From the NCBI GenBank assembly GCA_017355425.1, contig CP070233.1, forward strand, positions 2,893,501-2,957,500: DNA of 64,000 bases, in the 5' to 3' direction. Both the position numbers and the translations under genes were made by a program. This DNA comes from Dolichospermum sp. DET69. Its GTDB lineage: Bacteria; Cyanobacteriota; Cyanobacteriia; Cyanobacteriales; Nostocaceae. Positions 1 to 64,000 of the stretch are shown piece after piece (positions within the stretch are counted from its first letter, which is position 1; every line of letters begins with the position of its first letter). The notes under the pieces are model-generated. The model made no database searches. It was not told where the DNA came from and worked only from the letters and a program-made list of their open reading frames with translations.

Positions 1-117
1 TAAAGGTTTATTTGCCTTCTGTTCTGTAGCAATGAGATAATCCCGAAAAGTTAATTTTTCGGAAAATTCCATTTCTGGAGTTAAGGTTTTTTTTGATTCA
101 GGGAAGTCATTTTTCAT
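1..117 (-). CDS. N-terminus of unknown protein (runs off left edge)
   Basis: Only the first 39 codons are in the window, read leftward from an ATG at 117; the frame is open to base 1. The visible peptide is polar and charged (starts MKNDFPESKKTL) with no signal peptide or membrane segment yet. It follows the DUF2157 gene on the same strand. In cyanobacteria DUF2157 genes are often followed by a GDYXXLXY or DUF4401 gene, so that is the likeliest identity by context only; nothing in these 39 residues proves it. Confidence 0.5.
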   Translation of the reverse strand, partial: MKNDFPESKKTLTPEMEFSEKLTFRDYLIATEQKANKPL

Positions 118-141
118 GAGATTAATTTAGTAATTGGTAAT

Positions 142-174
142 AGGTAATGGGAAAAGTATTTTTTCCCATTACCT
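142..174. repeat. Perfect 14-bp-stem hairpin between two genes
   Basis: AGGTAATGGGAAAA and its exact reverse complement flank a 5-nt loop (GTATT). It lies between the stop of the DUF2157 gene and the start of the next leftward gene. No T-run follows on the minus strand, so an attenuator, processing site or mobile palindrome is as likely as a terminator. Confidence 0.6.
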
Positions 175-245
175 CTAGATTTTTGATAGGAATTTATCCG
201 CAGAGATTTATAAATATGTCTTCATTTTAGTTGAAAATTGCCCTA

Positions 246-2297
246 TTATCTCCTACTACTAGTACCTCTATCATCTCTATCATCTCTATCGTCTCTATCG
301 TCTCTATCGTCTCTACTGTCTCTACTGTCTCTACTGTCTCTACTGTCTCTACTATTTCTACCGTCTCTACCGTCTCTACTATCTCTACTATCTCTATTTC
401 CACTATTTCCGCTATTGCCGCTGTTACCACTACCTCCAGTTTTCACACTATTGCCGCTGTTACCACTACCTCCAGTTTTCACACTATTGCCGCTGTTACT
501 AGTACCTCCAGTTTTTACACTATTTCCACTATTTTCGCTGTTACTAGTACCTCCAGTTTTCACACTATTTCCACTATTTTCGCTGTTACTAGTACCTCCA
601 GTTTTCACACTATTTCCACTATTTTCGCTGTTACTAGTACCTCCAGTTTTTACACTATTTCCACTATTTTCGCTGTTACTAGTACCTCCAGTTTTTACAC
701 TATTTCCACTATTTTCGCTGTTACTAGTACCTCCAGTTTTTACACTATTTCCACTATTTCCGCTGTTACTAGTACCTCCACTATTCCCACCACCTCCGCT
801 ATTCCCACTATTCCCACTACCGCCGCTGTTACCACCACTATTGCCACTATTACTAATCTTAGAAGTAGTAAAGCGACTTTCAAACCAAAGTCCGGCTGCA
901 ATGAGAGAATAACCACAAATCCCAAATACTAAAGCCCGGAAAAGTACATCAGTGTTATACTCAAAAACACGGCTGATAATTTGCAAAGTAAATAATAGCA
1001 TCCCGCACCAAAAAGAGGTTATGTTGCGTAACTTTAACCCGTCTTGAACTAATCCCCAGGCTAATATTGCTAACAAAACATTGAAAATAAAAATGCCTAG
1101 TTCAGTAATTTGGGTGATAGCTTGATGCCAAAAGGGAGTAATCAGAATGAAGCCCAAAAAAGTGGTAATAATGCTGATTCTGAAAAATACTTCCCGGCGC
1201 AGAGGACTGTTGCTTTGACGAATCAGAAACAACCATTGCAACACTGCTAAACCACTGAGAATTCCTAAATCAATAATTGGTAAAGACGGCAAGACATTGG
1301 ATAAATTACTGGATTGATCAAAGGGATTTAAGAATGATGAAACGCCACTAGAATCTACAGCTTCCCATTGCCAACGGAAGGACAAAAGATAAAACACTAC
1401 ACCAAAACATATCAAGCTTAAATTGCGGGCTAGGGGTTGAAACAACCTATAATTAACAGTGGGAAAAAGTAAATCGTCATAACTCCAAAGTAAAGCAGGT
1501 GGTAGGGCTAAAGCAAAGGAAGCTATCCAAGAAACTACATCAGAAAATGTCAACAGTGGCAAAGGTCTGAGGTTATATTGCAAAGATAGAATAAATGCCA
1601 TAACCCCCAGTCCAAAAATCCACCGGGATCTGCAAATATAAGCTAGGGGAACAAATAGCAACCATGATAATATGGGCATATGACGCACAGCTAACCGCGC
1701 CCAAGTCACGTCCCCAGACACAGACGAGAAATCACCAATTCCTATCCAATAACCGATTTGAATGAGGATAATAGCCATAATTCCCAAGGAATTGAGGGAA
1801 AGACTATAAGCCATGACTAACACCCCAAACCCCCAAGCTAAAAATAACTCAGAAGCTGAACCGCTAATATTGAATATTTGCCCCATTAACATGAGGGTTG
1901 TCCCTAAAATGAAAGCACTGAGAATTAACAATGCTTCTCCGAGTATCCGTTTACTCTCTTGTGATTTTTTACCTTGATTTGTGATCAGTGTAGGTTCTCT
2001 CCAGGTTAAAAAACCCGTAATGGCTGTGGAGAGAAACAAACTCATTAACAAGATAAACTTAACTTCCCGTGACCAACCCTGCCAATTTGCGCCCACAAGG
2101 GTCATTAAACCTAACCCTAACAGTAAACCACCTATGACAATGGCAATCACACCGAAAGCATCACGGGTAGATTCTTCTAGGTTATTTAATTGATGACGCT
2201 TGGCGATTTGGTCATACTGAGAAGAACTAATAATTCCTTCATCTCGCCAATGTTGTGCTTCTTGGCGCAGTTTTTGCTGAAAATTGTTAAATATCAT
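246..2297 (-). CDS. DUF2157 multi-pass membrane protein with repetitive Gly/Ser/Asn tail
   Basis: About 683 residues. The start at 2297 is chosen over the upstream ATG at 2360 because a GGAGAGG ribosome site lies just before it. The N-terminus (FNNFQQKLRQEAQHWRDEG) is the soluble DUF2157 start, followed by roughly a dozen hydrophobic segments; the family is a predicted inner-membrane protein of unknown function. After the last membrane segment the protein becomes low complexity: Gly/Ser/Asn stretches, six 15-residue repeats of the type GGTSNSENSGNSVKT, then alternating Arg/Asp/Ser (RDSRD, RDDRDD) to the end. The tail is encoded by DNA minisatellites and probably varies in length between strains. 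It would be a long, charged, disordered extension; cytoplasmic or external placement cannot be told. Confidence 0.85.
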   Translation of the reverse strand: MIFNNFQQKLRQEAQHWRDEGIISSSQYDQIAKRHQLNNLEESTRDAFGVIAIVIGGLLLGLGLMTLVGANWQGWSREVKFILLMSLFLSTAITGFLTWREPTLITNQGKKSQESKRILGEALLILSAFILGTTLMLMGQIFNISGSASELFLAWGFGVLVMAYSLSLNSLGIMAIILIQIGYWIGIGDFSSVSGDVTWARLAVRHMPILSWLLFVPLAYICRSRWIFGLGVMAFILSLQYNLRPLPLLTFSDVVSWIASFALALPPALLWSYDDLLFPTVNYRLFQPLARNLSLICFGVVFYLLSFRWQWEAVDSSGVSSFLNPFDQSSNLSNVLPSLPIIDLGILSGLAVLQWLFLIRQSNSPLRREVFFRISIITTFLGFILITPFWHQAITQITELGIFIFNVLLAILAWGLVQDGLKLRNITSFWCGMLLFTLQIISRVFEYNTDVLFRALVFGICGYSLIAAGLWFESRFTTSKISNSGNSGGNSGGSGNSGNSGGGGNSGGTSNSGNSGNSVKTGGTSNSENSGNSVKTGGTSNSENSGNSVKTGGTSNSENSGNSVKTGGTSNSENSGNSVKTGGTSNSENSGNSVKTGGTSNSGNSVKTGGSGNSGNSVKTGGSGNSGNSGNSGNRDSRDSRDGRDGRNSRDSRDSRDSRDSRDDRDDRDDRDDRDDRGTSSRR
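268..390. repeat. 9-bp tandem repeat encoding RDS/RDD tail
   Basis: Degenerate iterations of tctctatcg / tctctactg run through this stretch. They encode the Arg-Asp-Ser/Asp C-terminus of the DUF2157 protein on the minus strand. Spurious long open frames on both strands come from this repetition. Confidence 0.8.
424..765. repeat. Minisatellite: two 36-bp then six 45-bp units
   Basis: Two 36-bp units (424-459, 460-495) are followed by six 45-bp units at 496, 541, 586, 631, 676 and 721, nearly identical to each other. Both unit lengths are multiples of three, so copy-number change keeps the minus-strand reading frame. Each 45-bp unit encodes 15 residues rich in Gly, Ser, Asn and Thr. Confidence 0.92.
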
Positions 2298-2529
2298 GAC
2301 CTCTCCGGTACATAGGTGTAATACCAAATCTAAAATCCTAATTTGGTATGAGTTTGACAAGCATTAAAACAAGGTTGGCCTCTAGCCAAAAGCCAGAAGC
2401 CATACCGGACGCACTTTGCAAACGCCATCTGAATATCGGTCATTGTTTTTTTAGTATGCAGCCAAATATATTGATTGCATTGTTCTCGTGTAACAGTTTC
2501 TTTTCTGATTTAATTTTGTAGAAATTTAT

Positions 2530-3297
2530 ATGGAAAAACCTTCTAATTTATTGCTTAAAGTTACCCGACAGTTATTTACAAATGTAGATGAATAAACAAA
2601 GTTTATTGATGCTTTAGTTCATCCCCAACCTTTTGCACCTTGTATTCTTTGGTGTCAAGATAAACCCGATATTTCGCCTTTTAATATGTAAACGCCAACA
2701 CATTGGCAAACGACCGTCTAACCTAATGTTAAATTACATCCATCAAGATTTGCACTTTATTTAATCCTCATTCCTAAGCGTTTGGGGATGTTAATTTCTA
2801 ATTTAAAACGTTGTCAAATTAAACCCAGTGGAGTAGTAAATAGGGATTCGAGTATTTTTGCAGAATTATTGCCAGCTTCGAGTAATTTAGTGATAGTTGA
2901 TGCCCCTTGTACTGGTCAATCTTTACTAGCTAAAAATGAGAAAGCACCGGGATATTTTCACGCGACTTCAATTAATAAAAGTGCCAATCGCCAAAAACGC
3001 ATTATTGCTAATTCTGCCCAAGTTGTTGCCCCTCAAGGTTATTTGGCTTATATGACTTGCACTTATTCTGCTGAAGAAAATGAGCAGGTTTGTGAATGGT
3101 TTTTGGAACGGTTTCCGCATTTTAAAGCGGTGGAAGTTGAGCATTTATCTACTTTTCAATCTCGGTTAACTAGTGTTCCTTGTTATCGGATGTTTCCTCA
3201 ATATCGGTTGGGTGCTGGTGCTTTTACGGTGTTGTTTAAAAATACGATGGCAGGTGATATGAACGGGATTGATTTAGATTCTATGTCTGCTATGTGA
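2530..3297 (+). pseudogene. Decayed RsmB/NOP2/Sun-family RNA cytosine methyltransferase
   Basis: Read in one constant frame from the ATG at 2530, the sequence gives MEKPSNLLLKVTRQLF, then three in-frame TAA stops (at about 2593, 2689 and 2719), then an open segment from 2782. The open part has the family hallmarks: VDAPCTGQSL (motif IV Pro-Cys) and YMTCTYSAEENE with the catalytic-type TCT cysteine. The central SAM-binding motif (FDxCAAPGGK type) is absent: the frame jumps from THWQTT to KRLGMLISNL, consistent with an internal deletion of roughly 50 codons plus stops. A 171-residue product from 2782 is possible but would lack the cofactor site, so a pseudogene is most likely. Confidence 0.82.
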
Positions 3298-3629
3298 AGA
3301 TATCAAAGTATGTAATATTCTTGGATGCTATCCGAATAAAGCCCACCTGCGTGTGATTGACATTTTATTTCTCACGCAGAAGCACGAATAAGTATTAAGA
3401 TTTACAAATTAAAATCAGTCGTCATCAGGTAAATCAAGGCTTTTACGTCTTTTTTGCGTAATTATTGCACAATTTAGTATAATTTTTTTAATAAAATAGT
3501 ATTTTTTACTGTATTCAAGTTAACATAAATCATTTTATATTTATGTAATGAAAGTAACAGTTTAGGCAAAATATCCGCCACAAAAGCAGTAGTTTATCCT
3601 AGATTCTCAGTGATACTAATATTTCACTC
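3298..3629. other. Intergenic, no gene seen
   Basis: A+T-rich stretch with no convincing ORF. It holds a short inverted fragment (cacctgcgtg ... cacgcag) resembling part of the dispersed element at 22.4 and 56.2 kb. In-frame codons just upstream of the next gene extend only to a TAG at 3600. Confidence 0.5.
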
Positions 3630-4868
3630 TTGAAGTACACCCAAGATGAGCCTATATATGGTACTACTTCTGAATCCATTAGTAGTCAGTTGAGTGCAGG
3701 TACTTATTATACGCGGGTAAATCGCTATAGTGGTGATACTACTTACGGCTTGTCGTTAAATGCCACTGAGGTTACACCAACTCCAACTCCCACACCAACT
3801 CCCACACCAACTCCCATTCCGACAGATTGGTATACTCAAAATCTAGTAGATGCTCAAATTACCACTTTAACCCGTTCCTTAGCTGCTGATGGTAATTTGA
3901 GTCGCAATGATATGATTTCCATTTTCCGTGATGCTAAAGATGGTAGTGTAATTGATGCCAGTGAGTTAACTGACTTACGGACTCTTGTTAGTAACTCTAC
4001 CCTCTTCACCATGGCTGATTCGGTGAAGGTCTTATCTAATAAGATTGCCAATAGTGACGTTGCTAACACTCGTTCCGGTATTGGTAACTTGTTTGCCGGT
4101 AGTAGTGATACCCAAATGGAAAATCTGATTGGTAAGTGGTTCTTAGGTACTGCTCGCCCAGATGCAGATTCAGGTTATACCTATCAGTCTGTTAATGGTT
4201 CTCTGTTCCAAAATGGACCTAGTGCTGATGACATTTACCAAGGACAGGTGGGAGACTGCTATTATGTAGCAACTTTAGCTTCTATTGCCCAGGAAAAACC
4301 TGATTACATTCAGAATATGTTTACGGACAATGGTGATAATACCTTCACCGGGCGTTTTTATAACAATGGTGTAGCTGATTATGTCACAGTAGATCGTTAC
4401 TTGCCAACTTCTGGAAACTATGCCGCTTATGCTGGTTGGGGAGGAGGTTCTTCTACTTCCACTAGCAATGAACTTTGGGTAGCTTTAGCAGAAAAAGCCT
4501 ATGCCCAGTTAGCTGAATCTGGTTGGAGTCGTTCTAGCACTTCTACTAACTCCTATGCAGACATTTCAGGGGGTTGGATGGATACAGTAATTCGTCAGGT
4601 AACGGGATTAAGTGCTACTTCCCAATCTGTCAGCAATATGACTCAAACTCAACTGATTAATTTGGTTAATTCTAATCAGGTGTTAACAGCGGGTTTCGTC
4701 TATGGTGCTGGTTATGGTGTTGTTAATGGTCATGCTTACACCATTACATCTTATAATGCCACTAATCAAACTTTCCACTTACGGAATCCTTGGGGTTCTA
4801 CCCATGCTGATGTCACTTGGTCTCAATTATTATCTTTGAGCGCAATTATTCAATGGTCTAATACCTAG
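3630..4868 (+). CDS. Calpain-like (peptidase C2) cysteine protease, N-terminally truncated
   Basis: A 412-residue frame from a TTG with no clear ribosome site. Residues about 10-45 are the last part of a bacterial pre-peptidase C-terminal (PPC) domain (GTYYTRVNRYSGDT), then a (TP)n linker, a helical region, and a calpain-like catalytic domain. The full triad is visible: Cys210 in GQVGDCYYVA, His368 in NGHAYT and Asn386 in LRNPWGS. Normal family members have the complete PPC domain and usually further N-terminal sequence; here the frame closes at a TAG at 3600, so the 5' end seems lost. The catalytic part looks intact, but expression is uncertain. Homologues are usually regarded as secreted or surface-associated proteins. 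Confidence 0.75.
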   Translation: MKYTQDEPIYGTTSESISSQLSAGTYYTRVNRYSGDTTYGLSLNATEVTPTPTPTPTPTPTPIPTDWYTQNLVDAQITTLTRSLAADGNLSRNDMISIFRDAKDGSVIDASELTDLRTLVSNSTLFTMADSVKVLSNKIANSDVANTRSGIGNLFAGSSDTQMENLIGKWFLGTARPDADSGYTYQSVNGSLFQNGPSADDIYQGQVGDCYYVATLASIAQEKPDYIQNMFTDNGDNTFTGRFYNNGVADYVTVDRYLPTSGNYAAYAGWGGGSSTSTSNELWVALAEKAYAQLAESGWSRSSTSTNSYADISGGWMDTVIRQVTGLSATSQSVSNMTQTQLINLVNSNQVLTAGFVYGAGYGVVNGHAYTITSYNATNQTFHLRNPWGSTHADVTWSQLLSLSAIIQWSNT

Positions 4869-5462
4869 ACATCATTGGCAGCAGTACGAATATTAATTAT
4901 TTGTACTGCTGTTTATGGATGTAATCATGATTTCAATAATATCAGGTGATGTGGATGAAGTCCCGGTTCACCTTATGTAATAAAGATTGATTTTCATAAA
5001 TGATTGAATGATTTAGGAGTGCATTATGTTTGATAGTCAACACTATTGCCAAATTACGAGGGTGAGATGATAATGCTTTAACCATGAACTCCCGTTTTTC
5101 ACTCTTGCTTGGCAAAAACAATCAGCCTTAAAAATTCCTTAAAGGTTTCCGACAAGGATTTTTTAAATGTATTGACGGGGTAGATAAGGGTTTTAGATTC
5201 TAAATTACCTTTTTCTCGAAACGCTTATGTATGCTTATTTTTGCCGTTTTTGCCAAAAATTATCAAGGCTCTTATTTTGGCAACACTATTGATAGTTATT
5301 CAAATTTACTTAAAAGCGATTCCTGCGGAGCGCTTCGCTATCGCCTTTGGTACTGCGCCCCACACAATCGCACATCTCCACCATAGTCTAACTAAGAGTG
5401 ATCGCCTTTGACACTGAGTTCCGCACAATTGCACATCTCCACCATCATCTAACTAAGAGTGA
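4869..5462. other. Intergenic region with short dispersed repeats
   Basis: No credible gene. The left half is A+T-rich without recognisable features. From about 5320 it carries the common cyanobacterial GCGATTCCTGCGGAGCGCTT-type repeat and then the 61-bp direct repeat listed separately. Confidence 0.5.
5341..5462. repeat. 61-bp direct repeat, two copies
   Basis: Units start at 5341 and 5402 with TCGCCTTTG and end with CTAACTAAGAGTGA. They differ at a handful of positions. A related fragment (CAAACTAAGAGGGATCGC) appears at about 7088, so this is a dispersed element duplicated in tandem here. Confidence 0.8.
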
Positions 5463-5828
5463 TTATAATTCTTGAATTGTGACTAAACCACCTTCTGTAA
5501 ATTGGATAGATAATTCATAACCATCAAGTAAACCAGTTCCTAATAATGGTAGCTTTCCTGTAGCTAATACATTAACTGCTCTTTCCTCACCATTCCAAAT
5601 AATAGTAGCCTGATGTACTGGTAAAAGCACACGGCTATTATCTGCTAAATTTGCGTACATATCATAAACAAAAGGGAATCCCAAAAGATTCACGGCTGCG
5701 GGAGGTAAGGAAAGAAATTCTGTAAAACCTGTATCAATCACAAATTCAATTGTAAAATCTGGTTGTTCTGGCAATCGAAATATAACATTGACAGTTGCAC
5801 GCCCGTTTTTAATAATACCAGTTATCAC
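5463..5828 (-). CDS. Clan AA (retropepsin-like) aspartic protease
   Basis: A 121-residue single-domain protein. The aspartic protease motif is FVIDTGFTEFLSLP at about residues 29-42 (Asp-Thr-Gly), followed by a second-half LLGTGLLDGYEL element typical of small retropepsin-like cyanobacterial proteins, which act as homodimers. Its start overlaps the stop of the upstream 90-residue gene by 4 bp, so the two are translationally coupled. Such small clan AA genes are common in cyanobacterial accessory islands; substrate and role are unknown. Confidence 0.8.
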   Translation of the reverse strand: MITGIIKNGRATVNVIFRLPEQPDFTIEFVIDTGFTEFLSLPPAAVNLLGFPFVYDMYANLADNSRVLLPVHQATIIWNGEERAVNVLATGKLPLLGTGLLDGYELSIQFTEGGLVTIQEL

Positions 5829-6097
5829 CGATAATCACGCTCCATTTCTCCACTAAAGGAGGCAGCAACTTTGTAACCAATGCGAATACCAAAAAGTCGA
5901 GCAAATCTGTTTTTATTCCGTAAATAATGCGCTGATTCTATGCCTGTTTTATCAATTGCATATTCACCTGTTTCTATATCAATAATTATCATTTTCCCGA
6001 TGTTTTCTTCGGTGTCTACTTGCTGACGAATGCTATTTTCATATAATTCTTTGGCACGTTTTGCGACTTCTTCGCTGCTGAGGAGAATGGCTTGCAT
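5825..6097 (-). CDS. Small protein paired with aspartic protease
   Basis: 90 residues, starting MQAILLSSEEVAKRAKELYE. It contains a short IIIDIETGEYAID strand-like segment and no membrane or signal sequence. It overlaps the clan AA protease by 4 bp (ATGA type), and the same pairing is seen in other cyanobacteria, which suggests a two-gene module, possibly toxin-antitoxin-like with the protease. Function not recognised. Confidence 0.7.
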   Translation of the reverse strand: MQAILLSSEEVAKRAKELYENSIRQQVDTEENIGKMIIIDIETGEYAIDKTGIESAHYLRNKNRFARLFGIRIGYKVAASFSGEMERDYR

Positions 6098-6154
6098 TTT
6101 ATTTCATCCTTTTTCGTGATTATGTATTTATTGTACTTGATTTAGTAGTACAGT

Positions 6155-6445
6155 TTATCCTTCCTCAAGCCACTGTTCATAACCACATATCAGCAATCTT
6201 TTCTTTAAATTAGCGATCGCTTCAGATGTGGGTATATCAATTGACTGTACCCGGTATACATCATTGAGGACAACACTATAATCTTTACCGCTATCGTAAG
6301 CTACAACTTCAGCTAAATTCTTATCTGACATTTCTTCACTGAGTAATGCTAAAAGCGGTAAATAATATTGTGATTCTATCCCCTTGGGAAAAGCACATTG
6401 AATTAATTTATATGTACTTTGTAAATTTTCTTTATCTGTAATCAT
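6155..6445 (-). CDS. DUF3349-like small protein, copy 1
   Basis: The ATG at 6445 is preferred over 6562 because the longer form would overlap the divergent DUF4160 gene and because copy 2 at 10013-10306 aligns from this point. The 96-residue protein reads ...FPKGIESQYYLPLLALLSEEM then NLAEVVA and ends SEAIANLKKRLLICGYEQW. Layout and motifs match DUF3349 (known from actinobacteria), function unknown. The second copy, 3.6 kb away, is almost identical. Confidence 0.65.
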   Translation of the reverse strand: MITDKENLQSTYKLIQCAFPKGIESQYYLPLLALLSEEMSDKNLAEVVAYDSGKDYSVVLNDVYRVQSIDIPTSEAIANLKKRLLICGYEQWLEEG

Positions 6446-6487
6446 GGGATGAGCTACAATTACTATTAAATTAGTTAGCATAACTTT

Positions 6488-6736
6488 ATGCCAGAAATTA
6501 CACGATTTTACGGGATAATTATTAAAATTTTCTTTGGTGATCATCCTCCTCCACATTTTCATGCTGTTTATGGTGAATATAATGCTTTAGTTAGTATTGA
6601 ATCTTTACAAATTATTGAAGGAGATTTACCCAGTCGGGCAGAAAAAATGGTAATAGAATGGGCTACATTATACCAGAAAGAACTACTCAAGATGTGGAAC
6701 AGCCAAGATTTTACTAAACTTCCACCTTTAAAGTAA
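6488..6736 (+). CDS. DUF4160 domain protein
   Basis: 82 residues with the DUF4160 hallmark GDHPPPHFHAVYGEY at about residues 17-31. The family is a small fold nearly always encoded beside a DUF2442 gene, as here (next gene starts 13 bp after the stop). The pair is suspected to be toxin-antitoxin-like, but no activity can be read from the sequence. It is divergent from the DUF3349-like gene. Confidence 0.88.
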   Translation: MPEITRFYGIIIKIFFGDHPPPHFHAVYGEYNALVSIESLQIIEGDLPSRAEKMVIEWATLYQKELLKMWNSQDFTKLPPLK

Positions 6737-6749
6737 TGGAGAATTTTTT

Positions 6750-7055
6750 ATGAAACCTGATCGTATTGTTTCGGCTCAAGCTATTGATGATCGTACCTTG
6801 ATTGTTAAGTTTACAAATAATGAAATCAAAAAATATAATATTTCTAAATTATTAGATAATCCTATGTTTGATCCTTTAAAAAATCCGGCATTTTTCAGGA
6901 ATTTTACCATTGAGTCAGGCGGTTATGCTCTGGTTTGGAATGAGGACATTGATATTAGTGAATATGAACTTTGGCAAAATGGAATTAGTATTACCAATGA
7001 GGAAATAGTTGATAAATTCGACTCGGTACATCGCACTTCATTCACCATTCACTAA
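6750..7055 (+). CDS. DUF2442 domain protein
   Basis: 101 residues. Motifs KFTNNEIKKYNISKLLDNP, a central FFRNF, and ALVWNEDIDIS are typical of DUF2442, the usual partner of DUF4160. A GGAG ribosome site precedes the ATG. Predicted to form a two-gene operon with the upstream gene; role unproven. Confidence 0.88.
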   Translation: MKPDRIVSAQAIDDRTLIVKFTNNEIKKYNISKLLDNPMFDPLKNPAFFRNFTIESGGYALVWNEDIDISEYELWQNGISITNEEIVDKFDSVHRTSFTIH

Positions 7056-7318
7056 CCAAGAGCGATCGCACAACTCCCACTATCATCAAACTAAGAGGGA
7101 TCGCATTATCTAGCTTTAAATCCCAGCTTCCGCACCCTAAACTGTCACACAACGAAAAATGGTCGTTTGGGGATTTGAGATTGGCGATCGCCACCTGAGA
7201 TTTCGACAATTTTGTATCAAAATTATCATTAAAGGTATTCAAAAATCCGAAATTACCGATTGTGACACTAGGGGGTGCGGAATGTGGGTTAAATTTTATT
7301 AAATTTTTAAAATTTTTA

Positions 7319-7341
7319 CCTCCCTATAAAGGGAGGTTTTC
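7319..7341 (+). terminator. Probable rho-independent terminator
   Basis: Stem CCTCCCT/AGGGAGG with a short loop, followed by TTTT. It lies 260 bp after the DUF4160/DUF2442 genes. A second hairpin (GTCAGTATTACTGAC) follows. The rest of 7056-7437 holds a fragment of the 61-bp repeat family and no convincing gene. Confidence 0.55.
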
Positions 7342-7533
7342 AATTGAGTCAGTATTACTGACTTAGAACCTCAGTAGAGGTACTTTTTTGAGACTTAAAA
7401 ATGAAATACGTGATATATTTTACTCTAGGGTCATCACTTGCCGTCAACTTATAAGCAAGGAGGGGAACTCCATAGAATCTACGTTTTCTATTATAGTCCA
7501 TTCATCTTTATTTTGTCAACATTATTATCAATT

Positions 7534-7839
7534 ATGACAATCCCACCCAGTCTTATTCGTCCTAATTTTCCAAAACCAGATCCTATTGATTTTTTTCAAA
7601 AAGCTTTTTCAACTGCAAGAATAGGAAAATATTTTGAATTTGTATCATCTACAAAAGAAACAACTGACAAAGATATTAAGAAAGCTATGAGGCTTTATGA
7701 AATTAACATGATATATTGTGAATGTTTGTATCCAAGCTTACATACATTAGAAATAGCTCTCCGCAATTACATAGATATAAGTTTAATTAATAAATATTCA
7801 TTAAACTGGTTTATTTGTAATAATGATTATTTTGAATAA
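7534..7839 (+). pseudogene. Truncated Abi-family (abortive infection-like) gene
   Basis: The ATG at 7534 opens 101 residues that begin MTIPPSLIRPNFPKPDPIDF. The segment RLYEINMIYCECLYPSLHTL followed by EIALRNYIDISL is the start of the Abi_2-like helical core, in which HEPN-type RNases conserve helix 1 and a later R-x4-6-H. The frame stops after NDYFE, so the C-terminal half carrying the catalytic residues is missing. Compared with family proteins of about 200-300 residues it is an N-terminal fragment. An upstream in-frame TTG (7438) would add an unlikely hydrophobic leader. Confidence 0.55.
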
Positions 7840-7962
7840 GTAGGTAAACAGGAAAATTTAAAGGTATGTAACGGTATGTAAAGTTGTCTAAACGCGAGAT
7901 TATGATTGAGTTTCAGCCATTTTACAAAACGCAATAAATTTCGCTTTTATAATGTTGGACAT

Positions 7963-7995
7963 TAGGAGGTGTATCAATTAAAAATACATCTCCTA
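7963..7995. terminator. Hairpin between convergent genes
   Basis: TAGGAGGTGTAT pairs with ATACATCTCCTA around a 9-nt A+T loop. It sits between the 3' end of the Abi-like fragment and the 3' end of the Panacea gene, so it could serve as a bidirectional terminator, although there is no long T-run. Confidence 0.45.
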
Positions 7996-8009
7996 TGTTA
8001 ATAGAAATA

Positions 8010-8567
8010 CTAGACACTTAGCACCTCATCTAAATATGCTTCCCTCAGTGCTATTTGTCTAATTTCCTCAATTTCTTCCTGACTTTTACCAACATTTTTC
8101 AGAATATCTTCTACTGAAATGGGAATAGCAGAACCATGAGGATCTTTCCACTCTGGTAAATCATGAGTCCATTCAGCAACATGAAATGGATCAAGATGTC
8201 CAAAGCTTTGATATACCTCTTGAAGAATCTCTTCCTCTTCTTCACATAGTTCATCATTTCCTGGATCTTTGACTAAGTAAACAAAGTTCTTATCACCAGG
8301 AGAAATATACTCAGACCACAGAGGTAGAGCATCATCAACAGGTTTACCTTTAATTAAATCATAAACACCACTAAGAACAGGACCATATTTCATTGATACA
8401 TAATGATTACCTGTAATTGGTTGTTCTATTCTTTCTAACGCAATACGATCAGCTATATAGAGCATTTTTAGCAAGCCTAAATACTTCATAGGCTTACCAT
8501 GCAGCTTTATAAGTATAGCTGCTGCTTCTACAGCTTTTTCTGGGTAAAACCGAAACTGGATAGGCAT
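8010..8567 (-). CDS. Panacea/SocA-domain antitoxin-like protein (DUF4065)
   Basis: 185 residues from the ATG at 8567, chosen for its AAGGA ribosome site; a longer upstream form is possible. The N-terminal half has the Panacea signature: KLLKMLYIADRIALE-type helix, ITGNHYVSMKYGPVLSGVYDL (G..Y....GPV), then an acidic linker. Panacea domains are antitoxins in many type II TA systems and SocA is a ClpXP adaptor antitoxin. No partner toxin overlaps it; the nearest candidates are the Abi-like fragment (convergent) and the RelE operon upstream on the same strand. It may be an orphan. Confidence 0.8.
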   Translation of the reverse strand: MPIQFRFYPEKAVEAAAILIKLHGKPMKYLGLLKMLYIADRIALERIEQPITGNHYVSMKYGPVLSGVYDLIKGKPVDDALPLWSEYISPGDKNFVYLVKDPGNDELCEEEEEILQEVYQSFGHLDPFHVAEWTHDLPEWKDPHGSAIPISVEDILKNVGKSQEEIEEIRQIALREAYLDEVLSV

Positions 8568-8734
8568 AATTATCCTTGAGTAGCAGTGTAGTACATCTAT
8601 ATTATAAATCTTGATCTGAAAACGCGAAAATTTATTATACAAATCTCAGACTATGTCATTACTCAGTTTATTTCAACTTTGATCTTTTCCCTTCCCCTCT
8701 CTGCGTCTTTGCGCGAAATAAAAAATCTACTAAC

Positions 8735-9004
8735 TCACACTAATTCAGCAGCTAAAAGCCTACCTTCCAATGCTTCATACTCATCTTCTAGTAACCATAA
8801 CTTGGCAGTTTCATAATTATCACTAGAAAATACAACCTTATTACCCTGTTTAGGATCATAAATTTGACAATTTCCCTCACTGTCACAAAGTAATAACAGA
8901 ATATAGGTCGGTGATAACATCGGATCAATCCATACTTCTGTAAATTCCCAGTTATTCTTCAATAGGTCTGGTGCCGGGTATGACGTGGTATTGGTTGTCT
9001 GCAT
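8735..9004 (-). CDS. Third gene of RelE-type TA operon, unknown
   Basis: 89 residues, acidic, beginning MQTTNTTSYPAPDLLKNNWE; no known domain recognised. It starts 9 bp after the toxin stop and so is likely co-transcribed with the antitoxin-toxin pair. A DPKQGNKVVFSS segment and an acidic C-terminus are the only notable parts. Confidence 0.65.
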   Translation of the reverse strand: MQTTNTTSYPAPDLLKNNWEFTEVWIDPMLSPTYILLLLCDSEGNCQIYDPKQGNKVVFSSDNYETAKLWLLEDEYEALEGRLLAAELV

Positions 9005-9013
9005 TGATTTTAT

Positions 9014-9286
9014 CTAGTAAACTTCATCATGACTGCCAATATCTACAAATACAGCACCTCCATCATCAGTGAAGTAAAATATCACCCTTGCATCATAATC
9101 TATACTCAAACTCCAGGAATTTTTAAGAGTTCCTGATAATTTATGAGTTTTTAAACTGGGTTCAAAAGGATCTGCTGTAAACTGCTCTAACTTTTGCCAA
9201 AAACGTGCTTCTAAATCTAGATTACCCTTAATACGTTTTTTGAAAGCACGTTTAAATGAAGAACTAAAACTTACAATAATCATCAC
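9014..9286 (-). CDS. RelE/YafQ-like type II toxin (mRNA interferase)
   Basis: 90 residues with the RelE/ParE fold order: N-terminal SSSFKRAFKKRIKG helix, EARFWQKLEQFTADPF, the conserved HKLSGTLKNSWSLSID, and C-terminal DARVIFYF...DIGSHDEVY. The SGTLKN..SL.ID and GSHDEVY segments are typical of the YafQ/RelE-StbE branch, which cleaves mRNA on the ribosome. It overlaps the upstream antitoxin gene by 4 bp. Confidence 0.9.
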   Translation of the reverse strand: MMIIVSFSSSFKRAFKKRIKGNLDLEARFWQKLEQFTADPFEPSLKTHKLSGTLKNSWSLSIDYDARVIFYFTDDGGAVFVDIGSHDEVY

Positions 9287-9489
9287 TCTTCCATCAATTG
9301 TTTTAATTCATCAATATTTGCGGAAAAAGTGAGTTCACCATTTTCTTCTTCTCGCTTCGCACTTTGCAAATTTTGATAAATTTCCTCGCGGCGTTCTTCC
9401 CTCAAATATTGCTGCAATAACAATTGAATTTGTAACTTTTCTTCAATTGAAAACCCTTTTATTGCTTCTACCACATCAGTAAAAATCAT
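9283..9489 (-). CDS. Antitoxin of the RelE-like pair
   Basis: 68 residues from the ATG at 9489, with an AGGAGG site 11 bp upstream (a TTG at 9498 would lie too close to that site). The protein is short and highly charged (REERREEIYQ, SAKREEENGE), the profile of an antitoxin whose C-terminus wraps the toxin. Gene order antitoxin then toxin with an ATGA overlap supports this. The DNA-binding fold of the N-terminus is not recognisable by eye. Confidence 0.75.
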   Translation of the reverse strand: MIFTDVVEAIKGFSIEEKLQIQLLLQQYLREERREEIYQNLQSAKREEENGELTFSANIDELKQLMEE

Positions 9490-9618
9490 AACTAGCAATA
9501 CCTCCTGTTACCTATCTCATCTATTTAATATTTTAGCTGTATATAGGTTAAGTTGCGAAAACCCAAAGCTAATAAGGTATTATATTTTGGGTTTTATTAC
9601 GTTTGCACCAACCTACAA

Positions 9619-9969
9619 CTAAAATTCTTTATTACATGAGTTTGAGTTATAAGGAACAGAGTTTGTTCCTGTTTTGTAGTTACCTTTAAGAAATTTGGAT
9701 TCTGCATCTTTTAATAAATTGTCAGCATCTGATTCATTTAAGTCAGAACCAGCCACTAAATAGTACAAGCCTTGGCTGTCTGAGCAAATTTGCATATTTT
9801 TATACAATTCAGGACTGTAACCCTCAGTGATCAAGCGATCCTTGAAGCGGTCTGTGACTTCTAAGACAATGCCTTTTTCCGTCAACCGACCAAACACTTC
9901 CTTGAGCATGATTTCGGCAATTTGGGTAACTTCCAGCTTATTCAACTGACGGCAAAACGAATTTTCCAA
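9619..9969 (-). pseudogene. Chimeric ORF containing a duplicated piece of clpC
   Basis: A 116-residue frame. About residues 7-53 ([20 protein letters not shown] onward to EGYSP) are the same residues as the C-terminal AAA/D2-small-domain part of ClpC encoded at 13850-13995. The rest ([20 protein letters not shown] ... SCNKEF) is unrelated. DNA just upstream (9970-10012) has another fragment open in a different frame ([14 protein letters not shown]). The locus is a mosaic of gene pieces and is unlikely to make a functional protein. Confidence 0.75.
9809..9957 (-). repeat. Ectopic copy of clpC 3'-region
   Basis: About 148 bp match clpC bases 13850-13997 with only a few mismatches by eye (for example TTTTT/TTTCT, CGAC/CTAC, TGAG/TCAA). 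Same orientation as clpC, about 4 kb away. Confidence 0.88.
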
Positions 9970-10012
9970 CCTTGTTTGTCTTTGAGTTCATCTAAAAAAC
10001 GGGTAGCGAAGT

Positions 10013-10306
10013 TTATCCTTCCTCAAGCCACTTTTCATAACCAAAAATCAGCAATCTTTCCTTTAAATTAGCGATCTCTTCAGATGTGGGTATATCAATT
10101 AACTGTACCCGATATACATCATTGAGAACAACACTATAATCTTTACCGCTATAGTAAGCTACAACTTCAGCTAAATTCCTGTCTGACATTTCCTCACTAA
10201 GTAATGCTAAAAGCGGTAAATAAGATTGTGATTCTATTCCCTTGGGGAAAGCATTTTGAATTAATTTATATGTACTTTGTAGATGTGGTGAAATAGTGAT
10301 TTGCAT
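10013..10306 (-). CDS. DUF3349-like small protein, copy 2
   Basis: 97 residues, nearly identical to the product of 6155-6445 from LQSTYKLIQ to the identical ends WLEEG; the N-termini differ (MQITISPH here). DNA identity also extends through most of the two genes. It lies immediately downstream of the HEPN gene on the same strand (27 bp gap), so it may be read with the HEPN/DUF262 operon. Function unknown. Confidence 0.68.
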   Translation of the reverse strand: MQITISPHLQSTYKLIQNAFPKGIESQSYLPLLALLSEEMSDRNLAEVVAYYSGKDYSVVLNDVYRVQLIDIPTSEEIANLKERLLIFGYEKWLEEG

Positions 10307-10333
10307 GATTAATTGGTAAGCTTCGCTAAAGCA

Positions 10334-11395
10334 CTATTTTTTGAGTATGTAAAATGTGTGATTATCTTTAATTCTATGGTCTACAATTACAGCAATCTCT
10401 GTTTTTTCTGTAATTGGAAGTTCTTGATGATCTATTTTATTTAATTGGATTTCTAAAATAGGCTTTTTATAAAATCTATCTTCTTGCGTTTCAATTATTA
10501 GCATATCTCCGACTTTTATTGTATAATTTTTAATCTCAAATGCCAATATTTTATGATTAAAAATTCTAATCACTTTTTCTATTTTTTTAAAAGTACATAT
10601 TGATTCTTGCTTGATTAGTTGTTCAACTAATATTTCAAAAATGGCTTGACAATATTTTTCTAGAAATTGAATATAAGGTTCTAATGCAGAAATACCTAAA
10701 ATATCTAAAACTTCCGAACCATGAGCGATTTGGTTTCTTCTTTCCACTAAGTCATTAATTTTATTATATAAATCATCCTTGCTTGTTTGAAAAATAGTAG
10801 TTTTATCTAAACCAATTTCATTATTAAGGTCTTCATTATTTAATAATCCATTGTTCAAATCTAAGTGTAAATATTTAAATAGCTCTACAATTTTGTTATG
10901 TTTTAAATTACCTGATAAAAGAACAAATGCTTCAGTGTTAATTTGATAGTTAGTAGGATTAACGATACATTCATTTAGCTTCTTTAATACCTCCTCTTTT
11001 GTAAGATGCTGATATTTAGCACTTTCCCTAGTTGTAATAGTATTGATTAATTTTAAAGAAAGTTCAAAATGATTATCTCTAATCTTTTTATCCAGTTGAT
11101 TATATTCAGATACTACTCTAGATAGGGAATCAAGATATTCTTTAATCCATATTTCTACATATTTTTCCAGCAGTCCATAAAGTGAAATAATAGAAGCTTT
11201 ATATTCAAATATTCGTTTATCTGTTCTAAAACTTCTGTCGTGATCTTTTAGAGTATTCAGTAATTTCTTAATTTGTTCATTATCACTTTCTAGAACAGAA
11301 TAAGCAGTTAGATCGTTTACATATTGAATATGTTTTAAATATTCTTTAATTTGATTTAATTCTCTTTTGAAGTTTTCCAATGATTGTATATTCAT
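10334..11395 (-). CDS. MAE_28990/MAE_18760-type HEPN nuclease
   Basis: 353 residues. A long helical N-terminal part with KASIISLYGLLEKYVEIWI ends in the HEPN catalytic motif ERRNQIAHG (Arg220-Asn221-x3-His225), the R-x4-6-H ribonuclease signature. After it comes a beta-rich C-terminal segment (about 270-353). Size and motif fit the HEPN family first described from Microcystis genes MAE_28990/MAE_18760, which is associated with DUF262 genes. Its ATG is 15 bp after the stop of the DUF262 gene, so they form one operon. Predicted to be a toxin-like RNase in a defence module; biochemical activity is inferred. Confidence 0.85.
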   Translation of the reverse strand: MNIQSLENFKRELNQIKEYLKHIQYVNDLTAYSVLESDNEQIKKLLNTLKDHDRSFRTDKRIFEYKASIISLYGLLEKYVEIWIKEYLDSLSRVVSEYNQLDKKIRDNHFELSLKLINTITTRESAKYQHLTKEEVLKKLNECIVNPTNYQINTEAFVLLSGNLKHNKIVELFKYLHLDLNNGLLNNEDLNNEIGLDKTTIFQTSKDDLYNKINDLVERRNQIAHGSEVLDILGISALEPYIQFLEKYCQAIFEILVEQLIKQESICTFKKIEKVIRIFNHKILAFEIKNYTIKVGDMLIIETQEDRFYKKPILEIQLNKIDHQELPITEKTEIAVIVDHRIKDNHTFYILKK

Positions 11396-11410
11396 AATTT
11401 CTACTAAAGT

Positions 11411-12604
11411 TTATTTAATATAGCTTTGTAGAAATTTTTGAAAATATTGAATGCGTGCTTCTACATCTTTTTTGTTATTATAGCTACCATCAAAAAGATT
11501 TTTACTTTTTTCCTGTTGTATAAATGGTGATTTTCTACCGGAATATAAACTCCTCTCTATAGTCCCTTTGTGTTCAAGAAAAATTTCTTTGTGAGAAATA
11601 TTATTTGCAAATACCTGCATTATTGGATCATAAATAGTTTTTAATGGCGTTTTTCTGTTACGCCCTTCTTGTGGAGGGATGAAAGCTAAATTTCCTAATA
11701 TTTGATAAATTAAGTAAATAGTCTCATTAAAAAGATTTTCAAGTTTATTCATTGTTTCATCAGGATAACTATTTGCTTGTTTTAAATACTCATCTAAAAA
11801 TTTATCTACTGGGGATTTTAACTTATCTATATGACGATAAGCAAAGAACCGTAAAACTAATTCAACATCCTCCATTTTGCGATAAAACTCACTTTCAAGT
11901 AATTTTTTTTCTCCTTCACTTTCTAAAGGTAAATTCCACATTTTACGAAAATATTCATTTTGAGAAAGTTTTATACATAATTGGTTAAATTTACCATTGT
12001 GTAAAGCATTTCTTGTTTCCTGGGGAGTTAACTTTTCTCCACCACTGTTGAGTCTTTCAAAAACTATCTGTTTAAGATATTCCGCTTCTTCTTGACTTTT
12101 AGCTGTTTCTTGTAACAAGACAATAGAGGACAAATACCGTCTATCTATACCTCTTCTAACTTGTTCAGGTAAATTTTGATAGTTTCGTCCCTCAAGTTCT
12201 CGCCAATATTCTAATCCTTCTAGGTTAAAATTTCCTTTATAAAAATCATAAATAGCATTTAATCTTTGTTGTCCGTCCATTACTTCATAAATAGAGTATT
12301 CTATTTCATACAGAAAGATAGGTGGAATTGGTACATTCATTATGAATGATTCTATCAAACGAGATTTTCGAGCATTGTCCCACCTTTTTCTACGTTGGTA
12401 TTCAGGATTGAGGCGATACTTTTTACTATCAAGCATAGTTTCTATACTATCCAATGGGTAACGAGCTTGTTCTGTAACAATTCTAATTTCTCCCTTTTTA
12501 TATTTTTCATTAATTTCATCATCTGAAAGAGGAACTAGAAAAATAGGTAACTTATCTTGAAAAGTAAAAGTTTCACCTGACATTAGATAACTATTTGTAC
12601 TCAT
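11411..12604 (-). CDS. DUF262 (GmrSD-type N-terminal domain) protein
   Basis: 397 residues, ATG at 12604 with an AAGGAAG ribosome site. The ParB/Srx-like nuclease or NTPase core is clear: LNPEYQRRKRWD (65-76), EVMDGQQRLNAI (DGQQR at 110-114) and VFERLNSGGEKLTPQETRNA (181-200). These are the motifs of DUF262 in type IV restriction enzymes such as GmrSD and BrxU, where the domain binds nucleotide. The HNH-bearing DUF1524 half found in GmrSD is absent; instead the next gene is a HEPN nuclease, which may supply the effector. Confidence 0.9.
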   Translation of the reverse strand: MSTNSYLMSGETFTFQDKLPIFLVPLSDDEINEKYKKGEIRIVTEQARYPLDSIETMLDSKKYRLNPEYQRRKRWDNARKSRLIESFIMNVPIPPIFLYEIEYSIYEVMDGQQRLNAIYDFYKGNFNLEGLEYWRELEGRNYQNLPEQVRRGIDRRYLSSIVLLQETAKSQEEAEYLKQIVFERLNSGGEKLTPQETRNALHNGKFNQLCIKLSQNEYFRKMWNLPLESEGEKKLLESEFYRKMEDVELVLRFFAYRHIDKLKSPVDKFLDEYLKQANSYPDETMNKLENLFNETIYLIYQILGNLAFIPPQEGRNRKTPLKTIYDPIMQVFANNISHKEIFLEHKGTIERSLYSGRKSPFIQQEKSKNLFDGSYNNKKDVEARIQYFQKFLQSYIK

Positions 12605-12764
12605 ATTTATTCTTCCTTATATTTTTACTAATAAAATCTAAAACTTGAGGATTCTATAATTTTACAGTTTTCTGCAAGCTAGTATATCATATCTATCCAC
12701 AAGTGCCTCGTTACTGAAGCATTATTCTTCACTTTCAATTAATCTTTTACCATTTGTGGATGTA

Positions 12765-13310
12765 TTAGACTGTTTCCACAGAGAAAATAAAAACTCCCGA
12801 TGTATTTGGCCAGACAAACAAGTTTTGTTTATCAATATCTAAATCAATAGCAACTGCTTCTATCTGAGTGATAGAATTATCTTGATCTTTGTATTTCACT
12901 AATGTAGTGAATTCACCAATTTCTAAAGTTGGTTCGCCAATTTTCAATCTTACTGGTTGATCAAGTTGATCTGGTTTCCATCCAGCTATTCCGGTATGTT
13001 TTATGCTTTCAGTATGATATTTTATAACTATCTTGTCATCTAAATTTTTCCACCATTCACTAATTCTTTGAGCTTGAGGTTGACGATTTTTTGTATCATC
13101 ACAATACCAACGAATAGAATTTTCACTATATCTGATTGCTTCTATAACTTTTTCTTCCCAATGTTCATCATTTGGTTTTATACTAACCATGCGACCTTCA
13201 GATTTTGAGCGATCTACATAGGCATAAAATGCTTCATTATCTTCTCGGTGAGTAAGAACATAGCGACGTAGTTGATCGAGATTCATGGTTTGATAATTAG
13301 CTAAAGTCAT
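12765..13310 (-). CDS. DUF6887-like N-terminus fused to a C-terminal extension
   Basis: 181 residues. The first 45 (NYQTMNLDQLRRYVLTHRED, EAFYAYVDRS) match the DUF6887 family, which is normally a free protein of about 60-80 residues encoded beside DUF6888. Here about 130 further residues follow, with SENSIRWYCDD and a beta-rich C-terminal half; I do not recognise that part. A GGAGGA site inside the 3' end of the preceding DUF6888 gene decides the start. Role unknown; the pairing is TA-like in layout. Confidence 0.7.
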   Translation of the reverse strand: MTLANYQTMNLDQLRRYVLTHREDNEAFYAYVDRSKSEGRMVSIKPNDEHWEEKVIEAIRYSENSIRWYCDDTKNRQPQAQRISEWWKNLDDKIVIKYHTESIKHTGIAGWKPDQLDQPVRLKIGEPTLEIGEFTTLVKYKDQDNSITQIEAVAIDLDIDKQNLFVWPNTSGVFIFSVETV

Positions 13311-13313
13311 GCT

Positions 13314-13496
13314 TTATCCTCCAATAATTTTATATTCTCCACTCGGTTCAATCTCGAACTCTATATTTTCTCCGGCAAGTATATATAAATTACCTGTACG
13401 TTTATCTATTCTAACTAATTCTATGCTTTTGAACATTTTAGTAAGGTCATAGCACACATTATATAATTTTTGAGCTTGTTCATTCGTAGGTTTCAT
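13314..13496 (-). CDS. DUF6888 family small protein
   Basis: 60 residues with the family's core (TNEQAQKLYNVCYDLTKMF, IDKRTGNLYILAGE, IEPSGEY). It is the customary upstream partner of DUF6887 in cyanobacteria; the next gene starts 3 bp after its stop. Function not known. Confidence 0.8.
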   Translation of the reverse strand: MKPTNEQAQKLYNVCYDLTKMFKSIELVRIDKRTGNLYILAGENIEFEIEPSGEYKIIGG

Positions 13497-13661
13497 TTTT
13501 CCTTTAGTTCATCCACCTATTATAACGGTTGGTAATACTGATGGTACTATAAAAAACACTAAATAAGTTTATTTTCTCCTCTCTGCGCCTGGAGCGCGAA
13601 ACAAAAAAAACGGCAGAGAACTGAAATCCTCCACCGTTCAATTAACAATTAAAAAACCTAA

Positions 13662-16133
13662 CTAAGACTCAACACCTTGGGGTAACAACTCCCGTGTTCG
13701 TTGAGAACTAACTTGCACAATGCCATTTTCATCAACGTCAACAAGAGCAGTATCGCCATCTTTGATGCGTCCAGACAGAATTTCTTCCGCCAAACTATCT
13801 TCCAATAAGCGCATAATTGCCCGACGTAATGGCCTTGCACCGTAGCTAGGACTATAACCCTCAGTGATCAAGCGATCCTTGAAGCGGTCTGTGACTTCTA
13901 AGACAATGCCTTTCTCCGTCAACCTACCAAACACTTCCTTCAACATGATTTCGGCAATTTGGGTAACTTCCAGCTTGTTCAACTGACGGAAGACGATAAT
14001 TTCATCTAACCGGTTCAGGAACTCAGGACGGAAGTATTGCTTCAGTTCCTCATTCACCAAAGAGCGAATTCTGTTGTATTGTGTCTCAGTCGCATCTTCA
14101 GAGAACTCGAATCCGATACCGCTACCACCTTTTTCAATTACCTTAGAACCAATATTGGAAGTCAAAATCAGCAAGGTGTTCTTAAAGTCCACCGTGCGAC
14201 CTTTTGCGTCAGTTAAACGCCCATCTTCCAAAATTTGCAAAAGCATATTGAATACATCGGGGTGTGCTTTTTCGATTTCGTCAAACAGCACCACAGTGTA
14301 AGGACGACGACGGACAGCTTCAGTTAACTGACCACCTTCGTTGTAGCCGACATAACCAGGAGGTGAACCGATCAATTTACTGACGGTGTGACGCTCCATG
14401 TATTCGGACATATCCAAGCGAATCATGGCTTCTTCGGCACCGAAGAAGTATGAAGCCAAAGATTTGGCCAATTCGGTTTTACCTACCCCAGTTGGTCCAG
14501 AGAAGACAAAACTAGCGATCGGCCGATTCGGATTCTTCAAGCCAACACGAGCGCGACGAATAGCGCGGGAAACAGCCTTCACAGCGTCTTCCTGACCAAT
14601 TAGGCGCTGGTGTAAGGTATCCTCCATGTGCAGCAACTTCTCAGACTCAGATTCGGTGAGTTTGTTCACCGGTACACCTGTCCAGGAAGCGACAATGTGA
14701 GCAATGTCTTCTTCTGTAACTACAGGTTCAACACCGTCACCACTAGCACCGTTACTCTTAGTTTGAGCAATAGTGCGGATTTCAGCTTTGATTTCCATTT
14801 CCCGATCGCGCAATTCTCCAGCCCGATCAAAGTCCTGGGAACGGACTGCATCATCTTTTTCTTTTAAGATCTGCCGTAGTTCCTTGTCTAATTCCTTAGC
14901 TGCTGGGGGCAGTTGGGAGTTAATCAAGCGCACCCGTGAACCGGCTTCATCCATCAAGTCAATGGCTTTATCTGGCAAAAAGCGATCGCTAATGTAACGA
15001 TCAGACAACTTGGCAGCCGCAACCAATGCTTCATCGGATATCTTCAGCTTGTGGTGTGCTTCATAGCGATCGCGCAAACCATATAAAATTTCTATTGTTT
15101 CATCAACAGAAGGTTCACCCACCATCACAGGCTGGAAGCGTCTTTCCAACGCTGCATCCCGTTCAATGTGTTTGCGGTACTCATCCAATGTAGTCGCACC
15201 GATACATTGCAATTCACCCCGCGCCAAAGCTGGCTTGAGGATATTTGCCGCATCAATCGCCCCTTCGGCTGCACCTGCACCAATTAAGGTGTGAACTTCG
15301 TCAATAACGAGGATGACATTACCCGCAGAGCGGATCTCATCCATAATTTTTTTGAGACGTTCTTCAAATTCACCCCGATATTTAGTTCCTGCTACCAGTA
15401 AACCAATATCGAGAGTGACAACACGCTTATCTTCCAAGATATCGGGGATATCCTTACTGGCGATGCGTGAAGCTAAACCTTCAGCGATGGCGGTTTTACC
15501 AACACCTGGTTCACCAATCAACACGGGATTGTTTTTAGTCCGGCGACCCAAAATTTGAATTACCCGCTCAATTTCCTTGGCGCGTCCCACCACAGGATCG
15601 AGCTTGTTATCAATGGCCATTTGGGTCAGGTTTGATCCAAACTCATCGAGAGTTGGGGTTTTAGTGCGACCAGAGGGGCCACCCGGCGTAACTTCCGCCG
15701 TTTCTCCCAACATCCGAATCACTTGGGTTCTCACCTTGGTCAAATCTACACCGAGGTTTTCTAGCACCCTGGCTGCGACACCTTCCCCTTCGCGGATCAG
15801 TCCCAACAGCAGATGCTCGGTACCAATGTAGTTATGCCCCAATTGGCGTGCTTCTTCCAAGGATAGTTCTAAAACCCGTTTTGCCCGTGGCGTAAACGGA
15901 ATTTCTACGGCGACAAAGCCTGAACCCCGGCCTATGATTTTCTCAACTTCAATGCGAGCATCTTTAAGATTAACTCCCATTGATTTCAGCACCTTGGCGG
16001 CCACTCCTGTACCTTCGCCAATCAGACCCAAGAGGATCTGCTCAGTTCCGACAAAGTTGTGACCTAAACGGCGGGCCTCTTCTTGGGCCAGCATGATTAC
16101 CTTAATGGCTTTTTCTGTGAAGCGTTCAAACAT
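13662..16133 (-). CDS. clpC: ATP-dependent Clp protease ATP-binding subunit ClpC
   Basis: 823 residues from the ATG at 16133 ([15 protein letters not shown], the conserved ClpC start; the longer frame is not used). Two Clp_N repeats ([30 protein letters not shown]), AAA module 1 with GEPGVGKTA and [20 protein letters not shown], a UVR-type coiled middle region, AAA module 2 with [15 protein letters not shown], and the ClpB D2-small domain. It is the HSP100 unfoldase of the essential cyanobacterial ClpC-ClpP3/R protease. A piece of its 3' region is duplicated at 9809-9957. Confidence 0.98.
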
Positions 16134-16181
16134 GGCATTTTTCCCATCACCTGCGTCGTGCCGGTACGTTGATTTTAGCAC

Positions 16182-16741
16182 AGGCTAAAATTTTGGATAT
16201 CTATATCAACAATAGTAGATATCCAATTACGATGACACAGATTGATGGGTTAATGAGTAGCTATTAATTAATATCTATGTAGCTAGTGTACTGAGGAGGG
16301 TGATATTACCAGCATTTTGGGTACTAAATCTAAACAATAGACTATTGATGTGGCGATTTTAGTTAATTGTCCCAAACACAACCTAGTTAGCATAGAATGT
16401 GTATCAATGTCAATCCCATTGGCTTAATGATAAGTTTTTTTTATCAATAAAGATTTTAACAAAATATATTTTGATAGAAAATCAGGTCAAAAAATTTATT
16501 TTGTCGTAACTGCCTAGCTAGTAGTGATAGGGGAAAGAAAAACAGAGACATTACCAAGTATTACCCAATTAATAAGGGTTTGAGGCTTTTGGTGAGAAAC
16601 CTGGGTTGGATGTTCTATATTCCGTCTGAGTCGAAACCTATAGTTTTTTTAGTAAAAACTCAAGTTTTCAAGATGAATGGGATTTATAATATTTTCTGGC
16701 TCTAATATTTGTTTTCATATTTGCCCTGAAATAGAATTCTC
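16182..16741. other. 560-bp intergenic region upstream of clpC
   Basis: A+T-rich, with no ORF of note and no tRNA recognised. It should contain the clpC promoter and the 3' end of the DUF4276 gene. I see no clear CIRCE or other named operator. Confidence 0.45.
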
Positions 16742-17476
16742 TTAGACATCGCTTAACAAGCAAGACATAAGATAATTATACATTTCCCGAAATAAAGGGC
16801 ATTTTCTTTGCACTTCATCCGGTCGAATTTCTAATAAAAGTAAAGGAGTATGATAACCTTTAGAAAATCTTGTTGTACTACTATCAAATTCTTCAAGGAT
16901 GCTTGAGTCAATTAATGCTTCTGATAGCTTTTCTTGACAACAATCTCTTGCAGGATCATACTCACTAAAAGATTCAGGATGATCAAAGGGAATATTCCTT
17001 TTTGTACTTAACCACCAACGCATTTTTTCATGTCTACTACGAAAATCTGGATGTTTACCTATTGTATTACTCCAATCTGCAATAATCCAAGATTCTATTT
17101 CAGGTGCAGCAAAACCAATAAAGTGCTTAATATTATCACTTGCAGGTATTTTAGATATTATTTCTTCGATACTGTCTTTGATACTTTTTTTCTGTTGAAT
17201 TGAATTTCGACAATCTAAATCATCAAACACTAAAATCAAATTACATCTGTTTGGCTCATTTTTTAAAGCTCTGGGTAATTCCTTACTAATTTGCTCAATT
17301 AAACTTTTCCCAGTTTTCCCATAGCCAACCATTTTACCAGGTTTAGGTCCTGGCTTTTGACGTGCTGGTGTTTTACGTTCAAATCTATAACCAGGAAAGT
17401 TCTTTTCTAAAAATGGAATTAGTCCGATAACTTCAGCCACACCACCACCAGCAAAAACCCATACTACCACGGCCAT
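16742..17476 (-). CDS. DUF4276 (TOPRIM-like, RloB-related) protein
   Basis: 244 residues. An N-terminal strand with GGGVAEVIGLIPFLEKNF supplies the TOPRIM-type glutamate (Glu15), and CNLILVFDDLDC gives the second strand with an acidic D-D-x-D, the residues that bind metal in TOPRIM nucleases. It overlaps the ATPase gene by 13 bp. ATPase plus separate TOPRIM-protein pairs include the anti-phage systems PARIS (AriA/AriB) and AbiL-like loci, so an effector nuclease role under control of the ATPase is plausible but inferred. The first glycine-rich loop replaces the commoner VEGxTE motif. Confidence 0.75.
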   Translation of the reverse strand: MAVVVWVFAGGGVAEVIGLIPFLEKNFPGYRFERKTPARQKPGPKPGKMVGYGKTGKSLIEQISKELPRALKNEPNRCNLILVFDDLDCRNSIQQKKSIKDSIEEIISKIPASDNIKHFIGFAAPEIESWIIADWSNTIGKHPDFRSRHEKMRWWLSTKRNIPFDHPESFSEYDPARDCCQEKLSEALIDSSILEEFDSSTTRFSKGYHTPLLLLEIRPDEVQRKCPLFREMYNYLMSCLLSDV

Positions 17477-18777
17477 CCTCCTATATTAGGATCACCAACA
17501 CGGTATAAGTCACCTAATTCCCATCCTTCCTCCAAACTTGGAATAAGGATTTCTTTTGAAAGTGTTTTCATGGCAAAATGGGTTTTATTTTCAGAATAGA
17601 AACAATAAACATTTTCTAAACAATCTGTGAAATGATCTAAAAGATCGGGACTGTGTGTAGTAATAATGATTTGGGTTTTTCTTGCTGCTCGCTTAATCCA
17701 TTCTGCTAAAATCCGCATCCAGGAAACGTGCAAACCTAATTCTGGTTCATCAATGACTAATAAGGAAGGTAGTGCAGGAGAATGTAATATAGTTGCCCAA
17801 CATAACATTCTTACAGTTCCATCAGACATTTCGGTCAAATAAAATGGTTCTTGATCTTTACTATCTTCAAAATACCATCCTACAGTTAATGATAAACGAC
17901 CAGAACGGATAGAACGAAGACGACGAGTTTTAGGTAAAATAGACTTCATTGCTTGATTAATACTATCTTCAAAGTCAATATTTTCCTGAATCAAATTATC
18001 TAAAACTAATGGTAAGTTATCACCAGAAGCAGATAAATAAATATCACTTCCTCCTATTTTGGGTTCTGAGGTTCTAATTTTATTTAAATCCATATTATTG
18101 GCATTATAAAATTGCCATTTGGAAATAAATTCTACTAAATCTCTTCTAGTTCTGTAGGCAGGTGTGTTTTCAGGCGAATATTGGCTATCTTCAAGCAACC
18201 TAGGAAGTATAGTCAAACCTAAAGAATTTGTAGGTATGTTATCTAAACCTTCAAAGTGTGTTCCTGAATTTTGTCCAGGAGTATTATAAACTGATACAGC
18301 ACCTTTACCAATTTCTCTATCATGGAATTTATAATGGTAAAAAGGTTGTGATTCCAATTTATTTAAATCTTGTCCACTAAATAAAAACTCCTGAGAAATA
18401 ATTAGTTTATTTTTCTTTCTGTCTACGAAAAGAGTTAAGGTAAGGATCGTGCTAAATTTTTCATGCAGCGGCTCACTCAATGATATTTGCGAAAAACAAT
18501 ATGAAAAACGGATAACAGCAGGACTTTCCACGCTATTATCTAAAATTCTATCAGCCCCGATTTTGCTAACTGCATCTTCAAAACTACTAACACCACGACT
18601 TTCATCAGGAATACTAGTTAAACAATCTTTTAAAAATTTTAAACAACTGATAAAATTACTTTTACCTGAACCATTAGAACCTATAAAAATATTGAGAGTG
18701 TCTAATTCTACTGGCTGAGGTAAAGACAAATTTTTATAATTTTGAGTAACGATAAATTGCAGAATAGGTTGATTCAT
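17464..18777 (-). CDS. AAA (ABC/SMC-like, AAA_21) ATPase of a putative defence pair
   Basis: 437 residues. Walker A FIGSNGSGKSN (Gly33-Ser40), a long insertion, an ABC-signature-like LTEMSDGTVRMLCWA, Walker B LLVIDEPELGLH and a downstream ITTHSPDLLDHF H-loop. This is the OLD/RecF-like ATPase family without an attached TOPRIM domain. The nuclease-like domain is the next gene (DUF4276), overlapping by 13 bp, so the products probably form one complex. Confidence 0.88.
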   Translation of the reverse strand: MNQPILQFIVTQNYKNLSLPQPVELDTLNIFIGSNGSGKSNFISCLKFLKDCLTSIPDESRGVSSFEDAVSKIGADRILDNSVESPAVIRFSYCFSQISLSEPLHEKFSTILTLTLFVDRKKNKLIISQEFLFSGQDLNKLESQPFYHYKFHDREIGKGAVSVYNTPGQNSGTHFEGLDNIPTNSLGLTILPRLLEDSQYSPENTPAYRTRRDLVEFISKWQFYNANNMDLNKIRTSEPKIGGSDIYLSASGDNLPLVLDNLIQENIDFEDSINQAMKSILPKTRRLRSIRSGRLSLTVGWYFEDSKDQEPFYLTEMSDGTVRMLCWATILHSPALPSLLVIDEPELGLHVSWMRILAEWIKRAARKTQIIITTHSPDLLDHFTDCLENVYCFYSENKTHFAMKTLSKEILIPSLEEGWELGDLYRVGDPNIGGWPW

Positions 18778-18874
18778 AATTTTTCAAACTTATTTTTATA
18801 GTGTCAATCCTGGGTTATATATTACCAAGAATTTGCCATTACACATTAACTAACATTATTAAAACTCTGATTGT

Positions 18875-18902
18875 GTAGGGGTAATTCATGAATTACCCCT
18901 AC
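18875..18902. repeat. 28-bp perfect palindrome, copy A
   Basis: GTAGGGGTAATTCA followed by its exact reverse complement. The same palindrome is at 25461-25490. It lies between the 3' end of ctaB and the 5' end of the ATPase gene. Confidence 0.9.
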
Positions 18903-18935
18903 TTTAGTCTTACAAACAAGTTACATGAAACTTCT

Positions 18936-19886
18936 CTACAAATGCAAGTGTTCAATCACTGTACTCAGAACGTGCTGAGTCACTGGTAAACTATCCACTA
19001 CCATGCCTAAACACAACAGCATCATGTAGGAAATGGAATACAAAAATAACTCCCTCGCTATGGTCTTATCTTCAGGATTTTGTAATAAGAGCCAAGACTT
19101 ATGGACAAATACCCCACCTAAAGTCAAGGCAATAACAGCATAGACAATACCGCTGGTGTGTAAGGGATAAAACAGTAAAATAGTAGCAGTCACGGTAATC
19201 ACTGTATAAAACCAAATTTGCCGAACGGTTGCTTCATTGCCCGCTACGACAGGTAACATCGGGATGCCTACCTTAGCGTAATCATCACTAATCATCAAAG
19301 CCAAAGCCCAGAAATGGGGAGGTGTCCACAAAAAGACAATGGCAAAAATTAGCCAAGCTGACCAGCTTAACGTACCTGTCACCGCTGCCCAACCTACTAA
19401 AGCGGGAATTGCCCCGGCTGCACCACCAATAACGATATTTTGCGTACTATGGCGTTTAAGCCAGTGAGTATAAACTAAAATATAGAAAATGATGCCAGAA
19501 AAGGCTAAAAATGCAGCTAGAAGATTGGCGAAAACGGTGAGGAGAGTGAAAGAAAGGACAGCCAGTGCGATCGCGAAAATTAAAGCATCACGGGGTTGTA
19601 CTTTGCCAGAAGGTATAGGACGGTGGCGCGTCCGTTCCATATCATAATCTATATCTCGATCATAGATACAGTTAATAGTTTGGGCGCTGGCTGCCGCCAA
19701 AGTTCCACCAATCATTGTAATAATTAACAACCAGGGATCTACCTCACCCTTAGCAGCTATCCACATACTCCCAGCCGTAGTAATTAACAACAGGGGAATA
19801 ATTCGGGGTTTGGTTAGCTGGTAGTAACTTTGAACTACTTGGAGAAATGTGTCGTGCTGACGACGAGAGACATTAGTCTCAATCAT
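18936..19886 (-). CDS. ctaB: Protoheme IX farnesyltransferase (heme O synthase)
   Basis: 316 residues. The UbiA-family first aspartate motif [20 protein letters not shown] is present, followed by the second-motif region [14 protein letters not shown], with about nine membrane spans. It attaches a farnesyl group to heme B to make heme O in the plasma or thylakoid membrane. It is encoded after ctaA on the same strand and divergent from the oxidase operon, the usual Nostoc arrangement. Confidence 0.97.
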
Positions 19887-19979
19887 GTTAGGTCTTTTTC
19901 CTTATTTTTCAAGAACTTATCAGCAAACTGCTTGCTACTTGGGAAATGAATATGAAGTTTTTCCCTTGTCAAATCTCTT

Positions 19980-20939
19980 TTATGGATTTATGCCATGAGT
20001 TGTTGTCACCGAGGAAGCCTGCACTTCCCGATTAGTCAACGAATCCCGCACCGATAAAACCGTAAATACTACCAAAGTACCCAGTAAAGTCGCACCGATA
20101 GCTTGGTGAGAGACGGTGAGAGGTTCAACTTGTAGATGTAAACGGAAAGTAGCCACACCTAATAAAAGTTGTAAAATTAACAAACCACCCGCCATATTTG
20201 CCAGTTTCCGCAAAGCTGGGTGTAAGGCTGGTGTCCGCCAAGAAATCAAAACCACTACCAAAGTAGCAATAGTAGGCGGTACTACGCCAAAAATATGACT
20301 GTACATGACATCACACAATTGTTCACTTGCCAAACATTGGTGTAAAGCCCAGCGAGAACCGACTATTGCCCCGAGTAAACTTTGTAAGTAGACAAAAACA
20401 GCAGCAGTGAAACCCACCCAAGGCAACTTACCCACAGTTCCCGTTCCTTGATAGGGAGTCAAACTTGTACCGATAATTAACAACGTGGTAAAAAATAACA
20501 GCGCTGTTCCCAAATGGGCCGTAACAATATCAAACCGCAACAATTCAGTCACAGTCAGCGCTCCCAAAATCCCTTGGCAGACAATTAAAAACAGGGCAAA
20601 TGTAGATGCCCAAGGTAGCCACTTAGGTAGGGAACGACGATGCCACCAGGATAAACCAGCAAGGGCGATCGCACTAAAGCCGATTAAAGCTGCATCAAGG
20701 CGATGAAACCACTCCAAAAACACTTGGAGATTCATTTGTTTGGCTGGAACTAATTCCCCATAGCACAAAGGCCAATCAGGGCAAGCAAGTCCAGCATTCA
20801 TTACGCGGGTAGCACTGCCTATAGCCATCAAAATCAAGGTGGCTACGCATATTTTCCACACCAAGGGACGAATCATCTCCTGGGGCTGTTGTGCTACTGT
20901 TGCCGCTTTATTTTGTTGTTCTAGGACAAATTCGTTCAT
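19980..20939 (-). CDS. ctaA: Heme A synthase (COX15/CtaA)
   Basis: 319 residues from the ATG at 20939 (MNEFVLEQQNK), preceded by an AAGG site; the frame extends to 21002 but the extra residues do not look like protein. Typical CtaA features: GSATRVMNAGLACPDWPLCYG near the first helix, EWFHRLDAALIG with the heme-ligand histidine, ...VTAHLG..., HQCL and VSHQAIG. It oxidises heme O to heme A for the aa3-type oxidase encoded divergently. Confidence 0.96.
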   Translation of the reverse strand: MNEFVLEQQNKAATVAQQPQEMIRPLVWKICVATLILMAIGSATRVMNAGLACPDWPLCYGELVPAKQMNLQVFLEWFHRLDAALIGFSAIALAGLSWWHRRSLPKWLPWASTFALFLIVCQGILGALTVTELLRFDIVTAHLGTALLFFTTLLIIGTSLTPYQGTGTVGKLPWVGFTAAVFVYLQSLLGAIVGSRWALHQCLASEQLCDVMYSHIFGVVPPTIATLVVVLISWRTPALHPALRKLANMAGGLLILQLLLGVATFRLHLQVEPLTVSHQAIGATLLGTLVVFTVLSVRDSLTNREVQASSVTTTHGINP

Positions 20940-21286
20940 TAACAATACCTTCAGACCGCTTGTGCTGGAAATAGAAAATTTTCTATTTTGATTTAGTACC
21001 AACTTCTAATCACCCTAACGCATACGTCAGAATGTAGAAATCAGCTTTCCTTTATACTTTGGATCACTTTAGCTAGTTTTTGCTGTAAGATTTCGTGCTG
21101 TTTTGCAGATGGAAAAAATTGATCAATAGTAATTGATAGAGATTTCTGCAAATTTTTGGCCTAATTGTCATCTACCCTGGGCAACACAACTCATTCCTCT
21201 TCTCCTCAAAATTGTGATCTTAATCAAAAAAATTAATAAAGATTTCAGACCAGCCGATGATATATCCCATTACCTGCACTACCTTA

Positions 21287-21300
21287 GTAAGTAGAGTTAC
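21287..21300 (+). promoter_or_regulatory. NtcA-like GTA-N8-TAC site in ctaA/ctaC divergent region
   Basis: The sequence GTAAGTAGAGTTAC fits the GTAN8TAC consensus exactly, 56 bp upstream of the ctaC start. A TAN3T-like -10 (TAAATT) is at about 25 bp rather than the canonical 22, so regulation by NtcA is only a suggestion. The rest of 20940-21355 has no other recognisable site. Confidence 0.3.
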
Positions 21301-21355
21301 TTTAATAAGTGCAGTAACTTTCCGATAAATTAGTCAATTCATCAAAAAATCAGCC

Positions 21356-22321
21356 GTGAAAATTCCAAATGCAATCTGGACATTACTCATTGGCATTGTC
21401 CTCACCCTCATCAGTCTCTGGTACGGTCAAAATAACGGTCTGTTACCTGTAGCAGCCACCGATGAAGCTCCTTTGATAGATGGTCTATTCAACACCATGA
21501 TGACTGTTTCTACAGGCATATTTTTCATTGTTGAAGGTGTTTTAATTTACGCTGTTATTAGATATCGTCGTCGGGCTGGTGACAATGAAGATGGTCTACC
21601 AATTGAAGGTAATGTACCACTAGAGATACTCTGGACGGCGATTCCCGCAATTATCGTCATCGGTATTTCTATTTACAGTTTTGATGTATACAACAACATT
21701 GGTGGCTTTGATCCCCATTCAGCTCATGCTGCACCAATGATGGAAGAGGCGATGAATATGCCCGGAACGGCAATGGCTGCCACTTTAATAAATACAGAAG
21801 CATCTACACAAATATCACAGCTAGATAGCAACTCTGATGCAGTTAATAAACCAGCAGAATTAATCATCAACGTGACTGGAATGCAATATGCTTGGATATT
21901 CAACTATCCAGATACGGATTTAACTACTGGTGAACTTCATGTCCCCATTGGCAAAAAAGTGGAAATCAACATGACAGCCAATGATGTCATCCACGCCTTT
22001 TGGGTTCCAGAATTTCGGATTAAACAGGATGCTATTCCTGGTAGAAGAACCAATCTCAGTTTTACTCCCAGAAAAGCGGGTGATTATCAACTCATTTGTG
22101 CTGAACTATGTGGCCCTTACCACGGGGTAATGAAAAGCCAAGTAGTGGTGGAGTCACAAGAAGCCTTTGATAGTTGGATGCAAGAACAGTTACTTGCTAG
22201 TAAAGATATGCCCAATCAAACAGTAGCGATGAATTCAATGGCAATGACTGCCGATGAATTTCTCTCTCCTTACACTAAGGATATGGGGATTCACCCAGAA
22301 ATTCTGCATCAAATTAAGTAG
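21356..22321 (+). CDS. ctaC: Cytochrome c oxidase subunit II
   Basis: 321 residues, GTG start. An N-terminal membrane segment, a second segment with FFIVEGVLIYAVIRYRRR, then the periplasmic/lumenal cupredoxin domain with the CuA site HAFWVPEF ... CAELCGPYHGVM (Cys, Glu, Cys, His, Met ligands all present). An insert of about 45 residues rich in Met/Ala/Ser follows the second helix (HAAPMMEEAMNMPGTAMAAT). First gene of the ctaCDE operon. Confidence 0.97.
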   Translation: MKIPNAIWTLLIGIVLTLISLWYGQNNGLLPVAATDEAPLIDGLFNTMMTVSTGIFFIVEGVLIYAVIRYRRRAGDNEDGLPIEGNVPLEILWTAIPAIIVIGISIYSFDVYNNIGGFDPHSAHAAPMMEEAMNMPGTAMAATLINTEASTQISQLDSNSDAVNKPAELIINVTGMQYAWIFNYPDTDLTTGELHVPIGKKVEINMTANDVIHAFWVPEFRIKQDAIPGRRTNLSFTPRKAGDYQLICAELCGPYHGVMKSQVVVESQEAFDSWMQEQLLASKDMPNQTVAMNSMAMTADEFLSPYTKDMGIHPEILHQIK

Positions 22322-22397
22322 TTTAGAAATTACAACAGTTGTGGAAGTTACAAAATCAATTCCCGGCGAATAGAATTCGCGGCTACACTAACAAAGT

Positions 22398-22564
22398 CCA
22401 CCTGCGTGGACTAATGAAAAATCAAGATCATTTAACCCACGAAGATGGGTTTTGCCTGTGTAGACGCGGTTTTTAACCACCTGCGTGGACTAATGAAAAA
22501 TCAAGGTCATTTAACCCACGGAGGTGGGTTTTGCCTGTGTAGACGCGGTTTTTAACCGCCGATT
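22398..22564. repeat. 79-bp direct repeat, two copies, hairpin-rich
   Basis: Units begin at 22398 and 22477 with CCACCTGCGTGGACTAATG and end in the GCGGTTTTTAACC hairpin. Related sequence is inverted at 56193-56250. It occupies the gap between ctaC and ctaD without an ORF, so it lies within the presumed oxidase mRNA. Confidence 0.88.
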
Positions 22565-22587
22565 TAATTGCTAAACTTTTTTAAAAT

Positions 22588-24252
22588 ATGACACAAGCAC
22601 AGTTACAAGAAACGGTTAATATCCCCAACCTTCCTGAAGAACATGAGGAAAGGCATTGGCGCGACTTTTTTGGTTTTAGTACCGACCATAAGGTGATTGG
22701 GATTCAATACTTAGTCACCTCGTTTATTTTTTACTGCATTGGCGGTGTCATGGCTGATTTGGTGCGGACAGAATTACGCACTCCCGAAGTAGATTTTGTC
22801 ACGCCGGAAGTCTATAACAGCCTGTTTACACTCCATGCCACAATCATGATTTTCCTGTGGATTGTGCCAACAGGAGCAGGATTTGCTAACTATTTGATTC
22901 CGCTGATGATTGGCGCGAGAGATATGGCTTTTCCTCGCCTAAATGCTGTGGCTTTTTGGATGGTTCCCCCAGCGGGTGTATTACTGGTTGCTAGTTTAGC
23001 GGTAGGTGATGCCCCTGATGCTGGTTGGACTTCCTACCCACCTCTGAGTTTGGTAACAGGCCAGGTGGGAGAGGGGATTTGGATTATGAGTGTGTTGTTA
23101 TTGGGGACTTCTTCGATTTTGGGGGCGATTAACTTTCTCGTTACTCTTTGGAAGATGCGTGTTCCCAGTATGGGCATTTATCAAATGCCGTTGTTTTGTT
23201 GGGCAATGATAGCAACTTCGGCTTTGGTGCTGGTATCTACACCTGTTTTAGCTGCGGCTTTGATTTTGCTGGGTTTTGATTTGTTGGCAGGAACAACATT
23301 TTTTAATCCTTCTGGTGGGGGAGATCCTGTGGTGTACCAGCATATGTTCTGGTTTTATTCCCACCCAGCGGTTTACATTATGATTTTGCCTTTCTTTGGG
23401 GCAATTTCGGAAATTATCCCAATTCACGCCCGCAAACCGATTTTTGGCTATAAAGCGATCGCTTTTTCATCCCTAGCTATCAGCTTTTTAGGGTTAATCG
23501 TTTGGGCGCATCATATGTTTACCAGCGGTGTTCCCGGTTGGTTGCGGATGTTCTTTATGATCACCACCATGATCATTGCTGTTCCCACTGGGATTAAAAT
23601 TTTCGGTTGGTTAGCAACTCTCTGGGGTGGCAAAATCCGCTTCACTAGCGCCATGTTGTTTGCTATCGGCTTTTTAGCAACTTTTGTGATTGGTGGAATT
23701 AGTGGCGTAATGTTGGCCGCAGTTCCTTTTGATATTCACGTTCATGATACTTACTTTGTAGTAGCGCATCTTCATTATGTTCTATTCGGTGGTAGCGTAT
23801 TAGGTATCTTTGCGGCTATTTACCACTGGTTCCCGAAAATGACGGGACGGAAAATGAACGAGTTTTGGGGACAGATGCATTTTGCCCTCACCATGATTGG
23901 TTTAAATATGACTTTCTTACCCATGCACAAGCTGGGACTCATGGGCATGAATCGTCGGATTGCCGAATATGATCCCAAGTTCACTAGTTTGAATCAAATC
24001 TGCACCTACGGGTCTTATATATTGGCGGTTTCCACATTACCATTTATCGTCAATGCTGTTTGGTGTTGGTTCTATGGAGAAAAAGCCGGTAATAATCCTT
24101 GGCAAGCGCTGACTTTGGAATGGATGACTACTTCTCCTCCAGCTATTGAGAATTTTGAAACCCTTCCGGTTTTGACCACTGGCCCTTACGATTACGGCGT
24201 GAGTCATGAACGAGTTGAAGTTCAACCTGTATTAACTCCCCAGACTGAATAA
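22588..24252 (+). CDS. ctaD: Cytochrome c oxidase subunit I (aa3-type)
   Basis: 554 residues, twelve membrane helices. Heme-copper signatures: WFYSHPAVYIMILPFFG (CuB His with the crosslinked Tyr), WAHHMFTSG (CuB His-His) and HDTYFVVAHLHYVLFG (heme ligands). Catalytic subunit of terminal oxidase; the set here resembles the vegetative-cell cox1 cluster of heterocystous species because ctaA/ctaB are adjacent. Confidence 0.98.
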   Translation: MTQAQLQETVNIPNLPEEHEERHWRDFFGFSTDHKVIGIQYLVTSFIFYCIGGVMADLVRTELRTPEVDFVTPEVYNSLFTLHATIMIFLWIVPTGAGFANYLIPLMIGARDMAFPRLNAVAFWMVPPAGVLLVASLAVGDAPDAGWTSYPPLSLVTGQVGEGIWIMSVLLLGTSSILGAINFLVTLWKMRVPSMGIYQMPLFCWAMIATSALVLVSTPVLAAALILLGFDLLAGTTFFNPSGGGDPVVYQHMFWFYSHPAVYIMILPFFGAISEIIPIHARKPIFGYKAIAFSSLAISFLGLIVWAHHMFTSGVPGWLRMFFMITTMIIAVPTGIKIFGWLATLWGGKIRFTSAMLFAIGFLATFVIGGISGVMLAAVPFDIHVHDTYFVVAHLHYVLFGGSVLGIFAAIYHWFPKMTGRKMNEFWGQMHFALTMIGLNMTFLPMHKLGLMGMNRRIAEYDPKFTSLNQICTYGSYILAVSTLPFIVNAVWCWFYGEKAGNNPWQALTLEWMTTSPPAIENFETLPVLTTGPYDYGVSHERVEVQPVLTPQTE

Positions 24253-24365
24253 GAATCTTGTTCCCAGTCTCCGACTGGGAATGTAATCATAAAGGCTGGT
24301 GCCTCTACTGGCACTAAAGGCAGAGCCTTTTAGAATTCATCCCCATACAGAGTATGGGAACGAGA

Positions 24366-24396
24366 ATTACCAATTACCAATTACCAATTACCAATT
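24366..24396. repeat. STRR: (ATTACCA)n heptamer
   Basis: About four and a half tandem copies of ATTACCA end two bases before the ctaE start codon. Heptanucleotide STRR repeats are characteristic of heterocyst-forming cyanobacteria. Confidence 0.9.
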
Positions 24397-24397
24397 C

Positions 24398-25015
24398 ATG
24401 CAAAGTCAAATAATTGATACCGCAAAAACTGAAATAAATCATGACCATATAGCCGTTTCTCATCACGAAGCACATCCAGATCATCGTTTGACTGGTCTAT
24501 TTATGTTTTTGGTGGCTGAAGGGATGATTTTTATGGGTTTGTTTGGTGCATACCTTGTTTTTCGTTCTACTATCCCTGTCTGGCCACCGGCAGGAACACC
24601 AGATTTAGAACTGTTGTTACCGACTGTGAATACTTCTATTTTGATAGCCAGCAGTTTTGTCATGCACAATGCTGATACTGCTATTAAAAAGAATGATACG
24701 AAGGGAATGCGGATTTGGTTGGCAATTACCGCAGCTATGGGGGCAATTTTCTTAGCAGGTCAGGTTTATGAATATGCTCATTTAGAGTTTGGTCTGACTA
24801 CCAATTTATTTGCAAGTTCATTTTATGTGTTGACTGGTTTTCACGGTTTGCACGTGACTATTGGCGTTTTAGCAATTTTAGCAGTGTTGTGGCGATCGCG
24901 TACTCCCGGACACTACAGCAATGAACAGCGCTTTGGTATTGAAGCAGCAGAAATTTACTGGCACTTTGTAGATGTAATTTGGATTATTTTGTTCGGATTA
25001 CTGTATTTACTCTAG
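24398..25015 (+). CDS. ctaE: Cytochrome c oxidase subunit III
   Basis: 205 residues from the ATG at 24398. An upstream in-frame ATG at 24299 would translate the STRR and is rejected. Features: RLTGLFMFLVAEGMIFMGLF, FYVLTGFHGLHVTIG and EIYWHFVDVIWIILF are standard CtaE helices. No good ribosome site is visible because the STRR runs up to the start. Confidence 0.95.
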   Translation: MQSQIIDTAKTEINHDHIAVSHHEAHPDHRLTGLFMFLVAEGMIFMGLFGAYLVFRSTIPVWPPAGTPDLELLLPTVNTSILIASSFVMHNADTAIKKNDTKGMRIWLAITAAMGAIFLAGQVYEYAHLEFGLTTNLFASSFYVLTGFHGLHVTIGVLAILAVLWRSRTPGHYSNEQRFGIEAAEIYWHFVDVIWIILFGLLYLL

Positions 25016-25057
25016 GTATTAATTACTTAGTTGTTCACTCCACTCGAATAACCGACA

Positions 25058-25081
25058 ATCCCCCTCTTGGGGGTTTTTTTT
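25058..25081 (+). terminator. Rho-independent terminator of ctaCDE
   Basis: CCCCC-TCTT-GGGGG followed by eight T, 43 bp after the ctaE stop. Confidence 0.88.
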
Positions 25082-25171
25082 GTTTGGTGAGAGTTTCAGA
25101 TCCCCCACTTCTTTAAGAAGTCGGGGATCTTATATCTTATGGTAAAGAGAAATAGATTTTTTCAATGTTAA

Positions 25172-25385
25172 CTATGCCAAACTTTCTAAAGCTTGAACTT
25201 CCTCAAGAGATAATTCCGTAACTTCGGCAATTTGTTCTAAATTCATCCCAATTCGTAACAAATTTAAAGCCAATTTTCTGGTTGTTTCAGCCTTACCTTC
25301 AACTTTACCTTCAGCTTTACCTTCAGCTTTACCTTTAGCTTCACCTTCTTGGAGGATTTCTTGATAAAAGGTTGTTTTGTCAAGG
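25172..25385 (-). pseudogene. C-terminal remnant of Rpn/PD-(D/E)XK transposase-like gene
   Basis: On the minus strand the frame reads TTFYQEILQEGEAKGKAEGK, further GKxEGK repeats, then TTRKLALNLLRIGMNLEQIA ... LSLEEVQALESLA and a TAG. This is the typical end of Rpn-family (recombination-promoting nuclease/putative transposase) proteins of cyanobacteria. An in-frame stop precedes it and the nuclease domain is missing. About 70 residues of a once 250-300-residue protein remain. Confidence 0.75.
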
Positions 25386-25460
25386 TTTTAGAAGCTAATA
25401 AAGTAATGTAGCATATTAAATCCATACAGGAAGACTCCTGAATTATGCCAGATGAAACAA

Positions 25461-25490
25461 AGTAGGGGTAATTCATGAATTACCCCTACT
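25461..25490. repeat. 30-bp perfect palindrome, copy B
   Basis: The same palindrome as at 18875-18902, with one extra matching pair (A...T) at its ends. It is 23 bp downstream of the HlyD adaptor stop. Confidence 0.9.
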
Positions 25491-25512
25491 AAAGACTTGA
25501 TTTTACCAATCC

Positions 25513-27114
25513 CTAACGTACCTCATTTAAACTCTCGATTTGGTTGGTAAACATCTCCGTAAACAAACTCATGACTGTACGTTCTTCACGGACTTTGATA
25601 TTAGCAGTAATAGACATTCCCGACTGTAAGGATATTTTTCTACCTTGACCGATAAGATTTAATTGTTGTTTATCTAATTTGATTTTAGCGGGAAATCTAT
25701 AAAATTGATGGTTTTGATCTGGAGGTAAAGCATCTGAACCAATATTAACTACTTTACCTTTGATATCGCCAAATTCACTAAAAGGAAAGGAATCAATTCT
25801 CACATCTACATTCATGCCTTTTCTAACAAAACCAATATCCTTATTGGTAATGAAAACTTCCGCTATGAGGCTATCTTTAGGGACAATTTGCATTAATTTT
25901 TGGGTAGCATTGGCAACAAAACCCGGATTTTTAGCTTGAAGATCGAAAACTATACCTCCTACTGGAGCGCGGAGTTTTTGATATTTAACATTTAACTGTG
26001 TTTGCGATATTTTGCTACTGATATCTGCTAAACGTTGTTCATTTTCTAAAATAATCTTTGTGAACTGACTATCAATATCAGCAATACGTTGTTTGTTAGC
26101 ACCTATTTTTTCCAAAATAATTTTATCAGAACTCGCAACTGTATTAGTTAATTGCTCTTTTCCTTTATCAATATCAAATGTTAACCGTTTTTCTTCTTCC
26201 TGTAATTGTGATATTTCGGCTTTGAGCGTTTGTACCTGTTGTTTTTGATTTAGATACTGTAGTTTAGAAATACCACCCTCTTCAGCCAAGGTTTTAAGAC
26301 TTTCTAAAATCTGACTTTGAATTGCTAAACCATTTTTAGTATCTTGCAGTTTAAATTCAGTTTGAGAAAGTTGTTTTCTAGTTTTTGAAACTTCCAAATC
26401 TGCGGCTTTGGAACGAGATGCTAATTCTGTTTTAGCAACTGATAATAGTTGTGTTTCATCAATTCCCGTCCCTGCTGCTCCAGGTAAATTTCTTAATTGA
26501 GAACGTAATAATTCATTGTCTGCTACTAAGGAAGCACGACTTTTGAGCAGGAAGGCTGATTCTCCTGGTAGTTTACTGCGTAAAAATGCTAGTTCGGAAT
26601 CTATGCCCGTACTTGCTCCCATTAAGCGCCGATAGATATTATTTTCTTGAATTAAAGCTACGCGAATTTTATTCAATGAATTTAATTCTGCTAGGGTAGC
26701 AATAGAATCGAAGGTTAATAATAAATCCCCTGCTTTTACCTCTTTTCCATCTTTCACATAAAGTGATTTTACAACTCCATTAATGGGAGCTTGGACTTCT
26801 TTTACTGTTCCTTCTGGTTTTAATTGTCCGGTTGCGGGAACTACTTGTTCAATTTTCGCTAAACAAGCCCAAATAATCCCAAAACAAGCTAATCCCATGA
26901 GAGTAATCATGATGGTTCGTGACCACATTGGGGATTGACGGAGAACTACAGATTGCTCAAAGTTATCAAAATTGAAGTCGGGTTTTGGCTGTTTGGGAGT
27001 AGGTTTGGGAGATGTTAATACTTGTGCATCTTTATCTTTGTATGATCCTTTGCCATTTCCGTTGCCGTTGCCATTGCCGTTTCCGTTGGTGTATTTACCA
27101 TTAATTTGAGTCAT
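25513..27114 (-). CDS. HlyD-family periplasmic adaptor of type I secretion
   Basis: 533 residues from the ATG at 27114 (MTQINGKYTNG); the frame extends to 27357 through a dispersed repeat and is rejected there. A cytoplasmic Asn-Gly repeat tail (microsatellite-encoded), one membrane helix (about 66-86), a biotinyl-lipoyl-like hairpin half (INGVVKSLYVKDGKEVKAGD), a long coiled coil (about 200-390), the second lipoyl half (LRAPVGGIVFDL) and a beta-barrel. It would join the ABC exporter encoded 272 bp upstream to an outer-membrane TolC-like channel not present in this window. Confidence 0.93.
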   Translation of the reverse strand: MTQINGKYTNGNGNGNGNGNGKGSYKDKDAQVLTSPKPTPKQPKPDFNFDNFEQSVVLRQSPMWSRTIMITLMGLACFGIIWACLAKIEQVVPATGQLKPEGTVKEVQAPINGVVKSLYVKDGKEVKAGDLLLTFDSIATLAELNSLNKIRVALIQENNIYRRLMGASTGIDSELAFLRSKLPGESAFLLKSRASLVADNELLRSQLRNLPGAAGTGIDETQLLSVAKTELASRSKAADLEVSKTRKQLSQTEFKLQDTKNGLAIQSQILESLKTLAEEGGISKLQYLNQKQQVQTLKAEISQLQEEEKRLTFDIDKGKEQLTNTVASSDKIILEKIGANKQRIADIDSQFTKIILENEQRLADISSKISQTQLNVKYQKLRAPVGGIVFDLQAKNPGFVANATQKLMQIVPKDSLIAEVFITNKDIGFVRKGMNVDVRIDSFPFSEFGDIKGKVVNIGSDALPPDQNHQFYRFPAKIKLDKQQLNLIGQGRKISLQSGMSITANIKVREERTVMSLFTEMFTNQIESLNEVR

Positions 27115-27180
27115 AATAATTTTGGAATTTAGATTTTGGATTTTAGATTGAATATTTAGAGGACTCCACCAAATAGATAA

Positions 27181-27294
27181 TCCAATCTTGTGGGATGGGC
27201 ATCCTGCCCGTCCTGATATTATTAGCAGGGACAGATGCCTGCACCACAAGAAATTTTGGGATATTTTTTTATTTGGAAGTCTCTTAGTGGTGTG
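27181..27294. repeat. ~110-bp dispersed structured repeat, copy 1
   Basis: Starts TCCAATCTTGTGGGATGGGC and carries outer arms CTTGTGG/CCACAAG and an inner GGGCATCCTGCCC arm, then AAATTTTGGGATA and AGTCTCTT. Further copies at 34266-34372 and 46341-46444, all in the same orientation on this strand. Confidence 0.9.
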
Positions 27295-27386
27295 TAATTT
27301 TATCTTTAATTCAGTTATCAGTTGAATTTTATTTAAACAACTGACGGGGTAAAGCAAAAGCTAAACCCCTACGAATAAATGACAAA

Positions 27387-30386
27387 TTACAAGTTTACTT
27401 CCTGTTGTTGATAAAGGTAGAAATAATGACCTTTAGCTGCCATGAGTTCTTGATGATTGCCTTGTTCAATCATTCTACTATTATCCATGACCACGATAGT
27501 ATCTGCATTACTAACAGTATTCAAACGGTGGGTAATGAAGAAAACTGTATTACCTTTAAAAGCGCGAGCTAAGTTCAGACAAATTTGTCTTTCTGTCGGA
27601 TAATCTAGGGCGCTGGTGGCTTCATCTAAAACTAATATTTTAGGTCTTTGCAGGACAGAACGAGCGATCGCAATTCTCTGTCTTTGTCCACCAGAAAGGG
27701 CTGATCCCCGTTCCCCAACTCTTGTATTATAACCATTTGGTAAGGTCATAATAAATTCATGAGCAACGGCAATTTGAGCAGCTTCAATAATTTCCTCAGT
27801 TGTGGCATCAGGATTAGTTAAAGCAATATTTTCTTGAACTGTGCCATCAAATAAGAGCGTCTCTTGGGGAACTACTCCGATTTGCCGCCGGAGGGAATAA
27901 AGTTCTACTTTGGCAATGTCATAACCATCAACTAAAATTCTGCCAGATTCTGCATCATAAAGTCTGAGCAGTAATTTCATCATTGTACTTTTTCCTGAAC
28001 CACTTTGCCCGACAATACCCACAAATTCACCTGCGGTAAATTCGACGCTGACATTGCTTAGTTGTAGTGGTCCACTGGCAGCAAATCGGAAGGAAACATT
28101 GTCAAATTTAACTGCACCGGTAACGGGAGGAAGAGAAATATTATTCTTGTCTATTTCTCCTTCTTGTGGTGTGTCAACGATATCACTTAATCGTTCTAAA
28201 GACAAACCAGTTTCTTGGAAGTTTTGCCAAAGTTGTGCCAAGCGTAAGATTGGGGTAGTAACATAACTAGAAATAATCCGAAAGGCAATTAATTCTCCTA
28301 ATGTTAATTCTCCTTTCAACACTAAATAAGCACCCACCCACAAAACTAATAAACTGCTGAGTTTACTCAGAAACTGACTGGTTGAGTTAGCTAATGTGGA
28401 AGTAAGAACAGTTTTAAAACCTGCGGCCACAAACTTAGCATATTTCTTTTGCCAGGAAAAGCGGGAGCGCAATTCAATATTTTGGGCTTTAACTGTTTGA
28501 ATACCTGACATTACCTCAACCAAATAAGATTGAGTTTCGGCATTACGTTCAGCTTTAGTTCTTAATTGTCTACTCACTGTGGGAGCAGCAATTAATGTAA
28601 CGACTATAAACAGAGGAATTGTCCCTAAACCTACGAGAGTTAGTTGCCAACTGTAAAACAGCATGACAACTATATAAACTACGGAAAATAGGGCATCTAA
28701 CACTACTGTTAAAGCCGTACCTGTGAGAAACTGGCGGATATTTTCTAATTCATTAATTCTGGTTGATAGTTCACCAACTGGCCTTTTATCAAAATAGCGG
28801 AGTGGTAACCGAAGTAGGTGGTCAATAATTTCTGACCCCAAACTCATATCAATGCGGTTAGTGGTATCTACAAACAAGTAAGTCCGCAATGTGGTCAATA
28901 CGGCTTCAAATACACCCACTGCTAATAGTAAGACCCCTAAAATATTCAGGGTATTAATACTATTTTGAACGATGACTTTATCAATAATTAGCTGAATAAC
29001 TAGAGGATTAGCTAAGGCAGCTAGTTGGACGAAGAAGGAAGCAACAAATACTTCTATTAAGACCCGACGGTAACGTGATAAATAGGGAACAAACCAAGAT
29101 AAACCAAAGCGTTCTTTAGGTGTTTCTTTTGTCTCGCTAAGTAACAACAATCTAACTTGTGGTTGTAAGTTAGCTTCGTCGGTTTCTAATTCTTCTAGCA
29201 ATTGACTAATTTGGCAGGTGATAATACCTTGAGATGGCACACCTAAAACGACTTTTTTTCCATCTACTGCATAGAGGACAGCAAAACTATCACGATAGCG
29301 AATTAATGCTGGTGTAGGAATGCGGTTAATGGCAACAGCCGGCACATCAACTAGCTGGGATTTAAGTCCAATTAGTTCTGATAAATAAGCGCAAACTTGA
29401 AAAGATATACTACCTTGACGCTTAATTTGATCGGTTAAAATGCGCTTAACTACTTCTTTCCGAAAGGGAATTTCTAAATGCTTGGATAGCATTTGAAAAC
29501 AAGCCAGACTGGCATCTAATTCTCCTTGTCCCCGGACAAATGGATAGTTTTTATTTTTTGATGACTTGTTTGATGTGGTTGGGGGAACAAATTCCTGTTC
29601 TTGGGCGTAGGGAATTTCACTAGTTCCGGTGCTATCTGATTCTGGTATAATTTCTAATGTTTCTGATTCTACGGGAATACCATCAAGTAATGATAAATCA
29701 TCAGGACTGATACCCAATAAACGAACAGGAATGTTTCCTTTAACTTCAATTACTTCGGTTTCTATGCGAGAACCAGTGGGGAAATCTGCCAAAGAATTAC
29801 CCGCACTTACAAACCAAATCCGACTGCTTTCTAGTTCTTTTAAGGAAGTTTTTCCTGGTGATAAATAATGAATTTTTGACTCTAATTGAGCTTGTTGGGT
29901 AATGTCTTTGAGGTTGTGATTAACTAAAGCTTTTTGTGCTACCTGTGAACTCAAAACATCAAATATTTCAATTAAGTGACTTTGACTTCGACGAGCTTTA
30001 GCAAAGGCTGGATTTTGGGTGAGGAATTGTAAATAATCTTGGACTTTCCAGGTTAAACAGACTAATTCTGTGGAAGCGATCGCTGTTTCACAAGGAATCT
30101 GACGCAACCAAGCAATTTCGCCGATTATTTCCCCTGGTTGTAGTAATTTTAAAGTAATGGGTAATTGAGTTTGGGGGTCATATCCCAATAGTCTGACATT
30201 ACCTTGATAAATAATTGCTATCCGTTCTGGTAGTTGTTCTTTACCAATAATTTTTTGCCCTATACGATAACGTAAAGGCTGGAGAATTTGTGATGATGAG
30301 AGTTTGCTGATTTCCTGAGTAGGTAATTGATCAAACCCTTCAATACTGGCAATGAATTCGTCAAAGGTACTCTGAAGATAAGTCAT
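27387..30386 (-). CDS. Peptidase-domain ABC exporter with cNMP-binding N-terminus
   Basis: 999 residues. Order: cyclic-nucleotide-binding-like domain (about 25-135), a linker, a C39-like domain (about 280-410), six-helix transmembrane domain (about 430-700) and an ABC ATPase with GQSGSGKST, Q-loop, LSGGQRQRIAIARS and LVLDEATSALD. The C39-like domain reads GELDASLACFQML where active C39 peptidases have D-C-G, so the catalytic Cys is replaced by Ala292; Cys296 lies four residues on. It probably binds rather than cleaves leaders. Such exporters with HlyD and PpiC genes are linked to bacteriocin-like peptide export in cyanobacteria. No precursor peptide gene was recognised here. Confidence 0.92.
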   Translation of the reverse strand: MTYLQSTFDEFIASIEGFDQLPTQEISKLSSSQILQPLRYRIGQKIIGKEQLPERIAIIYQGNVRLLGYDPQTQLPITLKLLQPGEIIGEIAWLRQIPCETAIASTELVCLTWKVQDYLQFLTQNPAFAKARRSQSHLIEIFDVLSSQVAQKALVNHNLKDITQQAQLESKIHYLSPGKTSLKELESSRIWFVSAGNSLADFPTGSRIETEVIEVKGNIPVRLLGISPDDLSLLDGIPVESETLEIIPESDSTGTSEIPYAQEQEFVPPTTSNKSSKNKNYPFVRGQGELDASLACFQMLSKHLEIPFRKEVVKRILTDQIKRQGSISFQVCAYLSELIGLKSQLVDVPAVAINRIPTPALIRYRDSFAVLYAVDGKKVVLGVPSQGIITCQISQLLEELETDEANLQPQVRLLLLSETKETPKERFGLSWFVPYLSRYRRVLIEVFVASFFVQLAALANPLVIQLIIDKVIVQNSINTLNILGVLLLAVGVFEAVLTTLRTYLFVDTTNRIDMSLGSEIIDHLLRLPLRYFDKRPVGELSTRINELENIRQFLTGTALTVVLDALFSVVYIVVMLFYSWQLTLVGLGTIPLFIVVTLIAAPTVSRQLRTKAERNAETQSYLVEVMSGIQTVKAQNIELRSRFSWQKKYAKFVAAGFKTVLTSTLANSTSQFLSKLSSLLVLWVGAYLVLKGELTLGELIAFRIISSYVTTPILRLAQLWQNFQETGLSLERLSDIVDTPQEGEIDKNNISLPPVTGAVKFDNVSFRFAASGPLQLSNVSVEFTAGEFVGIVGQSGSGKSTMMKLLLRLYDAESGRILVDGYDIAKVELYSLRRQIGVVPQETLLFDGTVQENIALTNPDATTEEIIEAAQIAVAHEFIMTLPNGYNTRVGERGSALSGGQRQRIAIARSVLQRPKILVLDEATSALDYPTERQICLNLARAFKGNTVFFITHRLNTVSNADTIVVMDNSRMIEQGNHQELMAAKGHYFYLYQQQEVNL

Positions 30387-30442
30387 ATTGATTGAGTTAG
30401 TTATTTCACTTTATATCGGCTAAAAGGTTGATATTTGGCGAT

Positions 30443-31174
30443 TTACACTGTCTGAATTTGACATTTTTGTTCTGTCATTTGTGCTTGTAACCACTGATTA
30501 TACCGTTCATTTAGTAACCGTTGTTTTGTGGCACGATCTAGTTGGGCTGGTAGTAATTTTTCTAAGCGGACAATTACTATCAAATTACCAATTTGAGTTG
30601 GTGCTGATAGCTGTTGTGGTTGGCTTTTGGAGAGGATATTTGCCAATGTGGGATGGAGGGATTGTAAATCTATTGGTCCGACTAAGCCATCTGTCTGGGA
30701 TTCGGGACCTTGAGCATATTCCCGCGCTAATTCGGCAAAAGACTGTTCACCCTCTTGGATGCGGAAGTAAATTTCTTGAGCAATGCCAATTTCTGAGGTA
30801 GTAATCAGGGAATAAATTACCTTATCTAACTGGGCTTTCCGTTGAAAGAAGTAAGAGTTTAAATCCCCTTCCCAGGTGGCTTCTTTGAACTTTTCTAGTT
30901 TTAATTGTCTTACCCCCATAATCCGCAACTTTTGGAAACTTTCGCTCTGTTCTTCTAGTCCCTGATATTGTTGGGCTAACTGTTCACAGACTAGTTGTTC
31001 TTCTTCTGGGGTACAGGTAATTTCGGCGATCGCTTGATCAATGATGATTTCTTTAAATAATACTGGTAATAACTGGTATTCCGACAATAATGATAAAACC
31101 TCTGTGGGCTGGAGAATGCGATCGCCCAATTGTAGAACTTGATTCATATTGCTTGTGATCAGCTTGGTCGACAT
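30443..31174 (-). CDS. PpiC/SurA-type peptidylprolyl isomerase of the secretion cluster
   Basis: 243 residues. A helical SurA-like N-terminal part and a parvulin core (YFRIQEGEQSFAELAREYAQ, ...GLVGPIDLQSLHP). No signal peptide is visible, so it may act in the cytoplasm on exported substrates. It is the first gene of the isomerase-ABC-HlyD group (56 bp to the ABC gene) and presumably assists folding or presentation of the cargo. Confidence 0.88.
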   Translation of the reverse strand: MSTKLITSNMNQVLQLGDRILQPTEVLSLLSEYQLLPVLFKEIIIDQAIAEITCTPEEEQLVCEQLAQQYQGLEEQSESFQKLRIMGVRQLKLEKFKEATWEGDLNSYFFQRKAQLDKVIYSLITTSEIGIAQEIYFRIQEGEQSFAELAREYAQGPESQTDGLVGPIDLQSLHPTLANILSKSQPQQLSAPTQIGNLIVIVRLEKLLPAQLDRATKQRLLNERYNQWLQAQMTEQKCQIQTV

Positions 31175-31836
31175 TGTTAACTTCTCTTAAAAAGATAATA
31201 GAACTAGATTATCACCAAGTTATATTTTGGTTAAAACTAGACAATTTATGACAACTTTACTCTGTATTGGTTTACGTATAGTATTTAAATACTAATTATT
31301 TTCCAATAATCAAGAGTTGATTTTTTGAATTTCTAAGTAATCACGGCGTTAATATTTGGATATTATCGTACCAAAATACCATAAATTGATAATTTTGTCA
31401 CATCAAACTGACTCTCACTCCGTCAAGCTCTACCAATTTGACCTATTGCATATTTGTCCATCGGCTAGTACCGCAGGGCGGAATTTAGAATTAATACAGC
31501 ATAAACTTTTGAGAGATTTGTAATGGTTCATTGACTTACGCCGCATTGTATTAAATTACTCACGAGTAAATAGGGCATAATTACGAATTACTACCCTAAA
31601 CTAGATAACCAGTAATCTCCGTTATCGCGTACTTTTCACTTAACTAACTAATCTTCAAAAATCAATCTAACCTGACAAATAATTACAACACCTAATAAAT
31701 GAATACAGGACAAAAATTATATAAGGGGTAAATTTAATTTCTCTAAAAAGGTAAATATAGTTACAAAAATCAGGAGGGAGGGAGAAGGGAGAAGGAGAAT
31801 TACTAAATTCCCAATTCTCGATTCCCCAGGCTTAAA
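31175..31836. other. 660-bp intergenic region
   Basis: No ORF of note. It should hold the promoter of the isomerase-ABC-HlyD operon at its left end. A purine-rich run (GGAGGGAGGGAGAAGGGAGA) sits at about 31771-31795. No structured RNA was recognised. Confidence 0.45.
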
Positions 31837-32598
31837 TTAACGAAATTTACCAGGATTTAAACGATTAGAAGGTTGAGGCTGATTATTTCGGCGGATTCCT
31901 ACGCCATTTTTTAAACCTCTCCCAGTACCACCATCTTTAACATCAAGGTATGGCTTCAAATTAATCCCACCTTTTGCAGAACTAACCTGATTTTTACCAC
32001 CTAAAAGTGTTTGCCCTAGGCTGTATAAGCTATCTCCATTACCTCTATTACGATTAGTGTAGGTATTGACAGCAATAGTTTGTTGTCCACTATCAGCGGT
32101 AGTTAAATTTTGGAAGACACTATTGCGAACAGTAGTAGGATCTTTGCCGCGAGGAACTGTCAAAACAATCCGACAACTGGGGTTGGCTTCAGTGGTAACA
32201 CAGATAATATTTTCGCTATTTTGAAACCCTATTTGTAGTTCTTGTAATCCATCTGGGCGATATTGTTCTAAACGGGTAGCAATCGTTTCACAACGTTTTT
32301 GAGCATCCCAGCCCCCTCCTAAATTTTGAGGTGCAGCCCAAGCAAAGAATTGTCCAGGTTGACTTTGGGGCTGATACATGACGGTAGGCTGTCCATTGTT
32401 ATATTGACAACTAAACCTTTTATTACTGTCAACTGTGGTAGAAGTCGGTATGGTATTTGATGAACCTGATGGGACTGTAGTGGATGAACCTGATGAACCT
32501 GTAGGAACAACAATGTCAGCAAAAACTACAGCATTACCAAAAAATAAGGAACATCCAAAACTACTCAACAATAAAAATCGCAGCGATTGTAATGACAT
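31837..32598 (-). CDS. COP23-domain secreted protein
   Basis: 253 residues from the ATG at 32598 (AGAGAGG site upstream). A signal peptide (SLRFLLLSSFGCSLFFGNAV, cut near VFAD) is followed by a Ser/Thr/Gly-rich linker and the COP23 domain (RFSCQYNNGQPTVMYQ, RCETIATRLEQY, ICVTTEANPSCRIVL), with paired cysteines. COP23 was described as a circadian-oscillating membrane-associated protein of Cyanothece; function unknown. The C-terminus is Gly/Asn-rich and basic. Probably periplasmic. Confidence 0.85.
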   Translation of the reverse strand: MSLQSLRFLLLSSFGCSLFFGNAVVFADIVVPTGSSGSSTTVPSGSSNTIPTSTTVDSNKRFSCQYNNGQPTVMYQPQSQPGQFFAWAAPQNLGGGWDAQKRCETIATRLEQYRPDGLQELQIGFQNSENIICVTTEANPSCRIVLTVPRGKDPTTVRNSVFQNLTTADSGQQTIAVNTYTNRNRGNGDSLYSLGQTLLGGKNQVSSAKGGINLKPYLDVKDGGTGRGLKNGVGIRRNNQPQPSNRLNPGKFR

Positions 32599-33389
32599 AA
32601 ATATAACCTCTCTTAGAAACAGGTAAATAGCTGATATCTCTAGTGACGGAGAATATATGTTTTTGATTCTTAAAAAACCTGTTTTTTTATTTTTAGCATA
32701 CATAGTAGAAACCGCTACAAGCTACGAAGGATTATCAGCAGCTTACAGCGGTTTCTTGATTAGGTTGTGATTCAATAGAAAAATATAGAGGTGGACTTGA
32801 CAGGCAATCAATTAAATCTAGTCTAAATTACGCTTCCGCTCTGTTAAACCTACCCAAAGCTACCCAAGTCTATAACTAACTGGACATAGATAGTTTTGGC
32901 GTTAACTTCCTGCTTCATCGTAGTCTCAAGTTGACACTTGAGAGGCTTGTCTACTCCACAGGCTATCTCGGTAGAGCTTACCGTTTCAATTCTTTCTAGC
33001 ACTTCTAGCTGTGAGTTCCAACACCTCCAATAACAATTTGGTGAGATTCAGGCGAAAACACTTTGAAAGGAAGCTAAAACCTAAAATTGATTGCCGGGAC
33101 ACTAGAGCAGGAGGCACAAACTCTAATGAGAAAGTTTGGATTTAAGGTTTGACTTTTAACCTTTTTGTACCATGCCCTTAATCTAGCATGAGGTTTTTTG
33201 TTTGTGTTGTCTGTTTACTAAACTTGAAATTCATTAATATATTGCAACAATTCGGAAATCTTTCTATCGGACTGAGAATGCAAAGGATGGGCATCTTGCC
33301 CATCCCACAAAACTAGTAACATAATACTGTCACACCTGACTGGACACACCCCCTCCGTTCCTACGTCCTCCTGCTATATTAGAGGTTTT
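32599..33389. other. 790-bp intergenic region, possible small RNA
   Basis: No ORF with coding character. On the plus strand two terminator-like hairpins occur, AAGGTT-TGACTTTT-AACCTTTTT at about 33144-33167 and a CATGC/GCATG stem before TTTTTT at about 33173-33200, so an independent plus-strand transcript may end here. A half-copy of the dispersed CTTGTGGGATGGGCATC repeat lies at 33281-33309 just before gatD. Confidence 0.35.
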
Positions 33390-34205
33390 ATGAGTTCTGC
33401 ACCGATGGAAATTATTATTGGTTGGCTATATCCTAAGTTGATGAGTACCTATGGCGATCGCGGAAATGTGATTACTATCCAACGCCGCGCTCAATGGCGG
33501 GGATATACTGTGACTGTATTACCCTTAGACCAAGACTCCACCGCAGAGGATATCAAATCAGTAGATGTGATCGTTGGTGGTGGCGCACAAGACCGTCAGC
33601 AAGAGATTGTGATGCGGGATTTACAAGGTGCAAAGGCTGAGGCAATGCGTGATAAAATAGACAGTGGTACACCGGGAGTTTTTACCTGTGGTTCTCCCCA
33701 ACTGCTAGGAAATTATTATGAACCAGCTTTTGGACAAAGAATTGAAGGTTTAGGAATCTTAGATTTAGTTTCTATTCATCCTGGTGAAAATACTAAAAGA
33801 TGTATTGGTAATTTGGTTATAGAAGTTACGGCTTCCCGGTTAGCACAGGAATTAGAAGCAATGACAGGAACAAAAGCTTATTTAGTCGGGTTTGAAAATC
33901 ACGGTGGCCGGACTAAATTAGGGAAAGTGGAAGCTTTGGGACGTGTGGTGTATGGTTTGGGGAATAATGGAGAAGATGGCACAGAAGGCGCGTTTTATCA
34001 AAATGCGATCGCTACCTATTCCCACGGGCCATTATTACCAAAAAATCCTTTCGTTGCCGATTGGTTAATTCAAACCGCGTTAAGGTTGAAATATCAAGAA
34101 GAAATTAAACTTTCACCTTTAGATGATACTTTGGCAATGCAAGGACGAGAAGCAATATTGAAACGGTTGAAAGTGAATTTACCCAGTGCGGCTGGAGTTA
34201 GTTAA
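33390..34205 (+). CDS. gatD: GatD-like class I glutamine amidotransferase (lipid II isoglutaminyl synthase subunit)
   Basis: 271 residues, ATG with AGAGG upstream. CobB/CobQ-like amidotransferase: TYGDRGNVITIQRRAQWRGY at the N-terminus, IVGGGAQDRQQ, the nucleophile Cys100 in FTCGSPQLLGNYY and His212 in YSHGPLLPKNP. This pattern matches GatD of the MurT-GatD complex, which amidates D-Glu in peptidoglycan precursors. The MurT Mur-ligase gene that normally sits beside it is not found in this window. Confidence 0.87.
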   Translation: MSSAPMEIIIGWLYPKLMSTYGDRGNVITIQRRAQWRGYTVTVLPLDQDSTAEDIKSVDVIVGGGAQDRQQEIVMRDLQGAKAEAMRDKIDSGTPGVFTCGSPQLLGNYYEPAFGQRIEGLGILDLVSIHPGENTKRCIGNLVIEVTASRLAQELEAMTGTKAYLVGFENHGGRTKLGKVEALGRVVYGLGNNGEDGTEGAFYQNAIATYSHGPLLPKNPFVADWLIQTALRLKYQEEIKLSPLDDTLAMQGREAILKRLKVNLPSAAGVS

Positions 34206-34265
34206 GATGTGTAGGGTGGGCAATGCCCACCAAAAACCAGCTACTAAGCTAATCAGCATTTAATT

Positions 34266-34372
34266 TACATAAGTCTTGTGGGATGGTCATCCTGCCCGTC
34301 CTGATATTATGGGCAGGCAAGATGCCTGCACCACAAGAAATTTTGGTATATTTTTTATTTGCAAGTCTCCTA
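34266..34372. repeat. ~110-bp dispersed structured repeat, copy 2
   Basis: Same element as at 27181 and 46341. GGGCAGGCAAGATGCCTGCA and CCACAAGAAATTTTGG are present. A 94-residue ORF over it (34276-34560) is an artefact of the repeat. Confidence 0.88.
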
Positions 34373-34472
34373 CAGATTATTTTTTTGTTAAATTAAGAGC
34401 AATTTTACCTAAAATGTCTGATAAGTTACTATATAAATCTGAAATTGTTCACTTAATCATTATTTTAAATCT

Positions 34473-35036
34473 GTGCAACTTCCTTTCGACTTCGCTCAAA
34501 GTAAACCTTCTTTCCCAGAATTTGAAAATCGATCAAATCAACACTCTGATAAGGGGTTAGAAAAATTACTGAATCGTCTTGTCATCAAAATCGAACGAGA
34601 TGAATTAGTCCGACAAACAACAAATCAACTGCGAGAATCACTTCAGGTTGATCGGGTAGTCTTGTATTATTTCTATAAGCAATGGGAAGGACAGGTAACA
34701 TTTGAATCATTGAGTGCTGATGAATATTCGATTCTCGGTTCTACGGGAGCAAGTGATTGTTTTAACCAGGAGTATGCTGGTTTGTATTTAGAAGGACGGG
34801 TAAAAGCGATCGCTGATATAGAATTAGAAGCAATTCAGGATTGTCACCGTGATTTTCTTCACAGTATCCAAGTTCGTGCCAATTTAGTAGTACCAATTTT
34901 GATACCGAGAGGATTATGGGGACTTTTAGTAGCTCATCATTGTCAACATCCCCGTGATTGGAGTTTAGCAGATATTGAATTGATGCAAACAGGAGCGCGA
35001 ACTTTAGCAACAGACTCGAATATTTTGGAGAGTTAA
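34473..35036 (+). CDS. Single GAF-domain protein with a cyanobacteriochrome-like Cys-His
   Basis: 187 residues, GTG start. One GAF domain (about 30-180): LRESLQVDRVVLYYF, then AIQDCHRDFLHSIQVRANLV and GLWGLLVAHHCQHPRDW. The Cys124-His125 pair, followed by a VRANLVVPI strand, is at the place where cyanobacteriochrome GAF domains attach their bilin. No output domain is attached, so it may be a small photosensor or simply a ligand-binding GAF. Bilin binding is inferred from two residues and context only. Confidence 0.8.
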   Translation: MQLPFDFAQSKPSFPEFENRSNQHSDKGLEKLLNRLVIKIERDELVRQTTNQLRESLQVDRVVLYYFYKQWEGQVTFESLSADEYSILGSTGASDCFNQEYAGLYLEGRVKAIADIELEAIQDCHRDFLHSIQVRANLVVPILIPRGLWGLLVAHHCQHPRDWSLADIELMQTGARTLATDSNILES

Positions 35037-35062
35037 TCAATTATAGGAGGGCAATATATCAA

Positions 35063-36295
35063 TTGTCAGAATCAGGATGTCCAGGATTTAAAGATTTACA
35101 GGATTGTGATTGATAAATTTTCTGTGAACATTTAAAGATAGAAAATGTTAATTACAATAACAATATCAATTGTCAGAATCAGGATACCCAGGATTTAAAG
35201 ATTTACAGGATTGTGATTTATCAATTTTCTGTGAACATTTAAAGATAAAAAATATTAATTACAATAACAGTATATTCTCTATCATTCTAAAAACCGCTAT
35301 TTTTCATAAACAATAAAAAATAACAGGATATTGTCAGAATCAGGATACCCAGGATTTAAAGATTTACAGGATTGTGATTTATCAACTTTCTGTGGACATT
35401 TAAAGATAAAAAATATTAATTACAATAACAGTATATTCTCTATCATTCTAAAAACCGCTATTTTTCATAAACAATAAAAAATAACAGGATATTGTCAGAA
35501 TCAGGATACCCAGGATTTAAAGATTTACAGGATTGTGATTTATCAACTTTCTGTGGACATTTAAAGATAAAAAATATTAATTACAATAACAGTATATTCT
35601 CTATCATTCTAAAAACCGCTATTTTTCATAAACAATAAAAAATAACATCCTGTACATCCTGAAATCCTGGATATCCTGATTCAGACAAATTCAGATGGTG
35701 GATATGTACTTTTAAAGATAAACAATGTTAATTACAATAACAGTATGTTCTCTATCATTCCAAAAACCGCTATTTTTCATAAACAATAAAAAATAACATC
35801 CTGTACATCCTGAAATCCTGGATATCCTGATTCAGACAAATTCAGATGGTGGATATGTACTTTTAAAGATAAACAATGTTAATTACAATAACAGTATGTT
35901 CTCTATCATTCCAAAAACCGCTATTTTTCATAAACAATAAAAAATAACATCCTGTACATCCTGAAATCCTGGATATCCTGATTCAGACAAATTCAGATGG
36001 TGGATATGTACTTTTAAAGATAAACAATGTTAATTACAATAACAGTATGTTCTCTATCATTCTAAAAATCGCTATTTTTCATAAACAATAAAAAATAACA
36101 TCCTGTACATCCTGAAATCCTGGATATCCTGATTCAGACAAATTCAGATGGTGGATATGTACTTTTAAAGATAAACAATGTTAATTACAATAACAGTATG
36201 TTCTCTATCATTCCAAAAATCGCTATTTTTCATAAACAATAAAAAATAACATCCTGTACATCCTGAAATCCTGGATATCCTGATTCTGACAATCA
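35063..36295. repeat. CAGGAT-element double tandem array (161-bp then 151-bp periods)
   Basis: The element TGTCAGAATCAGGATACCCA followed by GGATTTAAAGATTTACAGGAT begins near 35064, 35171, 35332 and 35493 (period 161 for the last two intervals). The opposite orientation (ACATCCTGTACATCCTGAAA...) begins near 35646, 35797, 35948, 36099 and 36250 (period 151). Both series share about 90 bp in constant orientation (TTAATTACAATAACAGTAT, CGCTATTTTTCATAAACAAT). So the CAGGAT part is inverted relative to a common block between the two arrays. The last copy runs up to the topA stop codon. Confidence 0.93.
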
Positions 36296-38458
36296 GACAA
36301 TCAAATTCCCAAGTTTAGGACTCCACCACCCTTTTGCGGTATTAAAATAAGCTACATCCTTATGTTTCTTATCCTTCCAAGACTCCTGACCAGAACACCG
36401 CAACATAGTCTTATTTTGCCCATCCTTCATATAACTATATTCCTCCAAAGGTTTCTTACATACCGGACAGGGATAAGCAGTAACCTTTACCGCAGGTTTA
36501 GGAGTATTTTCAACTTCAGATGTTTTCGGTTTTGGTGCTGACCAAGTTTTATTAAAATCACTCCAAAACAAAACAATGTTTTCACAACCACTCACACATT
36601 TAAGAAAATATTTCTTCTTAACCTTACTACTAGGAATTTTAGCTAAAAAGTTATTACATTCAGGACAACGAGTTTTAGAAGTTTCATATTTGCGCTCAAC
36701 TAAACCATTACTTTTAACTGTAGTTGATGAATTAATAACCACAGTTTTAGCTTTAGAAAGCGCAGGGATAAAATAATTTTGATTCCAAGTAGTTAGATAA
36801 TGTTGCCAAGAGTTTTTTCCTTCAGCAATTTTATCTAATTCCTGTTCCATCTTGGCTGTAAATTCTGCTTCTAATAAATCCGGTAACGCCTTTTGTAAAA
36901 ACTCATCCACTTCTAACCCTAAAGCTGTCGGTTGCAGATTATCTTTTTTCAATTCCACATAATTGCGTTTTTTCAAAGTAGCAACTGTAGGAGCATAGGT
37001 ACTAGGACGACCAATCCCTTTTCTTTCCATCAATTGTACTAATTTTGGTTCACTGTATCTTGGTGGAGGTTGGGTCTGTTTCTGCTCATGTCCAGCATTT
37101 TCTAAAGTCAGAGTTTGTCCCTGTTGAAAAAGAGGTAAAACCGCATCTTTACCAAGATTCGGCCAATATTTTGCATAACCATAAAATTCCACAACTTGCC
37201 CTCTGGCTTGCCATAAAATATTACCTGACTGGGTAATGATCACAGTTTTTCTAACTTGAGCAGGACGACATTGGGAAGCGATCGCTCTTTTCCAAATCAT
37301 TACATATAGGTTAAACTCATCTTCAGGTAATTCTATCCGTAATTGTGCTGAAGGACGAAAGACATCTGTAGGACGAATAGCCTCGTGTGCCTCCTGAGCG
37401 GTTTTACTACTGCGCTGCTTGGCTACTTGCTGGGGGACATTTTGAGGATCATTTTGTTCCAACCATTGACGCGCACTAGCACAAAATTCAGGACTTAACA
37501 TGACTGAATCTGTTCGCATATATGTGATTAACCCAGCCTCATATAGCTTTTGTGCCACTTGCATGGTTTTATCTGGGGCAAATTTCAGCTTAGAACCGGC
37601 TGCTTGTTGCAGGGTAGAAGTGATAAACGGTGGAGGGGGTTGACGATAAACGAGTTTTCCTTCAATTTGAATAATTTGATGAGGATGACGTTTTGCTTCT
37701 TCAACTAATCTTGTGGCTTCTGCTGCTGAGAGAACGCGCTTAGATTCTGCTTTTTCGGTGTTATTACTAGCAGCATCATCATGAGTTTGTGTTTCTGGTT
37801 CTAATGTTTCTGTGGCAGAATTTACCGCACCGTTGTAAAAAGCCCGGAATCCTTCTTGATAATCTACCCAAACACTCCAGTAATCTTGAGGGACAAAAGC
37901 CAGAATTTCTCTTTCTCGCTGACAAATTAAGTGTAAGGTGGCGCTTTGGACTCGACCTACACTTTTTGCACCGTTATTTAATGCCCAAACTAAGGGACTA
38001 CCTTTGTAACCTACCAGTTTATCAAGGCAATCTCGACATAATCCCGCACCGATTAAATTGGTATCAAGTTTTCGGGGATGAGCGATCGCATTTCGCACGG
38101 CAGATGGTGTAATCTCAGTATAAACTACTCGTTTGGGGTCTCTTAATCCTAACGTTTCTTTAAGATGCCAAGCAATAGTTTCTCCCTCTCTGTCTGGGTC
38201 TGTAGCTAAAACTACTTCATCAACTTGCCTAACAGCGGCTTTTAATTGTTGAATTGTTTCTTTTGCTCGTTGATCACGAGGAATATAATTGCAGTTTACA
38301 CTATTGCCCTCCATAGTAAAACCCAGTGAATCATCACCCTCGTTACTGAGTTCGCGGATATGTCCACAACTAGCGCGAACAATCCAATCTGCACCGAGAA
38401 TTTGACTCAGTTTTTTGATTTTTCCGGGAGATTCAACCACTAGGAGACGTTTGGGCAT
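36293..38458 (-). CDS. topA: Type IA DNA topoisomerase I
   Basis: 721 residues. TOPRIM Glu9 in VVESPGK and DPDREGE (87-93), active-site Tyr313 in LITYMRTDS, GRPSTYAPT, and two C-terminal Cys4-type zinc modules (RCPECNNF..., PCPVCKKP...). It relaxes negative supercoils. The family signature LVGYKGSPLVW replaces the usual GYxVSPxLW, suggesting a second, divergent topA copy, as many cyanobacteria have. The stop codon is directly followed by a CAGGAT element read in sense. Confidence 0.93.
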   Translation of the reverse strand: MPKRLLVVESPGKIKKLSQILGADWIVRASCGHIRELSNEGDDSLGFTMEGNSVNCNYIPRDQRAKETIQQLKAAVRQVDEVVLATDPDREGETIAWHLKETLGLRDPKRVVYTEITPSAVRNAIAHPRKLDTNLIGAGLCRDCLDKLVGYKGSPLVWALNNGAKSVGRVQSATLHLICQREREILAFVPQDYWSVWVDYQEGFRAFYNGAVNSATETLEPETQTHDDAASNNTEKAESKRVLSAAEATRLVEEAKRHPHQIIQIEGKLVYRQPPPPFITSTLQQAAGSKLKFAPDKTMQVAQKLYEAGLITYMRTDSVMLSPEFCASARQWLEQNDPQNVPQQVAKQRSSKTAQEAHEAIRPTDVFRPSAQLRIELPEDEFNLYVMIWKRAIASQCRPAQVRKTVIITQSGNILWQARGQVVEFYGYAKYWPNLGKDAVLPLFQQGQTLTLENAGHEQKQTQPPPRYSEPKLVQLMERKGIGRPSTYAPTVATLKKRNYVELKKDNLQPTALGLEVDEFLQKALPDLLEAEFTAKMEQELDKIAEGKNSWQHYLTTWNQNYFIPALSKAKTVVINSSTTVKSNGLVERKYETSKTRCPECNNFLAKIPSSKVKKKYFLKCVSGCENIVLFWSDFNKTWSAPKPKTSEVENTPKPAVKVTAYPCPVCKKPLEEYSYMKDGQNKTMLRCSGQESWKDKKHKDVAYFNTAKGWWSPKLGNLIV

Positions 38459-38540
38459 GGAACTTGTTTTTTAGATGCTTTATATAGGATAAAATAAATG
38501 ACAATATTTTTACAATAGTCGTGGAATTTGAATTTCTTAA

Positions 38541-38585
38541 TTGTCAGAATCAGGATATCCAGGATTTAAGGATTTACAGGATTGT
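38541..38585 (+). repeat. CAGGAT element, isolated copy
   Basis: TTGTCAGAATCAGGATATCC followed by AGGATTTAAGGATTTACAGG. It lies between the divergent topA and kinase-GUN4 genes. Next to it is another common repeat, AACGCAGATAAACGCAGATG. Confidence 0.92.
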
Positions 38586-38715
38586 AGCTGAGTATGATTG
38601 TTTATTAGTTGAACGCAGATAAACGCAGATGAACACAGATGATAAATGCTAATTTTGTACTTCATTAGACTAGGAAATGTTATAATCACGGATATACTGA
38701 ATTATCTCTCTGTCT

Positions 38716-40023
38716 ATGCTGAAACCAGGAAAGCCATTAAAACAACGTCCCCAATATGTCGTAGAAACAGAAATTGGAGAAGGAGGTTTTGGTGTTACTT
38801 ATAAAGCTAAACATCAAGAATTGAATTTTCCCGTTGTTATTAAAACTCCTAATAGTCGTTTGTGTAGAGATGCTAATTATCCTAGATTTGTGGAAGGTTT
38901 TCGCAAGGAAGGAAGAACATTAGCTAAAATATCTCAAAATCATCATCCTAATATTGTCAGAATTATAGACTTTTTTGAGGAGGATAATTTACCATGTTTA
39001 GTCATGGACTTTGTTAAGGGTGAAAATTTATATGATTTAATCCAAGATAAGGGCATTTTATTAGAAAAATTTGCTATTGATTATATCAAACAAATTGCTG
39101 ATGCTTTATCTATTTGTCATCAAAATGGAATTATTCACCGGGACGCACATCCTGGCAATATGATATTAAGAGAAAATAGCAATACTGTAATTTTAATAGA
39201 TTTTGGTTTAGCAGGAAATGTGAATAGTCAAAGTATTAACCAAGCTGCTAATCTGGCTTTTGCACCTTGGGAACAAATGCTAGAAACGGAAAAATCAGCA
39301 AGTATTGATGTTTATACTTTAGCTGCTTCTTTGTTTTATTTGGTGACTGGAGATACTCCCACACCTTGTTTAGCAAGGAAGATGTTAAATAATGATTTAA
39401 TAGAACCAAAAAGGATAAATTCAAGGATTAGTGATAGATTAAATAAAGCGATTATTAAAGGTTTAGAATTAGAACCTAAAAACCGTCCGCAAAGTATGAA
39501 GGAATGGGTGGGTTTATTTCCTAGTCCTGATGATGGTAGTCAAGAGGTAGAATTAAAATCAGATGTAGGAATGGATTATAGTAAACTGCGTGAATTACTC
39601 AAAGCAGGAAAATGGAAAGAAGCGGATGAGGAAACAGCACAGGTAATGTTAGAAGTTGCAAAACGGGAAGAAGAATATTGGTTAAGAGTAGAAGATATTG
39701 ATAATTTCCCCTGTGAGGATCTCTGGACTATTGACCAATTGTGGGTAAAATATAGTGATGGTAAATTTGGTTTCTCTGTACAGAAAAAGATTTATCAAAG
39801 TTTAGGTGGAACGAGAGAATATGATAAGAAAATTTTCGATCAGTTCATAGACAAGATAGGATGGAGAAAAGGAGGTATAGAGTTGGACTATGAAGATATT
39901 AATTTTGATATAAAAGCACCAGAAGGACACCTTCCAGGGGAGATGCGGTGGCAAATGGGGGAGTATATTGAAGAAGAGTCTTGGTATGTAGAATGCTCTC
40001 TTCTCTCGCGTCAAGACTTGTAA
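38716..40023 (+). CDS. Ser/Thr protein kinase fused to C-terminal GUN4 domain
   Basis: 435 residues. Kinase (about 14-275): GEGGFG loop 21-26, VIK Lys43, IIHRDAHPGN with Asp143 and DFG Asp162, so all key residues are present (His in place of the HRDxK lysine, common in cyanobacterial kinases). GUN4 (about 287-435): YSKLRELLKAGKWKEADEET, FPCEDLWTIDQLW and GKFGFSVQKKIYQSLGG. GUN4 is a porphyrin-binding regulator of Mg-chelatase; as a kinase partner it may be a ligand sensor. The last residues (LLSRQDL) are out of frame with the usual LFSRvxTCKL ending, which is readable one frame over in the same DNA. Confidence 0.9.
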   Translation: MLKPGKPLKQRPQYVVETEIGEGGFGVTYKAKHQELNFPVVIKTPNSRLCRDANYPRFVEGFRKEGRTLAKISQNHHPNIVRIIDFFEEDNLPCLVMDFVKGENLYDLIQDKGILLEKFAIDYIKQIADALSICHQNGIIHRDAHPGNMILRENSNTVILIDFGLAGNVNSQSINQAANLAFAPWEQMLETEKSASIDVYTLAASLFYLVTGDTPTPCLARKMLNNDLIEPKRINSRISDRLNKAIIKGLELEPKNRPQSMKEWVGLFPSPDDGSQEVELKSDVGMDYSKLRELLKAGKWKEADEETAQVMLEVAKREEEYWLRVEDIDNFPCEDLWTIDQLWVKYSDGKFGFSVQKKIYQSLGGTREYDKKIFDQFIDKIGWRKGGIELDYEDINFDIKAPEGHLPGEMRWQMGEYIEEESWYVECSLLSRQDL

Positions 40024-40057
40024 ATTGTAACATTTAAAGATTACAGAAAATTATTAA

Positions 40058-40566
40058 GTCAGAATCAGGATAACCAGGATTAAAGGATGAACAGGATGGT
40101 AATTTTGAAATTGTTTGTTGGTGATGAAAGTTGTATTTGTCAGAATCAGGATAACCAGGATTAAAGGATGTACAGGATGGTAATTTTTAGATTTTTTATA
40201 ATCATTTAAAGACAACTATTAAAAAATATCCTGAAAATCCCAAAATACCCACACACCATCATCAAAAAACATCCTGAAAATCCTATAATCTTGGACATCC
40301 TGATTCAGACAAATTAGATTGTAGGGTGCATTAAGCTGTCGGACAACCAGGATTAAAGGATGTACAGGATGGTAATTCTTAGATTTTTTATAATCATTTA
40401 AAGACAACTATTAAAAAAGTATCCTGAAAATCCCAAAATACCCACACACCATCATCAAAAAACATCCTGAAAATCCTATAATCTTGGACATCCTGATTCA
40501 GACGAATTAGATTGTAGGGTGCATTAAGCTGTTGGATAACCAGGATTAAAAGATGTACGGGATTTT
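40058..40566. repeat. CAGGAT elements with a 193-bp tandem duplication
   Basis: Sense copies at 40058 and 40138, then a block containing ATCCTGAAAATCCCAAAATA, an inverted copy ending TTGGACATCCTGATTCAGAC and GTAGGGTGCATTAAGCTGT, is repeated with a spacing of 193 bp (GCATTAAGCTGT at 40328 and 40521). The copies differ at only a few bases, so the duplication is recent. There is no credible gene inside. Confidence 0.9.
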
Positions 40567-40583
40567 AAGACTTGACAAGACGA

Positions 40584-40922
40584 TTATTCTAGTACAGAAT
40601 CTTCATCTTCTAATTCTCCTAATGCGGAAATAATCACAGAAGGTCTATCAGGAAATTCTGCCACAAGTTTTAAATCTCCTCCCATTGCTTTTACATAACT
40701 ACGTAATGTAGAAAGTAAAAGATCCGTCCGTTTTTCTAATCTAGAAACACTATCTTGACGGATTCCTAATAATTCTGCCATAGATTCTTGAGTTAATTTT
40801 CTGGCTTTTCTCATATCTTGAATAGTCATGTTTTCCAGAATTAGTTCTTGGGCGCGGGCTTCAATTTTTGCCCGTCGTTCCGGCGGTAATTGTGACATGA
40901 TATCACTTAATTTTGTCGCCAT
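40584..40922 (-). CDS. XRE/HigA-type antitoxin
   Basis: 112 residues. A helix-turn-helix (RKARKLTQESMAELLGIRQ, SVSRLEKRTD) is centred at about 40-70, with an N-terminal helical extension. It follows the RelE-like toxin by 4 bp, the toxin-first order of HigBA-type systems. It probably binds the toxin and autoregulates the operon. Confidence 0.88.
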   Translation of the reverse strand: MATKLSDIMSQLPPERRAKIEARAQELILENMTIQDMRKARKLTQESMAELLGIRQDSVSRLEKRTDLLLSTLRSYVKAMGGDLKLVAEFPDRPSVIISALGELEDEDSVLE

Positions 40923-40926
40923 ATTT

Positions 40927-41289
40927 TTATTCTCCTTTGTCTTTTAATTCCTGAAGATGGGAGTCAAATCTTTTATCTGCTTTTGTAATTAATTGTTTGT
41001 AAAATCTTTTTTCACTTGTTCCAGCTTTATTACCAGCTACAAGTAATATTGCTTTCTTTTTTGGATCAAAAGCAAAAGCTATTCGCCATACACCATCGTC
41101 CGCATAAAAACGCAGTTCTTTCATATTTTTATGTCGAGAACCTTTAAGTGTATCAGCATGAGGTCTGCGTAGGAGTGGACCGGCGGATTCTAGTAATTTT
41201 GTGTGTGCAAGAAGTTCTTCCTGTACTTCTGTTGTTAGTTCAGAAAATTCAGGTAGAAATTCGTCATGAAATAAAATTTCCCATGTCAT
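40927..41289 (-). CDS. RelE/HigB-like toxin (Gp49 family)
   Basis: 120 residues: WEILFHDEFLPEFSELTTEV, LRRPHADTLKGSRHKNMKEL, ELRFYADDGVWRIAFAFDPK and LVAGNKAGTSEKRFYKQLI. This is the phage-derived Gp49/HigB-like RelE family, ribosome-dependent mRNA interferases. Upstream member of a toxin-antitoxin operon. Confidence 0.9.
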   Translation of the reverse strand: MTWEILFHDEFLPEFSELTTEVQEELLAHTKLLESAGPLLRRPHADTLKGSRHKNMKELRFYADDGVWRIAFAFDPKKKAILLVAGNKAGTSEKRFYKQLITKADKRFDSHLQELKDKGE

Positions 41290-41447
41290 GAATTTATTAT
41301 GGCTTAGAATCCATATTTATTCAAGTATCAGATAAATCGCTTTTATTGTCATCAAAAAAGACCATTATCGAGTAATTTCAGTGGTGCTGCCAAAATATGC
41401 TACTTTTGAGGTAGTATAATTTAAATATTTATTTCTAGTAGTCGTTT

Positions 41448-41945
41448 ATGCCCAAGCACGACCCCGCAAAATTAAAAAAAGTCGCTATTAGTCTTCCTTT
41501 CGGTATTGGTTCTGCGGAATGGGAAGCTGACACAACAGAACGAAAAGCCGCTTGGTCGTTGTACGTGGAACTTGTGACACGCATTGCTGTCCAGTCCTTA
41601 GAAGTTGACCAAGGGTTAGTGCGGGAAGCATTAAACTCTCTGTATAGTTTATTCGGAACTACCCGCGAAGTTCTTAAAGCTGCTGGACCTGATGTGGGTG
41701 CTTCTAAGAACTCGGTTGGGGGTATTGCTATTGCGGTATTGAATAATGGGTTAAGACCGTTTTTAGCTAAATGGCATCCCGTGTTACAAGCGTGGGAAGC
41801 AAGACGACCTATGGGGGTGAGTCCCAAGGAACATGAAGTGAGTTGGTCTGAGGAAGCAACGTTGCGAAGTGAGTTAGCTACGTTGCGAGGTGGTTTGGAA
41901 GAGTATGCGAAGGCTTTGGCTGTTATTTCAGGTGTAGAGGAGTAA
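41448..41945 (+). CDS. Unknown 165-residue helical protein, partner of TIR-GUN4
   Basis: 165 residues, no signal or membrane segment. Segments ERKAAWSLYVELVTRIAVQS, NSLYSLFGTTREVLKAAGPD and LRPFLAKWHPVLQAWEARRP suggest an all-helical domain; a C-terminal coiled-coil-like run follows (LRSELATLRGGLEEYAKAL). I do not recognise a named family. The TIR-GUN4 gene starts 3 bp after its stop, so they form one operon. Codon use is clearly more G+C-rich than in the neighbours, a sign of transfer. It may be an adaptor or regulator of the TIR protein. Confidence 0.78.
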   Translation: MPKHDPAKLKKVAISLPFGIGSAEWEADTTERKAAWSLYVELVTRIAVQSLEVDQGLVREALNSLYSLFGTTREVLKAAGPDVGASKNSVGGIAIAVLNNGLRPFLAKWHPVLQAWEARRPMGVSPKEHEVSWSEEATLRSELATLRGGLEEYAKALAVISGVEE

Positions 41946-41948
41946 TAA

Positions 41949-42851
41949 ATGGCAATTAAATATGATATATTCCTCAGCCATGCGTCCGAAGATAAAGAGA
42001 CATTTGTTGAAGAATTATGTAACAGACTTAAAGAGGCTGACTATACAGTATGGTATGACAAAAATGAACTCTGGTGGGGAAACCACTTAAAAACAAAAAT
42101 TAAAGAAGGTCTAGATAACTCGCAGTATGGAATTGTGGTAATTAGTAAGCATTACTTTTCTACACACAAAGAATGGACTTTTCAGGAGTTCAATCACATA
42201 TTAACAGATTTAAAGATTCTGCCTATTTTACATCATATAACGATGGAAGATATAAGAATTAACCACCCAGAACAGTATGAAAAAATTAAGAATTGGAAGG
42301 CAATCAGTAGCGACAAAGGAATTGATTATATTATTGAGCAATCACTGAAAGAAATTGGCAACCGCTGGTCTGAAAAGGAAATCAACTACAGCAAACTGCG
42401 TAACCTATTAGCAGCACAGAAATGGAAGGAAGCAGATGAAGAAACTTACGAAGTTATGATTAAAGCTGTGGGTAAAAAGTCAGGTGATTGCTTTACAAGA
42501 GATGAACTATTAAATTTCCCATGCCAAGACCTCCGCACAATTGACCGATTGTGGGTACAATACAGTAAAGGAAGATTTGGCTTCAGCGTCCAAAAGGAAA
42601 TTTATTTGAGTGTCGGTGGAAGGCTTGGTAGGTATGAATCTGAAACCTTTTTGAGATTTTATGAAACTGTGGGCTGGGGAGATGTTATAAAGTATAATAC
42701 ATTGCCAGATGGACACTTACCAATTAAAGTACCAATTGGGGCAAGAGGGAGTGGTGTTGGTGGGAGGGTTGCAATGGTGGAGGGTCCGATGTTTTGGGTT
42801 TGGGTGGGTATCTCTTCTCTCGCATCGAGACTTGTAAAGTGTAACATTTAA
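41949..42851 (+). CDS. TIR-GUN4 fusion protein
   Basis: 300 residues. TIR domain (about 4-135): YDIFLSHASEDK, VWYDKNELWWGNHLKTKIKE, YGIVVISKHYF, and the catalytic-type glutamate Glu80 in the W-T-F-Q-E motif, as in NAD-cleaving TIRs. GUN4 domain (about 145-270): YSKLRNLLAAQKWKEADEET, FPCQDLRTIDRLWVQYSKGR, FGFSVQKEIY. The C-terminus after GHLPIKVPIGARG looks frame-disturbed: the usual LFSRIETCKV ending is present in another frame of the same DNA. I infer a NAD-cleaving effector with a tetrapyrrole-sensor-like module; neither activity is shown by sequence alone. Confidence 0.9.
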   Translation: MAIKYDIFLSHASEDKETFVEELCNRLKEADYTVWYDKNELWWGNHLKTKIKEGLDNSQYGIVVISKHYFSTHKEWTFQEFNHILTDLKILPILHHITMEDIRINHPEQYEKIKNWKAISSDKGIDYIIEQSLKEIGNRWSEKEINYSKLRNLLAAQKWKEADEETYEVMIKAVGKKSGDCFTRDELLNFPCQDLRTIDRLWVQYSKGRFGFSVQKEIYLSVGGRLGRYESETFLRFYETVGWGDVIKYNTLPDGHLPIKVPIGARGSGVGGRVAMVEGPMFWVWVGISSLASRLVKCNI

Positions 42852-43275
42852 AGCTTTCAGAAAATTATTAACTCAGAATCAGGATATCCAGGATTTAAGG
42901 ATTTACAGGATTTTATTTTCTGATGAAAGCTTCCCCAATTCTAACATAATTAATTAGATGAACGAGAAAAATACTCCCTTCGCACACAAAGATAACTGAT
43001 ATTTTTTCTCTGTGTCCTCTGTGGTTCGTTTAAACAAATTAGTAATCTAACAGTAATATCAAGAATAATTGAACCCAGATAAAGATGGAAAATCAAAAAT
43101 CAAAACATGATACTTTCAAACAACATCCTGTAAATCCTAAAATCCTGGACATCCTGATTCAGACAAATTAAAATATTAGTACACCACAAATAAAATCAAA
43201 ATCCCGTAAATCCTTTAATCCTGGATGTCCTGATTCTGACAAATAATAAAATAACAGATTTTGGAAAAATACACT
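42852..43275. repeat. CAGGAT elements in both orientations
   Basis: A sense copy (TCAGAATCAGGATATCCAGG) at 42873-42915, 22 bp after the TIR-GUN4 stop, and inverted copies at 43122-43166 and 43203-43247, the last ending just upstream of the next gene. Between them is another dispersed fragment (CTCTGTGTCCTCTGTGGTTC). No gene seen. Confidence 0.88.
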
Positions 43276-43626
43276 ATGCCCAAAATTACCCTAGAAATAT
43301 CAGAAGAATTATCTCAACAAATAGCACAAATAGGGATAGATACCTTACCCGAACTACTGGCTTTGAGTCTCCAACAATCACCAATATCAACACAAATTTA
43401 CCAATATATCCTTAATTTTCTGGCCAGTAACCCCACTCCTCAACAAATAGCAGAATTTAAACCTACACCGGAAATGCAAGATAGGTTATGTACTTTGCTA
43501 ACACATAGTAAAGTAGGTAAACTCACACCCAGAGAATTAAAAGAACTAGATGAGTATGAACGTATTGAACATTTAATTGTGATGATTAAAGCTGGTAATT
43601 TATCTTATTTGAGTAGCAATCTGTGA
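43276..43626 (+). CDS. Unknown protein preceding HNH endonuclease
   Basis: 116 residues from ATG 43276: MPKITLEISEELSQQIAQIG, helical, no known domain recognised. The first strand-helix unit (ITLEISEELSQQIAQ) looks like that of small DNA-binding or antitoxin proteins. Its stop overlaps the GTG of the HNH gene by 4 bp. The pair is found together in other cyanobacteria, suggesting a linked function. Confidence 0.7.
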   Translation: MPKITLEISEELSQQIAQIGIDTLPELLALSLQQSPISTQIYQYILNFLASNPTPQQIAEFKPTPEMQDRLCTLLTHSKVGKLTPRELKELDEYERIEHLIVMIKAGNLSYLSSNL

Positions 43627-44024
43627 GTGTATCCTATATTCCGGTTGCACTTCGCCGCTTAGTAGAAGAACGGGCAAAATATAAATGTGAATATTGCTTA
43701 CTACCCGCAAAAATAGCATTTTTTCCTCATGAAATTGACCATATTATTGCTGAAAAACATGGTGGTGAAACCAACGCTGATAATTTAGCACTTACTTGTT
43801 GGCGTTGTAACCGTTATAAAGGTAGTGACTTAGGTTCATTTGATCCAGAAACAGGCTATTTTAGTTTTCTATTTAATCCACGTAACCAGGAATGGAAATC
43901 ACATTTCATATTTTCAGAAGTGGTAGTAGTTGGTTTAACGGCTGAAGGACGGACAACAGTGAAGTTGTTGCAAATTAACAGTGAGGAAAGACTAGCTGAA
44001 CGAAGAAAATTAAGGTTAGAATAG
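43623..44024 (+). CDS. HNH endonuclease
   Basis: 133 residues, GTG start overlapping the previous stop. Zinc/ββα-metal core: CEYCLLPA, HEIDHIIAEKHGGETNADNL (catalytic His of the HNH), LTCWRCNRYKGSD. These small HNH proteins are common in cyanobacteria and may cut DNA; target unknown. Confidence 0.9.
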   Translation: MSVSYIPVALRRLVEERAKYKCEYCLLPAKIAFFPHEIDHIIAEKHGGETNADNLALTCWRCNRYKGSDLGSFDPETGYFSFLFNPRNQEWKSHFIFSEVVVVGLTAEGRTTVKLLQINSEERLAERRKLRLE

Positions 44025-44107
44025 CAAGTTTTTTATAAGTTTTAGTGTAAGTAATTAGTTTCTAGTACATCACAAAAATCTTTACATCTAAAAAACCTTA
44101 ACGCAAA

Positions 44108-44153
44108 CCAACATCCTGTAAATCCTAAAATCCTGGATATCCTGATTCAGACA
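44108..44153 (-). repeat. CAGGAT element, inverted copy
   Basis: AACATCCTGTAAATCCTAAA followed by ATCCTGGATATCCTGATTCA. It is 50 bp upstream of the Uma2 gene and the last copy seen going right. Confidence 0.9.
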
Positions 44154-44203
44154 ATAATTAAAAAATGGTACAATATCTACAATCAAAATAACCCGAAACG
44201 GTA

Positions 44204-44767
44204 ATGGTTCAAACCCCTATCAAAACCTTAACCCTTGATGAATTTCTCAAATTGCCAGAAATCAAACCAGCAAGGGAATTTATTAACGGTGAAATCATTC
44301 AAAAACCTATGCCCCAAGGAAAACATAGCACAGTTCAGCTTGACCTTGGTTCTAATATTAACCTAGCACTCAAGCCCCAGCGTATAGCCCGGGCATATTC
44401 TGAATTACGCTGTACCTTTGGTGGTAGATCCATTGTACCTGATATTACAGTCTTCACTTGGGAACGCATTCCCCGCGATGAAAATGGTGAAGTTGCTAAC
44501 ACCTTTGCTATCCCTCCTGACTGGACAATTGAAATACTTTCTCCTGAACAAAGTCAAACTAAAGTTGTTCGGAATATCCTCCATTGTCTGAGTCATGGTA
44601 CTCAAATGGGCTGGCTAATTGACCCCGCAGAAAAATTAGTTTTTGTGTATTTTGCTGATCAACGGACTCTATTATTTGAATTAGAGACAGATAGCTTACC
44701 TGTCCCATCTTTTGCGGAGTCGTTTAATCTTACAGTAGGTCAACTTTTCGGTTGGCTAAATGAATAA
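44204..44767 (+). CDS. Uma2-family (DUF820) PD-(D/E)XK endonuclease
   Basis: 187 residues: LTLDEFLKLPEIKPAREFIN, PDITVFTWERIP (catalytic Asp), WTIEILSPEQSQTKV (Glu) and GTQMGWLIDPAEKLVFVY. This is the very abundant cyanobacterial Uma2 family of putative restriction-like nucleases, often in multiple copies; role unclear. Confidence 0.92.
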   Translation: MVQTPIKTLTLDEFLKLPEIKPAREFINGEIIQKPMPQGKHSTVQLDLGSNINLALKPQRIARAYSELRCTFGGRSIVPDITVFTWERIPRDENGEVANTFAIPPDWTIEILSPEQSQTKVVRNILHCLSHGTQMGWLIDPAEKLVFVYFADQRTLLFELETDSLPVPSFAESFNLTVGQLFGWLNE

Positions 44768-44828
44768 ATATTCGACATATTCTTTTATTTGAGTTAGAAG
44801 CATTAGTTAACAATCAACTACAAACTTT

Positions 44829-46037
44829 ATGGATTCTCATTCCCCGTTATGTCAAATTATAGCTCATCGGATTATCACCAGTCCTCAAAAACGCATTACC
44901 TTTGCCCAATACATGGATACGGTATTATACCATCCAGAACATGGTTATTATTCCAGTGATGCTATCAAAATCGGCTTTCGGGGGAGTGATTTTTTCACAT
45001 CTGCCAGTTTGGGGGCTGATTTTGGGGAATTATTAGCAAAGCAATTTTACCAAATGTGGGAGATTTTAGATCAACCGATACGTTTTGATTTAGTAGAAAT
45101 GGGAGCAGGACAAGGCATCTTAGCATCCCATATCCTCAACTATTTAAAGCAAGAATACCCAGATTTTTTTGCCGCAGTCAAATATATTATTGTTGAGAAA
45201 TCACAAAGTTTAAAACAAGAACAACAACAACGGTTACAAGATTTTGCTGTAGATTGGTGTAACTTAGAAGAAATACCACCTCACTCTATTACTGGCTGCT
45301 TCTTTTCTAATGAATTAGTGGATGCTTTTCCAGTCCATCAATTTACTTTAGATGCAGGGGAATTGCGGGAAATTTACGTCACCATTGACAATCAAAAACA
45401 AGCAATCAGTGAAATCAGTGAAATCCCAATAATCCCTGATCCTGTATTTGTTGAAGTAATAGGAGAACCATCAACACCAAAATTAGGAGAATATTTTAAG
45501 TTAGTAGATATTGATTTAAGCCAAAATACTTATGAAAATGGCTATCGCAGTGAAATTAATTTAGCAGCTTTGAACTGGTTGGGTATAGTGGCAGACTGCT
45601 TGCAACGCGGGTATGTGATAACAATTGATTATGGCTACCCTGCTCATCGTTATTATCACCCCAGGCGATCGCAGGGAACTCTCCAGTGCTACTACCAGCA
45701 TCGTCATCATGATAATCCTTATATCAATATTGGGCAACAAGATATCACTGCCCACGTTGACTTTACAGCCTTATCAGCTTGGGGTGAACGGTGCGGACTC
45801 AAAAAAGTTGGTTGGACACAGCAAGGTTTATTTTTGATGGCATTGGGAATAGGTGAAAGACTGGCTGCACTCTCCTCTGGAAAGCAATCAATATCACAGT
45901 TGCTACAACGACGGGAGGGACTACACCAACTCATTAACCCATCAGGATTAGGCAATTTTGGAGTTTTAGTTCAAAGCCAGGGACTAAGTGAACAAGAAGC
46001 ATCACAACCACTCCAGGGATTAGTCGTACCAGAGTAG
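44829..46037 (+). CDS. SAM-dependent methyltransferase, MidA/NDUFAF7 family (DUF185)
   Basis: 402 residues. DSHSPLCQIIAHRIITS..ITFAQYMDTVLYHPEHGYY is the conserved start; VEMGAGQGILASHIL is the SAM-binding glycine motif; FFSNELVDAFPVH and TIDYGYPAHRYYHPRR follow. NDUFAF7/MidA methylates an arginine in complex I in eukaryotes; cyanobacterial homologues may act on NDH-1 but this is not established. Confidence 0.92.
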   Translation: MDSHSPLCQIIAHRIITSPQKRITFAQYMDTVLYHPEHGYYSSDAIKIGFRGSDFFTSASLGADFGELLAKQFYQMWEILDQPIRFDLVEMGAGQGILASHILNYLKQEYPDFFAAVKYIIVEKSQSLKQEQQQRLQDFAVDWCNLEEIPPHSITGCFFSNELVDAFPVHQFTLDAGELREIYVTIDNQKQAISEISEIPIIPDPVFVEVIGEPSTPKLGEYFKLVDIDLSQNTYENGYRSEINLAALNWLGIVADCLQRGYVITIDYGYPAHRYYHPRRSQGTLQCYYQHRHHDNPYINIGQQDITAHVDFTALSAWGERCGLKKVGWTQQGLFLMALGIGERLAALSSGKQSISQLLQRREGLHQLINPSGLGNFGVLVQSQGLSEQEASQPLQGLVVPE

Positions 46038-46148
46038 ATATCAAGGGGAAAGGTTAAAAATCTCTTTAACAATCCTGTATCAGCCTTGATTGCACTAGCA
46101 TAACAACAGATGACATTCAAGTCAAAAATCTACCCAAGAGAAATAATT

Positions 46149-46244
46149 ATGACTGCTCATGATCTGTTAGTGCTAGTAACTCTACTGTCCCCCGGACTCT
46201 TACTTTCCGTAATTATTATGGTAACTTTTGCCGCTGGAGGCTGA
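46149..46244 (+). CDS. 31-residue membrane miniprotein
   Basis: MTAHDLLVLVTLLSPGLLLS followed by VIIMVTFAAGG: one hydrophobic helix, no charged residues after position 5. It starts 112 bp after the methyltransferase stop, with a purine-rich GAGAAA upstream. Size and composition resemble small accessory subunits of photosynthetic or NDH complexes, but I cannot name it. Confidence 0.6.
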   Translation: MTAHDLLVLVTLLSPGLLLSVIIMVTFAAGG

Positions 46245-46340
46245 AGACTATATACATTACTGGGTAATAGGTAATTGGTAATAGGGAACTCTTAGAGAAC
46301 TCCATAAAAAAGATGAACTGCTTGCAGCAGCGCTTCGCTA

Positions 46341-46444
46341 TCCAATCTTGTGGGATGGGCATCTTGCCCGTCCGAATATTATTAGCAGGCAAGATGCCTG
46401 CACCACAAGAAATTTTGGGGTATTTTTTTATTTGGAAGTCTCTT
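46341..46444. repeat. ~110-bp dispersed structured repeat, copy 3
   Basis: TCCAATCTTGTGGGATGGGC, inner arms GGGCATCTTGCC / GGCAAGATGCC, outer arms CTTGTGG / CCACAAG, then the shared AAATTTTGGGG and AAGTCTCTTC tail. Same orientation as copies at 27181 and 34266. Confidence 0.9.
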
Positions 46445-46465
46445 CACAGCGTTTCCAATTACCAC

Positions 46466-46507
46466 TAACAACTGACAACTGACAACTAACAACTGACCAC
46501 TGACAAA
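46466..46507. repeat. STRR: (AACTGAC)n heptamer
   Basis: Six imperfect AACTGAC/AACTAAC units directly upstream of the ribosome site of the dehydrogenase gene. Confidence 0.85.
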
Positions 46508-46520
46508 GGAACGTAAAAAA

Positions 46521-47399
46521 ATGAAGGTGGCATTTCTGGGAACTGGATTGATGGGACTACCGATGGCTCAAAGGTTATTAGCTGCCGATATAGAGCTAAT
46601 TGCCTATAATCGCACCCCAGAAAAATTAGAACCGCTACGGGCAGCAGGAGCGCAAATTGTGACCAAACCCAGGGAAGCAATTCGCTCTGCTGATTGTATA
46701 GTGCTAATGCTTTCTAACGCCGCAGCGATTTATCATGTGTTGCTGACAGATACTTCTTCGCATACTTTATCAGGACGCAGCATTATTCAAATGGGGACAA
46801 TTAATCCCTTAGAAAGCCAAGAAATCAGAGATACAGTAGTTGCGGCTGGTGGTGAATATATAGAAGCTCCTGTCCTCGGTAGTATTCCCGAAGCTCAAAC
46901 TGGCAATTTAATTGTCATGGTAGGTGGAGAGGAGGAACAGTATCAACGGCACTTAAAGTTATTGCAAAACTTTGGCAAAGATCCTGTGTATATTGGACCA
47001 GTAGGTTCTGCCTCAAATCTTACCCTGGCACTCAATCAACTGATTGCTTCGCTCACAACTAGCTTTGCTTTAAGTCTGGCTTTTATCCAGTTGCAAGGCA
47101 TTGATGTGGATTTGTTTATGCAAGTTTTGCGTCAAAGTAAACTGTATGCTCCCACTTTTGATCAAAATTTGCGGCGGATGTTAGATGGGAATTATACTAA
47201 CGCCAACTTACCGACAAAACAACTGATCAAAGAAATAGATTTATTTATCTCGGAAGCGAAATCCTTGGGTTTGAATCTCAACAGTATTGAGGGTGTGAGA
47301 CAAATCTTACACGCAACTATGAAAATGTCTTATCCTGAAGATGACTATTCATCCGTATTTCCAGCGATTCGGGAATGGGGTGAAGTCAGTGGAGGTTGA
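46521..47399 (+). CDS. NAD(P)-dependent beta-hydroxyacid dehydrogenase-like protein
   Basis: 292 residues. Rossmann GLGxMG-type FLGTGLMGLPMAQRLL and IAYNRTPEKLEPL, then MGTINPLESQEI and EAPVLGSIPEAQTGNLIVMV; the 6PGDH-like C-terminal domain follows. In HIBADH/GLYR enzymes the second domain begins with G-x-G-x3-K-x3-N; here it is GSASNLTLALNQ, with Thr168 where the catalytic Lys should be. So it may be a reductase of altered chemistry or non-catalytic. Ribosome site AAAGGAACG precedes the ATG. Confidence 0.85.
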   Translation: MKVAFLGTGLMGLPMAQRLLAADIELIAYNRTPEKLEPLRAAGAQIVTKPREAIRSADCIVLMLSNAAAIYHVLLTDTSSHTLSGRSIIQMGTINPLESQEIRDTVVAAGGEYIEAPVLGSIPEAQTGNLIVMVGGEEEQYQRHLKLLQNFGKDPVYIGPVGSASNLTLALNQLIASLTTSFALSLAFIQLQGIDVDLFMQVLRQSKLYAPTFDQNLRRMLDGNYTNANLPTKQLIKEIDLFISEAKSLGLNLNSIEGVRQILHATMKMSYPEDDYSSVFPAIREWGEVSGG

Positions 47400-47446
47400 A
47401 AAAGAATGTAGAGGCGTTATATCGAACGTCTCTACAAAGGTTATCC

Positions 47447-47968
47447 CTAAAACGGGATGTCATCTGGATCGGGTTCTGGCGTAACTCCTACAGGGGATGG
47501 AGACTGAACAGGTGCAGGTTGATATGTTGGTTGCAGGGCTGTTACCTGTGGGGCTGATGTGGGATAGTTTGATTCATAATTAGTCTGGCTGTAGGTTGGT
47601 GGCGCTACAGGGGTTTCATTGACTGGTGTGGTTCTTGTGGCTGCTGGTAGTGAACTGGTATAAGTACCTTGTCCGATGGCGTGAATCCTTTGGACTGTTA
47701 ATTCTGCGCGTTTTTCCTTAAATCCTTCGGGGCGATCAATTGTATTCATGCCTAAGCGCCCTTCAATAATAACGCGATCGCCTTGATGATAACTTTGGTG
47801 AATCTCTTTGGCTAAATTTCCCCAACCTACGACTTTTAAAGGATGGGAAGGATCTTCTGGTTTTGCTCCGGCTACATGAACTATCATTTCTGTAATTTCT
47901 AACCCGTCTGGGGTATGTCGCAGTTGGGGATTATCGTAAATTTCTGCCATCAAAATACAACTGTTCAT
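47447..47968 (-). CDS. ssb: Single-stranded DNA-binding protein
   Basis: 173 residues from the ATG at 47968 (AGGAGA site); the frame to 48034 is not needed. OB fold (SCILMAEIYDNPQLRHTPDG, VVGWGNLAKEIHQSYHQGDR, VIIEGRLGMNT), a Pro/Thr/Gln-rich linker and the acidic tip PDPDDIPF that recruits partner proteins. The fold is somewhat divergent from E. coli SSB, as in the second Ssb of cyanobacteria. Confidence 0.9.
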   Translation of the reverse strand: MNSCILMAEIYDNPQLRHTPDGLEITEMIVHVAGAKPEDPSHPLKVVGWGNLAKEIHQSYHQGDRVIIEGRLGMNTIDRPEGFKEKRAELTVQRIHAIGQGTYTSSLPAATRTTPVNETPVAPPTYSQTNYESNYPTSAPQVTALQPTYQPAPVQSPSPVGVTPEPDPDDIPF

Positions 47969-48488
47969 CAATTTCTCCTGATTTTTAATACTTTTTCTCG
48001 CGGTGAATTTCACCTCACGAGAAAAGTCAAGCATAATTAGTTAGGGCAATCATCACACGGATCATTGTTTTTCTATATTACACCTGACTAGAACGAGCAT
48101 TATGTTTTGTCTGTATAGAACAATTGTACTATATTACGGTCTGGACTGTGATTTATATGATTAATTGGATTTATGTGATTGATAGTTCTGTTTGTTACAG
48201 GTATCGCAATTGGCTTTGACTGAAATATCTCATTCGCTCAAGTCTGCTCTTTTGAAGATGAGATATAGACACAACAAAATTGTTGTGCTATTATTAATCA
48301 TAGAAGGATTTTGTGGTTGAATACAACGAAATTTTTCTATTAACACCGATAGGCTCATTTATTAACAAGCACTAAAGCCTTGTAAATCACAATCTAAGGT
48401 CTAATTTATATTTAAGTCTAATTGGTTAATTGTACACAAAGAACATGAGGTGAACGCATTCTTAAAATTTCAATACACAATATAATAT
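47969..48488. other. 520-bp divergent intergenic region
   Basis: A+T-rich region between ssb and the nucleotidyltransferase gene. It contains the LexA-like site given separately and no other recognised gene or RNA. Confidence 0.45.
48117..48130. promoter_or_regulatory. LexA-box-like palindrome upstream of ssb
   Basis: AGAACAATTGTACT differs at one position from the Anabaena LexA consensus RGTACNNNDGTWCB. It is about 150 bp from the ssb start. Regulation of an ssb by LexA would make sense, but one mismatch and the distance leave this weak. Confidence 0.25.
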
Positions 48489-48929
48489 ATGATTTATATG
48501 ATTTTTACATTCGATAAAAACGGCAATTTATTACCAGGAATCCATTTAGTTACTTGGGAGGAAATTGAAGAGTATCTAGCTTACAATAAACGCCGACAAA
48601 ATCTTTTATCTGGACTCAAACAAGGGTGCGAGATATTAAAGCAATGCGGTTGTCAGAGAATTTATATTGGTGGAAGTTTTGTAACTACTAAAAGATGGCC
48701 TAACGACTTCGATGTTTGTTACGAAAAAAATCAGGTAGATTTTAAACTCTTGCAAAAACTAGACCCTATTCTATTAAAGTCTAGCAACGGAAGGTTTGAA
48801 CAGAAAAATAAGTATCGTGGTGAATTTTTTATAGCTAATTTACAGGTTGATCCTTTTACTACGTGGTTAGATTTTTTTCAGCAAGACAAGAATAAAAATA
48901 TCAAAGGTATCGTAGCAGTTGATATTTAA
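48489..48929 (+). CDS. Nucleotidyltransferase-like protein (DUF6932-type)
   Basis: 146 residues. YIGGSFVTTKRWPNDFDVCY is a minimal nucleotidyltransferase motif (GS...DxD), and a third acidic position is likely in NLQVDPFTTWLDFFQ. Such proteins paired with XRE-type HTH genes occur in toxin-antitoxin-like loci (compare MNT/AbiEii toxins). The next gene, 142 bp downstream, is an XRE protein. Confidence 0.75.
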   Translation: MIYMIFTFDKNGNLLPGIHLVTWEEIEEYLAYNKRRQNLLSGLKQGCEILKQCGCQRIYIGGSFVTTKRWPNDFDVCYEKNQVDFKLLQKLDPILLKSSNGRFEQKNKYRGEFFIANLQVDPFTTWLDFFQQDKNKNIKGIVAVDI

Positions 48930-49071
48930 CAATAGGCGGCGAAATATTTTTCGCTGCGGTTGATTATTCAACATTCAACATCAGCAATAAAGGAATACAT
49001 TGGCATTACCTAATTAATTTTATTTATTAGGTAATGCTACACACAAACAAATGATTTGTAGGTTAAACACT

Positions 49072-49509
49072 ATGATTTTAAATGAATGGCAATACAGTAT
49101 TACTAAGGCAGAAATGAAAAAATTTGAGTTAGCAATAGCTCAACTTAAAAGTAACCTAGTGCCAGAAGATGAAAATGAAAAAATATGCTACGAAGCTTAT
49201 TTAGAATCTTTACAAAGCCAAATTGAGGAATTTACTCAAGAGATAAAAGAGTACGAACATCTCAAAAATAATCAAAGTCAAATTGAGCGATTGGAATATG
49301 ATAGTTTAGAAAAATTACCAGAAGCACTCATCAAAGCGCGGATTATTCGTGGACACACTCAAGAGAGTTTTGCCAAACTTTTAGGAGTTAAACCTCAACA
49401 GGTGCAACGTGATGAAGCAAATGGATATGCTAGTGCTAGTTTAACAAAACTTTTGAAAATTCAACACACTCTCAATTTAGAGATTCGGGAGGAAATTATC
49501 TTTAAATAA
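49072..49509 (+). CDS. XRE-family HTH protein, likely partner of the nucleotidyltransferase
   Basis: 145 residues from ATG 49072. The first 80 are a charged coiled coil (FELAIAQLKSNLVPEDENEK, ESLQSQIEEFTQEIKEYEHL), then the HTH ARIIRGHTQESFAKLLGVKP. The layout suits an antitoxin that binds both toxin and DNA. Confidence 0.82.
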   Translation: MILNEWQYSITKAEMKKFELAIAQLKSNLVPEDENEKICYEAYLESLQSQIEEFTQEIKEYEHLKNNQSQIERLEYDSLEKLPEALIKARIIRGHTQESFAKLLGVKPQQVQRDEANGYASASLTKLLKIQHTLNLEIREEIIFK

Positions 49510-49516
49510 ATAAGTG

Positions 49517-50266
49517 TCAATTTACTTTGACTTCCATATCTACACCATCATTTTTCAATTGTCCATCTTCCATGTAAATAATCCGATCAGCTATATCCAG
49601 AATGCGGTTATCATGGGTAACTAATAAGATAGTACAATTTTGTTCTTTTGCTAACATTTGCATTAATTCCACCACATCTCGTCCAGATTGTTTATCTAAT
49701 GAAGCTGTAGGTTCATCTGCTAATACTATTTTAGGATGACTAACTAAAGCGCGGGCTATGGCTACCCGTTGTTTTTGTCCACCCGATAAATTCTCTGGAT
49801 AGTCATTAATATGTTTTCCTAAACCAACGTGTTCTAACATCGCTGTAGCTTTGCCATTAATATCACCTTGGAGGTAATTTTCATGCAATTCTAAAGACAT
49901 TCTGACATTTTCTTTAGCTGTTAAAAAACTCATCAAATTATGTGCTTGAAAAATATAACCAATTTGGCAACGTAATTTAGTTAATTGTCTTTTACTTGCA
50001 CCAGACATTTCCTGTCCTAATATTTGTAAACTGCCATTTTGGGCAGAACGTAAACCCCCCATTAATGATAGTAGGGTAGTTTTGCCCGAACCAGAAGGAC
50101 CAGTCATAATGACAATTTCCCCTGCCTTAATCTCTAAATTAATGTCGAATAATACTTGTTTTTGCAGCGCACCTTTACCAAAACAATGATTAAGATTACC
50201 AACAGAAATAACCGTTTCTGAAGTAGAACTAACTGGGGTAGCAATGCTGGAAAAATCTAGTGACAT
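49517..50266 (-). CDS. devA: DevA-family ABC transporter ATP-binding protein
   Basis: 249 residues: Walker A TGPSGSGKTTLLSL, Q-loop FQAHNLMSFLTAKENV, signature NLSGGQKQRVAIARAL, Walker B IVLADEPTASLD. This is the MacB-like ATPase of DevBCA exporters, used in Nostocales for example to export heterocyst glycolipids with TolC. Last gene of TetR-devB-devC-devA. Heterocysts use one of several paralogues, so the cargo here is not known. Confidence 0.92.
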   Translation of the reverse strand: MSLDFSSIATPVSSTSETVISVGNLNHCFGKGALQKQVLFDINLEIKAGEIVIMTGPSGSGKTTLLSLMGGLRSAQNGSLQILGQEMSGASKRQLTKLRCQIGYIFQAHNLMSFLTAKENVRMSLELHENYLQGDINGKATAMLEHVGLGKHINDYPENLSGGQKQRVAIARALVSHPKIVLADEPTASLDKQSGRDVVELMQMLAKEQNCTILLVTHDNRILDIADRIIYMEDGQLKNDGVDMEVKVN

Positions 50267-50317
50267 AGTTCCTTACCTTTGAATTTTAGTGCGAAAATAA
50301 TAATATTGAATTTCTGT

Positions 50318-50344
50318 CGTAGGGTGGGCAATGCCCACCCTACG
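50318..50344. repeat. 27-bp perfect palindrome in devC-devA gap
   Basis: CGTAGGGTGGGCA, a central A, and the exact reverse complement. It lies inside the operon and may form an mRNA hairpin reducing devA expression. A half-copy is at about 34213-34233 (GTAGGGTGGGCAATGCCCAC). Confidence 0.9.
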
Positions 50345-50373
50345 TATATTTAAAAAATCAAATATTAGTAATC

Positions 50374-51555
50374 TTAAAAAATATCCGCAGGATCAGCAGA
50401 ACGGAGTTTTTGCATAGCAATTGCTCCAGAGATAGTACACATAATTACAGTTAAGATAAAAACATTAATTGCTCGATCTACCTTCATATAAATTGGTAAA
50501 AGAGTTGCGGCAAAAGTTACTTGATATAGTCCGAAAGATAGAAAAAATGCAGGTAAATAACCCAAAGCAGCTAATAATAATGCTTCTTGTAATAAAACTC
50601 CTAATAGATAATTATCTGTATAACCCATTGCCTTGAGAGTTGCATATTCTGGTAAGTGATCAGAAACATCGGCATAAAGAACTTGATAAACAATAACAAT
50701 ACCCACAATAAAACCGACTATAACACCCAACCCAAAAATAAAACCAATACCTGTACCAGTAACCCAATAAATTCTTTCTTTTTGGGCAAATTCTTCAGGA
50801 GTACCAACTTCAACAAAGGTATTTTGGGGATCTGGATTTAATCCTTTTTTCAATTGTGCTTTGACTTGTTCAATATCAGCACCGGGTTGAAGTGTAATTA
50901 AACCAATTTCAATTTTATCTGCTTTATGAGTAGGAAATAATTGCAAAAAAGTAGAATCACTAACCATAACATTCCCATCAGCAGCAAAGGAAGCACCATT
51001 TTTAAATAAGCCCTTGACACTGACATTTTTGCCGCTTAATTCGGCGTTAAACTTCCCAGTTGCTCGAAAAATACTGCCAATTTCTCCATATTCTGGACGA
51101 CCAGCTTCATCAAATAAAACTTGATTCAATTGTTTAAGATAATCTTTATTTGCTTGCAATTCAGGCAATTTCAAACCAGCGGTAGTTGGATCTACACCCC
51201 AAACTAAAATAGCTCGATCAAGTTTTGTTTTAGGGTTACGCCATTGTCCCGTACCAACGTAAATAGAACTAACTGATTTTACGCCGTTATAACTTAATGC
51301 TTGATAAAGTCTTTCTCTAGAAAAGCTTTTAACTGAAATTAGAGTTTGAAATTGGGGATTAATTAATACTAAATCTGCTTGTAAATTGCGATGAGGTTGG
51401 ACAGCAGCATCAAATAAGGCACTTTCAAAACCCATTTGAATAAATATTAGCATATCCGCAAATGCAATTCCTGCCACTGCAACTAATAGCCGCGTTTTTT
51501 CCTTCATCAACTGTCGCCAAGCTAGGGGCGTTTTCCGAAACATTTTATTAATCAT
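50374..51555 (-). CDS. devC: DevC-family ABC transporter permease
   Basis: 393 residues: TPLAWRQLMKEKTRLLVAVA start, large periplasmic domain, and three C-terminal helices of the FtsX/MacB type. This is the permease of a DevBCA exporter; it is 35 bp downstream of devB. Confidence 0.93.
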   Translation of the reverse strand: MINKMFRKTPLAWRQLMKEKTRLLVAVAGIAFADMLIFIQMGFESALFDAAVQPHRNLQADLVLINPQFQTLISVKSFSRERLYQALSYNGVKSVSSIYVGTGQWRNPKTKLDRAILVWGVDPTTAGLKLPELQANKDYLKQLNQVLFDEAGRPEYGEIGSIFRATGKFNAELSGKNVSVKGLFKNGASFAADGNVMVSDSTFLQLFPTHKADKIEIGLITLQPGADIEQVKAQLKKGLNPDPQNTFVEVGTPEEFAQKERIYWVTGTGIGFIFGLGVIVGFIVGIVIVYQVLYADVSDHLPEYATLKAMGYTDNYLLGVLLQEALLLAALGYLPAFFLSFGLYQVTFAATLLPIYMKVDRAINVFILTVIMCTISGAIAMQKLRSADPADIF

Positions 51556-51590
51556 GAATTTTCTTTTGTTGCGCCTTGATGGGAAAAAAA

Positions 51591-52880
51591 TTACAATTTA
51601 ATTGCTGTTTGCACTTGTAAATTAGTTAAGCCGGAAACTTTTTTACTATCTTCAGGATTGAGGTGAATTTTTACTTCGACAATGCGACTGTCTAAATTTT
51701 CTCCTGGTTGATCACCAAAAACATTTTGGCGTTTGACTTGTAAACCAATTTGCTGGACTGTACCTTGTAATTCTCCAGTAAATCCTTGACTGGTAATTAT
51801 GGCTTTTTGTCCTAATTTGATTTTGCTAATATCGGTTTGATAAACTTCTGCTACTGCCATCATTTTACTAGTTTGGGCAAAATCAACAATGCCTTTATCA
51901 TCAGTTTTTTCACCGACGTGGGTATGAATTTTGAGAATTTGTCCGTTTATGGGAGCGCGAATATAAGCTGCTTCTAGTTCAGTTTTTGCTCGATTTAAAT
52001 TAGCGATCGCACTTTCAATTTCTGTTTGCGCTAACTGCACATCTACAGGACGAACTTCAGCAATACTATTGAGTTTACCTTGAGATTCATTAATTTGTTT
52101 ATTACTAGTAGCATTAATACGATTGAGAGCAACTTTAGCTTCTGCTAATTGTTTATTGGCTGTAGTATTAATGCGGTTGAGAATAGCTTGAGATTCACTT
52201 AATGTCTGTTTAGCAGTTTCTACATTTAAACGTTTACTATCAATTACAGAATTAGAAATTGCCCCTTCAGAAAATAACTTTTTATAGCGTTTATATTCTG
52301 ACTCTGCATTTTTAAATTCTGCGGTTAGTTTATTAATAGTTGCTGTTTGGGCAATTATATCACCTTCCCATTGGGCTGATATGCGGGCAATATTTTCCTG
52401 TTGGGATTGTTGATCTCCTGCATATTGTGCCTTAATTCTCTCCACAATTGCTGACTGTTCTTGAATTTCTCCTGATTTAGCACCAGCTTTAATTTGTGCG
52501 AGTTTAGCTTTAGCAACTTTCACTTGTTGCTGGGATTGAATCACAGATTTTTTTAATAGATCACGGGATTGTAAAATAGCAATTACTTGTCCGATTTTAA
52601 CATTATCACCTTCTTTAACTAATACTTCAACAATGCGATCGCCATCTAATGCTAAAGGTGCAGATAACTTAATTACTTCTGTGACTGGTTCTAGTCTTCC
52701 TAAAGCAGTAACTATTTGCCCAATAGGGACAATAGGTTTTGATTCAGTTACAGAAGTTTTACCCATTTGACCAAAATTAGAAACTCCATAAACAGCAACT
52801 CCTATGGGAATTGCACTAGCTGCAAGCATTAAACCAATTAAACCTGGACTTGGAGATTTAAACAACAGTTTATAACTCAT
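51591..52880 (-). CDS. devB: DevB-family membrane fusion protein (HlyD-like)
   Basis: 429 residues. An N-terminal membrane anchor (LIGLMLAASAIPIGVAVYGV), lipoyl-type halves (EVLVKEGDNVKIGQVIA; IRAPINGQILKIHTHVGEK) and a long coiled coil between (about 110-300). Periplasmic adaptor of the DevBCA exporter. Confidence 0.93.
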   Translation of the reverse strand: MSYKLLFKSPSPGLIGLMLAASAIPIGVAVYGVSNFGQMGKTSVTESKPIVPIGQIVTALGRLEPVTEVIKLSAPLALDGDRIVEVLVKEGDNVKIGQVIAILQSRDLLKKSVIQSQQQVKVAKAKLAQIKAGAKSGEIQEQSAIVERIKAQYAGDQQSQQENIARISAQWEGDIIAQTATINKLTAEFKNAESEYKRYKKLFSEGAISNSVIDSKRLNVETAKQTLSESQAILNRINTTANKQLAEAKVALNRINATSNKQINESQGKLNSIAEVRPVDVQLAQTEIESAIANLNRAKTELEAAYIRAPINGQILKIHTHVGEKTDDKGIVDFAQTSKMMAVAEVYQTDISKIKLGQKAIITSQGFTGELQGTVQQIGLQVKRQNVFGDQPGENLDSRIVEVKIHLNPEDSKKVSGLTNLQVQTAIKL

Positions 52881-52917
52881 CTGAATTCCTCAAATAATAA
52901 AATAAATTTATCTGCAT

Positions 52918-53520
52918 TTATTGATGGTTAATTATTGATTTTAACCGGAGTTTTTGGTTTATATATATTGTCACCATCTCGCCTAAAAGTTGGCATTGTT
53001 GAGGAAAATCAATGTTTTCATTTCCCCATAATTTTTCGAGAACGACACCATTCACAAAACTCAAAACAAAAGATGCTAACACCACATCTGGAACACCTAA
53101 TAAATCACAGGCTACTTGCTGACATCGTTGATTAGCTCGTTTAAAAACAGTGCTATTACTCAACATTATTTTTGAGTCTTGATGTTGACAAAAATCCACC
53201 CAAACATAAGTCCACTTAATTAAGTAATCCTCATTTTTAACCAGGTATTCTCCCAAGGCTGTCATCAATTCTGATAAGTTATTTTTGTCTCTAAACTCTG
53301 TTAAAGCTGCAATAATATCCTGCTGACAAATTTCTTCTACCAATTGCTCAAATAAAGCTTGTTTGTTGGGAAAGTAATGATACAGCGTCCCCGTTGAAAC
53401 CTTTAAACCCCCAGCAATTTGCCGCATAGTAATGGCCGCATAGCCTTTTGCAGCAAATAAATCAAAACATTGTCCGAGTAGTTCTTTGCGGTATTGTTCA
53501 TGATCAACAATTTTCGGCAT
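52918..53520 (-). CDS. TetR/AcrR-family repressor
   Basis: 200 residues. N-terminal HTH (LFAAKGYAAITMRQIAGGLK, STGTLYHYFPNKQALFEQLV) is typical TetR. First gene of the exporter operon, 38 bp before devB, and therefore likely controls it in response to an exported compound. Confidence 0.93.
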   Translation of the reverse strand: MPKIVDHEQYRKELLGQCFDLFAAKGYAAITMRQIAGGLKVSTGTLYHYFPNKQALFEQLVEEICQQDIIAALTEFRDKNNLSELMTALGEYLVKNEDYLIKWTYVWVDFCQHQDSKIMLSNSTVFKRANQRCQQVACDLLGVPDVVLASFVLSFVNGVVLEKLWGNENIDFPQQCQLLGEMVTIYINQKLRLKSIINHQ

Positions 53521-53617
53521 AGTATGCCTCGGTTTTATATTGAACGTTTGTTATATTAAATAATAAATTAGTTCTTAAGTATTTGTCAATATATCTTTAC
53601 AAATTAAATGTCCTCAA

Positions 53618-55237
53618 TTAAAACGGGGTTTTTACCTGTAAGTGCAAGATTTTTTCTACATGGGGATGCTGAAACCTCAACTCCCTTGCGTGCAGATATA
53701 ATCTACTAAGATGATGATGATTACCATAGAGTTTATCCCCTAAAATCGCCATTCCCAGTCCTCTTGTATCCGCAGCATGAACCCGTAATTGATGAGTCCG
53801 TCCAGTTAAGGGGACAAATTGCACACGAGTATAATCTCCTTCCCTATCCATAACGCGGAAGTGAGTTAAACTAGGTTTACCCCGTTCTAAATCCACTTCT
53901 TGATAAGGGCGATTGTCAGGGTTTCCCCACAAAGGTAAATTAATTTCACCTTCTTGAATATTTAGAGAACCTGCAAGCAAAGCTTCATAAACTTTATGAA
54001 CTTGTCTTTGCTGAAATTGTTGACTTAATCGAGAATAAGTAATTGTATCTTTAGCTATTAAGAGAATTCCAGAAGTATCTTGATCTAAACGATGTACCGC
54101 GATTATTTCTTGATGATATAGAGAACGTAAACGACTAATTACACTATCTTGATTATGAGAATAACGTCCAGGAACAGATAATAATCCTGATGATTTATTC
54201 ACAGCAATTAGCCATTCATCCTCATAAATTATTTCTACTTTATTTGGCTTTAATCCTGATAATAAAAATCCCATTAATGGCTGACATCTTTCTAAACAAG
54301 CACCGTAGAATTCCCCTTGTCTTTTATCATCGCTCGGAGAATTACCCCACCAAAATTCAGCCATTGCTAAAGGTTTTAGTTGATGAGTAGCCGCATAATG
54401 TAATAATTTAGGAGCGCAACATTCTCCTGTTCCAGTTGGTGTTCCTTTTGGTAATAATTGCTGTAAAGATAAAGATTGTCCCTGAAAATTAGTCAGGCTA
54501 TAAGCGGCGTGCATTTCTGTTTGTAATTGTCGAGATAGTTGTTTACGCTGTTGTTTTAGTTCCGTGATTTTCCTATCTGCGTCCGCTATGATTTGCTGTA
54601 AAGGCTGTAAAATTTTATTTTGACGACGTTTAATATTTCGGCGGTCAATTCCCTGCTGACGGCTTTCTGTTTCCAGTCTTTCTAGGGCAATTTTTAGAGC
54701 TTCATCTGTAAGAGTGTGACAAAATTTTTGGCGTTGTTCCTGTCGTTGCAGTTTGCTATGATCATGGTGTAAACTAATAGCTTGTAACTCTTGGGTATAT
54801 TCAGTAGACAGAGTTTTATATTCTTCTCTTTCTGGAAGTTGCCCAAGGGTAATCATTTCTTGTTTAATGGCTGCTAATTTTGCTAAAGTCTGAGTTTCTA
54901 ATAAAGCCACCTGTTCTCTACCAGAAATTGGTAAAACCCAACCTGTAACCATACTATTACCATTTAATAAACCAGAAAATGCTTTAATAACTTTTTGTTC
55001 ACCATTGGGTAATTCAACTAACAAAATACCATACATTTTTCCTTCATGGGAATAAAGATGATTTTGCTCAAGTTGTTGCATTAGACTATTAGCTATAGCT
55101 TCGGCTAAAGGGGTGCGGGGTAATCTTAGTATTTCGCCAGTTTGGGGACACCTTCCTTCATAGTAATAGTTAGGACGTGCATCAGAAAGGGTAAAATTAG
55201 ATCTGATAAAATCTGAAAGCGGATGAAGAACAATCAT
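53618..55237 (-). CDS. RluA-type pseudouridine synthase with long N-terminal extension
   Basis: 539 residues. Catalytic part (about 340-539): AVNKSSGLLSVPGR, IAVHRLDQDTSGILLIAK with the catalytic Asp, and VQFVPLTGRTHQLRVHAA. The first about 330 residues include a coiled coil (200-250) and a GTGECCAPKLLHYAATHQLK motif; such extended forms are known among cyanobacterial and proteobacterial RluA proteins. It makes pseudouridine in rRNA or tRNA. Divergent from the membrane GUN4 gene with a 14-bp gap. Confidence 0.92.
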   Translation of the reverse strand: MIVLHPLSDFIRSNFTLSDARPNYYYEGRCPQTGEILRLPRTPLAEAIANSLMQQLEQNHLYSHEGKMYGILLVELPNGEQKVIKAFSGLLNGNSMVTGWVLPISGREQVALLETQTLAKLAAIKQEMITLGQLPEREEYKTLSTEYTQELQAISLHHDHSKLQRQEQRQKFCHTLTDEALKIALERLETESRQQGIDRRNIKRRQNKILQPLQQIIADADRKITELKQQRKQLSRQLQTEMHAAYSLTNFQGQSLSLQQLLPKGTPTGTGECCAPKLLHYAATHQLKPLAMAEFWWGNSPSDDKRQGEFYGACLERCQPLMGFLLSGLKPNKVEIIYEDEWLIAVNKSSGLLSVPGRYSHNQDSVISRLRSLYHQEIIAVHRLDQDTSGILLIAKDTITYSRLSQQFQQRQVHKVYEALLAGSLNIQEGEINLPLWGNPDNRPYQEVDLERGKPSLTHFRVMDREGDYTRVQFVPLTGRTHQLRVHAADTRGLGMAILGDKLYGNHHHLSRLYLHARELRFQHPHVEKILHLQVKTPF

Positions 55238-55251
55238 AGAATATATATAGT

Positions 55252-56157
55252 ATGATAAATCATTTTATAATTAACAAATTTTTGTTTAGATTGCTTGTTC
55301 TCATCAGCAAACTTTTCTTGATATGGATGTTAGTATATTTTACCATACCTCTAATTATTCTCACACCAGAAGCTATCAATAATCCTATCGGTAATTTTAT
55401 TATGACCTTGGGATTTTTGTTTTTACCATTTTTCCTCATATATTTTTTTGTAGAGGAGGATATGAAAAAAGTTTCTCAGTATATTGCTTTATTCACAAAT
55501 AATCAACTTTATCAAAAAAATATTTCTAAATTTATTGCTTCTATAGCTAAGTATGCGATTCTGATAATAATATGTTTAATTCCCTTCTTATCTTTTTTGT
55601 CCTCATATCAAATTCAAGATTGGATTTATTGGCATCCTCAACATAGACAAGAAAATTATACTAAATTGGGTCAATATTTACAAGCTAAAAACTGGGAAGA
55701 TGCTGACAAAGAAACACAATCATTAATGTTGAAAATCACTAATAGAGAAAATAAGAACTGGTTAAGTACCAGAGCTATAGAAACTTTTCCTTGCGAAGCA
55801 TTACAGAATATAGATAAATTATGGTTAAATGCTAGTCAAGATAGATTTGGATTTAGTATACAAACTGAAATTTGGAAACGTGAAAATAGTGGTCAAATTA
55901 ATTTTTATGATGAAATAGATCATAAATTTCATCAAAAAGTAGGATGGAAACAAGAAAGTATAAATAATACAAAATCTAATTTAAAATTATCCACAGATAC
56001 CCCAATAGGACATTTTCCTAAACCTGTGGGAACATCTTTTGGAAAAGCCTGTGTAGGTAGTTTAGATAGGCTTTGGTTTGGACAATCAATGGGTTGTTAT
56101 CAAAAAATATTTATTCGCATAGATAATTGTCAACCCTTGGGGGGAATTAAAAATTAA
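55252..56157 (+). CDS. Membrane-anchored GUN4-domain protein
   Basis: 301 residues. Three hydrophobic segments at about 12-36, 43-66 and 100-123, then GUN4 from about 135: YTKLGQYLQAKNWEDADKET, FPCEALQNIDKLWLNAS, RFGFSIQTEIW and GHFPKPVGTSFGKA. This is the third GUN4 protein in 17 kb. The start is only 14 bp from the divergent RluA gene, so promoters must overlap coding sequence. Role unknown; it might sense tetrapyrroles at the membrane. Confidence 0.85.
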   Translation: MINHFIINKFLFRLLVLISKLFLIWMLVYFTIPLIILTPEAINNPIGNFIMTLGFLFLPFFLIYFFVEEDMKKVSQYIALFTNNQLYQKNISKFIASIAKYAILIIICLIPFLSFLSSYQIQDWIYWHPQHRQENYTKLGQYLQAKNWEDADKETQSLMLKITNRENKNWLSTRAIETFPCEALQNIDKLWLNASQDRFGFSIQTEIWKRENSGQINFYDEIDHKFHQKVGWKQESINNTKSNLKLSTDTPIGHFPKPVGTSFGKACVGSLDRLWFGQSMGCYQKIFIRIDNCQPLGGIKN

Positions 56158-56192
56158 ATTTATATTCCCTCTTGATCAAGTTAACATTAAAT

Positions 56193-56250
56193 CGGCGGTT
56201 AGAAACCGCAACTACACAGGCAAAACCCACCTTCGTGGGTTAATATTCAA
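56193..56250. repeat. Dispersed hairpin element (CGGCGGTTAGAAACCGC type)
   Basis: GCGGTTAGAAACCGC stem, then GGCAAAACCCACCTTCGTGG. Inverted relative to the pair at 22398-22564. Confidence 0.85.
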
Positions 56251-56302
56251 GTAAATTTAATTAAGCCTGTGTTAAAATAAATATTTATCGGAACTTTGCC
56301 AA

Positions 56303-56413
56303 ATGCGTAATCCACAAAATAACCACATTAAAATTGATCCGGCTACTCTGGTTTTAATCGGGTCTGCTTTGATACTATTACCACTATTACTCGCTGGTTT
56401 TTTAGGTCAATAG
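56303..56413 (+). CDS. 36-residue membrane miniprotein
   Basis: MRNPQNNHIKIDPATLVLIG then SALILLPLLLAGFLGQ. One helix after a short polar N-terminus. No strong ribosome site (GGAAC at -8). Possibly a conserved small protein; not recognised. Confidence 0.5.
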   Translation: MRNPQNNHIKIDPATLVLIGSALILLPLLLAGFLGQ

Positions 56414-56492
56414 ACTATCTGCAAAATCAAAATTTGGTTATTTCCATTGACTGAAAATAACCATCAATTACAAGTAATTTTTTTCGTAACAT

Positions 56493-56681
56493 TTAAATAT
56501 CAACATTGATCTTTTCTATTTGTCTAGCTGCTTTATCCCACAGCTTCGCGGTTTCCTCATCATTCCAGTGAGTTCTCAGATTTTCCGCTTTTTTGTGGCA
56601 TATCCGCTCTAGCATTTCTAAAATTGCAGCTAGTGTTAATTGCTCGACTAACCCTTCTAAAGCACTCATGTATTCTTTCAT
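56493..56681 (-). CDS. Small conserved helical protein, unknown
   Basis: 62 residues from the ATG at 56681, preferred because AAAGGGG lies upstream; a longer frame begins at 56774. Sequence MKEYMSALEGLVEQLTLAAI continues to the end IEKINVDI. Function not recognised. Confidence 0.55.
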   Translation of the reverse strand: MKEYMSALEGLVEQLTLAAILEMLERICHKKAENLRTHWNDEETAKLWDKAARQIEKINVDI

Positions 56682-57074
56682 TACAAACACCCCTTTAATT
56701 TCTACTGGAAATTGAGGCAATTTTTCAAAATTTCTGAGTTCAACATCAATACAAGAAGTATAAATTCTCGTCAATTAGTTGTAACTTTTCTATTATCTAC
56801 CTAATGAGTTGTAGAATCTGCACTTCTTATTAATTCTCTACATTATTTAATGTCTGATATAGCGGTTCTTTTGTTGAGTGAGATACAAGAACCCCACCCC
56901 CAACCCCCTCCCCGCTTGCGAGGAGGGGGCTATGATGCAGCTCATAACAGCAGAAAGTGCTGTAAGCTGTTCCGCATTTAAATTATATAACCTGTTAGGA
57001 GTCTAAATATTGTGGGGTGGGCATCCCTGCCCGCCCGAATATTTAAATTAGGTGCGTTTTAGCTTACAAACGAA
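56682..57074. other. Intergenic region with dispersed repeats
   Basis: It holds a GC-rich hairpin CCCCCTCC/GGAGGGGG at 56904-56929 within a common ACCCCACCCCCAACCCC element, a second small stem (ACAGCA...TGCTGT), and a partial copy of the GGTGGGCATCCCTGCCCGCC repeat at about 57012. No gene seen. Confidence 0.6.
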
Positions 57075-58226
57075 CTAATTATTAGAGATCATTGTTCCTA
57101 GTGCAGCTATAAACTTATCCACGCTTTCAGGACGACTATTAAAACCCATCAAACCCACACGCCAAACCTTACCAGCAAGTTCACCCAAACCGCCACCAAT
57201 CTCAATATTATGCTCAATTAACAACTGCCGAGCCACAGACTTACCATTTACTCCTTCAGGAATACAAACAGTCGTTAAAGTTGGTAATCTGAATTCCTTC
57301 TCCACGTGCATTTTTAAACCGATATCTTCCAAACCTTCCCACAGATACTCGACATTTTTTTGATGCCGTTGCCAACAACTTGCTAAACCTTCTTCTGCCA
57401 CCAAACGCAAAGCTTCCCTTAAACCATAATACAAATTAATTGGCGCGGTGTGGTGATATGTGCGATCGCTTCCCCAATATTTCCCCAACAAAGTCATATC
57501 TAAATACCAGTTTGCCACCTTCGATTGACGCTTGTGCAACTTCTCCATGGCCCGCGCACTCATGGTAAACGGTGACGCACCTGGAGAGCAACCCAAACCC
57601 TTTTGGCTACAACTATAAGCCAAATCAACGCCCCACTCATCCAAAAAGATAGGAACACCACCCAAACTGGTAACAGTATCTACTAACAACAAAGTTCCAT
57701 GTTGACGACACAATTCCCCCACACCCTCCAAGGGTTGACGAGCGCCTGTGGAAGTTTCTGCATGAACTAAAGCTAAAATTGCTGGTTTATAGGTAGCTAC
57801 TGCGGCACTGATTTCCTCTAAATTGAAAACTTGTCCCCAGGGTTTAGTAATAGTTCTGACATCTGCGCCATATCTGCCTGCCATATCTACCAAACGATTA
57901 CCGAAATAACCAGCTACACAAATTAATACCACCTCACCCGGTTCGACAGAATTAGCTAAAGTGGCTTCCATTGCGGCTGTACCCGTGCCACTGACGGCGA
58001 TAGTATGGGGGTTTTCTGTTTGCCATGTGTAACGCAACAGAGATTGAATCTCATCCATCAGGGTTAAAAAAGCCGGATCTAAATGCCCTACAGGTGCAGT
58101 ATTCATCGCCTGTAATACCGCTGGATGAGTGTTGGAAGGACCTGGCCCCAATAAGAGACGGTGGGGAACATCTAGGGGTTCGAGTCCTAAACGCTGACTA
58201 TCGTTGATGGAAAAAGCGAATGTCAT
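57075..58226 (-). CDS. Class V aminotransferase (alanine-glyoxylate/serine-pyruvate type)
   Basis: 383 residues. RLLLGPGPSNTHPAVLQAM start, VSGTGTAAMEATLAN, VDTVTSLGG and the PLP lysine Lys209 in SCSQKGLGCSPG. In cyanobacteria this enzyme is thought to transaminate glyoxylate in photorespiration; the exact donor cannot be read from sequence. Confidence 0.93.
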   Translation of the reverse strand: MTFAFSINDSQRLGLEPLDVPHRLLLGPGPSNTHPAVLQAMNTAPVGHLDPAFLTLMDEIQSLLRYTWQTENPHTIAVSGTGTAAMEATLANSVEPGEVVLICVAGYFGNRLVDMAGRYGADVRTITKPWGQVFNLEEISAAVATYKPAILALVHAETSTGARQPLEGVGELCRQHGTLLLVDTVTSLGGVPIFLDEWGVDLAYSCSQKGLGCSPGASPFTMSARAMEKLHKRQSKVANWYLDMTLLGKYWGSDRTYHHTAPINLYYGLREALRLVAEEGLASCWQRHQKNVEYLWEGLEDIGLKMHVEKEFRLPTLTTVCIPEGVNGKSVARQLLIEHNIEIGGGLGELAGKVWRVGLMGFNSRPESVDKFIAALGTMISNN

Positions 58227-58397
58227 AAACTTAATTTATGTGAGATGAAATTGTAATTAATCGCATCATATAGCGGTATGTGGTCAATGAGTATGCCGAA
58301 GTGCGACTAATTAATTAAGTTCCATATTTTCTCTCGCGCTATTCAATTATACGTTTTGTTAAAAATAGAAATCTCTATAATCTTGTTTTGTTCCCTG

Positions 58398-59756
58398 TTA
58401 TCCAAACTGATTGGTAACATATTCTATCACATCGTTTTGTATTGTGAATCCGTTTCCATTGAATTCAATCAAAGATCGCAATTTCAAACTCTCTAGTATT
58501 CCCAATAGTTTCTGGGAAGTAACAGGGGGAATAATCTCGTTTAGTAATTCTGGCATTAATATGGGTTTGCGGTGAATTGCTAAGGAATAGATCACGGTTT
58601 TATCTAAATCTGATAAGCGTTGAAATTGTTGATCTAATAAATCGTAAATATCGCCAAAGACGGTGACATCGTGGGCTAAAAAAATATCAATTTTGCTAGA
58701 AAATAGAAAATGAATAGTGGTGGCGACAATTTTCAGCATGAGGGGATTTCCGCCATAGTGATTATGTAATGTTTGCCATTCTGCTTGAGTTTCGTCAATG
58801 CCTTCTGATTGTAAAATCTTGAGTCCGTCTTCAGGAAGCAGCCCTTTCAGGATCAGTAATTTAATCGAATTGGCTTTTTTCTCTAGTAGACTAAATGCGA
58901 TGGGTGGTTCTCGACTGATGATAATTAAACAACTTTTGTGGGTAGACTCCCCAATTGTTCTAATCAGTTGTCCATAGCTTTCAAACCCTTCTCGATAAGA
59001 TCCCCCTCGTTCTCCCCATTGCAGAATGGATTCTAGATTATCCAAAACCAGCAAACAACGAGTTTGATGGAGATACTGCATTAACTTTGATATTAGTTGA
59101 TCTGGAGATTTTGGTAAATTAATGGCTTTCTGGTCAGAGAGGATGTGAATTAGATCAGTTAAGGTTTCTTGGACAGTGGGAGCATGATGAAGAGATCGCC
59201 AAATGACATACTTAAATTCTGATAATGACGAGTCTGTGCTTTTGGTAAAGCCTTGCATTAACTTGGCTATGAGAGTGGTTTTGCCCATACCACCCATACC
59301 TAACACCATGATTAATTGACAGCGATTAACCTGAATCCACTGGTTCAATGTTGCCAGTTCTGCGGTGCGTCCATAGAAAACGGAGACATCGGGGGCTAAA
59401 CCATAATTTCCATAAGGCTGAATTTGAGGCTGTAGAGGTTGGATAGGGAATTGTGTTGAGTGTGTTTCTTGTTTAACTAATGGGACGGGAAGAGATGATT
59501 GATAATCATCAGCCTCTAGCACCAGATTAAATGCTTTGAAGCATTTGACTAGAGACTTTGTATCAACTCTGACGTTGCGGTTAAAAATTTTGCATAAAGT
59601 ATGAGGGTCTAAGCGAGTCTGTTCATAGAGATTGTTTAGGGTAAATCGCTTGCCGTTATTTTCACTATATTCCTTTATTTTTATGGCGTTCTCAAGTTTA
59701 TTTAAACCTTGAATCGTGAGGATTGACCCACGTTTACGTTTTCTTGGTAGATCCAT
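58398..59756 (-). CDS. NB-ARC STAND NTPase with N-terminal HTH, lacking C-terminal repeats
   Basis: 452 residues. N-terminal HTH-like vMAP-type domain (about 8-85: LYEQTRLDPHTLCKIFNRNV), linker, FYGRTAELATLNQWI, Walker A LGMGGMGKTT (151-161), Walker B CLLVLDNLES, GGNPLMLKIV GLPL motif, winged helix to IQNDVIEYVTNQFG. Most cyanobacterial homologues continue with WD40 or TPR repeats; this one ends at the winged helix and no repeat coding follows in the 170 bp downstream. Either a naturally short STAND or a truncated gene. Confidence 0.85.
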   Translation of the reverse strand: MDLPRKRKRGSILTIQGLNKLENAIKIKEYSENNGKRFTLNNLYEQTRLDPHTLCKIFNRNVRVDTKSLVKCFKAFNLVLEADDYQSSLPVPLVKQETHSTQFPIQPLQPQIQPYGNYGLAPDVSVFYGRTAELATLNQWIQVNRCQLIMVLGMGGMGKTTLIAKLMQGFTKSTDSSLSEFKYVIWRSLHHAPTVQETLTDLIHILSDQKAINLPKSPDQLISKLMQYLHQTRCLLVLDNLESILQWGERGGSYREGFESYGQLIRTIGESTHKSCLIIISREPPIAFSLLEKKANSIKLLILKGLLPEDGLKILQSEGIDETQAEWQTLHNHYGGNPLMLKIVATTIHFLFSSKIDIFLAHDVTVFGDIYDLLDQQFQRLSDLDKTVIYSLAIHRKPILMPELLNEIIPPVTSQKLLGILESLKLRSLIEFNGNGFTIQNDVIEYVTNQFG

Positions 59757-60191
59757 GAGTATAAAATATAAATTTTTTTAAGCAAGGCCGAATAGGGCAA
59801 GAGGATTAACTCTAACCGTCGGAAAAATGACTGATTTCCGGGAAAACGGTATTAATCTGACAAGAGTATAAAGATACAACTAAGAGATTGAACAGAGTAT
59901 AGCGGTTGCTTGATGTGTTTATCAATACAGCATTTTGCAAAAAGGGGAAGTTTTAACAATTTGAAATAATTCTACGGTCTAATTTGCTTACAGTCTCAAC
60001 GCTTGAAAGGGTTGTGGTAGAGGAGTGAGAGCGATTATTTGTCAGGATTCTTAAGTTCCGTTGCTTAAGTTGGCAAACTTCCATTGCTAAATGGCGTGTT
60101 AAGTAAGAAACTGGTGCGGTTAGTCTAATAGAAGACAAAATAAAATGTTAATGCGTGTAGCTATTAGAAATTAGCAAGGAAGTACCCATTC
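59757..60191. other. 435-bp divergent intergenic region
   Basis: Between the NB-ARC and membrane-protein genes, so it should contain both promoters. A short minus-strand ORF here has no coding character. No tRNA or riboswitch recognised. Confidence 0.45.
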
Positions 60192-60863
60192 ATGACAGAG
60201 CCAAGTAAATTGCCTGATCAAGCCGCTGTAACTGATTCAATCAAAGCGCCCGGTCAAGAGGTTGTAACTGAGGGAATGAAAACTGTAAATGAGTTAGCCA
60301 AAAAGCTAACCAATGAGATTTTAATCTTTTTGTCCGTCTACCTAATACTGCTAGTTATCCTGACGATACTTGGAAAACCAAATGAAAAACTTAATATAGT
60401 ATTCTATTTTGTACCTATTCTGGCTGTTATTTCCTATTTATATCTTGAGAGTAAAAAGTTTGAGGATAATGACAAGATAAGAGACCAAGCATACAAGTTG
60501 AGAGAATCAGATAGTGGAAGTAACAAAATAGATATAGATAATGCAGAAATAGTTGTAGCACGTCTAATAGAGTCCAATATTAATTTAACTCCAGACCAAA
60601 TAAAGGCGATACGGGCGATTGTGAATATTAGAAATGCAAAAAACGTTGACGCGCGTGCTGCTGTACTCAATGCAAGTGAACTATCACAAAATATAGAAAA
60701 ACTACCGGAAAAAACCCGTATAAATTTGGCAAGTTTAGTATCCGATATTGAAAAGTTGGATGATAAAGATAGCGATATCATGGGCATTGTGATGAAAAAT
60801 ATAGGAACAATACCTAAAGAAAAATTACCTGATTTAAAGAATGCTGTGATTAAATTACTTTAA
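60192..60863 (+). CDS. Two-helix membrane protein upstream of STAND NTPase
   Basis: 223 residues; AAGGAAG ribosome site. A polar N-terminus of about 40 residues, two adjacent membrane helices (about 43-62 and 68-86, ILIFLSVYLILLVILTI and VFYFVPILAVISYLYLE), then a charged helical cytoplasmic part. No named domain recognised. The STAND gene begins 11 bp after its stop, so it may be a membrane effector or anchor for it. Confidence 0.75.
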   Translation: MTEPSKLPDQAAVTDSIKAPGQEVVTEGMKTVNELAKKLTNEILIFLSVYLILLVILTILGKPNEKLNIVFYFVPILAVISYLYLESKKFEDNDKIRDQAYKLRESDSGSNKIDIDNAEIVVARLIESNINLTPDQIKAIRAIVNIRNAKNVDARAAVLNASELSQNIEKLPEKTRINLASLVSDIEKLDDKDSDIMGIVMKNIGTIPKEKLPDLKNAVIKLL

Positions 60864-60874
60864 AAAACATTTTT

Positions 60875-61963
60875 ATGACTGATTCAGTTAAGACTAAGAC
60901 AATTACAACTCACCAAGAAACTATTGCATCTCTCTTTAATCCTGGTGATTTTGTGGAAAGAAAATGGCTTTTAAAAGAGATTGAAAGGCATTTTGAAGAA
61001 AATCCTGGCAAGCAGCATTTGATTATAGTTGGTGAACCAGGAAGCGGTAAAACTGCTTATCTAGCTTATCTAGCTAATCATTGGAATTGTCCTCGTCACT
61101 TTATTCGATTTGATGCTGTCAGTAGTGTAACTGGCATTGATCCTCGGTCATTTCTACTTTCTATTGGTTCACAACTTTACGAAAAATATGGTGAGCAGAT
61201 TTTTGATGAGGCAGGTTCTTTAGATGTTTCTTTAACAGGTGATTCTATTACCCAAGGAAGTGACGTTAACTCGGTTATTATTAAGAACTTATTCCGTTTA
61301 CCCTGGCAAGAACCTTTAAAAGCTAATGTAAAAATTGAATTAAGAGATGTATCAAATACTAAAGTAACTGGTGTACAGATTCAAAATGTAGTAAATACAG
61401 CATTAGCTCTTGATGAAGAAACATTGCTGCACTTGGCTGTACTCGATCCTATTAAAAAAATTCAAAATCTGCCCCTAGCTGAAAAAGATAAAGAAGTAAC
61501 TATTTTGATTAATGCTCTGGATGAGTTATCTGAAGGTTCAGGTAAGAGCATTTTAGATGTTATTCCACGTTATAATGATTGTCCAAAGAATTTGCGTCTA
61601 GTGATGACTTCTAGACCGATAGAAAAAGTAAAAACAACATTTTATAAAACCGAAGATTTTATTGATTTTAACCTGCATGAAACACAAGTTAAGGCTGACA
61701 TAATAGAATATATCCAGAAACGTATAAATGAAGAGCGGCTTTGTAAATTAGTTAATAATGAAATAAATAATACAAAAAATACAAAAGATAAAATTATTGA
61801 TGAAATTCAAAAGAAGAGTGATAATAATTTTCTATATCTTTATCATTTTTTTGAGCAGGTAATACAAGAAGGTAAATTAGATATAAGTAAAATTCCTAAA
61901 GGACTTGATGAAATATATAGATTTTTCGTACTGAATAAAATCCGCGAAAACATACATACCTAA
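60875..61963 (+). CDS. STAND NTPase, N-terminal part (frame interrupted)
   Basis: 362 residues to a TAA. FVERKWLLKEIERHF (VGRE-like), Walker A GEPGSGKT (53-60), Walker B ILINALDELSE, sensor-type LRLVMTSRP, then YRFFVLNKIREN. The winged helix and repeat part expected next are found in the +1 frame from 61935 on. So either one nucleotide has been gained or lost, or the protein is made as two pieces. Related to the NACHT/NB-ARC regulators used in defence and signalling. Confidence 0.85.
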   Translation: MTDSVKTKTITTHQETIASLFNPGDFVERKWLLKEIERHFEENPGKQHLIIVGEPGSGKTAYLAYLANHWNCPRHFIRFDAVSSVTGIDPRSFLLSIGSQLYEKYGEQIFDEAGSLDVSLTGDSITQGSDVNSVIIKNLFRLPWQEPLKANVKIELRDVSNTKVTGVQIQNVVNTALALDEETLLHLAVLDPIKKIQNLPLAEKDKEVTILINALDELSEGSGKSILDVIPRYNDCPKNLRLVMTSRPIEKVKTTFYKTEDFIDFNLHETQVKADIIEYIQKRINEERLCKLVNNEINNTKNTKDKIIDEIQKKSDNNFLYLYHFFEQVIQEGKLDISKIPKGLDEIYRFFVLNKIRENIHT

Positions 61964-64000
61964 TACAATTAAATTTAGTGTGAAGTTTACAAGTGGAAGG
62001 CTAAGGATTCCATCGGGATTAATTACGGCGTGGAAGCAAGACAAAGATAACATTTTTGATGTTAATGATAAGGAATCTGAATGTGGAACAAAAGTAACTG
62101 TAATAGTAAAAAATCCTGACACTATACAGCAATACCTTTCTGATGAAGCTAAAAGATTCGGTACTGAGATTAATCAAAATAGCATTATTAGTACAAAACC
62201 AACGGATGATAAAGATTGGGTAAAAAATTATTTGCCAATTGTAGGCATCCTTGCCGTTGCTAAAGAAGCCCTAACTCAGCAGCAAATAGCTGATTTTTCC
62301 ACTATACAGATTGGCTATATTTCTTCTATAATTATTACCATTAAGCAATTTTTAAAAGAAACTGAAGGTGATACAGCATTTAGTTATCGCTTTTATCATA
62401 ATTCGTTAAAAGAATACTTATTAGACAATAAACGTAATAGGGCTTATCTATTAATCGAAAAAGACTATCATGATAAAATTGCATCCTATTACAAAGAAAT
62501 ATCTAATTCCTGGAAAAACATAAATTTAATAGACCACTATGGATTATTGCATTTACCTCAACATTTAGCTGCTGCTGGACGGGAAGAGGAACTTTACACG
62601 CTGCTGACTGCTTCCCCAGACTGGATGAACCGGAAACGTGATGTATATAAGAGCGATCGCCCTTATGTCAATGATCTGGAATTAGCGATCGCTAAATTTA
62701 AAGATACTGTACCCCCAGAACAATTGCTAACCATCATTAAGCTTAATGCTGCTCTGCAAGTAGTATATCAGCGCGGAAGTAGTTATGACGATAGGGCTTT
62801 AGAAACTTTGGCGTGGTTAGGAAGAAAAGATGAAGCATTAAGTTATGTTCGTTTACGTACTGATCCTGAGCAAAAGTTGAACGCTTTATTGATTATATAT
62901 CATGGGTTGCAAGGTACTGATCAATCTGATTCTACTATTTTAGATGAAGCGACAAAACTTGCAGAGGATGAAATTGAAGACGATTCATGGTCAATAACAA
63001 AAATTTTGCGAGATTTGGTAATTGCTTTAATTAGAACTGGACGATTAGTCAAAGCAGAAGAAATATTAAATAAAATTAGAAATGAGAGTTTTGAAAAGAT
63101 AGAAGTATTAGTAAAGTTGGCAACAGGTTTAGGAGAAATTGAAAAACTCAACGAAGCTGAAAATATTATAGAAAAAATAAATAACGCTGACTCTAAATTT
63201 AAGGCTTTTTTATATTTAGCAACTACTTTAGCTAACACTAAAGAAGCTAAAAAAGCCGAACACCTGTTTAGCTTGGCTAAAAAACTTATAGAAACAGCAG
63301 ACTGGAGTAACGTCTTCCCAGAATTATCGCTAACTTTAATTAAGTCTGAAAGATTGCTAGATTTAGCAACAGCTTTAGCCCGTGCAGGATATAAAAAGGA
63401 AGCGAATTTAATATTAAATAAAGTTCAGGAAATAGCAGATAAAATTGAAGATAAAAATAATGAAGAACGATTAGTAATTTTGGGAAATCTGGCAATTTCA
63501 CAAGCACAACTTGGGGATAAATCGGCCAGTGAAGCCTTGTTGGTCGAACTAAAAACACTTGCCGATGGAATTAAAGAAAACAACAAAAAGAAAGCAGAAT
63601 TGTTACAGTATCTGGCAACTGTCTTAGCAAAAGCTGGGAATATACAGCAGTCGAGAGAAGTTTTCGAGGAAGCCATGAATATTTCCAACGTCATTGAGGA
63701 TGCTTGGGACAGAACAGCAAGATTACGGACATTCACCGAAAATTTAGTCGAGGCTGGGTTTATAGAGGAAGCATTCGCATATTTTTTAAAGGCAAAGGAA
63801 GCTATACAACATATTCCTAATACCAATAAATTTGCGAAAGCAGAGGAATTACGAAGATTGGCAATAGCTATAGTTAAAAGTAAGTATCTTGAAGAAGCCC
63901 GTAAAGCTTTTAATGAAGCCGAGGAACTCGCACCGAATATAGAGCAAGGTGAGTATACTGAAGAAGTTCTAAGTCAATGGTCAGTAATCTTAGCAGAAGC
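61935..64000 (+). CDS. STAND protein, C-terminal part with helical repeats (runs off right edge)
   Basis: A frame open from after a TGA at 61932 to the end of the window, not stopped. GTG at 61980 is the first plausible start. First about 85 residues (KFTSGRLRIPSGLITAWKQD, TKVTVIVKNPDTIQQYLSDE) are not recognised and may be an inserted domain. From about 62214 (DWVKNYLPIVGILAVAKEAL) the STAND winged helix resumes, then RYFHNSLKEYLL-like and long TPR/HEAT-like helices (AEEILNKIRNESFEKIEVLV, LATTLANTKEAKKAEHLFSL, LARAGYKKEANLILNKVQEI). It should be the rest of the protein encoded from 60875. Confidence 0.78.
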   Translation, partial: MKSAKTYIPNTIKFSVKFTSGRLRIPSGLITAWKQDKDNIFDVNDKESECGTKVTVIVKNPDTIQQYLSDEAKRFGTEINQNSIISTKPTDDKDWVKNYLPIVGILAVAKEALTQQQIADFSTIQIGYISSIIITIKQFLKETEGDTAFSYRFYHNSLKEYLLDNKRNRAYLLIEKDYHDKIASYYKEISNSWKNINLIDHYGLLHLPQHLAAAGREEELYTLLTASPDWMNRKRDVYKSDRPYVNDLELAIAKFKDTVPPEQLLTIIKLNAALQVVYQRGSSYDDRALETLAWLGRKDEALSYVRLRTDPEQKLNALLIIYHGLQGTDQSDSTILDEATKLAEDEIEDDSWSITKILRDLVIALIRTGRLVKAEEILNKIRNESFEKIEVLVKLATGLGEIEKLNEAENIIEKINNADSKFKAFLYLATTLANTKEAKKAEHLFSLAKKLIETADWSNVFPELSLTLIKSERLLDLATALARAGYKKEANLILNKVQEIADKIEDKNNEERLVILGNLAISQAQLGDKSASEALLVELKTLADGIKENNKKKAELLQYLATVLAKAGNIQQSREVFEEAMNISNVIEDAWDRTARLRTFTENLVEAGFIEEAFAYFLKAKEAIQHIPNTNKFAKAEELRRLAIAIVKSKYLEEARKAFNEAEELAPNIEQGEYTEEVLSQWSVILAE

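Follow-up and report, generated by a model that had tools for sequence, protein, structure and literature searches.

The P165 gene and the TIR-GUN4 gene that directly follows it in Dolichospermum sp. DET69 may form a two-gene conflict module, a reading to which a probability of about one half is assigned. In such a module a constant P165 protein would be paired with a TIR enzyme carrying an exchangeable arm, and here a GUN4 scaffold would display a diversified recognition tail that triggers NAD+ cleavage. Judged from its sequence, the GUN4 arm is a paralogue without the canonical LxNxLR motif, in place of which it carries a random-like open-frame tail and a stop element. The window, i.e., the whole stretch of DNA analysed, comprises 64,000 nucleotides of contig CP070233.1 and contains the following features:

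41448..41945, + strand: P165 gene (open reading frame, 165 aa)
41949..42851, + strand: TIR-GUN4 gene (open reading frame, 300 aa; Pfam and Foldseek of the AF2 model)
41958..42305, + strand: TIR domain, residues 4-119 (Pfam), with the Glu80 codon at 42186-42188
42369..42710, + strand: GUN4 scaffold, residues 141-254 (Pfam, profile positions 2-109 of 141)
42711..42722, + strand: GHLP codons, the 5' border of the variable segment
42723..42813, + strand: variable segment, 91 nt, 74% G+T, encoding most of the low-confidence tail
42814..42851, + strand: 3' element with TAA at 42835-42837, 42842-42844 and 42849-42851, the third being used here
38716..40023, + strand: kinase-GUN4 gene, 1.4 kb upstream of the module, with the same type of gene end: GHLP at 39925-39936, variable segment at 39937-39999, element core from 40000, first TAA used

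The TIR enzyme and its partner P165

The two genes lie on the same strand only 3 nt apart according to the open reading frame coordinates, as the sequence-only reading had described, and the difference in base composition it had pointed out is real, with a G+C content of 47.4% in P165 compared to 37.8% in TIR-GUN4 and 36.9% in the window. The host chromosome is cyanobacterial and contains 13 GUN4 matches and only two TIR_2 matches at E 0.001. Since both TIR_2 matches are directly 3' of the host's two P165 genes, the pairing of P165 and TIR is not due to chance. The two host copies of P165 are 89% identical to each other, and the second one is followed by a gene encoding a TIR-FGE protein.

The TIR domain with Glu80 in the sequence WTFQE, already recognized from the sequence, is supported by Pfam scores above the curated cut-offs, both for TIR_2 (PF13676; residues 7-98, 68 bits, cut-off 28) and for TIR (PF01582; residues 4-119, 45.6 bits, cut-off 21.3). 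In phmmer alignments Glu80 is placed on the glutamate of WTNYE in the Acinetobacter TIR chain 7uwg, which we take to be the catalytic residue, and it is invariant in 28/28 TIR-GUN4 proteins (alignment A3). Foldseek matches of the AF2 model of TIR-GUN4 (pLDDT 77.8 overall) are TIR chains and GUN4 chains. Two assignments to PADLOC profiles were rejected: the kinase profile PD-T4-6 scores 132.9 bits, but is covered only at positions 247-448 of 450, and Pfam detects no kinase domain in TIR-GUN4; the candidate profile PDC-S66 scores 122 bits, but is covered only at positions 148-254 of 282, on the TIR part.

The partner P165 could not be placed from the sequence, and it still has no match in Pfam, NCBIfam, PADLOC or the PDB sequences. 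The best E value in a profile search is 0.71, and no match at E 1 was obtained in Pfam, including the Death-like and EAD adaptor domains. For 17 P165 relatives searched against Pfam the best E value is 0.004 to DUF3482, obtained for one member only. The AF2 model (pLDDT 84.8, pTM 0.80) predicts an N-terminal beta hairpin followed by a four-helix bundle with long helices, for which no specific structural relative stands out in structure comparison. P165 is a real family, although it lies outside every family model tested. It is present in 22 of 386 cyanobacterial genomes, and a scan of GTDB genomes resulted in the identification of 428 relatives confirmed by tblastn.

The genomic linkage to TIR genes was quantified for the closest relatives only, i.e., the best 80 of the 428, yielding 79 loci with 83 P165 open reading frames; the loci are species representatives, many from one genus, and the counts are not independent. 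With TIR neighbours called at a 40-bit cut, a TIR gene is found directly 3' of P165 in 49 of 83 cases (29 TIR-GUN4, 20 other TIR genes), compared to only 8 of the 418 non-P165 genes encoding 150 aa or more in the same loci (Fisher p 7e-37). A TIR gene directly precedes P165 on the same strand in 7 of the 83 cases and lies elsewhere within 3 kb in 12. The remaining 15, one of them at a contig end, have no TIR gene within 3 kb at this cut, suggesting that P165 may have another role as well. The reverse search of the 386 genomes with a TIR-GUN4 profile revealed at least 14 full-span fusions (matches starting at query position 10 or earlier and reaching position 290 or beyond), which is a lower bound that favours linked cases because the profile was built only from P165-linked proteins and at most five candidates were scored per genome. 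P165, with adjacency judged by coordinates, is directly 5' in 11 of the 14 listed fusions (gaps of 1-161 nt; one is a P165 remnant) and missing in three, and at least one further TIR-GUN4-like match without P165 beside it exists (G233:C1, 35% identity). The partner is thus conserved beside TIR-GUN4 elsewhere, for 29 of 83 P165 genes and 11 of the 14 listed fusions, which was the point on which the sequence-only reading had staked itself in advance. Moreover, in Photobacterium and on 3/3 virus contigs P165 has a TIR or ThsB_TIR gene as neighbour, and Mesorhizobium encodes a P165-like part fused to patatin amid TIR genes. One copy in Ruegeria and one in Streptomyces have no TIR gene directly beside them.

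A constant partner with exchanged enzymes and arms

Across 48 P165/TIR pairs P165 has a median identity of 0.76, compared to 0.36 for TIR, and the two are not positively correlated (rank correlation -0.07). In 143 comparisons in which P165 is at least 85% identical the median identity of TIR is still only 0.37. These values show that P165 is kept near-constant while the TIR domain and the C-terminal arm are swapped. Ten TIR proteins encoded 3' of P165 that do not match the GUN4 model were scanned with Pfam, and eight of these contain an extra domain: FGE-sulfatase, WD40/pentapeptide, HD-CE together with HATPase (two proteins), TPR with AAA_16 (the latter below its cut-off), dynamin, SAM methyltransferase and WD40. 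The other two, from Photobacterium (L041) and Calothrix (L039), consist of TIR alone; the Calothrix protein was named GUN4 domain-containing by its depositors. GUN4 is only one among many interchangeable arms. For the TIR-FGE protein of the host the C terminus resembles a C-type lectin diversified by a diversity-generating retroelement (DGR), and such an end is called DGR-like here.

The arrangement might also represent a toxin-antitoxin pair, with P165 acting as antitoxin or immunity protein against the TIR NADase and being made first from the shared operon, and with the arm setting when the inhibition is lifted. The small gene in 5' position and the short distances between P165 and TIR, 38 of the 49 falling in the range from -4 to 33 nt, would be in agreement with this, and the 15 P165 copies without nearby TIR gene would resemble orphan antitoxins. 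However, antitoxins usually co-diverge with their toxin, whereas the identity of P165 does not follow the identity of TIR and its neighbours range from TIR_2 to ThsB_TIR. Moreover, the P165-like part fused to patatin fits an adaptor better, so that a toxin-antitoxin pair is considered rather unlikely.

A GUN4 scaffold without the bilin motif

The GUN4 part is matched by PF05419 at residues 141-254 with 112.2 bits (cut-off 29.2), and Foldseek pairs it with 1y6i and 7e2r. It had been taken for a complete domain, which has to be corrected, as the match does not extend beyond position 109 of the 141 profile positions and LxNxLR is missing after GHLP. In the solved GUN4 proteins and in the canonical GUN4 of the host LxNxLR directly follows GHLP (phmmer). 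Neither the window protein nor any of the 29 P165-linked TIR-GUN4 proteins has it; for 5 of the 29, in which the FG[FY]S anchor could not be located, the search for LxNxLR covered the full sequence. Similarly, among eight host GUN4 proteins examined besides that of the window, only the canonical protein of 238 aa has the motif and seven paralogues do not.

According to the available text of PMC10156173, LxNxLR includes the bilin-contacting Asn211 of Synechocystis GUN4 and is kept in cyanobacterial orthologues with few exceptions, and no member of a GUN4 paralogue clade keeps the bilin-contacting Asn. The term TIR is absent from that text, and this clade need therefore not include the P165-linked TIR-GUN4 proteins. 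For Arabidopsis GUN4, F191 and R211 are given as porphyrin-binding residues in the available text of PMC8967248.

The sequence-only reading had proposed a NAD-depleting effector gated by the tetrapyrrole state through GUN4. The part that is retained, as the most probable interpretation, is a TIR effector with a sensor-like arm at its C terminus, but the gating is doubtful. The scaffold is kept, as seen from the 112 bits and the structural pairing, and the evidence from LxNxLR concerns bilins only, not porphyrins. Furthermore, the idea of such a sensor is in print: in its available text PMC7159879 describes GUN4 fused to TIR, kinase, caspase and trypsin and regards GUN4, citing Davison 2005, as a sensor of the photosynthesis status. 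The sequence-only reading knew of no described defence system with GUN4 as sensor; both the TIR-GUN4 fusion and the sensor idea are already found there. Nevertheless, the motif is lost in the window protein and all 29 relatives, the paralogue clade of PMC10156173 lacks the bilin-contacting Asn with the restriction given above, and the stretch found in place of LxNxLR is unconserved, making a switch by tetrapyrrole binding quite improbable.

A variable segment closed by an element with stops in three frames

In 53 aligned copies a conserved element of about 40 nt closes the GUN4 gene, preceded by 45 nt that are unconserved and G- and T-rich. The element carries TAA at offsets 21, 28 and 35, i.e., 7 nt apart, and in 87 of 102 elements every reading frame is closed within 45 nt. 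Which stop is used depends mostly on the length of the variable segment between GHLP and the element: a length of 0 mod 3 leads to stop 1 (29/29), 1 to stop 3 (29/33) and 2 to stop 2 (35/40). The stops are also mostly kept where they are unused, namely stop 1 in 30/33 and 39/40, stop 2 in 28/29 and 32/33, and stop 3 in 25/29 and 30/40 genes. In the window, the DNA at 42811-42900 is 90-91% identical to three other host GUN4 gene ends that are read in different frames.

The element is tied to GUN4. Its core (at most 6 mismatches) is present at 57 of 79 distinct GUN4 gene ends, where the three frames are used 15, 21 and 21 times, and missing at 22; one of the 57 core-bearing ends (L011) looks like a chance match. 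In 10 genomes, chosen for strong GUN4 matches and not at random, the pattern occurs in 34 places and the reversed control in none. By coordinates 33 of these are just 3' of a GUN4 match and the last one is on a deleted GUN4 remnant; the same genomes hold 111 GUN4 matches in all, to be compared with the 33 elements. In the 386 genomes the pattern is found in 64 and the reversed control in 17, showing that single pattern matches can be chance. Of the 29 P165-linked TIR-GUN4 genes, 8 lack the element when up to 5 mismatches are allowed. It is also found on kinase-GUN4 and other GUN4 genes, and the tail thus belongs to GUN4 paralogues and not to the P165-TIR module. In one locus (L272) a GUN4 remnant ends before GHLP and the element is still present, and at another gene end (L266) a G/T-rich stretch and a second element lie behind the first, as if a new end might have been set in front of the old one. 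A known RNA was rejected as identity of the element, as Rfam gave only two snoRNA models far below the gathering score, and so was a mobile repeat in view of the 33 of 34 places 3' of a GUN4 match and the GUN4 remnant at the 34th. As an exact pattern the element is absent from IMG/VR.

The segment was analysed in 102 genes with GHLP and element, which may include the same gene from closely related genomes. Its length ranges from 27 to 201 nt with a median of 61, distributed over the classes 0, 1 and 2 mod 3 with 29, 33 and 40 genes. The composition is A 0.18, C 0.11, G 0.36 and T 0.35, and the G+T content of 0.72 compares to 0.51 in the gene body. In 99 distinct segments the composition hardly differs between codon positions, and the frequencies of stops out of frame are 5.7% and 5.3%, with 5.7% expected from the composition. 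The dinucleotides deviate mildly (GG +15%, CG -20%), and the segment is thereby close to random, not exactly random. The GUN4 frame is open up to the element in 97 of 118 cases, with 21 being unclassified, and none of the 97 classified frames contains an early in-frame stop. From the composition about 30 open frames of 102 would be expected; the tail is kept open far beyond this, which argues for its translation. In the AF2 model of TIR-GUN4 two stretches have a confidence below 50, residues 252-255 and residues 262-283, of which the latter belongs to the tail, and the last stretch of the tail (281-297) is modelled as helix with block means of 62 and 86.

These data have to be weighed against a functionless tail, with the C terminus of the paralogues lost, the gene end drifting and the element retained for its own sake as a terminator or another RNA or DNA signal. 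A signal of this type would be conserved in every frame class and tied to GUN4 gene ends, as observed, and two GUN4 remnants still carry the element; the unconserved tail sequences and the low AF2 confidence at residues 262-283 would be expected as well. On the other hand, not one of the 97 classified frames stops early when only about 30% were expected to be open, the G+T content of 0.72 differs from that of the body, and the all-or-none replacement described below, with 0 intermediates in 94 pairs, is not drift. A functionless tail is therefore regarded as unlikely.

Replacement of the tail and its possible source

Genes whose bodies share at least 85% identity form 94 pairs, which are not independent. 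Their segments are unrelated in 91 pairs (identity at most 0.60), identical in 3 (at least 0.95) and intermediate in none. The length of the segment differs in 90 of these pairs and the frame in 63, whereas the first 40 nt of the element have a median identity of 0.925 (minimum 0.61). Random segment pairs have a mean identity of 0.446. As an example, two genes that are 92.8% identical over 2 kb have segments of 84 and 66 nt, and another pair is 92.7% identical in 1404 nt on the upstream side and 86.9% in 685 nt on the downstream side. Such long flanking alignments indicate that these pairs probably represent the same locus and not paralogues; other close pairs are paralogues inside one genome. 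The pattern looks like a targeted, length-varying diversification of a putative recognition tail.

Several sources of the segment were tried and rejected. A captured phage fragment gave no more than 31-base matches for window positions 42700-42830 (E 0.4, four phage records). Cassettes swapped between genes would share sequence, but a 24-mer within the segment is common to only 3 gene pairs among the 102 genes. Slippage at G runs is not the main source, as the longest G run has a mean of 4.15 and is near the value of 3.97 in shuffled segments.

A diversity-generating retroelement rewriting the GUN4 end was considered as a known process. DGRs substitute at adenines, and their homing site offers a point of comparison for the conserved 3' DNA anchor described here. 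This anchor indeed recalls a homing site, and FGE domains with DGR-like ends occur in the same position, including the P165-TIR paralogue of the host; a conserved scaffold with a hypervariable end is common to DGR targets of the FGE/C-type lectin type and to the GUN4 arm. However, the DGR region has a fixed length and is changed by substitution only, whereas here the whole segment is replaced and its length differs in 90 of the 94 close pairs and its frame in 63. BLAST of the host genome revealed neither a second copy of the window segment nor a template-like locus, and a coarse screen of the loci for reverse-transcriptase motifs gave none; no enzyme for the diversification was found. A DGR is thus very unlikely.

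The random-like, replaced tail together with the triple-stop element suggests a so far undescribed bacterial way to diversify a recognition tail. Tentatively, and at somewhat less than even odds, an undescribed cyanobacterial machine anchored at the GUN4-specific element is proposed, which would replace the whole tail with untemplated G/T-rich DNA of random length, while the three offset TAA codons would guarantee a stop in any resulting frame. It would be a bacterial counterpart of junctional diversity, generating new specificities for kinase and TIR effectors.

Proposed mechanism and relation to known systems

In the conflict module proposed at the outset, the GUN4 part would serve as scaffold displaying the diversified recognition tail at the place where canonical GUN4 has the ligand-contacting motif. 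Contact of the tail with its target, which might be a phage component, would cause the TIR domains to assemble and cleave NAD+ through Glu80, and the cell would be stopped. P165 might act as constant regulator or assembly adaptor, either holding the TIR enzyme inactive or relaying its activation, and a dedicated process would swap the whole tail in one step. A diversified tail is attractive because an FGE domain with a DGR-like end has the same position in the host paralogue, so that both arms would be diversified. A tail without target contact would look identical by sequence alone.

Vertebrate V(D)J junctional (N) diversity produces a random-like, length-varying and frame-ignorant insert between fixed borders. 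The GUN4 tails are likewise random-like, length-varying and frame-ignorant between fixed borders; their frames, in contrast, end in a built-in stop. To our knowledge no recombinase or terminal transferase is known for GUN4 tails.

The gene arrangement resembles the EACC1-caspase two-gene conflict system described in the available text of PMC7159879, which also has a constant 5' component and a 3' enzyme gene with a variable domain. It differs in the enzyme, which is TIR here, and no caspase family is among the Pfam matches of the 3' gene. The constant component of the EACC1-caspase system has one TM helix; the AF2 model of P165 shows the hairpin and four long helices. The fusions published in the same paper share the domain combination and the proposal of GUN4 as sensor arm, whereas P165, the loss of LxNxLR and the randomized triple-stop tail were not found in the texts available. 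Neither P165 nor the triple-stop element is described in the titles, abstract beginnings and available texts searched, in a collection with few subscription papers and no bioRxiv preprints. Thoeris and other TIR defence systems have in common with the module the TIR enzyme with Glu80, and in one locus (L124) a ThsB_TIR gene is next to a P165 relative. The window protein, however, reaches 15 bits with ThsB_TIR, below the cut-off of 21.2, and no ThsA-like SIR2 or SLOG match is present among the five neighbour genes scanned with Pfam.

Implications

P165 represents a constant partner family of TIR enzymes that is missing from the profile libraries searched. If the proposed reading is true, cyanobacterial TIR and kinase signalling proteins would carry a diversified recognition tail generated by a process unlike the known retroelement diversification, and the frame problem of a length-varying tail would be solved by built-in stops. 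The expansion of GUN4, with its 13 matches in the host genome, would then have a purpose other than pigment sensing, and length-varying junctional diversity in bacteria would become directly testable at one short gene end.

Ends of GUN4 genes

Within the window, the end of the kinase-GUN4 gene, which is located 1.4 kb upstream of the TIR-GUN4 operon, is built like the TIR-GUN4 end (39937-40037). Here the variable G/T-rich segment comprises 63 nt and is followed by the element, i.e., the conserved 3' stretch carrying three TAA stops, the first of which is used. This segment is identical in a genus relative (L237), the identity of the gene bodies being 97.6%. The element is still kept by two GUN4 remnants having an internal deletion or an early stop (L186 and L272), and two further sites each carry it in tandem:

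L265:688-800, two elements spaced by 51 nt
L266:607-720, two elements spaced by 70 nt, with a G/T-rich stretch between them

The element is absent from a further GUN4 paralogue of the window, which as judged by eye has N-terminal hydrophobic stretches:

55252-56157, GUN4 paralogue

Neighborhood of P165 and its relatives

The operon encoding P165, the 165-residue helical partner, and TIR-GUN4 is flanked by:

40584-41289, minus strand, adjacent HTH and Gp49-family genes, opposite to and just upstream of P165, like a toxin-antitoxin pair
about 42873-42900, where a short dispersed repeat begins; the genome has about a hundred copies of it, many in evenly spaced arrays

Three P165 relatives show a hydrophobic N-terminal stretch, which on visual inspection resembles a membrane anchor or signal peptide:

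L021:1495-2427
L085:5572-6477
L040:4806-5540

At three of four other loci (L109, L107, L099, L095) the TIR gene 3' of P165 is replaced by a small gene whose start is similar among them (MNKYIEA/MSIYIEALEEFDGQ...GGISNCPDWQ); at the remaining one an apparent fragment of this gene takes the place of TIR. On a Calothrix plasmid P165 is followed by a TIR protein labeled by the depositors as GUN4 domain-containing, for which Pfam at E 0.001 returned TIR alone and no GUN4 match:

L039:5514-6887, TIR protein

Finally, the host's second P165 locus encodes TIR-FGE, a TIR protein with an FGE C-terminal arm:

L031:1958-3334, TIR-FGE

Its C-terminal end reads RGGSW...GFRVVCSGAART, and similar ends are present at other loci of the host genome. 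Such ends look like those diversified by a diversity-generating retroelement (DGR).
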